Part shown: piece after piece, positions 1-39,782 of the stretch
Position numbering within the stretch: the first letter of the stretch is position 1
Layout of the letters: each line of letters begins with the position of its first letter
IMG/VR virus record: IMGVR_UViG_3300030106_004155
Span: 1 to 39,782 of that record
Strand: one strand, 5' to 3'
DNA from: a virus
Length of the DNA: 39,782 nucleotides
Made by a program: the position numbers and the translations under genes
Notes under the pieces: model-generated
What the model was told of the DNA's origin: nothing
Databases searched by the model: none
Seen by the model: the letters and a program-made list of their open reading frames with translations, nothing else

Positions 1-97
1 GACGAAGTTATAGATAAGTATCTAGATGAATGTGAACTAGACGACCTAGCTATATTAGCTTATGATAATTGCAGCAATTGTGGTGGGCAGGGTTATT
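1..97. repeat. Terminal direct repeat, left copy
   Basis: Bases 1-97 match 39686-39782 at 96 of 97 positions. The only difference is T at 78 versus C at 39763. The reading frame continues across the joint, and the mismatch is synonymous (AAT/AAC, Asn). This is the signature of a circular map: a circularly permuted phage genome or an assembly overlap. It is too short and too gene-internal to be a typical long terminal repeat. Confidence 0.9.
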
Positions 98-201
98 ACT
101 ATGATGACCCAAGTCCACCAGGGTTATTTATGTCTAGTGGTTATTATACTCACGTTTGCGATTGCCTCAATCTAGATATAATAGAAGACTTAATCAAATA
201 G
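1..201 (+). CDS. Small Cys-rich protein, 3' part (gene spans the window ends)
   Basis: This frame is open from base 1 to the TAG at 199-201 and continues the gene that starts at 39668. The joined product is about 72 residues. It contains CSNCGGQGY, which looks like one half of a DnaJ-type CxxCxGxG zinc site, and ends with a CDC motif before an acidic tail. A structural zinc-binding role is inferred; the function is unknown. The following gene starts 9 bases after its stop, in the same early plus-strand operon. Confidence 0.75.
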   Translation, partial: DEVIDKYLDECELDDLAILAYDNCSNCGGQGYYYDDPSPPGLFMSSGYYTHVCDCLNLDIIEDLIK

Positions 202-209
202 AGGTAACC

Positions 210-464
210 ATGATAAGAATAAAACCAGCACTAGATGAAGTTCTAGATGCTAAAGAAGAATATCCATACGAATATGCAGAATGTCCAGAATGTGGTTGTA
301 CAGAGTTAAACGTATATCTACTAGCAGATTACAATAGCACAATAGATGAGTTTAACAAGATAGACATTACTACTTGGCACTATTCAGATGCACTAACAGA
401 TTACTATTGTAGTGAATGTGATTGGGAAGGTGGCTATCCTAAGTTCAGGAAGACTAGACCCTAG
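210..464 (+). CDS. Small zinc-ribbon protein
   Basis: An 84-aa protein with two CxxC knuckles, C25/C28 (CPECGC) and C67/C70 (CSEC), separated by an acidic, aromatic linker. That spacing fits a zinc ribbon. The start chosen is the ATG at 210, because GAGGTAA lies just upstream; a longer in-frame extension to 156 would run back through the preceding gene. Its stop overlaps the next gene's GTG by one base (TAGTG), which suggests translational coupling. The function is unknown, possibly nucleic-acid binding. Confidence 0.7.
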   Translation: MIRIKPALDEVLDAKEEYPYEYAECPECGCTELNVYLLADYNSTIDEFNKIDITTWHYSDALTDYYCSECDWEGGYPKFRKTRP

Positions 465-883
465 TGCAAACATTCTTACCATATAGTGATTATAGAAAAT
501 CTCTATCTTGCTTAGATGATAAACGTCTAGGCAAACAAAGAGTAGAGGCTATGCAAATGGTTAATGCTATTGATAGAGGTTATGGTGCCTGGTATAATCA
601 TCCATGTACGCAGATGTGGAGTGATTACAGAGAGCATCTAAAGTTATATCATAACATAGCAATAGAGTTATGGATAGATAGAGGCATGATAAATACTATG
701 CCTTTATATAAACTAACTAGCAAGAAGTTAGTTAAGCCACATTGGCTAGGCAATGAGAAGTTTCATAGTAGCCATAGAAGTAATTTACTTAACAAAGATT
801 ATTCTTTTTATAGTAAATACAAATGGGTAGAGCCAGATAACTTGCCTTATTATTGGAATGGCTTTGCCCTATGGGAGCAATAG
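464..883 (+). CDS. Pyr_excise / MSMEG_6728-like DNA glycosylase homologue
   Basis: This 139-aa protein begins MQTFLPYSDY and has the block LDDKRLGKQRVEAMQM, then NHPCTQMW and an LKLYHNIAIELW segment. The pattern is characteristic of the MSMEG_6728-like proteins, which are grouped with pyrimidine-dimer glycosylase/endonuclease V (Pyr_excise, PF03013). T4 DenV of that family removes UV dimers through an N-terminal amine and a Glu. Whether this branch is active on dimers is not established. The start is GTG, coupled to the preceding stop. A role in repair of sunlight damage is inferred. Confidence 0.7.
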   Translation: MQTFLPYSDYRKSLSCLDDKRLGKQRVEAMQMVNAIDRGYGAWYNHPCTQMWSDYREHLKLYHNIAIELWIDRGMINTMPLYKLTSKKLVKPHWLGNEKFHSSHRSNLLNKDYSFYSKYKWVEPDNLPYYWNGFALWEQ

Positions 884-889
884 CTTCTA

Positions 890-939
890 GCTTGTGGATC
901 GTTAGGGATATATAATAGGTTCGATTCCTATCACAAGCA
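890..939 (+). ncRNA. 50-nt tRNA-like minihelix (acceptor stem plus T arm)
   Basis: GCTTGTG (890-896) pairs perfectly with CACAAGC (932-938), followed by A939 as a discriminator-like base. Inside is a textbook T arm: ATAGG (915-919), loop TTCGATT, CCTAT (927-931). It contains the full GGTTCGATTCC B-box sequence. Only 18 nt separate the 5' acceptor strand from the T arm, so there is no room for an anticodon arm. A 3-bp ATC/GAT mini-hairpin (898-900/908-910) could be a D-arm remnant. It cannot decode codons. It may be a degenerate tRNA, an RNase P or aminoacyl-tRNA-synthetase mimic, or a processing signal. Confidence 0.55.
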
Positions 940-942
940 CTA

Positions 943-977
943 CTAGCAGGTTCTGATCTATGAACATTTCTTGCTAG
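943..977 (+). ncRNA. Stem-loop in the early intergenic region
   Basis: CTAGCA (943-948) pairs with TGCTAG (972-977), and an inner stem GTTC (950-953)/GAAC (962-965) closes an 8-nt loop. It begins four bases after the tRNA-like element and precedes a longer pseudoknot. The 884-1086 gap is therefore mostly occupied by consecutive RNA folds rather than by a gene. Confidence 0.4.
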
Positions 978-981
978 ATAT

Positions 982-1057
982 AAGAGTTAAACATAATAGT
1001 AGATGTGTCAATCAATACCAATAGAAAGCTATTACGTTTAGCTCTTGCTTTTTGACA
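982..1057 (+). ncRNA. Long hairpin with possible H-type pseudoknot
   Basis: The arm at 982-1000 pairs with 1028-1046 over 19 positions, with two G-U wobbles and one A-C mismatch, enclosing a 27-nt loop. Six loop bases, TGTCAA (1006-1011), are complementary to TTGACA (1052-1057) just 3' of the stem, giving an H-type pseudoknot topology. The ribosome-binding site of the next gene (AAAGGAG, about 1075-1081) follows, so a leader or regulatory role is possible. Confidence 0.45.
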
Positions 1058-1086
1058 ACTAATAACCAGAAACTAAAGGAGAAATT

Positions 1087-1260
1087 ATGCTAACAGAACT
1101 CGAGACAGGACTAGTTATTTCATTCATGCCTATCTTACTATACATTTTAATTAGTGGAGTAAGAGAGACAGATAACCTAAATGATGCTTATAACGAGTAT
1201 ATAAAATCGCTAGTCAATAAAGATAAGTTCTTGCATAGTAGAAAGAGAGGTAAAAAATGA
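1087..1260 (+). CDS. Small single-span membrane protein
   Basis: A 57-aa protein starting at ATG 1087 after AAAGGAG. Residues about 9-24 (LVISFMPILLYILISG) form one hydrophobic membrane segment. It is followed by an acidic stretch and a basic KRGKK end, suggesting the C-terminus is cytoplasmic. The stop overlaps the next start as ATGA at 1257. No family was recognised. The holin candidates lie far away in the late region, so a host-takeover role at the membrane is more likely than lysis. Confidence 0.65.
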   Translation: MLTELETGLVISFMPILLYILISGVRETDNLNDAYNEYIKSLVNKDKFLHSRKRGKK

Positions 1261-1568
1261 ATCCAAGTAATAGTTTCGCAGCTAAGAATCCTATTGTAGT
1301 ACATAGAACTAAGTTAGAGTCTTTGATCAGGCAGAATAAGAATAAGATATTTTCTTGTTTATTCCTAAAAAAAGATGGAACATTTAGGGCTATGAACTGC
1401 AGACTAGGTGTTAAGAAAGGCATCAAGGGTACAGGTAAACCTATTCATAATGAGTCTAACTCTTATATGACTGTCTACGATATGACCAAGAAAGGCTATA
1501 GAATAATCAATCTAGACACAGTGCAATTGTTAGAGATGGGAGGTAAACTATATCATGTCCACGATTAA
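1257..1568 (+). CDS. SH3-like beta-barrel (DUF2693-type) phage protein
   Basis: A 103-aa protein whose central part has FLKKDGTFRAMNC, and later YMTVYDMTKKGYRIINLDTV. This order (KKDGT..R.MNC, then V.D...KGWR..R.D.V) is typical of small SH3-barrel proteins of phages, described as DUF2693. Their biochemical role is not established; binding to nucleic acid or to host protein is possible. It is translationally coupled to both neighbours, ATGA upstream and a 14-base overlap downstream. Confidence 0.6.
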   Translation: MNPSNSFAAKNPIVVHRTKLESLIRQNKNKIFSCLFLKKDGTFRAMNCRLGVKKGIKGTGKPIHNESNSYMTVYDMTKKGYRIINLDTVQLLEMGGKLYHVHD

Positions 1569-1983
1569 CAAACCTAGACCTAACTACAACTGCTTATTCA
1601 GAATCCCTAATGATGAAACTAATAGAGCTATCATAGCTGAAGTTAGAAAGATGATGAAGGATTATGGAACTAAATGGCAGCTAGTAGTTAGAGGTAGAAA
1701 GCCAAAGCCTGGAACTGGACCCTATCCATATGGTAGTGTTCCTCTAAAGAATGCTCAAGAGTTAGGTATATACATATATCTAAAACCAAGCATACAAAAA
1801 GAGCAAGATAAGGCTAGGTGGGATTACATAAAGAGAATAAACAAACAAGCTAAAGATGAGGTAGTAGAGTTAGAAGATAAGCTATCTAGACTAGTAGGAT
1901 TAGTATATAGACTTCAAGCTAGTAAAAATGATTTAGCTAAATTTGTAAATAAGTACACAGGGACTATTCTACTAGATGGATAG
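1555..1983 (+). CDS. Conserved-looking hypothetical protein with coiled coil
   Basis: A 142-aa protein. The first half is a compact alpha/beta-like region with RGRKPKPGTGPYPYGSVP, a Pro/Gly-rich loop. The second half (about 90-130) is charged with regular Leu/Val spacing (VVELEDKLSRLVGLVYRLQ), consistent with a coiled coil. The start ATG at 1555 lies inside the end of the preceding gene. The function is not recognised. Its position in a run of overlapping early genes suggests co-expression with the DUF2693-like protein. Confidence 0.6.
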   Translation: MSTINKPRPNYNCLFRIPNDETNRAIIAEVRKMMKDYGTKWQLVVRGRKPKPGTGPYPYGSVPLKNAQELGIYIYLKPSIQKEQDKARWDYIKRINKQAKDEVVELEDKLSRLVGLVYRLQASKNDLAKFVNKYTGTILLDG

Positions 1984-2572
1984 TAGAATGTGGTCGCAAG
2001 GCTCAGGAAAGCTAAGTGGTATTGCTAGTCTAAATAGTGATACCACTAGCAATCCATTCTGTAAAGCTATGAGTAAACAAGAAGATACAATTTGTTCAAG
2101 TTGTTATTCAATGTCTATGCTCAAAACTTTTAGAAAGAATTGTGTCCCTAAATTCAAGCAGGTTGGTGATTACCTGTCTAAAAAAGTTCACCCAATGGAG
2201 TACTTACCTAGATGTAATGCTCCTGTAGGTAGGTTTCATAGTCATGGAGAACTAATTAACTACAATCATTGTGTTAATTTATTCAACATAGCTTATAACC
2301 AACCTAAAGTTACCTTTGCTCTATGGACTAAAAGAAAAGGTTTAGTTGCTAGAGCAATAAGGGAACTAGGAAAACCTAGTAACTTAATATTGATTTATTC
2401 AAATAAGAAACTAGATAATGTAATGCAATCTGTTCCTAAGCATTTTGACAAGGTGTTCAATAATGTAACTAGGGATGGGGAAAACGTCAATTGTCATTCT
2501 AGTTGTATAGATTGTATGATGTGCTATACTCCAGGAGACAAGACACAACAGATCGTGGAGGTCATAAAATGA
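1976..2572 (+). CDS. GP88-like phage protein
   Basis: A 198-aa Cys-rich protein. It contains NPFCKAM, CSSCYSMSM, a middle FHSHGELINYNHCVNLFNI and FALWTKR block, LILIYSNKK, and near the end CHSSCIDCMMCYT. This order resembles the GP88 family found in diverse phages (CxxCYA, then G(D/E)L, W(T/A)(Y/K)T, S, C..C..C). The conserved Cys residues suggest a metal or iron-sulphur site; no activity is established. The start ATG overlaps the preceding stop by 8 bases. Confidence 0.55.
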   Translation: MDSRMWSQGSGKLSGIASLNSDTTSNPFCKAMSKQEDTICSSCYSMSMLKTFRKNCVPKFKQVGDYLSKKVHPMEYLPRCNAPVGRFHSHGELINYNHCVNLFNIAYNQPKVTFALWTKRKGLVARAIRELGKPSNLILIYSNKKLDNVMQSVPKHFDKVFNNVTRDGENVNCHSSCIDCMMCYTPGDKTQQIVEVIK

Positions 2573-2853
2573 AATATGATTACATAGAAACGAGTGATAT
2601 CAAAAAGGGGTATCACTTATTAACAACCCAGCTAGGTGCTAATGTTCCTGGCACTATGGAAGATAATAAGATAGGTGGAAATGTTAGACTCATACATACC
2701 AAGGGAAGCACTATTGGTCTATTTGATGAGTATGGTTCTGTCTATGTTTGGGATATAGCTTGGGCAAAGCAAAAAGAAGAAGATGAGTGGAAACTAGTCA
2801 AGCTAACAGATAGGCAAGAAAACTATAAAAAAGAATTGGAGGGCTTACTATGA
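2569..2853 (+). CDS. Hypothetical early protein
   Basis: A 94-aa protein. The ATG at 2569 is preferred over an upstream in-frame start because GGAGGT sits seven bases before it and it forms ATGA with the preceding stop. The product has a beta-rich middle (NVRLIHTKGSTIGLFDEYGS, then VYVWDIAWA) that reads like a small SH3/KOW-type barrel, and a charged helical C-terminus. This fold suggestion is inference only. Confidence 0.6.
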   Translation: MKYDYIETSDIKKGYHLLTTQLGANVPGTMEDNKIGGNVRLIHTKGSTIGLFDEYGSVYVWDIAWAKQKEEDEWKLVKLTDRQENYKKELEGLL

Positions 2854-3062
2854 TAGGCCTAACAATAGTAGATATAGAAAACCTAAATGATAATGATAAG
2901 AAGATGGAAGGTTGGGAAGACGAAACAGAAAGTTCTGCTGTTCTAGTACTATCAGATGGGACTAGAATATATGCATCTCGTGATTACGAAGGCAATGGCT
3001 CAGGAGCATTGTTTGCTAGATTAAAGAAAAAAGTCTTTACAATTTCTGTCAAGGGAGGTTAA
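2850..3062 (+). CDS. Small phage protein with SRDYEGNGxGALF motif
   Basis: A 70-aa protein. VLVLSDGTRIYASRDYEGNG followed by SGALFA matches a recurrent small phage protein pattern (a short beta hairpin, then S.D.EGNGPGALFG). No function is known for that group. The start overlaps the previous stop as ATGA. A GGAGG ribosome-binding site lies inside the preceding gene. Confidence 0.6.
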   Translation: MIGLTIVDIENLNDNDKKMEGWEDETESSAVLVLSDGTRIYASRDYEGNGSGALFARLKKKVFTISVKGG

Positions 3063-3066
3063 ATAA

Positions 3067-3261
3067 ATGAAATGTTGTTTCTGTGAAGATAGAATAGAAC
3101 CTGATATTACAGGTTGGGATAAAGGACACAACGCAGCACCTATCGTAGATGATAGGTGTTGTGGTAGTTGTAATGATCAGATAGTTATTCCTGTTAGAAT
3201 GTGGGAACAAGAAACAGGTAAGCTATCATCACTAAGAGAAGTATATAAGAAAGGAGAATAA
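3067..3261 (+). CDS. Small four-Cys zinc protein (phage/bacterial type)
   Basis: A 64-aa protein with KCCFCEDRIEP, GWDKGHNAAPI and DRCCGSCNDQIVIPVR. This is a familiar small treble-clef-like protein in bacteria and phages, with pattern CxxC, then GxNAxPVxDGRCCxxCNxxxVIPAR. The two Cys pairs should bind one zinc. The function is unknown. GGAGGTTAAATAA precedes its ATG, so it is independently translated. Confidence 0.7.
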   Translation: MKCCFCEDRIEPDITGWDKGHNAAPIVDDRCCGSCNDQIVIPVRMWEQETGKLSSLREVYKKGE

Positions 3262-3262
3262 T

Positions 3263-3682
3263 ATGCCTAACTGGTGTACTAATGAACTAGAAATATATGG
3301 CGATAAAGAAAAGCTAAAAACATTTAAAGGCAATGTGAATAGCAAACAGAATAAAACTTCTTTATGCCTAGAAAAACTTTGTCCTATTAAAAGAGATGGT
3401 GTTTTTGATAACTATACAATCTCTGATATATGGGGAACAAAGTGGAACGTAGAAGCAGATTGCAATGACATGGCAGAACAATTAGGAATGCTTACCTATA
3501 GATTCGACTCTGCTTGGTCACCACCTAGAGGAGCAATACTCACAGGCTCTAAGAAATACCCATCACTAAGATTTATACTTAGATATGATGAGCCAGGAAT
3601 GCAATATGCAGGCATTTTCATGTGTCAAAATGGAAAGATAGTAAAAGATGAATGTATCGATTCCAATTGGCCAGAAGAATAA
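3263..3682 (+). CDS. Api92-like ferredoxin-fold protein (DUF1281 type)
   Basis: A 139-aa protein starting MPNWCTNELEIYG, the usual opening of this group. It continues with WGTKWNVEAD, FDSAWSPPRGAI, SLRFILRYDEPGMQYAG. Api92-like/DUF1281 proteins occur widely in phages and mobile elements; their role is not established. A strong ribosome-binding site (AAAGGAG) precedes the ATG. It is the last gene before a terminator, so it closes the first early operon. Confidence 0.7.
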   Translation: MPNWCTNELEIYGDKEKLKTFKGNVNSKQNKTSLCLEKLCPIKRDGVFDNYTISDIWGTKWNVEADCNDMAEQLGMLTYRFDSAWSPPRGAILTGSKKYPSLRFILRYDEPGMQYAGIFMCQNGKIVKDECIDSNWPEE

Positions 3683-3696
3683 CATCTAAATAGAAT

Positions 3697-3730
3697 AAAG
3701 AGGCTGGATCATTTCTAGCCTCTTTTTTTT
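3697..3730 (+). terminator. Rho-independent terminator
   Basis: AAAGAGGCT (3697-3705) pairs perfectly with AGCCTCTTT (717-725 of this kilobase, i.e. 3717-3725) around an 11-nt loop, and is followed by a run of T to 3730. It lies 14 bases after the Api92-like gene and ends the first plus-strand operon. Confidence 0.85.
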
Positions 3731-3780
3731 AACTAGAAAAAAACTCACTCTCGTTATATTATTTAACTTACCAATTATAT

Positions 3781-3862
3781 TTTTGAGATTATAAAAATTA
3801 TTTTGAGATTTTTATAAAAAATGAAAATAATGTTTTGTGGTTTGTTGAAAAATGTTTATATT
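3781..3862 (+). promoter_or_regulatory. Probable promoter with upstream direct repeats
   Basis: The 3731-3908 gap is very AT-rich. TTTTGAGATT occurs at 3781 and again at 3801, in phase at 20 bp. Downstream, TTGTGG (3835-3840) and TATATT (3857-3862) are spaced by 16 bp, resembling -35/-10 boxes, and AAGGAAGGGAA precedes the ATG at 3909. This would start the recombination/replication operon right after the terminator. The repeats may be operator sites. Confidence 0.5.
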
Positions 3863-3908
3863 ATATGACTTGCAAGGGGTCACAATTTTAAGGAAGGGAA
3901 ATCTCAAT

Positions 3909-4196
3909 ATGAAACCTATTAATATCGAAGCAATCTACAAAGAATATCTAGAAAAAACCAATGAGACTGATCTAAAAGAGATTAGAGCTAAGATGCCTGA
4001 AGGTAATGTTTATGGAGCATCTAGTGCAGGAATGTGTTCCAGGAAAATATACTACAAGGCAATAGAGAAAGCTACCAAGACAGAAGAGATTGATAGCAAG
4101 ACCTTGAGGGTCTTTAGAATAGGTACGTTGATACACAAAGACTTACAAGATTCCCTACAACAATTCAAAAGAAAAGAACCAAAAGAAAATATATAA
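3909..4196 (+). CDS. Cas4/RecB-type nuclease, N-terminal half (split gene)
   Basis: A 95-aa protein starting at ATG 3909 after GGAAGGG. YGASSAGMCSRKIYY supplies Cys43, the expected first ligand of a Cas4-type iron-sulphur cluster. LRVFRIGTLIHKDLQ supplies His76 of the first nuclease motif. The frame then leaves family similarity and stops at 4194-4196 in an AT tract. The catalytic Asp and DxK motifs and the other three Cys are on a separate ORF at 4491-4970, in the same frame. Either a two-subunit nuclease or a disrupted gene. Confidence 0.65.
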   Translation: MKPINIEAIYKEYLEKTNETDLKEIRAKMPEGNVYGASSAGMCSRKIYYKAIEKATKTEEIDSKTLRVFRIGTLIHKDLQDSLQQFKRKEPKENI

Positions 4197-4251
4197 TATA
4201 TATACTATATATATATATATATAATACAAAACCTACTTTAAGTAGGTTTTG
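4189..4251. repeat. AT microsatellite followed by perfect palindrome
   Basis: Alternating TA tract at about 4189-4224, then a 25-base palindrome at 4227-4251: CAAAACCTACTT, a central T, AAGTAGGTTTTG. As RNA it forms an 11-12-bp hairpin ending in TTTTG, so it could be a weak terminator; as DNA it could be an operator or cruciform. It lies inside the insertion that splits the nuclease gene, just before the ribosome-binding site of the inserted ORF. Confidence 0.7.
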
Positions 4252-4264
4252 AAAGGAATAATAA

Positions 4265-4507
4265 ATGATAATATTTGAAATAGTTTTAAAAGGTTACATT
4301 GCAATTGCACTTTCTACAGGATTAGATGAGCTTTGGAATATCAATAATCCTAGGCCATTTCCAAAGGTAGAGTATAACCTAGTAAAATGGGAAGAGAAAG
4401 ATTTTATAAAAATGAAAGATGGTAGTTATTTGCTTAGGCCTAAGAGAAAGATTGATTCTAAGTTAAAGGCTTTTGCTAGGAGTAGGTATTATGATAGAAA
4501 ATATTAA
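4265..4507 (+). CDS. Unknown small protein inserted within the Cas4-like gene
   Basis: An 80-aa protein with AAAGGAATAATAA upstream of its ATG. It has a short hydrophobic start (MIIFEIVLKGYIAIALSTG) and a basic second half (LLRPKRKIDSKLKAFARSRYY), with WNINNPRPFPKVEY between. No family was recognised and no endonuclease motif was seen. It is in a different frame from both nuclease halves and overlaps the C-terminal half by 17 bases, which suggests translational coupling. Confidence 0.55.
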   Translation: MIIFEIVLKGYIAIALSTGLDELWNINNPRPFPKVEYNLVKWEEKDFIKMKDGSYLLRPKRKIDSKLKAFARSRYYDRKY

Positions 4508-4970
4508 AGAGGTTTTGATAGAGCAAGAGATGCACCTAGATGACTTAAACGTAAGAGGCTTTGCAGACCTAGTAATATTGACAAATGATGAAAAAGTATA
4601 TTTGTATGATTTTAAAACTATAAATGATTGGTCTTACAAGATGAAGTTCTCTAAGAAATATAAAGATAAGGCAGAGGGTTCTATACATCAAGAGTTGCAA
4701 TTAGCTACCTATGGTATTTGGCTAGAAAGGGTGTATGGTAAAGTTGATGGTATGTATATTTTGTACTACAATAAAAATACATCTATAATGAAACAATTAG
4801 AAGTACCTAATGAAAGAATTTCAGATGCTATATCATTCTGGAAACAAACAATAGATATTCACAAAGATGGACTACCTAATATTGAAAAAGGTATATCGCC
4901 TGTAATGGATTGGGAGTGTAGATATTGTGAGTATCTAACTAAATGTAAAGAAGATAATAAGGAGAAATAA
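4491..4970 (+). CDS. Cas4/RecB-type nuclease, C-terminal half (split gene)
   Basis: A 159-aa protein with the PD-(D/E)XK core: VRGFADLVI (Asp26), VYLYDFKTI (Asp40-x-Lys42) and HQELQLATYG (a QxxxY-like motif). CRYCEYLTKC gives Cys143, Cys146 and Cys152 of an iron-sulphur cluster. The fourth ligand, Cys43, is on the upstream half. ATG 4491 has AGGAG eight bases upstream, so this half can be made on its own. Such nucleases normally work with the adjacent annealing protein as an exonuclease that makes 3' tails. Confidence 0.7.
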   Translation: MIENIKEVLIEQEMHLDDLNVRGFADLVILTNDEKVYLYDFKTINDWSYKMKFSKKYKDKAEGSIHQELQLATYGIWLERVYGKVDGMYILYYNKNTSIMKQLEVPNERISDAISFWKQTIDIHKDGLPNIEKGISPVMDWECRYCEYLTKCKEDNKEK

Positions 4971-5651
4971 ATGAGTAATAATAATCAAACTCTAGCAAAT
5001 CCTCCAGGACTAGAGAATGCAAGTGTAACACCAAAGCAAATGGTAGATAGCAAGTTGGCTATCAATAGAGAGCTGTTAGCTGCCATTAGAGCTGAAAAGC
5101 AGAGGATATCTTCATATACTACTCCAAAGCCTTACGTTAAAAGTAGGCCAGATGGTTTAGAATATGTAGAGGAAAAGTACATGAGAGACCAACTCAATGA
5201 GCATTTTCCTATTTGGAGTTGGGAAATAAAGAACGTAGAGTTCTTAGGATCAGAATGGTGTGTAGTAACAGGAGAGTTAAGTATTGTTGATTCTAGTATA
5301 CCTAGAAAGTTTGGTAGTGTAGGTTCTGCTAGAATACAATTCAAGAAAAACTTAGACCACATACCAGAAAACATTATAGACATTGACAAGAATGTTGCTA
5401 GTGCTAATACTAATGCTTTTAAAAGAGCTGTAAATAGACTATGCAATATATGTGATGATGTTTATAGAAAACAGATTGAGGACTATGCACTAAGCGATGA
5501 GCAAGTTAGTGCTATAAAGGAAGAGATGGATGGTATTGAGTCTACTGTAGCAGATAAAATACTAAGTGGCATAGAAGACCAATCTATTAGTACAATCAAT
5601 TACGATGCTACGTTAAGAAAAATAAAACAACTAAAGAAAAAGGAGAAATAA
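4971..5651 (+). CDS. Rad52/Sak-like single-strand annealing protein
   Basis: A 226-aa protein. After a disordered Asn/Pro-rich start, residues about 55-170 have YVEEKYMRDQLNEHFP, WSWEIKNVEF, VVTGELSI, GSVGSARIQF and ASANTNAFKRAVNRL. This order follows the Rad52/Sak annealing fold (promoter helix, WSWEI, V.G.L, G.G, then A..NA.KRA). The tail is Lys-rich. It sits between the nuclease and an SSB-like protein, the standard phage recombination trio. The start abuts the previous stop, with AAGGAG upstream. RecT-type is less likely. Confidence 0.6.
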   Translation: MSNNNQTLANPPGLENASVTPKQMVDSKLAINRELLAAIRAEKQRISSYTTPKPYVKSRPDGLEYVEEKYMRDQLNEHFPIWSWEIKNVEFLGSEWCVVTGELSIVDSSIPRKFGSVGSARIQFKKNLDHIPENIIDIDKNVASANTNAFKRAVNRLCNICDDVYRKQIEDYALSDEQVSAIKEEMDGIESTVADKILSGIEDQSISTINYDATLRKIKQLKKKEK

Positions 5652-6263
5652 ATGGCAACAATAGATGATTTGTTAGCTGCTGGATTCAATTTCTACGATC
5701 CAGAGAAAAATGTAGGTAATGTTAGACCTGAAGCAAAGCAATTTTACAGAGGTCATATTTGTGATGTAAAGGTGCAAGAGGTTAATGTTAGGAAAAAGTA
5801 CAAAGCTAAAGTTTATAATTTTTATGTAGAATTAGCAGATAATTCAGATAGAACTTATAATGTGCAAGATGCAGATACGTTGGAGAATAAGCAGGTTAAA
5901 GGAGATGCATTTAAAGGAAAGAAATTTAAAGCACAAGGTGTGTTTCAATTCTTGATGCCTAAACCTGAAGATAATTTCTCTGAAAACTCAGGTGGTAATG
6001 ATAAGTATCTACATTTATGTTCATCTATCAATGCTACTAACGAGAAGATTAAGGTAACTATAGATGGTCAAGAGAAAGAAGTTATTAAATTTCCAGACCT
6101 AGATGCATCTGATCTTGTTGGTAAGCCAATTGATGCTTTACTAGACGTTGTAAAATGGAAGAACAAAGAGGGTAATACCATTACATCTTTAAATGTTAAA
6201 TCATTTAAAGAGTGGGATGGTGGAGAACCTAGAGACTTTGAACTAGAAGACTTACCATTTTAG
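5652..6263 (+). CDS. SSB-like single-stranded DNA-binding protein
   Basis: A 203-aa protein with a beta-rich body and an acidic C-terminus ending DFELEDLPF. That is the hallmark SSB tip (compare DDIPF) that recruits partner proteins. The body is not an obvious canonical SSB OB fold, so the call rests on the tail, the size and the position directly after the annealing protein with AAGGAG before the ATG. It probably protects single-stranded DNA during replication and annealing. Confidence 0.6.
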   Translation: MATIDDLLAAGFNFYDPEKNVGNVRPEAKQFYRGHICDVKVQEVNVRKKYKAKVYNFYVELADNSDRTYNVQDADTLENKQVKGDAFKGKKFKAQGVFQFLMPKPEDNFSENSGGNDKYLHLCSSINATNEKIKVTIDGQEKEVIKFPDLDASDLVGKPIDALLDVVKWKNKEGNTITSLNVKSFKEWDGGEPRDFELEDLPF

Positions 6264-6272
6264 GAGGTTTAG

Positions 6273-6434
6273 ATGAGAAAAATGTCACTTAAACTAAAAG
6301 TGTGCCTATGGTTACATAAAAACTTTGGACTATCCCAAGAATTTATATGTGGTAAATGTGGTGTTAGTAGAGCTACATTTTACAGGTATAAAAAGAGAAT
6401 TAAGGATGGAAAAATGGTTAGAACCAATAGGTAA
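6273..6434 (+). CDS. Tiny helix-turn-helix protein
   Basis: A 53-aa protein with a strong AGGAGG site seven bases before the ATG. LSQEFICGKCGVSRATFYRY followed by KKRIKDGK reads as a resolvase-like helix-turn-helix (GVSRATFYRY as recognition helix), with an unusual CGKC pair in the turn region. The protein is very basic. It may bind DNA as a small transcription regulator. It overlaps the next gene by 29 bases. Confidence 0.6.
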   Translation: MRKMSLKLKVCLWLHKNFGLSQEFICGKCGVSRATFYRYKKRIKDGKMVRTNR

Positions 6435-6627
6435 TAAAAAGCAAAGACTCCAATGCGAGGCTTGTAGACAATATTCATACTCTGTCTTTTTCTTATGGCA
6501 CTCTCACCCATCCATATCTAGTTTCTATACTAGAGACCCACTTACAATCTGCACGAGATGTTGTAAGAGAGAGGCAGGGACTGAATATTATAAAACAAAA
6601 CTACAGGAGTATAATATAAATGAATGA
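6406..6627 (+). CDS. Small zinc-ribbon protein
   Basis: A 73-aa protein starting MEKWLEPIG at ATG 6406; a longer in-frame version to 6325 would lie entirely within the preceding gene and has no better start. CEAC (about 18-21) and CTRC (about 51-54) are the expected two knuckles of a zinc ribbon, with an aromatic-rich linker between them. The function is unknown. It overlaps both neighbours. Confidence 0.6.
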   Translation: MEKWLEPIGNKKQRLQCEACRQYSYSVFFLWHSHPSISSFYTRDPLTICTRCCKREAGTEYYKTKLQEYNINE

Positions 6628-6754
6628 AAAGATTTGGGAAAAAATAAAGTATTGGCAGAAGAGATATACTTGGCCATGTAGTGCTTTAGTAGGAGAAGAA
6701 TATAGAAATGATAAGCAAAAAAACCAAAGTAGGAAGAAAGATAAAGTACACTAG
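6620..6754 (+). CDS. Tiny basic hypothetical protein
   Basis: A 44-aa frame with ATG at 6620 inside the end of the previous gene. It is Trp- and Lys-rich (MNEKIWEKIKYWQKRYTWP) with a charged C-terminus. ACAGGAG lies about ten bases upstream. Without relatives in view it may be a real small early protein or a chance frame. The next gene starts within it, with GGAGAAG as ribosome-binding site. Confidence 0.4.
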   Translation: MNEKIWEKIKYWQKRYTWPCSALVGEEYRNDKQKNQSRKKDKVH

Positions 6755-6935
6755 GAGAGAACAATTTACTAGTTGTCATAATATATTAGAAGATATATAT
6801 AATAGACATAAAGACAAAAGAAAGTTATTATCAAAACAAGAATTAGATAGAATAGACGTATATTTATTAACTTCCAAATATACCCCTAAGCCTAAAGGTA
6901 TGATGGTTAGAACAAATGTGCTAAGAGGTAGATGA
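6708..6935 (+). CDS. Small basic hypothetical protein
   Basis: A 75-aa, Lys/Arg-rich protein (KKTKVGRKIKYTRREQF, then helix-like HNILEDIYNRHKDKRKLLS). The ATG at 6708 follows AGGAGAAGAATATAGAA. It may bind nucleic acid, on charge alone. Its stop forms ATGA with a possible 55-aa frame at 6932. Confidence 0.5.
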   Translation: MISKKTKVGRKIKYTRREQFTSCHNILEDIYNRHKDKRKLLSKQELDRIDVYLLTSKYTPKPKGMMVRTNVLRGR

Positions 6936-6981
6936 GGAAAGAAAAAAATAAACCTAAGGGACTTAGGGAAAGGAAAGAAAG

Positions 6982-7125
6982 ATGGATTGGGATAACTACA
7001 AAGATGAACATGTGCATATATTTGGAGTCCAATGTGATAACGAAGATTGCTATGCATGTGCAACACAGAGATATATTTGCAAGAGATTGGATCAGTTAGA
7101 TGCTGAATCTTCTGGACTTGTTTAG
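6982..7125 (+). CDS. Tiny Cys-rich protein upstream of the methyltransferase
   Basis: A 47-aa frame (MDWDNYKDEHVHIFG start) with CDNEDCYAC and a later ICKR, a plausible four-ligand metal site with His residues before it. AAAGGAAAGAAAG gives a good ribosome-binding site. It overlaps the methyltransferase start by 26 bases. A competing 55-aa frame (6932-7099, basic, coupled by ATGA to the previous gene) covers the same DNA; the Cys pattern favours this one. At most one is likely to be major. Confidence 0.5.
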   Translation: MDWDNYKDEHVHIFGVQCDNEDCYACATQRYICKRLDQLDAESSGLV

Positions 7126-7882
7126 TGGAATAGGTGGGTTCTCTCTATCAGCTAAGTGGGCATTAAAAGAACACGTTAATACTATTGGTTTTTGTGAAAT
7201 AGATGAATACTGCCATGCTGTTTTACAGAAGCATTTCAAGAATGTGCCTATATATGGAGATGTGAGAGAGCTTACACCTAGAAAAATCAACTATAAAAAA
7301 GTAGATATAGTGACAGGGGGTTTTCCTTGTCAAGATATATCCATGGCAGGGAAAGGAGCAGGAATTGAAGGAGAAAGGTCAGGTCTTTGGAAAGAGATGT
7401 TTAGAATTATTAGGCAATGTGAACCTAGATGGGCAATTATTGAGAATGTCTCAGCTCTCACTCATAGAGGACTCACAGTCGTACTTAACGACCTTGCCAA
7501 AGCAGGGTATGATGCAGAATGGCAATGTATACAAGCAAGGGAAGTTGGAGCTAGGCATAAAAGAGAACGAATATGGATTGTTGCCTACCCCAGTAGCCTC
7601 AGATTACAATGCAAGAAGGAAGACAAAAAACTGGAAAGGGAACGATCTAGTAAGTCGAGTGGCAGAAATGGAATACAAAAGCACACAAGTAGCTTATCTA
7701 AACCCAGATTGGGTGGAGTGGCTAATGGGATACCCAATTGGATACACGAACCTAAAGGAGTGTCAAGAGTAGGTAAAATGATTCCTGATAGAGAGGGAAG
7801 AATAAAAGCTATGGGCAATTCTATAGTGCCACAAATACCATATCTTATATTTAAAAGGATAGGAGAAATAGAAGGTATATGA
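7100..7882 (+). CDS. DNA (cytosine-5) methyltransferase
   Basis: This 260-aa protein shows the C5-methyltransferase motifs in order: I, LLDLFSGIGG (4-13); IV, GGFPCQDIS with nucleophile Cys77; VI, IENV (114-117); VIII, QAREVGARHKRERIWIV (145-161); X, KAMGNSIVPQI (236-246). The target-recognition region between VIII and X is short and Ser/Lys-rich, giving a small enzyme. It methylates cytosine in a DNA motif that cannot be predicted here, probably to evade host restriction. No partner nuclease is adjacent. The 3' half overlaps a second meaningful frame. Confidence 0.9.
   Translation: MLNLLDLFSGIGGFSLSAKWALKEHVNTIGFCEIDEYCHAVLQKHFKNVPIYGDVRELTPRKINYKKVDIVTGGFPCQDISMAGKGAGIEGERSGLWKEMFRIIRQCEPRWAIIENVSALTHRGLTVVLNDLAKAGYDAEWQCIQAREVGARHKRERIWIVAYPSSLRLQCKKEDKKLERERSSKSSGRNGIQKHTSSLSKPRLGGVANGIPNWIHEPKGVSRVGKMIPDREGRIKAMGNSIVPQIPYLIFKRIGEIEGI
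7365..7772 (+). CDS. Overlapping +1 frame resembling methyltransferase C-terminal domain
   Basis: This 135-residue frame lies wholly inside the methyltransferase gene in the +1 frame. It reads LTTLPKQGMMQNGNVY, ENEYGLLPTPVASDY and LNPDWVEWLMGYPIGYT. Those are signatures of the C-terminal or companion part of many phage cytosine methyltransferases (LP.SGM.RNG, LLPTP.A.D, LNPEWVEWLMGFP.GWT). A TTG at 7365 has AAAGGAG (7352-7358) before it, so separate initiation is possible; ribosomal frameshifting is another route. It could also be a fossil of an ancestral frame. Confidence 0.45.
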   Translation: MKEKGQVFGKRCLELLGNVNLDGQLLRMSQLSLIEDSQSYLTTLPKQGMMQNGNVYKQGKLELGIKENEYGLLPTPVASDYNARRKTKNWKGNDLVSRVAEMEYKSTQVAYLNPDWVEWLMGYPIGYTNLKECQE

Positions 7883-7959
7883 AAAAGATAATAAAAGTAA
7901 AGGTAAAGGAAACTAAAAATAGAAATGTGACAAATCCTGTGTTTATATTTTACAGGTAA
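7879..7959 (+). CDS. Possible 26-aa peptide
   Basis: ATG at 7879 forms ATGA with the methyltransferase stop and is preceded by AGGAGAAATAGAAGG. The product is basic (MKKIIKVKVKETKNRN start). It fills the gap before the helicase gene. The coupling and the ribosome-binding site are the only support. Confidence 0.3.
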   Translation: MKKIIKVKVKETKNRNVTNPVFIFYR

Positions 7960-7968
7960 AGGAAATAA

Positions 7969-9324
7969 ATGAAAAATAAAAGGGAGTTGCCTCATTCTAT
8001 CGAGGCAGAAAATAGTATATTAGGAACAATAATAAATGACTCAACAACTATAGATAAAATATCATCCTACTTAATGGGAGATGATTGCTTTTATAGTAAG
8101 AAAAATCAACAATTATGGAACAAGGTACGAGAGGCTCACTCTAGTGGAGAAAAAGTTGACCTAGTAACTATATGTTCTAAGCTAACTAGCCAAGATAAAC
8201 AGATTGGTCTTGATGCTTATTATATAACAGGCCTAGAGGCTAACTATACATCCATGGTAGAAGAGTATGCTAAGAAAGTCTATGAGAAAAAACTATTAAG
8301 GGATTTAATATTTAAATCTAGAAATCTTGTAGACATGTCTTACTCTAATAATGTCGAGGTATATTCATTACTTAGTGAGGCTCATACATCCTTTGGTAAG
8401 TTCATTGATTTAAAACCAGGCCAAAAAGATGATATAGATTCTTTATTAGATGAGACAATAAAAAGCATAGAAACCAGTGGCTATAATATATTAAAGACTG
8501 GATTCTCAGGTATAGATGAGCTATCTGGTGGAATGACAAGGGGTGAGATTACTATATTGGGTGGTAGGCCTGGCCATGGCAAAACAACAACTATGATAAA
8601 TCTTATAAAACATTGTGTAGATAAGGGTTTAAAAGTTATTGTTTTTAACAGAGAAATGACAAATGTAGAAATGTTGAAAAAACTATTTATTCTAGAAAGT
8701 GGTACTCTATCATACTTAGACATTAGAAATGGCTTAATTAGGGGATTAGAGGGTGCTAATGAGCTATCTAGGGTAAAGAACGTAGTAAAAGAAAAGTATA
8801 ATGAGGATAATTTTTTAATGTTTGACAAGTTAAATACTTTTTCAGAATCAGCAGCTGAGGTTAAAAAATTTAAGCCAGACATTATATTTGATGACTATAT
8901 ACAGCTAATTACACCTGATACTAAGATTGACCAAAGGAGACTACAACTAGAAAAAATATGCAATGATTATAAGTGGTTAGTAAAATCACAAGATTGTGTA
9001 GCAGTATTGTTGTCTCAATTAAATAGAGGCTTAGAAAGTAGAGGCGATGCTAGGCCTAGGTTATCTGATCTAGCAGAGAGTGGTGCAATTGAGCAAGTTG
9101 CAGAAAATGTATTTTTTGTATATTACCATTATAAGGTAAACCTAATAGATAAAGACTCTAGTAGGAATAGAATAGAGTTGATAGCATCTAAGGTTAGATA
9201 TGGTACGTCAGGTAAAGCTATATTAGGGTTTAATGGAGATAAGGTAAAGTTATATAATTCACTAGAAGAAGAAAGAAAGGAAAATAGCAATGAAGCAAGA
9301 TGGAAATTTAATACTCAACGATGA
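7969..9324 (+). CDS. dnaB: Replicative DNA helicase, DnaB family
   Basis: This 451-aa protein has the DnaB layout. The N-terminal domain starts LPHSIEAENSILGTII (7-22). A linker leads to a RecA-like ATPase with Walker A GGRPGHGKTT (198-207), FNREMTNVEM, Walker B PDIIFDDYIQLI (about 302-312), and the SQLNR and RPRLSDLAESGAIEQ sensor region. It should be a hexameric helicase unwinding the fork 5' to 3'. No primase or helicase loader is visible nearby. AAAGGAAATAA precedes the ATG, and its end overlaps the resolvase gene by 35 bases. Confidence 0.93.
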   Translation: MKNKRELPHSIEAENSILGTIINDSTTIDKISSYLMGDDCFYSKKNQQLWNKVREAHSSGEKVDLVTICSKLTSQDKQIGLDAYYITGLEANYTSMVEEYAKKVYEKKLLRDLIFKSRNLVDMSYSNNVEVYSLLSEAHTSFGKFIDLKPGQKDDIDSLLDETIKSIETSGYNILKTGFSGIDELSGGMTRGEITILGGRPGHGKTTTMINLIKHCVDKGLKVIVFNREMTNVEMLKKLFILESGTLSYLDIRNGLIRGLEGANELSRVKNVVKEKYNEDNFLMFDKLNTFSESAAEVKKFKPDIIFDDYIQLITPDTKIDQRRLQLEKICNDYKWLVKSQDCVAVLLSQLNRGLESRGDARPRLSDLAESGAIEQVAENVFFVYYHYKVNLIDKDSSRNRIELIASKVRYGTSGKAILGFNGDKVKLYNSLEEERKENSNEARWKFNTQR

Positions 9325-9829
9325 GTTGGTATTTGAAGAAGAGGTCACTATAGTAGGAATTGACCCTGGTAAGAATGGTGGTGTAGCAATTATAAATATA
9401 AAAGACTATACAGAAAAAGTTGAAGTATTTAGATGTCCAAAAGATGTAGGTGCGATGGCTATGGAATTATCTGAGTCACTACCACTTAATGGAGATAGGT
9501 ATAATATGTATTGTTTTATGGAGCATGTACATGCATTTCCAGGACAAGGTGTAGTATCTACATTTAGCTTTGGTCAAAACCTAGGTCAATGGGAAGGTAT
9601 ATTAGCATCACAAGATATACCTGTAGAATATGTAGCACCTAGAAAATGGATGGACATATATAGTACACCAAGTAAGTTAACTAGAAGAATGAGAAAAAGG
9701 TATCTTAGGGATCAAGCAGAAATTATATATCCTAATATAAAAATGACATTTAATATTAGTGATGCCTTATTAATAGCCAATTATGGTAAACAGACTCTCT
9801 TAGAGAGGATAGGAGAAGTAAATGAGTAG
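9290..9829 (+). CDS. RuvC-like Holliday junction resolvase
   Basis: A 179-aa protein with an RNase-H-fold start VGIDPGKNGGVAII (22-35, first Asp), the second acidic motif in CFMEHVHAFPGQG with STFSFGQNLGQWEGIL, then VAPRKWM and C-terminal NISDALLIANYG, whose Asp completes the site. This is the phage/poxvirus-type RuvC resolvase pattern. It would cut branched DNA from recombination or replication before packaging. The start ATG lies within the helicase gene, with AAAGG upstream. Confidence 0.8.
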   Translation: MKQDGNLILNDELVFEEEVTIVGIDPGKNGGVAIINIKDYTEKVEVFRCPKDVGAMAMELSESLPLNGDRYNMYCFMEHVHAFPGQGVVSTFSFGQNLGQWEGILASQDIPVEYVAPRKWMDIYSTPSKLTRRMRKRYLRDQAEIIYPNIKMTFNISDALLIANYGKQTLLERIGEVNE

Positions 9830-10328
9830 TAATTATAAACAAAGTTATAAGCAAAGGTCAACAAGTCTAGCATCTGAGAAAGCAAAAGAGTACTATTATA
9901 AAACTAAAAAGTTTGTTAGGCCATTTGGTTTTGAGGAAACAGAGAATATAGAGTTTCATACATTTATGAAAATACCTAACAAGATTAGGAAGATGCCAGA
10001 CTTTATAATAGTAGATAATGGCAACTTTATATTTTCAGAGGTAAAAGGATGTCATGATATACTTAGATTGAAGATAGATGACCTAGAAAATTATCTATGG
10101 TGGTGGAAAACATTTAAAGAAGATAGTAGTAATGTATACTTAGTATTCTTTATATATTCTACCACGTCAAAGTTATGTCATGAAATGACAATACAGACAT
10201 TGATAGACCTTATAAATACTAATCAATATGAAAGGGATTCATATCCTGATAATAATAAGATTTTTATAAAAATACCTTATGAGGATATATCTGATAGATG
10301 TCCTGCTTTAGAGTGGAAAAATATGTAG
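9822..10328 (+). CDS. PD-(D/E)XK nuclease
   Basis: A 168-aa protein with MPDFIIVDNGNFIFSEVKGC, placing Pro59-Asp60 and Glu73-x-Lys75 in the classic PD...ExK arrangement, followed by WWWKTF and a beta strand VYLVFFIY. It is a small single-domain endonuclease of the T7-endonuclease/VRR-NUC kind, though the subfamily is not certain. It is coupled to the resolvase by an 8-base overlap with AGGAG upstream. It is the last plus-strand gene before the convergent terminators. A role in junction or branch processing is inferred. Confidence 0.7.
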   Translation: MSSNYKQSYKQRSTSLASEKAKEYYYKTKKFVRPFGFEETENIEFHTFMKIPNKIRKMPDFIIVDNGNFIFSEVKGCHDILRLKIDDLENYLWWWKTFKEDSSNVYLVFFIYSTTSKLCHEMTIQTLIDLINTNQYERDSYPDNNKIFIKIPYEDISDRCPALEWKNM

Positions 10329-10339
10329 TTTACTCCCAC

Positions 10340-10411
10340 AAGGAAATCCAAGGGGATAGAAAATCGTTAAAAAAACTATCCCCTTTCCTTGACCTACCTA
10401 AAAAGATAGGT
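10340..10411. terminator. Convergent bidirectional terminator region
   Basis: AAGGGGATAG (10350-10359) pairs perfectly with CTATCCCCTT (10376-10385), extended outside by CAAGGA/TCCTTG. A second small hairpin, ACCTA (10392-10396)/TAGGT (10407-10411), is followed by T residues on the plus strand. It lies between the convergent early nuclease and distal-tail genes, so it should stop both arms. Confidence 0.75.
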
Positions 10412-10412
10412 T

Positions 10413-11663
10413 TTACCAAGTTTCTTCTATACTAAATTGCATACTATATAATCCTGGAGCTATTTGGTCTGCAGAAAATGTATCATCTACAAGTCTACTA
10501 ATTAAAAAGTGATGTGGAATATGCTCTCCAGCATTTATAACATCTCCATAGTCTCCAAAAGCAGGAGAATCTTCTCCTAAATCATTTTCATCAGTAGAGG
10601 TTATTGTTCTTGTATTATATTCAAAAATAAATGGCAATTGACCATTTAGGGTCTTAGATAAGAAGACTGTATAAAAATCATCAGATGCCTGTGAAGCAGA
10701 TAAATCAGGGTTTGGAGAAAATATATCATAGTCAAATAATGCAGTGAAAGAAATATCCCAGACTCTTCTACCTTCATTTTTATTTAAAATTTTATTAGTA
10801 TTATATGAAAATGGCCTCATCATATTTCTATTAGCTGGGTCTACAGGCCAATCAGGTGGGCCAGTAAATAAAGTATTCGTAACTGTTGCTCCCCCTATAG
10901 TTTTCTGTTTAATAACTCCTTCACTCTTTATTGAAAATGTACTAGTTAAATCAGGAGAATAGGGCATTTCATAATAAGACCCATAAGAAAATGCTCCAAG
11001 AGATACGTTTTCATTGAATGGCTGTCCACTGATCGCAGGCTCTATTGTTATAAGTAATCCCCATGGGTCTAAACCTGATTGAGTTAAGTTGTAAGTTCCA
11101 CTGTCATACTCTCCTGCAGTTACCTGGTCTAATGTGAATGATTGAGTGTCTATCTCTACCATCGTTGTCCCATCCAATGGACTATAACTATCTAAACTAT
11201 CATTTCCCCAATTTATTATTTGTGTAATCTCTACATCTGATCCTTCTACATAGCCACTATTTTGAAGGTTAAAGGTTGATGTTGCAACATTATTTTGATT
11301 CTTTAAAACATCTATCTTGACTGATGCACCTGCAGTCCTAAGGTTATGTCCTAAAAATGCTACATATTGAAGGTTGTTTAAAATGCTATAATTATCAACA
11401 CTACCACACCAAACAACAAACTTTATAGGCTCAAATCTATCTCTAGTATTTATAATAACAGGAGTTAATGGGTTCAAGTCAGTCAATCTGTATATGTCTG
11501 AGTTACTAAGATTGTATGTAGAAATTGATGGAGTACTAAATACATTCCCATCACTAAAATAATTTTCATGTCTATATCCTTTTATCTGTAAGTACTTTCC
11601 ACGATCTACATAAAATCTTGGATTATGTATTTGTCCTCTATCTATCATGTTACCACTAGGCAC
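10413..11663 (-). CDS. Distal tail / tail-tip structural protein
   Basis: A 416-aa protein, the last gene of the late arm. It starts at GTG 11663, which has AGGAGG nine bases upstream; an internal ATG at 11648 lacks a good site. It is a beta-rich sequence with Asn/Thr/Ser loops, for example WDISFTALFDYDIFSPNPD and FIFEYNT. That is reminiscent of phage tail proteins downstream of the tail hub. No family name is certain. The product probably sits at the tail tip or as an accessory fibre base. Confidence 0.5.
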   Translation of the reverse strand: MPSGNMIDRGQIHNPRFYVDRGKYLQIKGYRHENYFSDGNVFSTPSISTYNLSNSDIYRLTDLNPLTPVIINTRDRFEPIKFVVWCGSVDNYSILNNLQYVAFLGHNLRTAGASVKIDVLKNQNNVATSTFNLQNSGYVEGSDVEITQIINWGNDSLDSYSPLDGTTMVEIDTQSFTLDQVTAGEYDSGTYNLTQSGLDPWGLLITIEPAISGQPFNENVSLGAFSYGSYYEMPYSPDLTSTFSIKSEGVIKQKTIGGATVTNTLFTGPPDWPVDPANRNMMRPFSYNTNKILNKNEGRRVWDISFTALFDYDIFSPNPDLSASQASDDFYTVFLSKTLNGQLPFIFEYNTRTITSTDENDLGEDSPAFGDYGDVINAGEHIPHHFLISRLVDDTFSADQIAPGLYSMQFSIEETW

Positions 11664-12295
11664 TAGTAACTACCTCCTTCTCTTTGCTTTATGTTTGATT
11701 GACTAGTTATAGTTTTTCTCATCATTATATCTCTTACGTCTTCTTTAATTTTATTTACTTCCCAACCTGTTTTTCTATGTGTGCTTCTATAGTGAGTAAC
11801 TTTAACAATTTGCTCCTTATTTGCAATTATTTCATCTGAGTCCTCAAATGTTGCTAAGTCTTTACTAAAACTATTTCCAGATATATTATACTGTGGACTT
11901 AATATTATTCTACTTTTGTAATCTAATGCAACTATAGCATTTATTAACTTAAAAGGTTTTTTAGATAAATTTCTAAATTTAAATAATTCTCCACCATTAG
12001 GAAGTGTTGATGTATCTTTATATCTCATGTTTGCATCTGCGTTTGTGCTAAATATTAATATTTTTTTAGATTGATTTGATGCACATAATATCCAGTTATC
12101 ACTAGATGACTGAAATTCATTTTTAAGTTTATCACACCAAGAACATGAAATACCAATATCTCCTTGATATAATATTTCTATACCTAAAAATGTTGGAACT
12201 TTTTGTTGGTTCAAAATAACAGAAGAACCTTCTATTTTTATTCCTGCAGTTATATGGCTTGAATTGTCGTCAATATTCTTTACTCCATATGCCAT
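11663..12295 (-). CDS. Late hypothetical protein, tail module
   Basis: A 210-aa protein with GGGAGATTAATTTT before its ATG. It has a beta-rich N-terminus, one CSWC pair (about 51-54), FLGIEILYQGDIG, and a very basic C-terminal tail (RSTHRKTGWEVNKI, then MMRKTITSQSN). It is coupled to the next gene by TAGTG. By position between the large tail-tip protein and the last tail gene it is likely virion-associated or a tail assembly factor. Confidence 0.5.
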   Translation of the reverse strand: MAYGVKNIDDNSSHITAGIKIEGSSVILNQQKVPTFLGIEILYQGDIGISCSWCDKLKNEFQSSSDNWILCASNQSKKILIFSTNADANMRYKDTSTLPNGGELFKFRNLSKKPFKLINAIVALDYKSRIILSPQYNISGNSFSKDLATFEDSDEIIANKEQIVKVTHYRSTHRKTGWEVNKIKEDVRDIMMRKTITSQSNIKQREGGSY

Positions 12296-12312
12296 AAAAT
12301 TAATCTCCCTTT

Positions 12313-15300
12313 TTAATTATCTAAAATCTTCCCAACTAAAGCCACAATGTCTAAAATATCAATATTACCATCAAAATTTCCATCAGAAGCCTCTAATTCA
12401 TATTGAGTTCCATATTCATTGTAGGGAGCTTCTGGACCACCAAACATTTGATTTTCATTGTAAAAGTCTACAAGATAAGTCCCCATTAAGTCACTCCCTA
12501 GAGCATGAGCAATTATATTAACACAATCTTGCACGTTTGTTTGATAGTCATATCCAGCATCAAAATGGTCATAAATATTTATTGTAAACCAGTCGCTTGT
12601 ATCTCCAAATAGATTCTTACTTCTAACTCTATACTGTCCTACTTCATCAAATATATGATAATATTGTTGCCTGTCGCTATTTAAAAAATCAACACTATAA
12701 GTGTCTCCATGATAATCTCTTAAAATTATAGGAGCATTAGACATTGAGTTTGATATTGTAATTGTAGTTAGAACTGATTCTTGTGGATGCATTTTTTGTA
12801 TTTCAAAATACCAATTCTGATCAACATTTGATGATGCTGTGTTTTTAAATCTAAATATAGTCTTATTTACAACACCAACCATATTTTCTGTTGTACTCTG
12901 ATTTAGGTATAAAGTGCCATCTGCGCCATATTTACTTACAAATATTGAATTGTTAAAGTCTCCACCAAATGAGTTTTCAATAGTTAGTGTAGATATGCCC
13001 ACATCTGGAGAATCTTCAGAGTCTGTAGTTACTTCCCCTGTCCAATCGTGTACTTGAGATATTGTGATTTTAACATTCTTTAAACTATATTTAATTTTCT
13101 CAACTATAAATAATGGATATATAACTTGACCATTTCTTGTTATATGTACACCCTGTGGGTTATCTTGATTCTTTGTTTGCATATAATAATCAAGACTATA
13201 GTTTTCGCCATAAGCATTTTCATTTCTAATTAAATAGTCTAAGCCTACATAATCTCCAAGTTCTATGTTTGTATACTTTAATGGTAAAGTTAAATCCATC
13301 TTGGTGTGCTGATTCATATTTTGACCTAAATATGCTCTTCTAACTTTTTCTGCAGTTGGTAGATGATCAGTGTTATCAAGTTGTATAACTTTAGATGTTG
13401 CTGCATATATTGAAGGCACTCCATCTTCATCATATCCTGTTTTATCTGCTGTATAGTAATCTAGAAGTTCTTCTCCAGTAGGATCAGTTCCATTAATTTC
13501 TATCCAATTTTGCAATATTCCTTGTGGCTCGTTCCAATACTCCCATTCTGTTTCTTTATAGTAAGTTCCTGAGCTTGGGTCTCTATCAAATAGAACTTTT
13601 ACTCTTGAGCATACATCAGATATTTTTGATTGATATATTTTATAATCAATAATTTCATTTGATTTTATAAGTCTATCTATATCAGTATCATTATCCCTAG
13701 TTGTAGCTGTGGTTCTTAAATTTTCTGTATTGTTAGCTCTATTAAAGCCAGCTCCATATCTAGCTTCTTCTGCCTCTATACTTCCAAATGGAGCATCTAT
13801 CATGTATTGCTCCTCCATATATATATTATATATGGAACCTCCACCACTATCTACACAAATCAAATCAACACCTATATCAAGCACCTCAGTTATATCAGGA
13901 GTATTATAATATCTTTCATATTCGTTTGAACTAGATTGAAATGAAGTTGCTGTTATTCCTTTTTTCTCAGTATAAGCCACCTTGAAAAGATGCTCTGCTA
14001 TATTATAGTTATCTTCTACAGCTACTTCATTTATAATTGCAGCACTAGCTTTTCCACCCCTACATACAAATACTTCTTTTTTTATATCTTCAATTACGCC
14101 AGGATAATCTGCAACTGCCATAGGTTCATCTATTGATATTTCTTCTAAAATTAAACCATCCTGTGTATCTGCAAGGTTGCACCATTCTGACATATCTTCT
14201 AGTCCATTATAAAGGCAAGATCCATTTTGCTCCCAATAAGTATTAGCAGATGTTATTAGCCAAGGACAAATATAATTAAGGCTCATATCATCAAAAGTAC
14301 CATAGTCTCTTGTAGAACAATATGATAAGTTCATTAAGACTAATTCATCTACTTTATTATAATCTTCAATATTACTATTAGATAAGCCTAATTGTTCATA
14401 TTCACTACTAATGTTATCAGTGCTATATGCTAATCCACCCCCATTAATTGCTAACCAGTATAAACCTGTTAAAGCACTAGGGTCTACTGCTTGAATATGT
14501 AGCTTGGCATGTTCCCAATCCCCATTTGATTCTTGATTTAGATAAGTCCAAGCTCTATATATTTCCATATTTACATCAGGGTCTCCTGTGTATGAGGAAT
14601 TCATAGGCTCTTCAATAGTTCTAATATCAGTATATGGTAAAGAGTAGTTGGGTATATCTAGTTCTACTATATCTGAAGGATTTATTTCTACTAAATGATT
14701 AACAAAGGTTTTCCAGGCTGCTGTTGAGTTAACTCCATTCCCATCCCAACCTGGACACATATTATCTTCCCAAGAATTACCAACTTGTGTATAGCCAGTC
14801 CAAGGATAAGTAGTAAAAACGTCTTGTGTTAAAAGTGCATCAGGGTTACTATAGTAATCATTTGCTTTAGGTAGGTAATAATAATTTCTTAAAACACTAT
14901 GATATATATTTCCCTCTGGCTGTCCTCCAGCTTTAGTAAAAATCTCAAGTTTGTAGCCAATTAGACATAGCATAGCATCTTGGGATGATATTCCATCTAA
15001 TGATGCTCCAAAACTATTAAAATTATATATAATATGATACGCCCATTCTAGCATATGTTTTGCAAATACATCAAAACTTCTTTGGAACATTCCCACCTGA
15101 TCTTTAATTATATAATCAATAGCATCTTTTTTATACTCTCCAGATGGGTTTTGATATATTTCACTAGTAGGAAAATTATTTTCACCTATGTCATCGCTAG
15201 TAAGAGTATGGTATCTAGTTACTATATCAAAATGTCCATAAATTGAGCCTATTGGTATGTAAGGTTCAGACTCACAAGTTCCATCATTCCATTCTGCATT

Positions 15301-18150
15301 TGGGTCATAGTTGATTGCATCAGGTTCATTACATCCACCTTGATATACATAGTCGCAGGTCTGGTCATCAATAGTTGCAGCAGGATTAAAATTCCTTGAA
15401 AAGTATCCATAAATGCCATCGTTTAATCCAGATGGTTGTGGATTTTCTAAACATTTATTATGAGCATAGAGTAAATCAGTGTCTCCCTCAGCATCAAAAG
15501 GCAATGCACCACCTCTACAATATCCATTTACATCTGGCCATTCTCCTATCTGATCATCTGTGCATCCTGGAATTATCTGCCCTCCATCATCTGATATGCA
15601 TGAACCATCATTTACAGTAGCATATGGGTTAAAGTTTATTATATCATCTGAATCTAAAGTGCATCCAAACACAGGTACTTCAGGGGTTGTTATATTTTCA
15701 AATCTTTCTTTTAAAAACCAAAATCTTAAATCAAAACTACCATCAATTGCTGTCGTTATTATTGGTAGGCATAATGAATTTTTAGCTATACTTTCAAATA
15801 CTTGTTGTGTCTTAGTCCTAGTTGTTAGGTGTGTATTTAAAACCCATGCATTACTATCGTGGCCTAAATAGTCTCCTAGGTTTCCAGCTTCACTATGGCT
15901 ATTGAATGTATCAATCACGTTCTGTGATAAGTCTTGATTGAAATTGATACCTAATTCTTTTTCTAGTATATGTACTATCATAGATACAGGATTATTTATT
16001 GCTTGATTACTTCCCTCTAAAGATACTACTATACTATGGTCTGGATTAACTAATGGATCGTTGCCATTTGTCATACCTGAGCCTCTTCCATTACTTAGTA
16101 TCCTTAGGTCTCTAATTATTCCACTTTGACCTATCATATAAGCAATTAAAAAATCATATATTTTGCACTGCACTCCACCTTGCCAATTTGAGCTAATAGG
16201 ATAGCCAGTTTCTCCTGACCATGCCATAAAATTTATACCATTTATTCTAAAACCCATTCCTTTAGGTATTCCTAAAGTCCATCCATCTTTATCTCCAACA
16301 ACAATTCTATTTTTAACTCTAACATAATCTGTTGCAGTATCTTGATGGAATTCATCTACCATTTCTGCTGCACTATTATTCCAATAATTAGCTGCTAACC
16401 AATAACTATTATCATCATTAACCCAATCTTGTCCATTTTGCATTTCTCCATCTTCAAAAATATTATCTATTGTTACAGTATCATCTGTGTATTGAAATTG
16501 AGTCTGCCATTGGATTTGAGCAGCTACGCTTCTACTCCCACCTATATAAAATCCATTTGAATCTTGGAACATCGCTAATGCTGGTTCCTGAAGTTCTTGT
16601 GTTGCAGTTCTAAAGCCAACATCATAGTAAAACATGACTACCCATTCATCAAATTCGATAGAATCTAAATGGTCTTGTGATAAAGTAGCACCTATAAAGG
16701 ACTCAAATATTTGGGTTGAATAAACGCTAAAACCAAAGTTGGATTCGAGACAATCTTCTTTCTTCGCAACCATTAAAGCAGGACTTTCTATAATGCTTTC
16801 GTAGCCAGAAAATAATCCTTTGTTAGGATTGAAAGTACCCCATTGCTCATCCCATTCATTTGATGCAAGAAAACTACCTTCCCCTGTCCCATCTTGATAG
16901 TCAGTAGTCCAATGTAAAATATTTGCTACATTATTTAAAAGATCGTCAGGATATATCTCTAGTAAATCGCCAAAACTTTGCCATGTAGTATTTCTTCCTG
17001 CTACTAACCATTGCCCTTCTTCCCATTCTGCGTTTTGGAAAAAATATATAGCATCATTTGCTATAGTAGATGCTGGTATAGGCACACCTAAATCATCATC
17101 AATGTTCCACTTTGAAGTCAATTTTATTTCTTGTGTTTCTAGCGTATCAAAAGAGTAATCTGTTATTTCAATCCCTGCATTAACAAAAAAGTTTTTTACA
17201 TCTATTACTTCTTGCCAAGTTTCATTTCTGAAAACAGTTAAAGATGTAGACTTATATTCAAATTCTGGACACATAGCATCCATATTGTCTTCACTAGTCC
17301 CACCCTGAGACATATAATCTAGTTGTGTTACTGGGTCATTTAAGCTATGGTCTAATAAATATATATTGCTGTTTGGGAAAAACCTGCCTACTCTATCGTT
17401 TACCATGTAGGTTGATTCAAATCCCACTGATCCTATTTCATCGTCAACCTCTATAGCACTATCGTCATCACTATAAAATATTGGCTCTGCATGTCTAACA
17501 GTCCCTAAGGTTAATGGGACAACTTTATTTTTCATATCATCTTCTATGTAATATGAAAAACCATTACTTAATTCCCCTCTATTTTGATCAGGCATTTTAC
17601 CTATTGGGATATCCCTATTCATTATATGTGCTACATGGTCTTCTAGTTTTAATGAAACACTATCTTTATTGTAGCTAACATCTCTAACCACCCCTCTAAA
17701 GATTGGTACACAATCATAAAGGCTTTCACTAGAAGATGTGACTAGCCATATAACTGTATGAGAATTTATTGCAGAGTTAAACTGAGTACCTTGTTGGCTT
17801 GGGAATTTTGATATTAAAACATCTGATGTTTTTTCATATGAACCAGATTGATTACCAATAGAATGTATATTTTGATTTGCTATTTTAACTGATACATTCG
17901 ATATTATATGTCTACGATTTGCTAAATCTAAGGATTGACCTACATTTAAGTTACCTAATAAATATGGATATATATTTAAATTCTCATTATAATTTATATT
18001 TTTTATGCTTTTTTCTAGAGTTCCAAATGCATATGAATATTGAGGTAAAGGGTATCCATTACTATCATGTTGCCCTAAAGTTACAAACATAGTTATAGAT
18101 GTATCTACAGATTGTATGCTTTTCTCAAAATTTGCATTTAAAAATGCCAT
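12313..18150 (-). CDS. Giant tail-tip/baseplate hub protein with DGSC repeats and dockerin-like end
   Basis: A 1945-aa protein directly after the tape measure (TAATG overlap), the usual place of the tail hub. The N-terminal about 190 residues (VPIFRGVVRDVSYNKDSVSL, KLEDHVAHIMNRDIPIG) look like a tail-hub attachment domain. Residues about 825-965 carry degenerate repeats of the GCxDxxAxNYxPxAxxDGSC type (NPYATVNDGSC, FNPAATIDDQTC, GCNEPDAINYDPNAEWNDGTC split here: GCNEPDAINYDP / NAEWNDGTC). The end has NVQDCVNIIAHALG and SDGNFDGNIDILDIVALVGK, a dockerin-like calcium-loop pair. Receptor or surface contact is inferred. Confidence 0.65.
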   Translation of the reverse strand: MAFLNANFEKSIQSVDTSITMFVTLGQHDSNGYPLPQYSYAFGTLEKSIKNINYNENLNIYPYLLGNLNVGQSLDLANRRHIISNVSVKIANQNIHSIGNQSGSYEKTSDVLISKFPSQQGTQFNSAINSHTVIWLVTSSSESLYDCVPIFRGVVRDVSYNKDSVSLKLEDHVAHIMNRDIPIGKMPDQNRGELSNGFSYYIEDDMKNKVVPLTLGTVRHAEPIFYSDDDSAIEVDDEIGSVGFESTYMVNDRVGRFFPNSNIYLLDHSLNDPVTQLDYMSQGGTSEDNMDAMCPEFEYKSTSLTVFRNETWQEVIDVKNFFVNAGIEITDYSFDTLETQEIKLTSKWNIDDDLGVPIPASTIANDAIYFFQNAEWEEGQWLVAGRNTTWQSFGDLLEIYPDDLLNNVANILHWTTDYQDGTGEGSFLASNEWDEQWGTFNPNKGLFSGYESIIESPALMVAKKEDCLESNFGFSVYSTQIFESFIGATLSQDHLDSIEFDEWVVMFYYDVGFRTATQELQEPALAMFQDSNGFYIGGSRSVAAQIQWQTQFQYTDDTVTIDNIFEDGEMQNGQDWVNDDNSYWLAANYWNNSAAEMVDEFHQDTATDYVRVKNRIVVGDKDGWTLGIPKGMGFRINGINFMAWSGETGYPISSNWQGGVQCKIYDFLIAYMIGQSGIIRDLRILSNGRGSGMTNGNDPLVNPDHSIVVSLEGSNQAINNPVSMIVHILEKELGINFNQDLSQNVIDTFNSHSEAGNLGDYLGHDSNAWVLNTHLTTRTKTQQVFESIAKNSLCLPIITTAIDGSFDLRFWFLKERFENITTPEVPVFGCTLDSDDIINFNPYATVNDGSCISDDGGQIIPGCTDDQIGEWPDVNGYCRGGALPFDAEGDTDLLYAHNKCLENPQPSGLNDGIYGYFSRNFNPAATIDDQTCDYVYQGGCNEPDAINYDPNAEWNDGTCESEPYIPIGSIYGHFDIVTRYHTLTSDDIGENNFPTSEIYQNPSGEYKKDAIDYIIKDQVGMFQRSFDVFAKHMLEWAYHIIYNFNSFGASLDGISSQDAMLCLIGYKLEIFTKAGGQPEGNIYHSVLRNYYYLPKANDYYSNPDALLTQDVFTTYPWTGYTQVGNSWEDNMCPGWDGNGVNSTAAWKTFVNHLVEINPSDIVELDIPNYSLPYTDIRTIEEPMNSSYTGDPDVNMEIYRAWTYLNQESNGDWEHAKLHIQAVDPSALTGLYWLAINGGGLAYSTDNISSEYEQLGLSNSNIEDYNKVDELVLMNLSYCSTRDYGTFDDMSLNYICPWLITSANTYWEQNGSCLYNGLEDMSEWCNLADTQDGLILEEISIDEPMAVADYPGVIEDIKKEVFVCRGGKASAAIINEVAVEDNYNIAEHLFKVAYTEKKGITATSFQSSSNEYERYYNTPDITEVLDIGVDLICVDSGGGSIYNIYMEEQYMIDAPFGSIEAEEARYGAGFNRANNTENLRTTATTRDNDTDIDRLIKSNEIIDYKIYQSKISDVCSRVKVLFDRDPSSGTYYKETEWEYWNEPQGILQNWIEINGTDPTGEELLDYYTADKTGYDEDGVPSIYAATSKVIQLDNTDHLPTAEKVRRAYLGQNMNQHTKMDLTLPLKYTNIELGDYVGLDYLIRNENAYGENYSLDYYMQTKNQDNPQGVHITRNGQVIYPLFIVEKIKYSLKNVKITISQVHDWTGEVTTDSEDSPDVGISTLTIENSFGGDFNNSIFVSKYGADGTLYLNQSTTENMVGVVNKTIFRFKNTASSNVDQNWYFEIQKMHPQESVLTTITISNSMSNAPIILRDYHGDTYSVDFLNSDRQQYYHIFDEVGQYRVRSKNLFGDTSDWFTINIYDHFDAGYDYQTNVQDCVNIIAHALGSDLMGTYLVDFYNENQMFGGPEAPYNEYGTQYELEASDGNFDGNIDILDIVALVGKILDN

Positions 18151-21100
18151 TAATTTTCTCCTAGGCTAATGCCTCTTTGTATTGCATCTTGTATTGTTGG
18201 TATAACTTCGTCTTCAATGAAATCAGAAGAATTTACATTTCCTTGGAATGTAACATTTACCACTACTTGGTTTCCTCCTGACAATCTACCACCACTATTT
18301 AAAGTATCTAATGCATCAGCACCTATGTTAGATGTTGCTCTTCTATTTAAAACAAACTCTCCACCCTCAAGGTTTGCATTCACTCCACCTCCACTATGTA
18401 ATGAGCCTGTTACTAGTCCACCTCTAGCAAATGATTCTTGTGCTTTTATTTGCTGTATTTGTGCATCTGTTGTTCCAATTACAAGAGCTGTCTGTATGCC
18501 CCTTATTATGCCTGCAGTTACAAAATCCATTCCTGGTGGAGCTGGTTCCATTAGAATATTCATTATTGATTGAGCAGCAGAAATTTTAGCCATTGCTATT
18601 TGATTTTTCTTATGCTTTTTAAATAATTCTTTTTCATCTTTTTCTTTTTGTTGTTGAGCCTTCTTTTCATATACTCTTCTAACAGCATCATTTCTTATAT
18701 TGGATATCATCTCCATTCTATCTGCATGTGTATTATTGATCGTAGCTCTTTCCATATCAATTTTTGTCTGTGTAACTCTAGTTATTGCATTTGCAACATC
18801 AAACATTAAATCAGTATATTCTTTTAGTATAGAAGTAGTTGTCTTAAATGCCTCTGCTATATTATTAAAAAAGTTTACAGGCTTATTTGCTATAAATTTT
18901 TCATACATTTCTAGCAACTTAGCAAACTGAGCATTATAATTTATTATTAATTTCTCATCTTCCCCTTGTACTAAAGTACCACCATCAGGAAGAGCATCTA
19001 ATTGTGCCTTTAAGTCTTCAACATCTCGTTTATATTTTGTTGCCCAAGCAGATATATCTTCTTCTGATGCATCCTTTGCTAATGTAGCCTGTACTACTTC
19101 AACTTCTTTTCCTGCCAATAAAGCATCTTTTATCTCATCTGTAGCTAATTGCCACTTTTTAGCAAATTCATCTATTTTTGTTAATTCAGCTTCATCAAGT
19201 GTTGCAAAATCATAAAATTGTTTTAATATTTCTTGTGTGTCATATAGGCCATCTTCATTAATTAGTTCCTGGCCACTTGCTTTTTCTAAGTGACCTATAT
19301 ATTTCAATATTATAGGTAGTAATTGATTATCAAATGTTTGAACTTGATGGTTAAATAATGTGTTTTGTCTAGTTAATTTAGAGTTATATGAAACCAATGC
19401 TTGATTGGTAATCATATCATATGTATGCAATGTACCTTTTAATGATTCATCTATCTTTCCTATAGCCTGTGCTTGTTCCTTCTCTTTATCTACTGTAGTA
19501 CTTAGCTGAGATTGATATTGTGAAATTTGTGCTTGTAAATCATTGATTGTATCTATTTCATTTTGTTTTGCTTGAATTAAGTCTAATCTAGAGTCTTTAT
19601 TCTTTTCAAGTTCAGCTTTTTCTGCAATTAATACATTTTTGTGAACTGTAACTGCACTTGCTAAATCATGTAATGCTCTTGCACCTCCCTCTAATGTACC
19701 ACGAGCATCCTCAAATGGCTCTAATGTTGTATCAATATTTACCATTCCAAATGATAATGCATCTAACAAAGCAGCTCCAGCTTGAGATACTATATCCATT
19801 TCTGTTGCACCAACTTTTTTGAGCTTGTCCATTTGCTTTTGTATTACTTCTAAATTTTGTTGGAATACATCGTCATTTTTTAGAGCATATACATTTCCTT
19901 GCTCCTCTTGCATTCTCCTGCCAATTTCAAGTAAAGATGCAACTGTATCTTTCTCAAAGTCATTGCCTGATGCTTTGATAAATTCTATCATTCCCCTAAT
20001 GCCTCCAAAGACATTTCCATTTCTATCAGTGAAACGTGCAAATGAATTTGTAAAAGACTCTATTTTTCTATCAATTTCTCCTGTTTCTGAATTTAAGTCT
20101 CTAACCTCTCCAACAACACCATGAGTTGCATTAGCCATATTCTCAACATTTCTTGAGAACATACCAGTTTGAGAATTTTGTGCTTGTGCCAACATAGCAT
20201 ATACTGTAGTCATTAGCATTAGCTCATTACTTAATTCGTTACTACCTGTAGTAGCACTATTAATAGAATCATTAGTCTCATCAATTCTAGTTTGCAAGGA
20301 AGTTGAGGTTGCTTCATGAGTTGATTTTAATTTTTCTAGCTCTAGTATTTTAGCTTTTATTAAAGTATCCTTATCAGCAACTCCTGCTCCAGTTGTATCT
20401 CCTACTGATAATTCTGGGGATGTTAAGTTTGAACTATTTTCTATAGATTCTAATAATTCATCATTTAAATCTTTAGCTGTCTTAGTAGTTCCTCTAAACC
20501 AATGTTGTAGACCTGTAAGAGATGCAACTAATCCTAAAAATCCAAGTCTACCTTTTAATAGTTGTGTTGTGCCTAGTAATAATTTTTTTGCAAGATTTTG
20601 TTTTTTTAATAATTGGAGTAGGCCATCGCCTTTTACTACATATTTACCAACTGCCATTCTAAGGCCATTGTAGCTTAATGTTCCAGCAGCTAAAGATGTT
20701 AATGTGGATGATAATGCTCTTTGCAATAATAAGGCACTACCACCTGCAAATACTAAAGACTCAGCAAAATCATAAATATCTTGTGGCTTAGTCTCCCTAA
20801 TAAAATCTGTTAAGTCTTCTGCTAAATCTTTAATAACTGGTGCTAAGTCTTCTCCAATTACCCTAAGTAGATTATCAAATGTTGTGTTTAGCTCTCTAAT
20901 AGTCTTTTCATATGTATCTAGTGAGGCCTTATCTTTAAATTGTTTTTCTACTTCTTCTAATATAATCTTCTGAGCCTGCATTACGTCTCCAAAAGTAACT
21001 GCAGCTCTTATTTGATTTTTCTGTTGATCAGTAAATTGGACACCTACTCTTGTTAATGCAGATATTCCTTGTATTGGGTCGTTAAGAGCTTTACCAAGAA

Positions 21101-21749
21101 CAATACTATTTGATTTTAATTGCTCTGCTTGTATAGCTCCTGAGTTCATACCAGCAGTCATATCTAATACAGATTTAGTAAACCTTGGCATAATAGAAGT
21201 AGATATGTTTGTAAATGTTATTCCTAGTCCAACAACTTCATTTATTTGAGTCCCTGCTACACCTGTGCTTAATTCTAATGCATCTGCAATACCAAGCATT
21301 TGCTCACTTGTAGCTTGTGAGAATCTCCCTGTTGTATGTAGTCCTTGATTTATTCTTGCAATTGAGGCTTCAAAGTCAGAATGCTGTTGCAATAAAGCAC
21401 CAACACTCCTCTTTAGCATTAGGTAACCAAATGATACTAATAGTAATTGTGAACGTAAGGTTGCAAACGATCCAGATAGGAGTCTATTTGTCTTTACTCC
21501 AAATAACCCTTGCTTATTATTATTTCTTTGAGAACCTGTATTTCTGTTTAAGGAAGCAGTTAATTGCTCTAATGCTGCAGTTTGCTTTGACAATACAGCT
21601 GCCATGCTTTCTAGAGTAGCTAAAGTAGCTTGTCTAGTGGCATTGTTTGAATTTATGGCTTTAGTATTTTTATTTACAGCTCTAGTTTGAGCTAAAATAC
21701 TTTTAGTTATCTCCTTTATATCTGCATTTAAGTTTATCTTTTTAGCCAT
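18150..21749 (-). CDS. Tape measure protein
   Basis: A 1199-aa protein with a long helical N-terminal coiled coil, then a hydrophobic LLLVSFGYLMLKRSVGALL segment. The conserved tape-measure block follows (LGKALNDPIQGISALTRVGV, FTDQQKNQI). Further coiled coil and a KEKDEKELFKKHKKNQIAMA helix precede the Gly-rich end GGEFVLNRRATSNIGADALD that is typical of tape measures. It sets tail length; at the usual 1.5 angstrom per residue this gives roughly 180 nm (inference), i.e. a siphovirus. It overlaps both neighbours. Confidence 0.9.
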   Translation of the reverse strand: MAKKINLNADIKEITKSILAQTRAVNKNTKAINSNNATRQATLATLESMAAVLSKQTAALEQLTASLNRNTGSQRNNNKQGLFGVKTNRLLSGSFATLRSQLLLVSFGYLMLKRSVGALLQQHSDFEASIARINQGLHTTGRFSQATSEQMLGIADALELSTGVAGTQINEVVGLGITFTNISTSIMPRFTKSVLDMTAGMNSGAIQAEQLKSNSIVLGKALNDPIQGISALTRVGVQFTDQQKNQIRAAVTFGDVMQAQKIILEEVEKQFKDKASLDTYEKTIRELNTTFDNLLRVIGEDLAPVIKDLAEDLTDFIRETKPQDIYDFAESLVFAGGSALLLQRALSSTLTSLAAGTLSYNGLRMAVGKYVVKGDGLLQLLKKQNLAKKLLLGTTQLLKGRLGFLGLVASLTGLQHWFRGTTKTAKDLNDELLESIENSSNLTSPELSVGDTTGAGVADKDTLIKAKILELEKLKSTHEATSTSLQTRIDETNDSINSATTGSNELSNELMLMTTVYAMLAQAQNSQTGMFSRNVENMANATHGVVGEVRDLNSETGEIDRKIESFTNSFARFTDRNGNVFGGIRGMIEFIKASGNDFEKDTVASLLEIGRRMQEEQGNVYALKNDDVFQQNLEVIQKQMDKLKKVGATEMDIVSQAGAALLDALSFGMVNIDTTLEPFEDARGTLEGGARALHDLASAVTVHKNVLIAEKAELEKNKDSRLDLIQAKQNEIDTINDLQAQISQYQSQLSTTVDKEKEQAQAIGKIDESLKGTLHTYDMITNQALVSYNSKLTRQNTLFNHQVQTFDNQLLPIILKYIGHLEKASGQELINEDGLYDTQEILKQFYDFATLDEAELTKIDEFAKKWQLATDEIKDALLAGKEVEVVQATLAKDASEEDISAWATKYKRDVEDLKAQLDALPDGGTLVQGEDEKLIINYNAQFAKLLEMYEKFIANKPVNFFNNIAEAFKTTTSILKEYTDLMFDVANAITRVTQTKIDMERATINNTHADRMEMISNIRNDAVRRVYEKKAQQQKEKDEKELFKKHKKNQIAMAKISAAQSIMNILMEPAPPGMDFVTAGIIRGIQTALVIGTTDAQIQQIKAQESFARGGLVTGSLHSGGGVNANLEGGEFVLNRRATSNIGADALDTLNSGGRLSGGNQVVVNVTFQGNVNSSDFIEDEVIPTIQDAIQRGISLGEN

Positions 21750-22174
21750 TATTGTCCTTTTTTATTATTCTTCTTCATTGCTCTTTTCTCAATTACAGAT
21801 ACAGCACTCTTGATAATAGAAACTTGTTGTATCCATCTGTTTGGCGTATCGCCATAAGACCCTGGATATGGAGAAGTATTAAAATCTTTGCAATAAAAAT
21901 ACTTATTAATAACAGATATATTAGAATCATCTTTAATGTTATTAGGACAACAAAAAAAGGGCAATTGAGTACTAACTGATCCTGCTATGCTAATACTATC
22001 TGCCCCTTTAGAGTTATCCATAGTGTCTTGCTTGACTAACCATATGGAATCCCATACATCTTCAATGTTGTAAAAGGTCTTTAATGGGAACTTCCCACTT
22101 TCATCTTTCACAGGGACAGTAGCTACATAAGGAAAAGTGCAATATGGACACCCTCTGCACTGCTTATCTAGCAA
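21749..22174 (-). CDS. Tail assembly chaperone, frameshift-extended part
   Basis: About 141 residues are open from a TTG at 22174, but there is no ATG or ribosome-binding site there. The frame stays open upstream into the chaperone gene, in the -1 frame. A slip at 22204-22210 would give a fusion of about 261 aa (109 + 152), as in lambda gpG-T. The part contains CRGCPYCTF and later CC and CKDF, so it may bind metal, and it ends KKNNKKGQ, overlapping the tape-measure ATG. Position and gene layout support a tape-measure chaperone. Confidence 0.65.
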   Translation of the reverse strand: MLDKQCRGCPYCTFPYVATVPVKDESGKFPLKTFYNIEDVWDSIWLVKQDTMDNSKGADSISIAGSVSTQLPFFCCPNNIKDDSNISVINKYFYCKDFNTSPYPGSYGDTPNRWIQQVSIIKSAVSVIEKRAMKKNNKKGQ

Positions 22175-22185
22175 GAGAGAAAAAG

Positions 22186-22533
22186 CTAATGAGAGGGATT
22201 CTCTTCCCCCATAGCTTGATAATCCTGTATTTTGCTAATTAACTCATTCTTTTCTACTTCAGATAATTGCTTTAAAACAGAGTCATCAACTAATCCATTG
22301 GCATTTAATTTAAAATTTTTAAATTCGCCTCCTGCTATTCCTCTTCTTAACCATGCTGTCCTAGACTTAGATAGTCCTGAAAAATAAGTACCTCCAGAAC
22401 CATCTTGATGTATTGTAGTTACATCACTACAAAAATCTATATCATCTATTGACATATCTTTTATCTTAACTTTTCTACCAGATTCTAGCTCAACGCTATC
22501 TTTAGGTAGAGTAACGATTTTTTTATCACTCAT
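22186..22533 (-). CDS. Tail assembly chaperone (gpG-like)
   Basis: A 115-aa acidic/mixed protein (SVELESGRKVKIKDMSIDDI, later SEVEKNELISKIQDYQAMGE) located between the tail tube and tape measure genes, where siphophages encode their chaperone pair. Near the end, ATG GGG GAA gives a run of five G where a -1 shift is possible. AGGAGATTATC before the ATG is a good ribosome-binding site. It should bind the tape measure during tail assembly and be absent from virions. Confidence 0.65.
   Translation of the reverse strand: MSDKKIVTLPKDSVELESGRKVKIKDMSIDDIDFCSDVTTIHQDGSGGTYFSGLSKSRTAWLRRGIAGGEFKNFKLNANGLVDDSVLKQLSEVEKNELISKIQDYQAMGEENPSH
22204..22210 (-). other. Probable -1 ribosomal frameshift site
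   Basis: On the minus strand this reads GGGGGAA, zero-frame A-TGG-GGG-AAG split as ATG GGG GAA. Slipping back one base lets the ribosome read GGA AGA GAA TCC and continue in the open frame to 21749. It is not a perfect X-XXY-YYZ heptamer, since the A-site pairing is imperfect, but the P-site GGG re-pairs fully. Its placement nine codons before the zero-frame stop matches known chaperone shift sites. Confidence 0.55.
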
Positions 22534-22550
22534 GATAATCTCCTAGTTTA

Positions 22551-23576
22551 TTATGATTGAGGCCATACATACTTAAATGAGTGAGCAGATGCTCCATCTC
22601 TTACTTTCATTGTAGTATTTAGACCTAAGAAATCTCCCTCATCATAAGACATTTCTTCAATGCTACAATCCTCTGCAGAAATTAAGTGTGTAGGTGTTCC
22701 TGTACTTTCTTGTAATAAAAATCCTGGACTAACTGTACCACTAGCACCTGAAGTTCTCATTTTATTCCACAGGTGGTCTAGAGTTGCATCATACTTTACA
22801 ACACTTTGGAATGTTATACCTAGATTAGGGATAGACCTTATATAAGTTTGTGGCTCTCCATCAACGATTGTAGCTGCAGAATCAGAACCACCCATATATG
22901 TTACAGGGTTTTCAATTGCAAGTGACCAACTCTTAAAAAAGGCATCTACACCTGCTAATTGCCAATTATCATTATATGCTGTTCCATAGCAATAGTCTGT
23001 ATCATAAGCAGCTATAGTTGCTGAAGCAGCAAAATCAGCAGGTACTCTAGATTGAGCAGTAAGATCGAACTTAATTCTTCCTGCGTCATCATTAGCATCC
23101 CAATTTAGAGTAAGTGATGTTATCACACACCCAGGGACAGTAATGCAATCATTACTACCTAACCCTAATGAATTAAATGCAAATGTTAAAGTCTTGTCTG
23201 CACCAGCAGTATCATGCTGATGGAATGTTGTATTGGTTTTGTAGTTATCTTTTGCTACAGTGATAGTATTAGTAGAGTATGCTGTTCCTAATGCATTTGG
23301 CAATAAAATAGTTTGCAACTCATCTGTCATAAACCCATTAGCACTAAACTCTATAATACCACCTGGCTTATGAATAAATAAGTCAGCAGGCTCTGTCAAA
23401 ACACCAGAACTAGCTCCACCTCTTCTTTCTAATTTATAATCATTAAATGTTGGTAAAGAGACACTCTCAGTCTCAATTGCTTTTATTGCAGAGGAGGCAG
23501 TCCCAACATTTGTATTATCTATACCAACCCCCATCTGTAGCTCACTACTCTGAAAAAAACTAGTATCTACAGCCAT
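22551..23576 (-). CDS. Major tail tube protein
   Basis: A 341-aa protein upstream of the chaperones and downstream of the tail terminator, the canonical place. It is rich in beta strands and small residues (FKSWSLAIENPVTYMGG, LGITFQSVVKYDATLDHLW). Its opening has TFNDYKLERRGGASSG, then GGIIEFSANG, consistent with tube proteins that take a two-sheet fold. The size is on the large side. It is coupled by TAATG to the previous gene. Confidence 0.65.
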   Translation of the reverse strand: MAVDTSFFQSSELQMGVGIDNTNVGTASSAIKAIETESVSLPTFNDYKLERRGGASSGVLTEPADLFIHKPGGIIEFSANGFMTDELQTILLPNALGTAYSTNTITVAKDNYKTNTTFHQHDTAGADKTLTFAFNSLGLGSNDCITVPGCVITSLTLNWDANDDAGRIKFDLTAQSRVPADFAASATIAAYDTDYCYGTAYNDNWQLAGVDAFFKSWSLAIENPVTYMGGSDSAATIVDGEPQTYIRSIPNLGITFQSVVKYDATLDHLWNKMRTSGASGTVSPGFLLQESTGTPTHLISAEDCSIEEMSYDEGDFLGLNTTMKVRDGASAHSFKYVWPQS

Positions 23577-23809
23577 TATTTACCTCCCTTTACTTTTTTA
23601 TTACTAGAAACAGGCTTAACGCTTGTATCACTAGCTTTGGTTTCTTTTATTTCTTCTAAAAATGGTAGACATTTCCCTGGGATACCTTGAGCATCAGCTA
23701 CATAGAAGCCTTTATCCTTTAGACATGCTGAAATATACTTTCCAATATTTCCAGGCTTAGGGATATCCTCTAGAGTCTTGCCTTCCTTTAGCTTATACTT
23801 GATAGCCAT
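23576..23809 (-). CDS. Small hypothetical neck/tail protein
   Basis: A 77-aa protein with AGGAGGTATTCCT before the ATG. It has a compact N-terminal part (YKLKEGKTLEDIPKPGNIGK) and a disordered Lys-rich tail (SSNKKVKGGK). It sits between the tail terminator and the tail tube. No family was recognised; an assembly or minor structural role is inferred from position. Confidence 0.5.
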   Translation of the reverse strand: MAIKYKLKEGKTLEDIPKPGNIGKYISACLKDKGFYVADAQGIPGKCLPFLEEIKETKASDTSVKPVSSNKKVKGGK

Positions 23810-23850
23810 AGGAATACCTCCTTGTTATTTGTTAAATTTGATATGCTAAT

Positions 23851-24309
23851 TTAAGACATCTTTGTATATAAACAAAGGTATTCTATCTTAGCACAAACCA
23901 GAGAATCAACTTCCTGTTCATCTGAAGTTTTCTCATTAAATGATATATTAGAAATCTCTCCACCATAGAAAGCATTATCATTGCCTCTACTAGCTGAGTC
24001 TCTCTTATTAAATAGTATTTGCTCTAACCTAGATGTGTCATTGTATAGCTTGTCCATAACGATTTTGTCATCATAGTTAGATATGTTTAAATATAGGCTT
24101 ATTTCGACAGTATATTCATTTTCATATCCCATATTGCCATGTCTGTTAAGTTCTTGCCTAGTACACTCCAATCTGATTGATTGATTGCCTTTTCTTTCAT
24201 ACATACTGCCAATATAAATATGGAAGCTATCTTGAAACTCAGTCCTTAGTAATGACCTTATAGGCTCTAATATTTTTGTCTTTATTATATTTGTGTAAGT
24301 TATTGGCAT
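23851..24309 (-). CDS. Tail terminator-like protein
   Basis: A 152-aa protein. The size, position (after the connector and before the tube), and alternation of one N-terminal helix (KILEPIRSLLRTEF) with strands (SFHIYIGSMY, SIRLECTRQEL, YTVEISLYLNI) match the gpU-like tail terminator fold. It would cap the tail and join it to the head. The start overlaps the preceding stop as TAATG. Confidence 0.55.
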   Translation of the reverse strand: MPITYTNIIKTKILEPIRSLLRTEFQDSFHIYIGSMYERKGNQSIRLECTRQELNRHGNMGYENEYTVEISLYLNISNYDDKIVMDKLYNDTSRLEQILFNKRDSASRGNDNAFYGGEISNISFNEKTSDEQEVDSLVCAKIEYLCLYTKMS

Positions 24310-25517
24310 TAAAATCTCACACGAGGTGCTTTCCTTGTCATCCTAGTATTTCCAGGACTACCTGGTGAACCATCAAATGATTCTAATATTCCCCAACATT
24401 CTAATTCCCATTCATCAGGTGTGCCTCCTGCTGTAGCCTCACTACTTGCATCTTTACCTTGAAATCTAATTTGTAGGCCATTGCCTATAGATTGGTATTG
24501 ACCATTAATTATCTTTTCCTTTACTACTTGCTCAGTCTTTAATGTATCAGCACCCTTTTGAAATACTGAAAATTTAGCTGTGCCTACAACACCAGATGTA
24601 GTTATCACTATTTTAAGCAAGTCATAGCTGCCATTATAACTACCTCTAGTATCTACGATATGTAATGGGTTGGCATTCTGAGGAGAAACGACCTCTCTTA
24701 GGACACCACTCGATGCATCACTAGATACTTGATTGCTTAATTTAGACTTACCTGTGTTTAGCTGATCTATATTAAAGTTTATTTCATCCATAAATTGTAA
24801 TGCTAGTTCACTACCTGGATTGCTAGAATTGATAAGAAAGTATGCAGAAATTAAGGCAGTAGTCCTAACAACGATATAATCATAGTTACCTTCTTTATCT
24901 TTCCATTGGTCTCTTGGCAAACTAGCATCAACTCTTGAGTCAAAATATCTAGATGCATTTTTAATAACTCTAGTCAATAATGATGACCAATCTGTACCAG
25001 TTTCTACATTTAAATTTTGTGGACTTGTTGAATTATTTAACATTAAGAAATCATGTGTTTCATCATAATACCATGAATTTACTGTTATATCATATAAAGA
25101 TTTCATTTTTGATCCACTAGAATGTGATGTAATATCAGTACCATGCGCACCTCTAGTTACAGTTAGACCTGAGCCAAGTATTTGTGTGACTACCATAATT
25201 TCATTATTTACTTGTATATATCCAGGATTTGGGATACCTGTAGTACTAGTAACAAGAAAGCTAGTAGAAGAATCGTCAAGGTCACCATTGAGACCCCCAT
25301 CTAATTGAGTTGCAACTTGCTTAGAAACTGCTCTATTTTGACCATCAAGAAATAAAGTATCAACTTTTCCTGTGTTGTATGCAGTGTAATGAGTGTTAGA
25401 ACCTATAGTTATTACGCTACCCCATCCATATATAGGAGTCTTAGAGTCGTACTCATCTATATTAGGGTATACATCTATAATGTCTTGTTCTGTGCAGTAA
25501 GTCCCAGATATAGCCAT
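24309..25517 (-). CDS. Head-tail connector (gp6/DUF1320-like) with an inserted module
   Basis: A 402-aa protein. The ends resemble adaptor proteins of the gp6/DUF1320 type: CTEQDIIDVYPNIDEY at the start, and later VIKNASRYFDSRVDASLPRD and YIVVRTTALISAYFLI. Between them, residues about 75-150 carry a beta module with VTRGAHGTDITSHSSGSKM, and the C-terminal about 150 residues are an extra beta domain. AGGAGG lies before the ATG. It probably joins portal to tail while exposing an outer domain; this is larger than usual adaptors. Confidence 0.5.
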   Translation of the reverse strand: MAISGTYCTEQDIIDVYPNIDEYDSKTPIYGWGSVITIGSNTHYTAYNTGKVDTLFLDGQNRAVSKQVATQLDGGLNGDLDDSSTSFLVTSTTGIPNPGYIQVNNEIMVVTQILGSGLTVTRGAHGTDITSHSSGSKMKSLYDITVNSWYYDETHDFLMLNNSTSPQNLNVETGTDWSSLLTRVIKNASRYFDSRVDASLPRDQWKDKEGNYDYIVVRTTALISAYFLINSSNPGSELALQFMDEINFNIDQLNTGKSKLSNQVSSDASSGVLREVVSPQNANPLHIVDTRGSYNGSYDLLKIVITTSGVVGTAKFSVFQKGADTLKTEQVVKEKIINGQYQSIGNGLQIRFQGKDASSEATAGGTPDEWELECWGILESFDGSPGSPGNTRMTRKAPRVRF

Positions 25518-25525
25518 ATTTCCTC

Positions 25526-27442
25526 CTAAGCTAGTATTGTTATTTTAACTAAAGCGTTTGCTTTTGCATTTACGCTTCTAGCAAAAACTTTATTGATTCC
25601 ATTTCTACTTTCGCCTGCTTTTGTATCTAGCTGACCACAATGTGCTGAATCTTTTATGTAGTATCCTTGTAATTGTGACCAAGGTGGTAGTCCTTCAAGC
25701 TCTAATGCTCCACTCTCATAGTTTATAGTACCATGCCCTCCAAGATTTCTTTTTAAAGTCCCATCTCCTCTATCTATAAGCATATTAGAATAGTCATTAA
25801 TAATTTCATTTGTATTTGGATGTAATGTTTCGACTTCTTTAAACTCGTTACTAGTTGCAGGTTGCATCACGCCTGGAACATTCCCTGAGCCTAAGAATTC
25901 ATTCCCTGAGCCTACTTTTTGTATATCTATTTGAGATGCTCCTGACCTAACTTTATGATCAGTTCCTCTATTTGTGCAATAGCCATTCCAATCTCCTCCA
26001 CCAACATGACTCTTAAATACTATGTCTCCATTCTCTAAAACTACAGATACATTTCTATACAGAGAGCCATCTTTTATCTTGGTATTTAGAGCAGCTCTTA
26101 TTTTACTAATTACCCCATTAACTCCACCCCAATTTGTATTACTTGCATCAGTTGTAAAGGTAATAGTCTCTCTTTGCCCATCTAAATTTAATGCAAAGTT
26201 ATAAGCTGTACTTGCAGTTAATCCTGAGCTAGTAGTTTGATTTAAGTTATTTAATCCCAATCTCTGAGAAACAGGAACTGGTAAATCTATATATTGGCCA
26301 CCTGGAACTAACCCTTGGATATGATTTGAAGACCTTGTTGCAGCACCTAAAAATGTATTGTTTTTATACTTTCCATTTTTATCTGTTCCTGCCCAATATC
26401 CTGTTAATGCATAATGGTCTCCTGCAGTTTGCACAGTTAATGTACCTGGAAATCTATGTACAGTTAAAGTCCCTGCTGTCACTTCTGTGATTATCCCTGC
26501 ATCGTCATTCCAATCAGTTGCATTTTTTACAAGTGACACAAACATACCTGGGATAAACCCTGCATTTATAAATCCATTCCCTGAATCAGTTATAGTTGCC
26601 ATAGCTCCACCAGTATCTGTTGCAGTTGATGCAACTATTGCTAATGTATTTGCTGTCATAAATGCTATAGGTACATGCTCATTCCCACCATAGAAGTATA
26701 ATTTAGCACCAGATACATCTGTATGTGCATGAGCGTAAACATCAGTGCCTAACACTCCTCTTTCAACTTCAATGGTTGTTGTATTAGTTATAGACTTCAC
26801 TCTTACTGCTTCAAAATCAATAGCTCCAGTACTTGCATTTATACCTGACCCAAATGGACTAAACAATAATATGTCTCCTGGTGCAAAGACATCAGAGTCT
26901 CCAACAGTAAGAGTTGTAGAATCGTAAGCTGCTGTTGTTGATGCAGTTATAGATACTCCACTATCAGTCACATATGTTGGGTCATGACTAGTTGTGTCTC
27001 CTGTCACTGCGTTCATAGATGAGCTAGGGTTTCCACTTGCTAAGTCATGTTCGTATACTAAAATTCTTGGATTTTGTATGTATGTATAAGAGCCTGCAGG
27101 AATAAAAGTAGTAAGTGAATCATCAGCATCATAAGTATCAGCTGCAGAAGAGTTATCTGTGAATCTACCTGTCGTATATAAAAGCTCAACAGCTGCATCT
27201 GAATTATTTTCAATTAACATAGCATTGAAGTCTCTTCCTTTATTTGCTGATATTGTTTTGTACCCTGAAGTAAGATCAGTATCTACTTCAAATACTCCTA
27301 CAAATCCATCAGTATTATCTAGCTCGATCTCTTTTTCTATCAATTCTTTGTATTGACCTCTAGAACTAACAGTTCTAGTCCCTTTATTGTGACTCACTGT
27401 TAGAGCAGAACTATACTTTCCATAATATGGTTTATTAGCCAT
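25526..27442 (-). CDS. Large virion appendage/fibre-like protein
   Basis: A 638-aa protein rich in Thr, Ser, Gly and Asn, with long runs of predicted strands. It includes ITNTTTIEVERGVLGTDVYA and AHAHTDVSGAKLYFYGG, a module also found in the next gene's product. LVPGGQYIDLPVPVSQRLGL and TINYESGALELEGLPPW are seen further on. No enzyme motif was seen. GGAGAAGCT precedes the ATG. A decoration or fibre protein of the head-neck or tail is inferred from composition and position. Confidence 0.5.
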   Translation of the reverse strand: MANKPYYGKYSSALTVSHNKGTRTVSSRGQYKELIEKEIELDNTDGFVGVFEVDTDLTSGYKTISANKGRDFNAMLIENNSDAAVELLYTTGRFTDNSSAADTYDADDSLTTFIPAGSYTYIQNPRILVYEHDLASGNPSSSMNAVTGDTTSHDPTYVTDSGVSITASTTAAYDSTTLTVGDSDVFAPGDILLFSPFGSGINASTGAIDFEAVRVKSITNTTTIEVERGVLGTDVYAHAHTDVSGAKLYFYGGNEHVPIAFMTANTLAIVASTATDTGGAMATITDSGNGFINAGFIPGMFVSLVKNATDWNDDAGIITEVTAGTLTVHRFPGTLTVQTAGDHYALTGYWAGTDKNGKYKNNTFLGAATRSSNHIQGLVPGGQYIDLPVPVSQRLGLNNLNQTTSSGLTASTAYNFALNLDGQRETITFTTDASNTNWGGVNGVISKIRAALNTKIKDGSLYRNVSVVLENGDIVFKSHVGGGDWNGYCTNRGTDHKVRSGASQIDIQKVGSGNEFLGSGNVPGVMQPATSNEFKEVETLHPNTNEIINDYSNMLIDRGDGTLKRNLGGHGTINYESGALELEGLPPWSQLQGYYIKDSAHCGQLDTKAGESRNGINKVFARSVNAKANALVKITILA

Positions 27443-27459
27443 AGCTTCTCCTTTAAATT

Positions 27460-28308
27460 TTAATATACATGATAATTCACATATAGTTTACATATTAAAT
27501 CATAATCGCCAACAGTAGTCAATCTAACACAAGGAACTAATACCTTATTAGTAACAGTTGATATTTGAGACACATCAATTGTTAATCCTTGAGCTTTATG
27601 TAGGCCAGAGCTAGTCAATGTAGCACTATTACTAGCAATAGTAGTTCCCCCTGTGAAATTACCTGAACTACCTGTGAATCCATCACTATTTGTATATTCC
27701 ATAACTTCGCAGTCTACGACAGGGTATGCTGACTCTGAACTTTCATACCTAGCAATATAATGAAACTCCATGCTATCAATTCTAATTCTTTTAAATAACT
27801 TCCAAAAAAACATGCTAAAGTAATTACCTGCACTAGAACTATTATCTCCAAGAGTTGTATTATGTGTAGCCTCAGGACTTGAGCCAGTACCAAAGTCATC
27901 TCCTAAATTTTTAATAGTAGAACTTCCACCTAAAACTCCAGAGGTAGCACCATGGAACATACTATACCATTTATTCACAGTTGTAGTTGTATGATTATTT
28001 TCCCAATAGAAAACTTCTTGATTCATCAATGCATATTCGTTGTTACTACCTATAGTAACTTCATTGTTAGTAGTATCACATTTTAATGTACTACTCCCTG
28101 CTGACTCTTTAACTTGAAATGTAGCAGTGCCATTAGAACTAGGCTCTACAGATATTTTAGTAGTACTTAAATTTAATGGCGTTTCTTTTGAGCCACCATC
28201 TTCTAATGGTCTTAATGTAGAAGTTAACCCTGTTCCAGGCGTAGAACTTTTCACAGTCAATAAGTCTTTATAGGTATTTGATATAGACCTATCCTTTAAA
28301 GCTGTCAT
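27460..28308 (-). CDS. Fibre/receptor-binding-like structural protein
   Basis: A 282-aa protein. The N-terminal about 90 residues have short repeating strands (PLNLSTTKISVEPSSNGTA, FQVKESAGSSTLKC, EVTIGS) like trimeric fibre shafts. The C-terminal about 190 residues look globular with mixed strands (MEFHYIARYESSESAYPVVD). It is one of three adjacent appendage genes. Its ATG lacks a strong Shine-Dalgarno site. Receptor binding is inferred. Confidence 0.5.
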   Translation of the reverse strand: MTALKDRSISNTYKDLLTVKSSTPGTGLTSTLRPLEDGGSKETPLNLSTTKISVEPSSNGTATFQVKESAGSSTLKCDTTNNEVTIGSNNEYALMNQEVFYWENNHTTTTVNKWYSMFHGATSGVLGGSSTIKNLGDDFGTGSSPEATHNTTLGDNSSSAGNYFSMFFWKLFKRIRIDSMEFHYIARYESSESAYPVVDCEVMEYTNSDGFTGSSGNFTGGTTIASNSATLTSSGLHKAQGLTIDVSQISTVTNKVLVPCVRLTTVGDYDLICKLYVNYHVY

Positions 28309-28367
28309 TATTACTCCATTTTTTATAGATTAATTTAATATAATTATTTAGTTTTTCATACTACTTA

Positions 28368-29348
28368 TTATCCTGTATATATAGTACCTGGCAATGCTGT
28401 TGCTTTTATTATGAATGGGTGATTTCCTATTCCATGTGTACTTCTATATCCATATTGTAAATAAGCTGTTTTGGTAGAACCACCTGTGCCAAATCCTATC
28501 CAGAACGTATTTTCTGAACCAATAGCTGCTAGATTTGCTGACTCAACTACAAACTTAAAAGTCAATACGTCATCGTCAACTTCATCGTCAGTAAAAAATA
28601 TACCTGTGCTATCATATTCAAACTGGCCTGCTACTGCGCTATAGCCATCTGTGGCATTTGCTGAACTTAATCCTACTGTGATTTTTACGTCTGTACTAAG
28701 GCAATTAATTAATGATGTTACTTCTATCTCAACTTTTTGACTAGGAGGTGTCTTAAATGTTATCTTATGGTCATCATCTTCTACAGTAATAGCATTTTGT
28801 ATTTCAAAACTTTTTAAGGTTGTTGTTGGGTGTAGATATGTATATCCTAATATCATACCAGCATATGCACTATTTGCTACGCTAAATTCTACACCACCTT
28901 TTTGAGCTATAAAATTACCACTCGATGCATCTAATGTAATGTCTGCTGAAGAATCAAGAACAATATCATCTGCTACAATCTTATCTAAACCAGTTATAGT
29001 TAAATCTCCACTAGAATAGGTTACATCTGTTAAATCGTTTAGTGCAACAGAGCCTCCAGCATTTGCATCGACATAATCTTTACTTGCTATATCATTACCA
29101 CTTGTAGGATACTTAGATATAGTTCCTTCTAAAACGTCTAGTTTGTCTAAAACATTCAAACTCCCTAATATTTCAAGGGAGTCGTCATGTATTCTAATTG
29201 GAATTTTTATAGATTCAACACATGAGTTATTAGTACCTTTGGCATGAACATCTCTTTTATTTAAAACTAATATATACTCTCCAGGAGCTACATTTTTTAA
29301 CTTAGATAATTCATGCCTAGATATTAATTCTCTTCTATTTTTTGGCAT
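28368..29348 (-). CDS. Fibre/receptor-binding-like structural protein
   Basis: Start chosen at ATG 29348 (MPKNRRELISRHELSK) because GGAG lies nine bases before it and the overlap with the upstream gene is then only 14 bases; an ATG at 29384 is also open. The 326-aa product has a charged N-terminal domain, then SKDYVDANAGGS and strands LNDLTDVTYSSGDLTITGL and DDIVLDSSADITLDASSG, typical of marine phage fibre shafts. It ends in a Gly-rich beta head. Confidence 0.55.
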   Translation of the reverse strand: MPKNRRELISRHELSKLKNVAPGEYILVLNKRDVHAKGTNNSCVESIKIPIRIHDDSLEILGSLNVLDKLDVLEGTISKYPTSGNDIASKDYVDANAGGSVALNDLTDVTYSSGDLTITGLDKIVADDIVLDSSADITLDASSGNFIAQKGGVEFSVANSAYAGMILGYTYLHPTTTLKSFEIQNAITVEDDDHKITFKTPPSQKVEIEVTSLINCLSTDVKITVGLSSANATDGYSAVAGQFEYDSTGIFFTDDEVDDDVLTFKFVVESANLAAIGSENTFWIGFGTGGSTKTAYLQYGYRSTHGIGNHPFIIKATALPGTIYTG

Positions 29349-29535
29349 CTGGGCAAACTCCACAATGACCTGGCATTTTACCATGCTCGATCTTTTTAAT
29401 CCTATCTTCTAGCTGCCTAACTTTAATGTCAAGTTCATTGTCCTCCTCAACATATTTTTTCAATGGAGCTAACTCAGGCAATAGAGCTTTTAATACCAAT
29501 GGTAATATTTTCGTAATTAACTTACTTGTTATCAC
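29335..29535 (-). CDS. Small coiled-coil protein with C-terminal CxxC
   Basis: A 66-aa protein. An amphipathic/hydrophobic N-terminus (LITKILPLVLKALLPELAPL) is followed by a charged heptad region (LDIKVRQLEDRIKKIEHG) and a CGVC pair near the end. Similar small proteins accompany holin-like genes in marine phages, so it may be lysis- or membrane-associated. It overlaps both neighbours by 14 bases. Confidence 0.5.
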   Translation of the reverse strand: MITSKLITKILPLVLKALLPELAPLKKYVEEDNELDIKVRQLEDRIKKIEHGKMPGHCGVCPDAKK

Positions 29536-29818
29536 TTCTTAGGCCTTTAATGAACCCTCTAACTATGCTTCCAAAGATATTGTCAATCAAGTCTATGAAC
29601 CATGGCTCAATAGTGCTATTCCATATTTTTTTAGTAGCACTCCATTTGCCTAGTCCTAGTGTCATTACTTTACCTAAATTCTCACAGGCAGATTCAACTA
29701 CCCCACATATATGTTCATTAGGAATCTTCTTTAATACCCATAATACAACTGCTGCTGATCCTCCACCAACTAGCATTGTAGAGTTGCCACCTATAATTCC
29801 CATTACTGATTCTAACAT
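29522..29818 (-). CDS. Conserved phage membrane-associated protein (GGSAAVVLWVLKK type)
   Basis: A 98-aa protein with an N-terminal glycine-rich hydrophobic segment (STMLVGGGSAAVVLWVLKKI), then a cytoplasmic-looking part with KVMTLGLGKWSATKKIWN and PWFIDLIDNIFG, ending RGFIKGLRSDN. The same layout recurs in marine phages as a small conserved protein near holins. AAGGAG precedes the ATG. A lysis role is possible but unproven. Confidence 0.6.
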   Translation of the reverse strand: MLESVMGIIGGNSTMLVGGGSAAVVLWVLKKIPNEHICGVVESACENLGKVMTLGLGKWSATKKIWNSTIEPWFIDLIDNIFGSIVRGFIKGLRSDNK

Positions 29819-29832
29819 AATAATCTCCTTTT

Positions 29833-30111
29833 TTAATTTTTCTTTAGTTTTGTTATAATGTTTACTAATGCTTGATAGCTACCTGTAAGCCTAGCTAACT
29901 CTTTGTGTAGCTCAGGGAAACTATCTGTTTGCATTGATTTTTGTTGGTCTATTAATTTTATCATAATCCCCTCCAACCTATTCTGGGACTCTTCTAATTC
30001 TTGCATCAATGTTTCCTGTATCCACTTGTTCTGCTTTTGAACGTATAGTCCTAAGGCTATAACCATAAATACAGGCAACCCAAAAGTTTCTAGAATTAAC
30101 ATGAAATCCAT
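29833..30111 (-). CDS. BhlA/UviB-type holin-like protein
   Basis: A 92-aa protein starting MDFMLILETFG at ATG 30111, which overlaps the preceding TAA; a longer in-frame start would lie in the phosphoesterase gene. There is one N-terminal membrane segment (FGLPVFMVIALGLYV) followed by QKQNKWIQETLMQELEES and an acidic/basic coiled coil. That is the layout of BhlA-like holins. It would permeabilise the inner membrane together with the nearby transglycosylase. Confidence 0.55.
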   Translation of the reverse strand: MDFMLILETFGLPVFMVIALGLYVQKQNKWIQETLMQELEESQNRLEGIMIKLIDQQKSMQTDSFPELHKELARLTGSYQALVNIITKLKKN

Positions 30112-30884
30112 TACTTGTTCCCATCCACAATCTCTCCCCACAGAGAGGTCTTACCTTTTATAATTTGAATAACGTGTACTGTAAAATAACCATTTTCAAA
30201 GAAATCTACAATAGCAAATGCATGTGACCAGTTATGTTTCATGTTTCCTAGCCAAGAGTTCTCTTCGTCAGACATGTCTTTTAGACATCCTATGCTCCAG
30301 GCACTTTTCTGTCCATCCATATGTGTTACACTAGCCTGTTGTAAATCATGATGATGTCCATACATTATATTAACACCTAGTTTCATTAGATGATTCCTAG
30401 CATGATGCATACTAGCATAATGATGTCCATGATAAAAATGTAGCTTACCTATTTTTAGGTACTTGCCCATTTCGTGATATTTATATCCTCTACCTTTTAA
30501 ATCTACTGCATTTTTGAAAGATAATTTTAAATATGGATGCTCATCATTGAACCTATCAAGCCAAGCATCGTGATTACCTTGACAAAAATGTCTTTCTTTG
30601 CAATTAATCTTATCAAGTGATTCATCTATAATATCCATCCCCTTGTTTACATCTTTTATATCTTGCTCAATAGATGGCATTTGATATTCAAGAGGTGGTC
30701 TTTTCTTTTTCTTCCACTTCCACATAGATGCACTTTCCCATTCTCCTACATCTCCTAAGTCAATATAGGTATCAGGCTTAACTATTTCTATTGATTTACA
30801 TAATACTTTTATAGCTGCGTGATCAGCTAAGGGGAAATGCTTATCTGGAGTTACGACTACTCTTCTTACTGGTGTTTTTGCCAT
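30111..30884 (-). CDS. Calcineurin-like metallophosphoesterase
   Basis: This 257-aa protein shows the dinuclear-metal site motifs: TPDKHFP (Asp14, His16), YIDLGDVGEWES (Asp45), QGNHDAW (103-108 region), FYHGHH (about 150-155) and YGHHHDLQ (175-182). The first motif is DxH, as expected. The substrate is unknown and could be nucleic-acid ends, cyclic nucleotides or cell-envelope phosphates. It is embedded between holin-like genes and overlaps both neighbours, so it is expressed with lysis and late genes. Confidence 0.8.
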   Translation of the reverse strand: MAKTPVRRVVVTPDKHFPLADHAAIKVLCKSIEIVKPDTYIDLGDVGEWESASMWKWKKKKRPPLEYQMPSIEQDIKDVNKGMDIIDESLDKINCKERHFCQGNHDAWLDRFNDEHPYLKLSFKNAVDLKGRGYKYHEMGKYLKIGKLHFYHGHHYASMHHARNHLMKLGVNIMYGHHHDLQQASVTHMDGQKSAWSIGCLKDMSDEENSWLGNMKHNWSHAFAIVDFFENGYFTVHVIQIIKGKTSLWGEIVDGNK

Positions 30885-31068
30885 ACGATCTTGCCCTTTT
30901 ATATTGGATATATGCTAACGATATTGCAGTGACAGTACTTGATAATAATATCATGAAACTTAAAAGAGGACTTAGTAGTTCTGAAAAAGATACTATGTAT
31001 CCAGATATAGTTCCTGTTAATGTTGACCCAGGGTTATTGTGAAGGTAAACTTTCAAAGTATCCATCAT
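30841..31068 (-). CDS. Holin-like small membrane protein
   Basis: A 75-aa protein with two hydrophobic stretches (TGTISGYIVSFSELL and PLLSFMILLSSTVTAISLAY) and a strongly basic tail (YKRARSYGKNTSKKSSR). Small size, membrane segments, a charged C-terminus and direct overlap with the transglycosylase gene support a holin or antiholin. ATG at 31068 and ATG at 31065 are adjacent, a hint of a dual start as in some holins. Confidence 0.6.
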   Translation of the reverse strand: MMDTLKVYLHNNPGSTLTGTISGYIVSFSELLSPLLSFMILLSSTVTAISLAYIQYKRARSYGKNTSKKSSRNSR

Positions 31069-31516
31069 TTGCCTTTATAAAATGCTCTATTGTGCCTTTG
31101 CCTAGTTCTGTGTTATATACTCTTTTCCAATATGCAGCTTGAGCTTCTACGTCATCCCATGATGGTATTGGTTTTCTATCTCTTAAATATTTTATTCTAC
31201 AAAATGCTGCACCAACAGAAATATTAGAAAGCAAACTATACTCTATATTGTTTGGTGTATATCCTAGTGAGAGGAGTGCATTGTATCTTGTTTCTCTATA
31301 TTTTAAATAATTATCTACACAGTCTTTTGCAGTAGCTGGTTCTACTTGCCAATACGATAATGCTGGGCCTCCACCATTTTGTTGTAATACTCTATAGCCT
31401 GACTCAGCTTGTCCTGTCCTTAATACCATAACTAGGGCATCATCACTATAACACCCTAGTCTGTATAATGTTTCTTCTACGATAGTTTTTATGTCTGATT
31501 TAAAGCTCAAAGACAT
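31034..31516 (-). CDS. Lytic transglycosylase-like endolysin
   Basis: A 160-aa protein. TGQAESGYRVLQQNGGGP places Glu38 as likely catalytic acid, followed by ALSYWQVEPATAKDCVDNYL, the Y/F-W-Q-x-E-P-A-T element seen in phage muramidase/transglycosylase enzymes, and later CRIKYLRDRKPIPSW. No signal peptide is seen, so export would need a holin. It is the only cell-wall hydrolase recognised. The following holin-like gene overlaps its 3' end. Confidence 0.65.
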   Translation of the reverse strand: MSLSFKSDIKTIVEETLYRLGCYSDDALVMVLRTGQAESGYRVLQQNGGGPALSYWQVEPATAKDCVDNYLKYRETRYNALLSLGYTPNNIEYSLLSNISVGAAFCRIKYLRDRKPIPSWDDVEAQAAYWKRVYNTELGKGTIEHFIKANDGYFESLPSQ

Positions 31517-31518
31517 CT

Positions 31519-31722
31519 CTATGAGTTTTCTATAGCCATGACAACTAATACTTCATCTCCAATAGAACTAACTGATATGTTGGGAAATGAAGTGGCATCT
31601 AATGTTCCATCGTTAGCATTTAGAAAATCTCTAACATCTTTAGCTAGATTTCCTGCATCACTAGCATCAGTACCTTCAAGCTGTGAATATGAATAAATTT
31701 GAGTTTTTGTTTTCCAAGCCAT
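31519..31722 (-). CDS. Small hypothetical late protein
   Basis: A 67-aa protein, neutral to acidic, MAWKTKTQIYSYSQLEGTDA start and a beta-like end (SVSSIGDEVLVVMAIENS). It is coupled to the preceding gene by TAATG and lies between capsid and lysis genes. A minor head or decoration protein is possible; no family was recognised. Confidence 0.5.
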   Translation of the reverse strand: MAWKTKTQIYSYSQLEGTDASDAGNLAKDVRDFLNANDGTLDATSFPNISVSSIGDEVLVVMAIENS

Positions 31723-31910
31723 TATTTTTTCTCCTTCTTCTTGCTAGATTTCTTTTTAGGCTTTGCTGTCTCTACTACTTCTACATTATATCCATTGGAT
31801 TTTATTCTTTGAACTTCTTCTTCTTCTACTGTAATCACTTCATGCTCCTTAATGCCCATAGCTCTATATTTAGGACTACACATTGATGTAAATTTAATTT
31901 TAACTGACAT
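31722..31910 (-). CDS. Small protein downstream of the capsid gene
   Basis: A 62-aa protein with a short beta part (SVKIKFTSMCSPKYRAMGI), EEEEVQRIKSNGYNVEVV, and a Lys-rich end (KPKKKSSKKKEKK). Similar short proteins with a G..V..D..A..L...G..V pattern often follow capsid genes. It is preceded by AAGGAGAAAAA and lies after the capsid terminator, so it may be expressed less than the capsid. Confidence 0.5.
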   Translation of the reverse strand: MSVKIKFTSMCSPKYRAMGIKEHEVITVEEEEVQRIKSNGYNVEVVETAKPKKKSSKKKEKK

Positions 31911-31927
31911 TTTTTCTCCTTATAAAT

Positions 31928-31950
31928 AAAGGGGGGAATCTCCCCCCTTT
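31928..31950 (-). terminator. Strong hairpin terminator after the capsid gene
   Basis: AAAGGGGGG pairs perfectly with CCCCCCTTT around a 5-nt loop (AATCT on the plus strand), nine base pairs with a G/C core. It lies 18 bases after the capsid stop. On the minus strand the stem ends CCCCCCTTT followed by ATTTATAAGG, so the T-run is short. It probably causes partial termination and raises the capsid-to-downstream ratio, and may also protect the 3' end. Confidence 0.75.
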
Positions 31951-31968
31951 AATTTAGCTATCCTACTA

Positions 31969-32988
31969 TTAACTAGCAGGGTTAATCAATTTAGCACTAT
32001 ACTCTTCATTGATTGCTCCACAACCAAACAATGAGTCTGCTACTACCTTAGTAGATAGATAATCAATGTCGTATTGTGAAGTAACTCTTGGAGCTATTGA
32101 AGATGCAAATCCAAATGATTGAGGATGTAGCAAGTAAGCACAATGCTGGTTAGCACCTGTACCAATGCTATTACTCATAACAACTGGAACACCCCATAGT
32201 GTAGGGACTAGACCTGTGATAGCATTCTGAGCACCTGCAACAACATCAGCGTGAGCTACATATGCACCAGCAGCAGATTTAGGATTCATTAAAGCACCAA
32301 AAATCTTATAGTTAACTGCTAAAACACATCCATCAGCGATAGGGTCAACATTCTTTGCTCTTACTTTATCATACAATGATGCAAAATCGTCTAGTGAAAT
32401 TGCTTCATCAATATTACCAGCACTTGCAGTTGGAGTTACTGTATTTGTTGTAACACCTGCTGAAAGAACAGACTCAATGTATAAGTCAATCTTATTAGCA
32501 AGATCGTATGCAATACCCATTGTATACTTTTCCATCATGCCAGGAAGAGCTTGAACTTTAAGAACATCTGAAACCATTTTAGCAGCATACCAATGCTGAT
32601 CAATTGTGATTGTTGCCTCTAGTTCGTTAGTTGGGTCAAACTTAATAGCAGTATTACCACTAGCACCATCATCAACACTAGCACTACCAAGGTCTGCCTG
32701 CTCTGCTCCACCACCAGCTACTAACTTAGGAACGTGAATCACATCGCCTCTACCTGATACTAGCTCAGAATAGTCTTGTAGCATTGGCTTGAAAACTAAC
32801 TTCTTTTGAAGGTAGTCAAAAATCATATCAGACCACAGTTCAGGAACTAGGTTCTCACCTTGCTCATTAGCAGTCACAGTGTTTGTTTGAATTGCGAATG
32901 CAGTACCTGGAGATAGGTAAGCCTGCTTGTCATTACCCATAGGCCCAGACTGTACCCATCCCTCTATATTATTTAATAAATAATTCAT
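31969..32988 (-). CDS. Major capsid protein
   Basis: A 339-aa protein directly after the scaffold gene. It contains NLVPELWSDMIFDYLQKKLV, GDVIHVPKLVAGG, TITIDQHWYAAKMVSDVL, YTMGIAYDLANKIDLYIES, and TGLVPTLWGVPVVMSNSIG, then the C-terminal Ala/Ser-rich end. This is the layout of HK97-fold capsid proteins of the kind that lack a fused scaffold domain (N4-gp56/P22-coat-like assignments are possible). The preceding TAAGGAGAAAATAA is a strong ribosome-binding site, as expected for the most abundant virion protein. Confidence 0.85.
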   Translation of the reverse strand: MNYLLNNIEGWVQSGPMGNDKQAYLSPGTAFAIQTNTVTANEQGENLVPELWSDMIFDYLQKKLVFKPMLQDYSELVSGRGDVIHVPKLVAGGGAEQADLGSASVDDGASGNTAIKFDPTNELEATITIDQHWYAAKMVSDVLKVQALPGMMEKYTMGIAYDLANKIDLYIESVLSAGVTTNTVTPTASAGNIDEAISLDDFASLYDKVRAKNVDPIADGCVLAVNYKIFGALMNPKSAAGAYVAHADVVAGAQNAITGLVPTLWGVPVVMSNSIGTGANQHCAYLLHPQSFGFASSIAPRVTSQYDIDYLSTKVVADSLFGCGAINEEYSAKLINPAS

Positions 32989-33005
32989 TTATTTTCTCCT
33001 TGAAA

Positions 33006-33497
33006 TTATCTTTTGTTTATATTTTTAATACCATATTGTGCGAGTATATTGCTCCAATTTTCCTTTTTTTCTTTCTGAGTCAATTTAGTTGCCCAGTCAC
33101 TAGGTATCTCTTTATCTACAGATGTTCTACTAGCTCCTGGAGTATGCTTTGGACTCTCTACTTTACTAGGACTTTTTAAGGATGTTTTGTTAGCCTCATA
33201 ATTTTCCCATTTTTCTTTATATGGAGAAACTTCGTCAAGTTTAGATTGTAAGCTCTCAGAAAGTTCCTTAAACTTTTCTTGGTCTTTCAATTGTCTAACC
33301 TTATCAGTTTCCTGTGCTTTAACAAACTCTGAAATTTGTGACTCTGATTCCTGAGCTCTTTTTCTTAATTTCTTAGCGTTATTAACTTCTTCTAAATATA
33401 GAGATTTGTAATCTACGTTATCATCTGATTTTGTAGTTTGAGCTGACTGCTCGTTGCTTTGGGGATTGGTCTGCTGACCTGTAAGTTCTTCTGACAT
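33006..33497 (-). CDS. Scaffolding protein
   Basis: A 163-aa highly charged protein. Its N-terminus is Gln/Asn/Ser-rich and disordered, and is followed by a long coiled coil (KKLRKRAQESESQISEFVKA, then VRQLKDQEKFKELSESLQSK). A Lys/Pro/Ser linker and a basic C-terminal helix complete it. This composition and the place just before the capsid gene are standard for phage scaffolds. No protease gene was seen, so the scaffold may leave intact. AAGGAG lies seven bases before the ATG. Confidence 0.75.
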   Translation of the reverse strand: MSEELTGQQTNPQSNEQSAQTTKSDDNVDYKSLYLEEVNNAKKLRKRAQESESQISEFVKAQETDKVRQLKDQEKFKELSESLQSKLDEVSPYKEKWENYEANKTSLKSPSKVESPKHTPGASRTSVDKEIPSDWATKLTQKEKKENWSNILAQYGIKNINKR

Positions 33498-33510
33498 CTG
33501 TCATACTCCT

Positions 33511-33541
33511 TGTTGTATTTTCTAGTAGATAAGATACAACA
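33511..33541 (-). promoter_or_regulatory. Hairpin directly upstream of the scaffold ribosome-binding site
   Basis: TGTTGTAT (33511-33518) pairs perfectly with ATACAACA (33534-33541) around a 15-nt loop. On the mRNA it ends one base before AAGGAG of the scaffold gene. There is no T-run, so it is more likely an RNA processing site or translation-control hairpin than a terminator. Confidence 0.45.
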
Positions 33542-33563
33542 TACAGATGTATATATGCAAATA

Positions 33564-33809
33564 TTAAGTGATACCTAGGAAAAATGGGACTTTGCCTAAA
33601 TACTTACCCATTTCTGCTAATGTCTCAATAGGAAATGGTATATCATCTCCATGCAGGTTTTCTATGTCGATCTCGTCAGGCATGTCATTTAGTTCTATTG
33701 CTTGAGTTATAACATCTAGTTTATTGTCTAGTTTTGCTATTGTCTTTGTGAAATGTGTAAGTATCTTTATTAATTCTTCTTTAGTAATATCTTCTTTCTT
33801 TTTACTCAT
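33564..33809 (-). CDS. Small acidic hypothetical protein, head module
   Basis: An 81-aa protein with a helical, heptad-like N-terminal half (LIKILTHFTKTIAKLDNKLD) and an acidic centre (DMPDEIDIENLHGDDIPFP). It lies between the gpG-like gene and the scaffold gene. No family was recognised. A head assembly or accessory role is inferred from position. Confidence 0.5.
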   Translation of the reverse strand: MSKKKEDITKEELIKILTHFTKTIAKLDNKLDVITQAIELNDMPDEIDIENLHGDDIPFPIETLAEMGKYLGKVPFFLGIT

Positions 33810-33821
33810 AGAACTCCTATG

Positions 33822-34316
33822 CTATCTTAATTTATAAACATACCTCATTAGGTCTTCATTTATTTTTGTAATGTAAAAATCAAAATTGGTAAGTTTCTTT
33901 CTCGTTTCTAAGTTAAAGAATTTATCTGGGATTTCCAAGTGCCTTCTAGGTTTTATCTTTTGCAAACCACCTTTTTTGTATCCTGTTAGACCATCATTTA
34001 ATAAATTTGAATAAAAGTTTTTTGTGACAACCTCAACAAAATCTTCTGTCAATATAATCTTTATATCTTTCTTTAATTTTCCTGTTCTATAGAGTATTGG
34101 ATTCTTAGGGGAGTAGCCTTGCCAAGCTCTTTGCCTTTGAGTAGATGGCTTTAGCATTGGCCATTTACCTCTTCTATCATTTGAGTGCCTTTCTGTGTCA
34201 AAGGCTTTTTCTATTTCTTTCTCTATAACTAGAGCTGCATTCTTTAAATATCTTTTATACCATTTTAAGACAATTGGGTCAATGTCCTTTTTGCCTTTAC
34301 CTTTTCTAAATACCAT
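33822..34316 (-). CDS. Mu gpG-like virion morphogenesis protein
   Basis: A 164-aa basic protein. RRGKWPMLKPSTQRQRAW, NPILYRTGKLKKDIKI, VEVVTKNFYSNLLNDG and PRRHLEIPDKFF follow the pattern of the phage virion morphogenesis (Mu gpG-like) family: WP.L.P.T...R, P.L..TG.L..SI, YA..HQ.G, PAR.F..L. This family completes tails or joins them to heads. Here it sits in the head module, between portal and scaffold genes. Confidence 0.65.
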   Translation of the reverse strand: MVFRKGKGKKDIDPIVLKWYKRYLKNAALVIEKEIEKAFDTERHSNDRRGKWPMLKPSTQRQRAWQGYSPKNPILYRTGKLKKDIKIILTEDFVEVVTKNFYSNLLNDGLTGYKKGGLQKIKPRRHLEIPDKFFNLETRKKLTNFDFYITKINEDLMRYVYKLR

Positions 34317-34349
34317 TTATTGTCCCAACCTGGCACATCGTTACTTAAT

Positions 34350-34496
34350 TCATTTTCTTTTCTTTCTTATCTTTTTAATTTTACCATTCTTTGTTCTAGC
34401 AAACTTATGTGTTTTGGTTTCTCTAGATGGTATTAATGTGCCAGAATATCTTTTACCACCATAACTCCAACTTACTTTTTTTGCTTTTCTTCTCAT
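34350..34496 (-). CDS. 48-aa highly basic protein
   Basis: Starts at ATG 34496 after AAGGAATTATT. It has KKVSWSYGGKRYSGTLIPSR, then KTHKFARTKNGKIKKIRKKR. The first half reads as a small beta hairpin and the rest is Lys/Arg-rich. It lies between the 85-aa basic protein and the gpG-like gene, with no overlap. A DNA-binding or virion-internal role is inferred from charge and place. Confidence 0.6.
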   Translation of the reverse strand: MRRKAKKVSWSYGGKRYSGTLIPSRETKTHKFARTKNGKIKKIRKKRK

Positions 34497-34505
34497 AATA
34501 ATTCC

Positions 34506-34763
34506 TTACCATTTCTTGCAAGACCAATATCTTGCTTTGGTTTTTGGGCCAGGACTAGAACATCTATGCCTAGCTCTAAATGACTTTCTCCTAGAGGCAC
34601 TAGACTTTTTAATTCTCATCTTAGGGTCTCCAAAGGTTACTCTCTTTACCCTACTGCCTGCCTTTACATATACTTGAAACTTTTTTCTACCATATCCAGG
34701 TTGGCCTTTTCTTATTCTAGATGGTTTGTTTAGCTTTACAGTCTTACCCTTGAACTTCGCCAT
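34506..34763 (-). CDS. Conserved small basic protein of marine phages (ARYWSCKKW end)
   Basis: An 85-aa, very basic protein with MAKFKGKTVKLNKPSRIRKG, VTFGDPKMRIKK, SRRKSFRARHRCSSPGPKTK and the C-terminal ARYWSCKKW. The FGDPxM..K, RR.NFRARH.C..PGPK.KARYWSC.W pattern is familiar from small uncharacterised proteins of marine phages. It overlaps the portal gene end by 20 bases. The function is unknown; head-associated DNA binding is plausible. Confidence 0.7.
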   Translation of the reverse strand: MAKFKGKTVKLNKPSRIRKGQPGYGRKKFQVYVKAGSRVKRVTFGDPKMRIKKSSASRRKSFRARHRCSSPGPKTKARYWSCKKW

Positions 34764-36066
34764 CCATAGCCTCCTCTGGTTGATCAGGCATATTAGCTCT
34801 ATTTTGCTTTAATATTCTTTTAGCATCTTCTAGAGATATATCTCCTTTCTCCCTCATAAGTATCTCTTCGTCTGTAATATATCCTTTTGACAGCATCCAT
34901 TCGTCTCTTTGTATTTGCTCTCCAACTGATCTTGGATACTCAGGTTCTTTAAAGTCAATAATTAGGTTGTCCCCTAAGTCTATTCCATTATTACTTGCCA
35001 ATATCTTTTCTACATAAAAGAAATCATGTTCATAATTTCTCCATCTATCAATATCATCATGATAGTCTTCCATTCTATCAAAATCTTTTATCTTTAATGC
35101 TAAACCAGAAGATGGCCTATCTTGGTTGCTATCAAAATTAACATACATGTGCCTAGATTGTGCTAACATCTCTATTTGGAATTTTACAAACTCGATTACT
35201 TTACTTAGGTCTCCTTGGGGGGACTCTATGCCAAATTTACCATCCTGAGGAAGATTAATTATGGTGTCTGAACCCATCCTTGCAAGGGGGTCGTCATCAT
35301 AGACTCCACTCGCCCAAGGTTGACCAAACATCTGAAATCTTAACCCTAGACATGCCTCTGTAAATATAATATTTAAATGCTCGTTAACATCAACTATATC
35401 TGATGCTCCTTCTGCAAAGAAATCATCTATTTGTTCAATATCTCTAGTAAATACAAATGGCAATACTCCTAAATTATGATTGACCTCTTCAATTATAGCA
35501 CCTTGAGAGTTGTAAGTTATTTTCTGCTCACTATCCCAATAGCAATAATCAAAACTCTCCTCTAGATAACTTGGAGAATCTGTAGTTTTAAGCATAGGAT
35601 ATACTATTGCTACTGGATCGTATGGATTAGATTCGTCAAAGAATACATCAAAATAATAAATAGGCCTATGCTCAATGCATAATCCATCAGCTTTTTCCTC
35701 AACATAGACATAAGTAGCTATTGTTCCAATTAAATTTGTCATTTTTTCTATATGCTTAAACCTAGTATTCTTGTATCTAGTCAATTCATCATATTTTTTA
35801 CTTAGTGACTTGCTTTTTAGCTTTCTTTCAGGTGGAGCTGTATATATTCTAGACATTTTATCTATAAATTTTCTAGTAATGTTCATATGATATCTTGGTA
35901 TTTCTTGAAAAGACCCAGCTCCAAAGTAATGTGATATATATCCATCAGCATTTGTGCCTGTGTAGTAATCAATTAACTTTTCTACATATAGCCTTCTATG
36001 TCTAGACTTTTCACTAATAAAATCTCCTATTGATTGTTTTATCACGTTATCTGAATATGAACTCAT
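34744..36066 (-). CDS. Portal protein
   Basis: A 440-aa protein directly after the large terminase (TAATG overlap). The N-terminal part has RLYVEKLIDYYTGTN and HMNITRKFIDKMSRIYTAPP. The middle has HNLGVLPFVFTRD and DVNEHLNIIFTEACLGLRFQ. The stem and crown region includes RPSSGLALKIKDF, and the end is helical and acidic. These are typical portal features: the NIxRxFIDKxAxxY clip, and SG.AL preceding the long helix. It forms the packaging ring of the head. Confidence 0.88.
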   Translation of the reverse strand: MSSYSDNVIKQSIGDFISEKSRHRRLYVEKLIDYYTGTNADGYISHYFGAGSFQEIPRYHMNITRKFIDKMSRIYTAPPERKLKSKSLSKKYDELTRYKNTRFKHIEKMTNLIGTIATYVYVEEKADGLCIEHRPIYYFDVFFDESNPYDPVAIVYPMLKTTDSPSYLEESFDYCYWDSEQKITYNSQGAIIEEVNHNLGVLPFVFTRDIEQIDDFFAEGASDIVDVNEHLNIIFTEACLGLRFQMFGQPWASGVYDDDPLARMGSDTIINLPQDGKFGIESPQGDLSKVIEFVKFQIEMLAQSRHMYVNFDSNQDRPSSGLALKIKDFDRMEDYHDDIDRWRNYEHDFFYVEKILASNNGIDLGDNLIIDFKEPEYPRSVGEQIQRDEWMLSKGYITDEEILMREKGDISLEDAKRILKQNRANMPDQPEEAMDGEVQG

Positions 36067-37364
36067 TATCTGCTCCCTAATGTAAGTTTTGCCTGAGGTA
36101 TTGGGAATCTATTTATGAAAAAATACCTAACCATATCCATTCCATGGTCATGTAAGCCATCTTTTATAGGCGATTCTTTCAATAAACTTCCCTCTTTGTG
36201 TTCTGGATATCTATAATTCTCAAAATCTGCAATAATTCCTGTACATTTCTTATCAACATGTAGGAATCTATCTCCATTTGCATTCTTTATGTATCTTCTA
36301 ATGTGAGATATGCCAGATTCGATTTTAGTACTAACTTTGTCTCTTCTAGACCTAATTACTATGCCTAATCTACGAAATATTTCTGTATCTCCCAAGCCTG
36401 ATTGTCCAGAAACTTGTTTTCCTGCTGGGTCACCAAAATATTGAGCCACATTATATGGCTTTGACTTGACCATTTGTGCTAACTCATCTGTTTTTATGTT
36501 TGTCTTGTGTATTATCTCGTCTATAATTCTTATGTGGTCTTCGCCATTGACCTTATGAACTTGAAACCATCCCACAGCAGGCATCCTATAACCAAAATCA
36601 ATAGAGCAATATGTAGGAAGACCTGGATCGTAAGGATAGCTACCCACGTCAAGATTCCTATCAAATTCGTAAACCCTTCCTGCAAAGCTCGTGAATAAAG
36701 CTGCATATTCTTGGTCGAAAATTTCTTGTGGCATATTTCTCTTAGCCTCAACAAGGTCTGGGTCAGATTCTCCTGTAGGATATGCATATTGGTTTTCCCA
36801 CGATGGACTATTGAACGAATTCCAATCTTCATCTTCTTTTCCTCTCAGGTATAATTCATACACCCAATTGTAGCCTTCAGGCGTAGTTATAAAAATTGCA
36901 CTACCTTTACGATCAGATAGCGTTGGTCTAAGGTACATCTCCCAAGTTTTCTTCTTTTGCTTGGCTGCTTCGTCTAAAACAAGTAAATCTAGACCTTCTC
37001 CAACTAAACTTGGTGGATTATCAGCAGATTTGCCCTCAAATATGCTTCCCCACTCAAATTCTATGTACATATCACGATATGATGCTCTTCTAGTAGGCAT
37101 TTGCTTTTCTGTAATGCAAGTATGCCAAACTTCTCTAAAAACCTTCTCTGCTGTCTGATAAGTTGGTGCAACTACCCATGCTCTCTTGTTTGGTTGAGTA
37201 ATTACACACTCAATCTCTTTACTAGCTGAAACAGACTTACCCCAACGTCTTCCACACACTGCAACAGTGAATCTAGCTTGTTTTTCAGGGTAATGTAACC
37301 TCTCTTGACCAGAATGAGGCACATAATCTGTAAATTTAAACCATTTTTTTTTAAAATCTTCCAT
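36066..37364 (-). CDS. terL: Terminase large subunit
   Basis: This 432-aa protein has Walker A TVAVCGRRWGKSVSA (33-47), Walker B LDLLVLDEAAK (125-135), motif III AIFITTPEGYNWV, and a C-terminal nuclease starting YCSIDFGYRMPAVGWF (Asp256). It packages DNA into the prohead as the ATP-driven motor and cuts concatemers. The ATG at 37364 lies in an AT tract with no Shine-Dalgarno site, unlike most genes here. Confidence 0.95.
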   Translation of the reverse strand: MEDFKKKWFKFTDYVPHSGQERLHYPEKQARFTVAVCGRRWGKSVSASKEIECVITQPNKRAWVVAPTYQTAEKVFREVWHTCITEKQMPTRRASYRDMYIEFEWGSIFEGKSADNPPSLVGEGLDLLVLDEAAKQKKKTWEMYLRPTLSDRKGSAIFITTPEGYNWVYELYLRGKEDEDWNSFNSPSWENQYAYPTGESDPDLVEAKRNMPQEIFDQEYAALFTSFAGRVYEFDRNLDVGSYPYDPGLPTYCSIDFGYRMPAVGWFQVHKVNGEDHIRIIDEIIHKTNIKTDELAQMVKSKPYNVAQYFGDPAGKQVSGQSGLGDTEIFRRLGIVIRSRRDKVSTKIESGISHIRRYIKNANGDRFLHVDKKCTGIIADFENYRYPEHKEGSLLKESPIKDGLHDHGMDMVRYFFINRFPIPQAKLTLGSR

Positions 37365-37447
37365 ATATATTATATATATATATATATATTATATATTATA
37401 TATATATTTAACTCTAATATCCTTTTTAAGGATATTAGTAAGTTAAA
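37363..37447. repeat. AT microsatellite and long palindromic hairpin
   Basis: Alternating AT sequence at about 37363-37407 leads into CTAATATCCTT (414-424 of this kilobase, 37414-37424), loop TTT, AAGGATATTAG (37428-37438). It is extended by TTTAACT (37407-37413)/AGTTAAA (37441-37447) across a 2-base bulge, 18 base pairs in all. It lies between the small and large terminase genes, immediately upstream of the large-subunit ATG. It may attenuate or process the mRNA, or act as a DNA site. Confidence 0.7.
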
Positions 37448-37452
37448 ATATA

Positions 37453-37527
37453 TTAATATTTACGTTTCCTAGAAGTTTTTCTTCTTTTTTTGCTCATTTT
37501 TCTCTTTCTACCTCTTTTATATCTCAT
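37453..37527 (-). CDS. 24-aa poly-basic peptide
   Basis: MRYKRGRKRKMSKKRRKTSR followed by KRKY: 16 of 24 residues are Lys or Arg. ATG at 37527 overlaps the end of the small terminase gene (stop at 37517-37519), with GGGAGC upstream. It is between the two terminase genes. The composition could also arise from A-rich sequence, but the frame is closed neatly before the hairpin. If real, it may bind DNA or neutralise it during packaging. Confidence 0.4.
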   Translation of the reverse strand: MRYKRGRKRKMSKKRRKTSRKRKY

Positions 37528-38194
37528 TTTGCTCCCTTTCTAGTTGTTCAAGCTCTTCCAACCACTTTTTTCTAGCTCCTTTGCTAGTTCGACCATTAGG
37601 TAATAGCTCTAAACCAACTTTTTTAGCTCTTTTTCGTAATTGATAGGCTTTTTTTTGATATTCTCTCTTTTTTTCTTGCTCAATTTCAAATTTTGTAGCA
37701 TTTTTTAGATTTAACTTATCTTCTTCAACTCTTTTGCTAGGATAATCGTTCTTTGGGTCTCTAGTTGGTAATTCAACAGAAGAAAGATCGTCTTGAACGC
37801 TAATTTCATCCAAAATATCCTTATCTTTATCATCAAGCGTAACAAATTCTGCATCTTCTGCTCTTAAAAACTTCTCAAATGGAGATTCAACTTGTATTTT
37901 TATCCTATTCTCTAATTTTCCATAATGTTCTAAAACTAATCGACCAGCTTGTACATTTCCTGACTTTGCCTCTTCAAGCATAGCCTTAATCACAGCAGGT
38001 AGCTGTAAACCACTAATTTCCATGTATCTTTTATAAATCTGATCTATAAACTCAGGGTTAGTTAGCCAATTCCTTACAGTCTTTACATCAACACCACATT
38101 TAACTGCTATTTCTTTTTGTGTTAAGCTAGGATTTGATGAATAAAGCTCAATTGCTAGTAACTGATTAGGCTTATATTTGGTAAGCTGTCCCAT
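37517..38194 (-). CDS. terS: Terminase small subunit
   Basis: A 225-aa protein with an N-terminal helix-turn-helix: SLTQKEIAVKCGVDVKTVRN followed by WLTNPEFIDQIYKRY, the usual phBC6A51/gp1-type DNA-recognition domain. A helical centre (LPAVIKAMLEEAKSGNVQAG, RLVLEHYGKL) forms the oligomerising part. The C-terminal half is very basic and charged. It recognises the packaging site. It is the first late gene, with its ATG only about six bases after a promoter -10 box. Confidence 0.8.
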   Translation of the reverse strand: MGQLTKYKPNQLLAIELYSSNPSLTQKEIAVKCGVDVKTVRNWLTNPEFIDQIYKRYMEISGLQLPAVIKAMLEEAKSGNVQAGRLVLEHYGKLENRIKIQVESPFEKFLRAEDAEFVTLDDKDKDILDEISVQDDLSSVELPTRDPKNDYPSKRVEEDKLNLKNATKFEIEQEKKREYQKKAYQLRKRAKKVGLELLPNGRTSKGARKKWLEELEQLEREQNEI

Positions 38195-38199
38195 AAATT

Positions 38200-38262
38200 A
38201 ATATAGTCAAGTTTCAAGTTCTTTTCAAATAAAAAAAATAACAGGTTCAAGTTTTTTCAAAA
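38200..38262 (-). promoter_or_regulatory. Late-arm promoter with tandem upstream repeats
   Basis: On the minus strand TTGAAA (38228-38223) and TATATT (38205-38200) are spaced by exactly 17 bp, a near-consensus sigma70-type promoter. The expected start point coincides with the small-terminase ATG (38194), so the mRNA may be leaderless. Two similar 17-base elements ending AACTTGAA lie at 38213-38229 and 38246-38262, 33 bp apart, about three helical turns, suggesting paired activator or repressor sites. Confidence 0.65.
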
Positions 38263-38443
38263 TAATTATGATTCACAGAATCTGCTAAAACTAAATATGG
38301 CCTTTTCCCCTAGTGAACCAGGTCGATAAATATCAATAAATTGTTAGGAAGTATCAAAAAAATTTCTTAAATTGCATTAAGTCGCAAGACGAAATAAAAA
38401 CATATTGCTTTTTAAATAAATTAACCTAGTGAAAGGGGAAAAA

Positions 38444-38590
38444 ATGAGAGTAGACAATTCCATATTTAGAGATATAATTGGTTTCGTAGTTAGAATGAAT
38501 ATTTGCATAATTGTTCTAGTTGGTACTTGCTCAATAACATATCAAGTTATAAGAGTTTTAGCTTGGTTTGTAGAACTTCCATTAAAATAA
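38444..38590 (+). CDS. 48-aa single-span membrane protein
   Basis: ATG at 38444 follows GAAAGGGGAAAA. A hydrophobic segment (MNICIIVLVGTCSITYQVI) runs through the middle and the end is amphipathic (VLAWFVELPL). It is the first plus-strand gene of the divergent region. In the 249-base gap before it (38195-38443) only the minus-strand promoter and a small GATTC/GAATC hairpin (38270-38282) were seen; no clear plus-strand promoter was found. The function is unknown. Confidence 0.55.
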   Translation: MRVDNSIFRDIIGFVVRMNICIIVLVGTCSITYQVIRVLAWFVELPLK

Positions 38591-38599
38591 ATAACAATG

Positions 38600-38679
38600 C
38601 CTAGTATTAATTTACTAGGTTCTACTAGTGATTAGGTAGCCTTGACGATGGCCTAGTAGCTTTAAACTAATAGCCTAAT
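38600..38679 (+). ncRNA. Structured leader: hairpin plus H-type pseudoknot
   Basis: CCTAGTA (38600-38606) pairs with TACTAGG (38613-38619). Then CTACTAG (38622-38628) pairs with CTAGTAG (38653-38659), while ATTAGG (38631-38636), inside that loop, pairs with CCTAAT (38674-38679) downstream. This is an interleaved H-type pseudoknot. It fills most of the 38591-38743 gap before the next gene. Confidence 0.45.
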
Positions 38680-38743
38680 GAAGTAAAAACGCTTTTTAAC
38701 ATAATCAACCTTGTTCAATCAAGGGAAAGAAGGATATAATAAA

Positions 38744-39169
38744 ATGACTAGTAATGACATAAGAAAAATAGTAGAATCTTATAAAACTAATCTAGATAGT
38801 AAAGGGAATCCAATTAAGATAGATATTCTAGCTTTACAAGGGTTTAAATTCACTATGAAGGAAGACCAATTCCAAGAGCTATGTAACTTAATGAGAAGTG
38901 AAAATCTTATTAAGGGAACTAGAGGGGGGTCAAGTGATAGCCAAGAATGTAAAGAAGTAAGAACACGTTGGAATAACTTTATTCAATCTTTAGTTAAGGA
39001 TGGATTAGCAACAAGAGATGAAGAGTACTATTCACTTACTAAAAAAGAGAGGTTTGTTGTTCTAGATAAAAACAATGATAGAATACAACCAAGTCTTAAT
39101 ATGTCTAATGTTGATAGTAAAATAAGAAAAGCTAAAGAAAAGCAAGAACAAGAAATGCTTAAAAAATAG
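38744..39169 (+). CDS. Early hypothetical protein
   Basis: A 141-aa protein. ATG 38744 is preferred over an upstream in-frame TTG because GAAGGATATAATAAA precedes it. It begins MTSNDIRKIVESYKTN, with a helical middle (EDQFQELCNLMRSENLIKG) and GGSSDSQECKEVRTRWNNF, reading like a winged-helix or two-helix DNA-binding domain (weak inference), then a Lys/Glu-rich C-terminal helix. It is monocistronic: a pseudoknot leader before it and a terminator after it. Confidence 0.55.
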   Translation: MTSNDIRKIVESYKTNLDSKGNPIKIDILALQGFKFTMKEDQFQELCNLMRSENLIKGTRGGSSDSQECKEVRTRWNNFIQSLVKDGLATRDEEYYSLTKKERFVVLDKNNDRIQPSLNMSNVDSKIRKAKEKQEQEMLKK

Positions 39170-39192
39170 CTTAATCCTAAAAAAGCAAGAAG

Positions 39193-39226
39193 GCCTAATT
39201 GATAGAAATATTGATTAGGCTTTTTT
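39193..39226 (+). terminator. Rho-independent terminator
   Basis: GCCTAAT (39193-39199) pairs with ATTAGGC (39214-39220) around a 14-nt loop and is followed by six T residues (39221-39226). It closes the gene ending at 39169 and insulates the next promoter. Confidence 0.85.
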
Positions 39227-39270
39227 GTTTCCAGGAAAATCCTAATTTCATAATCAGATTGTGTATATAT

Positions 39271-39300
39271 TTGACCTAGCAAAATCGATCTAGGTATATT
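39271..39300 (+). promoter_or_regulatory. Early promoter with internal inverted repeat
   Basis: TTGACC (39271-39276) and TATATT (39295-39300) are spaced by 18 bp. Between and across them ACCTAG (39274-39279) and CTAGGT (39290-39295) form an inverted repeat with a 10-base gap, an operator-like arrangement overlapping both boxes. This promoter would drive the first early operon across the window ends. Confidence 0.65.
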
Positions 39301-39331
39301 TAGCAGCGTACAAATTTTTTTTAATATAAAT

Positions 39332-39411
39332 CCTATTCGAGGGAGAGCAACGTGGATAGAGAGAACTTAGGTTCTGTGAGGGGATGGTGCAAATCCATCG
39401 TGTAGAATAGG
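39332..39411 (+). ncRNA. Structured 5' leader: three-way junction with T-loop
   Basis: CCTATTC (39332-39338) pairs perfectly with GAATAGG (39405-39411). Inside are AGAAC-TTAG-GTTCT (39362-39375) and GATGG-TGCAAAT-CCATC (39383-39399). The last loop has T-loop form, with U and A at the reverse-Hoogsteen positions. A 23-nt purine-rich strand (39339-39361) links the closing stem to the second stem. It lies between the promoter and the first early gene, so it is a leader RNA; a riboswitch, ribozyme or protein-binding site are options. Confidence 0.5.
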
Positions 39412-39437
39412 TAACTTATAACTAACAAGAGGTAACT

Positions 39438-39671
39438 ATGAAACCAAAAAAAGTAGTAGTAATTCTAAACTTCTATAGCCAGACTGTAGATTTCTTAGAT
39501 TATCCTGAAGATGTAGAATCCATAGTAATAAATGAATATAATGGTAACCTGGAAGAATATCTAGATGAGAAGTTTGGATATCCATCTAGCAATATTTGTT
39601 ATATGGTTTCTACTCTAGATAAAGTAACTGCTAGTCTAGAGTTTGCATTTATGAATGGATTCAATAAATGA
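39438..39671 (+). CDS. Early hypothetical protein
   Basis: A 77-aa acidic protein with AAGAGGTAACT before its ATG. It starts KPKKVVVILNFYSQTV, a beta strand with basic lead, and continues with acidic helices (NEYNGNLEEYLDEKFGYP). It is the first gene after the structured leader. Its stop overlaps the next start as ATGA. No family was recognised. Confidence 0.6.
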   Translation: MKPKKVVVILNFYSQTVDFLDYPEDVESIVINEYNGNLEEYLDEKFGYPSSNICYMVSTLDKVTASLEFAFMNGFNK

Positions 39672-39782
39672 GTTGTAACAAGATAGACGAAGTTATAGAT
39701 AAGTATCTAGATGAATGTGAACTAGACGACCTAGCTATATTAGCTTATGATAATTGCAGCAACTGTGGTGGGCAGGGTTATT
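39668..39782 (+). CDS. Small Cys-rich protein, 5' part (gene spans the window ends)
   Basis: The ATG at 39668 overlaps the previous stop (ATGA). The product begins MSCNKIDEVIDKYLDECELD and runs off the end inside CSNCGGQGY. It continues in the same frame at base 1 to the stop at 201, which proves that the window ends join. It is a probable small zinc protein, about 72 aa in full. Confidence 0.8.
   Translation, partial: MSCNKIDEVIDKYLDECELDDLAILAYDNCSNCGGQGY
39686..39782. repeat. Terminal direct repeat, right copy
   Basis: Matches bases 1-97 apart from C at 39763 in place of T at 78 (synonymous). See the left copy for interpretation. Confidence 0.9.

What the first reader, a model, noticed from the sequence alone, without database searches (positions are those of the whole stretch)
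3909..4970. Cas4-like nuclease split in two by an insert carrying its own ORF
The N-terminal half (Cys43, His76) and the C-terminal half (Asp26, Asp40-x-Lys42, Cys143/146/152) together make one Cas4/RecB nuclease. They are separated by about 290 bp with a TA tract, a perfect 25-base palindrome and an unknown 80-aa ORF. Both halves share one frame, the C-terminal half has its own AGGAG and ATG, and no catalytic residue is lost. The Fe-S ligands would have to come from two chains. This could be a working split enzyme, a recent mobile insertion, or an intron-like element.
Basis: partly seen in the sequence, partly recalled or inferred. Interest (0 to 1): 0.7.

Follow-up and report, generated by a model that had tools for sequence, protein, structure and literature searches.

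The report
Two-piece phage recombination nuclease gene
A DNA-cutting enzyme that most related viruses make as one protein is encoded here, and in at least six related bacterial viruses, as two separate genes, always broken at the same flexible joint, where the DNA itself carries a conserved A+T-rich signal that reappears beside the DNA-packaging gene of the same viruses.

Summary
Window 3909-4196 and 4491-4970 encode complementary halves of one Cas4-like (pfam12705/phrog_1706) PD-(D/E)XK nuclease; the next gene encodes a Rad52-fold annealing protein. The split is neither a recent accident nor an intron. Six other complete viral loci carry the gene in two pieces, broken at the same linker (between the helix holding the conserved His and the first beta strand). 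Their inserts are 1-4 small genes that differ, and spacing is not always a multiple of three. Catalytic and Cys residues are kept, C-halves mostly have their own ribosome-binding sites, and both halves evolve under purifying selection. Best reading: a two-chain nuclease. Unsplit relatives encode it inside the linker, where A/T-third synonymous change is zero (0/102 and 0/50 comparisons, against 104/425 and 200/728 elsewhere in the gene). A matching element recurs at the terS-terL junction of the same genomes; in the window these are by far the two strongest TA tracts. What the element does is unknown. Split phage enzymes are known (Aeh1 NrdA, gp43A/B); a recurrent split at a twice-used hidden cis element is the unusual part.

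The parts
3697..3725 (+). intrinsic-terminator-like hairpin with T run; the N-half is the first gene after it
   Evidence: pattern scan, sequence
3909..4196 (+). N-half of the Cas4-like nuclease (95 aa; Cys43, His76)
   Evidence: phrog_1706 positions 29-102, E 1e-8; homologous N-halves and whole proteins; dN/dS 0.17 against L016
4189..4226 (.). TA tract, first part of the AT-rich cis element; the N-half stop lies in it
   Evidence: near-identical tail in L034
4227..4251 (.). perfect palindrome / hairpin CAAAACCTACTTTAAGTAGGTTTTG, second part of the element
   Evidence: fold z about -6 with the TA tract; L034 has a hairpin of different sequence at the same place
4265..4507 (+). 80-aa orphan ORF, a small-gene cassette between the halves
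   Evidence: no match in Pfam, PHROGs, NCBIfam or viral contigs; length beyond chance; function unknown
4491..4970 (+). C-half of the nuclease (159 aa; D26, D40-x-K42, Q70-Y74, Cys143/146/152), own AGGAG and ATG
   Evidence: PF12705 37.1 bits, cut-off 22; phrog_1706 positions 112-248; dN/dS 0.05 against L001
4971..5651 (+). Rad52-fold single-strand annealing protein (likely partner)
   Evidence: predicted fold: human RAD52 Z 9.9, Mgm101 8.9, Sak 7.9; model pLDDT 72.9
37363..37438 (.). second copy of the element: TA tract (37363-37411) plus hairpin (37414-37438) between terL and terS
   Evidence: same place in relatives; terL and terS by PHROGs

Best explanation
The locus encodes a Cas4-like (RecB-family, pfam12705) exonuclease made as two polypeptides that assemble into one enzyme. 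The N-half supplies the helical layer, the motif-I His and one Fe-S ligand Cys; the C-half supplies the catalytic sheet (D, DxK, QxxxY) and the three remaining Cys. The enzyme probably makes single strands for the Rad52-fold annealing protein encoded next door, in phage recombination or replication. The split arose at a flexible linker whose DNA carries an A+T-rich cis element. In the window lineage a shift in the TA tract probably created the N-half stop (shown: the stop lies in the tract; inferred: the cause). The C-half then used its own start, and small accessory genes gathered on the 3' side of the element. The element has a second copy between terS and terL and is probably a functional phage DNA site (regulatory, replication or recombination); its role is not shown.
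For: Complementary profile matches. N plus C (254 aa) equals a whole relative (256 aa), split in the loop between helix 64-87 and strand 101-112 of a confident model. Six other complete split loci at the same linker, order always N-half, element, 1-4 small ORFs, C-half. All motif residues invariant in the eight C-halves; Cys and the other N-half motif residues kept. dN/dS 0.17 (N) and 0.05 (C) against the nearest relatives. Shine-Dalgarno-like sites before most C-half starts. Linker A/T-third synonymous change 0/102 and 0/50 in two unsplit clades. Second copies at terS-terL, more alike within than between genomes (p about 0.001).
Against: No experiment: assembly and activity are inferred. L016 covers only 54 codons and most dS values are saturated. 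L033's C-half has no clear ribosome-binding site. The synonymous test pools related pairs in a low-complexity stretch, and a third small set shows 3/24. The cause of the stop and the role of the element are not demonstrated.
Confidence: 0.72

Rival explanations
1. Decayed nuclease: the gene was broken by the insertion, one or both halves are non-functional remnants, and another nuclease does the job.
For: Broken genes are common in phages; the halves have not been shown to assemble.
Against: Both halves kept with all motifs in seven loci of two lineages, dN/dS well below 1 in both, C-half starts mostly with ribosome-binding sites.
Confidence: 0.1
2. RNA-level or translational joining: the insert is an intron-like element or is bypassed by ribosomes (as in T4 gene 60), giving one protein.
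For: The window insert is 312 nt, a multiple of three, flanked by a 9-base direct repeat AGAAAATAT; strong hairpins at the break. Five of seven split loci are in frame.
Against: Two of seven are out of frame; inserts range from about 0.3 to 1.2 kb with unrelated genes; no Rfam intron match; C-halves have their own starts; the direct repeat is reached in 196 of 5000 shuffles.
Confidence: 0.04
3. Ancestral split with later re-fusion: the split is old and the TA-linker unsplit clade (L036, L039, L042, L044, L017) re-joined the gene through the TA tract.
For: In the best tree the split L034 is sister to that unsplit clade and the window plus L033 branch next to them; at least two changes are forced. 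TA tracts occur in both forms.
Against: A single clade for the window, L033 and L034 is not rejected (p 0.28), and one clade for all seven is at p 0.098; more distant relatives are all unsplit.
Confidence: 0.25
4. The linker element is not functional: it is an AT-rich slippage-prone stretch, kept uniform by mutation bias or gene conversion, and the second copy at terS-terL is another such stretch.
For: Low complexity, TA microsatellite character, and the exact sequence differs between clades.
Against: ATA/ATT-type changes, which are neutral to A+T content, are frequent elsewhere in the same genes and absent in the linker; in the window only two such tracts stand out, at the same two places across the family.
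Confidence: 0.3

Closest known systems
Cas4-like pfam12705 phage nucleases / phrog_1706 (Hudaiberdiev et al. 2017, PMC5704561)
   Same: fold, PD-(D/E)XK motifs, His, one N-terminal and three C-terminal Cys; encoded by phages
   Different: two genes instead of one; no split form is mentioned in that survey (term search of the main text)
Cas4 SSO0001 (4ic1) and Pcal_0546 (4r5q)
   Same: model of the whole relative L036 aligns at Z 15.6 and 10.8; same Cys arrangement (PMC4176176)
   Different: single chain in CRISPR organisms; scores of our proteins lie under the curated Cas4 cut-offs
Split functional phage enzymes: NrdA of Aeh1, gp43A/gp43B of phages 25 and 44RR, T4 topoisomerase gp60/gp39 (PMC2988022)
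   Same: a phage DNA-metabolism enzyme made as two polypeptides with an insertion between the genes; an untranslated sequence alone can split the gene (44RR)
   Different: there associated mainly with free-standing homing endonucleases; here none in the window insert, the split recurs in two lineages, and the break is a conserved element with a second copy elsewhere
ori-lambda inside gene O (PMC6022878)
   Same: a cis-acting DNA site inside the coding sequence of a phage replication gene
   Different: here the host gene is a nuclease and a second copy lies at terS-terL; origin activity untested

Membership tests
Cas4-like RecB-family nuclease (PF12705 / phrog_1706) | profile match above the curated cut-off | tested here: met
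   C-half 37.1 bits and whole relative 47.7 bits against 22; both halves match phrog_1706
Cas4-like RecB-family nuclease (PF12705 / phrog_1706) | motif His, GxxD, DxK and QxxxY, one N-terminal plus three C-terminal Cys | tested here: met
   invariant or nearly so in alignments of split and whole members
Cas4-like RecB-family nuclease (PF12705 / phrog_1706) | Cas4 fold | tested here: met
   model of whole relative L036, Z 15.6 to SSO0001, rmsd 3.2 over 191 residues; the split pair itself was not modelled
Canonical CRISPR Cas4 (PF01930, TIGR00372) | profile score above the curated cut-off | tested here: not met
   whole relative L036: 15.3 bits against 22.7 and 39.6 against 65; no PF01930 match in the window
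Gene split by a homing endonuclease | endonuclease gene between the halves | tested here: not met
   window 80-aa ORF has no family match; only L048 carries a PF24579 PDDEXK_14 gene
Group I or II intron | match to an intron RNA family in the insert | tested here: not met
   no Rfam match at gathering score and none of this kind at E up to 10
Programmed ribosomal bypass (T4 gene 60 type) | gap that keeps landing possible across relatives, one protein made | tested here: inconclusive
   lengths and frames vary and C-halves have their own starts, which argues against; the protein product was not observable
Functional two-chain split enzyme | both halves retained under purifying selection with own translation starts | tested here: met
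   one exception without a clear ribosome-binding site (L033)
Functional two-chain split enzyme | halves assemble and are active | not testable with these tools
   needs co-expression
Phage replication origin inside a gene | replication starts at the element | not testable with these tools
   only AT-richness, palindromes and synonymous conservation are shown

The most novel reading that the evidence does not exclude
A family of uncultivated phages carries a paired cis-acting AT-rich element, one copy in or beside the linker of its recombination nuclease gene and one at the terS-terL junction, that evolves in concert within each genome. The nuclease has repeatedly become, and stayed, a two-chain enzyme with a shared Fe-S cluster because the element and its gene cassettes occupy the linker.
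Probability: 0.4. Interest if true: 0.75.

Novelty: new variant of a known kind. Interest (0 to 1): 0.62.

Why it matters
It would be a naturally split Cas4/RecB-type nuclease, testable for whether an Fe-S cluster and active site can be assembled from two chains. It also points to an unrecognised cis element used twice in a phage family and hidden inside a coding sequence. That element could be an origin, a recombination site or a regulatory site, and could explain why one joint is broken again and again.

Tried and rejected
Relatives of the 80-aa protein: none. Named phages: no match to the C-half or to a whole relative, only a non-significant N-half hit (E 0.3) in a Clostridioides phage. Genome contigs: none. 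Rfam introns and other RNAs: none. Intron and bypass readings rejected on frame and insert variability. The direct repeat AGAAAATAT as a target-site duplication was set aside as weak (196 of 5000 shuffles reach it). L001's contig start (a LamG piece joined to the C-half) was treated as a probable chimera; no other copy of that piece lies in the contig. Refusion versus repeated splitting stays open. The synonymous analysis pools related pairs, so its counts are not independent. One batch fold (L042:2935-3040) used wrong coordinates and is not used. A structured stretch in the L034 insert was followed and found only there.

Full report
What is there. The window is an IMG/VR virus record of 39,782 bases. 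At 3909-4196 an ORF of 95 aa ends with a stop inside a TA tract. A perfect 12+1+12 palindrome follows at 4227-4251, then an 80-aa ORF (4265-4507), and a 159-aa ORF (4491-4970) that starts inside it. The two outer ORFs match adjacent parts of one phage profile, phrog_1706: positions 29-102 and 112-248. The second matches PF12705 at 37.1 bits against a cut-off of 22.

Whole relatives. tblastn-confirmed loci in viral contigs give many unsplit homologues with short or moderate linkers between the halves. N plus C of the window (254 aa) equals a whole relative (256 aa), so nothing is missing. A model of the whole relative L036 (31-row alignment, pLDDT 87.9, pTM 0.86) is a Cas4 fold (SSO0001 Z 15.6, rmsd 3.2 over 191 residues). 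The split point, about residues 88-100, lies between the long helix 64-87 and the first strand 101-112. Known Cas4 proteins take one Fe-S cysteine from the N-terminal part and three from the C-terminus (PMC4176176), so here the ligands would come from two chains.

Split relatives. Six further complete loci (L033, L034, L035, L040, L048, L101) have the gene in two pieces at the same linker. L023 (N-half with stop) and L041 (C-half behind small ORFs) are partial cases. The order is always N-half, AT-rich element, one to four small ORFs, C-half. In the L035/L040/L041/L048/L101 lineage the small ORFs include related proteins, so they are old. In the window, L033 and L034 they are unrelated to each other. 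L034 ends in the same peptide, KRKEPKENI, and its DNA tail into the TA tract is 82-90% identical in 40-column windows, while upstream coding windows are about 45-70%.

Selection and starts. dN/dS is 0.17 for the window N-half against L016 (54 codons) and 0.05 for the C-half against L001. Other computable pairs lie between about 0.07 and 0.3, although many are saturated at synonymous sites. C-half starts mostly carry Shine-Dalgarno-like sequence (AGGAG in the window), but L033 lacks a clear one; short matches of 3-4 nt are common at internal control starts, so this is supportive, not decisive.

Phylogeny. On a tree without the linker columns the seven split rows fall in two lineages and need three changes; at least two are forced by starred branches. 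One clade for the window, L033 and L034 is not rejected (p 0.28), and one for all seven is at p 0.098. The number of splits, and whether the L036/L042 clade is a re-fusion, stay open.

A hidden element at the break. In unsplit relatives of two clades the linker codons hardly change at synonymous sites. For codons whose third base is A or T in both sequences, differences are 0 of 102 in the linker against 104 of 425 elsewhere (L036/L039/L042/L044/L017), and 0 of 50 against 200 of 728 (L038/L043/L046/L047/L049/L051). A third small set shows 3 of 24 against 41 of 135. Linker DNA is 77-88% A+T against 61-67% in the rest of the gene. Window 4181-4270 has the strongest predicted folding of its neighbourhood on both strands (z -6.1 and -5.3), and several relatives show similar minima. 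The pairs compared are related, so the counts are descriptive, but the contrast within the same genes is large.

Second copy. The window has two outstanding TA tracts: 4189 and 37363-37411, the latter between terS and terL and again beside a hairpin. G003, G005, G006, G008 and G010 likewise have their main TA tracts at the nuclease and at terS-terL. G002, G007, G009 and G019 have pyrimidine- or purine-rich plus AT-rich tracts at terS-terL, and G016 has a pyrimidine tract followed by an extra gene. Within a genome the two copies share more 8-mers than copies of different genomes do (0.287 against 0.191, permutation p 0.001). The order and strand of the parts are not fixed, which speaks for a DNA-level site, but this is inference.

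Neighbour. The next gene (4971-5651) is predicted to have the Rad52/Mgm101/Sak fold (RAD52 Z 9.9, rmsd 2.3, 87 aligned; model pLDDT 72.9), so an exonuclease-plus-annealing-protein pair is likely. No named phage relative of the nuclease was found.

Mechanism. Shown: two maintained ORFs, kept motifs, a common split point, conserved linker DNA, a second copy of the element. Inferred: two-chain assembly, exonuclease function for recombination, origin of the stop by a shift in the TA tract, and a cis role of the element. Split functional phage enzymes are established (Aeh1 NrdA, gp43A/B; PMC2988022), so the two-chain reading is not exotic. The recurrent split at a twice-used element was not met in the papers searched, which cover open-licence papers only.

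Noticed in passing
window 37363-37438; L109-L118: TA or pyrimidine tract plus AT-rich stretch between terS and terL in all genomes of the family examined, resembling the element at the nuclease break of the same genome.
   Followed up: yes
L034:3876-3987: Non-coding stretch in the L034 insert closed by a 12-bp stem (AAATAGAGAG.../...CTCTCTATTT) with internal structure, -35 kcal/mol; no Rfam match, and its core was found only in that contig.
   Followed up: partly
L048:3336-3842: One of the four genes inserted between the nuclease halves in L048 matches PF24579 PDDEXK_14, a putative phage endonuclease.
   Followed up: partly
L115:503-964; L117:522-728: Extra small genes also lie at the terS-terL junction: a 153-aa gene between pyrimidine tract and terL (L115), and a 68-aa gene between terS and the tract (L117, related one in L118).
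   Followed up: partly
L001:1-205; L016 end: Contigs of the window's two closest relatives break inside this nuclease gene; L001 starts with a LamG-like piece joined to the C-half, probably a chimera. The repeated TA tract may break assemblies.
   Followed up: partly
window 31924-31954: Strong hairpin AAATAAAGGGGGGA/TCCCCCCTTTAATT just downstream of the 339-aa minus-strand gene 31969-32988, a likely terminator.
   Followed up: no
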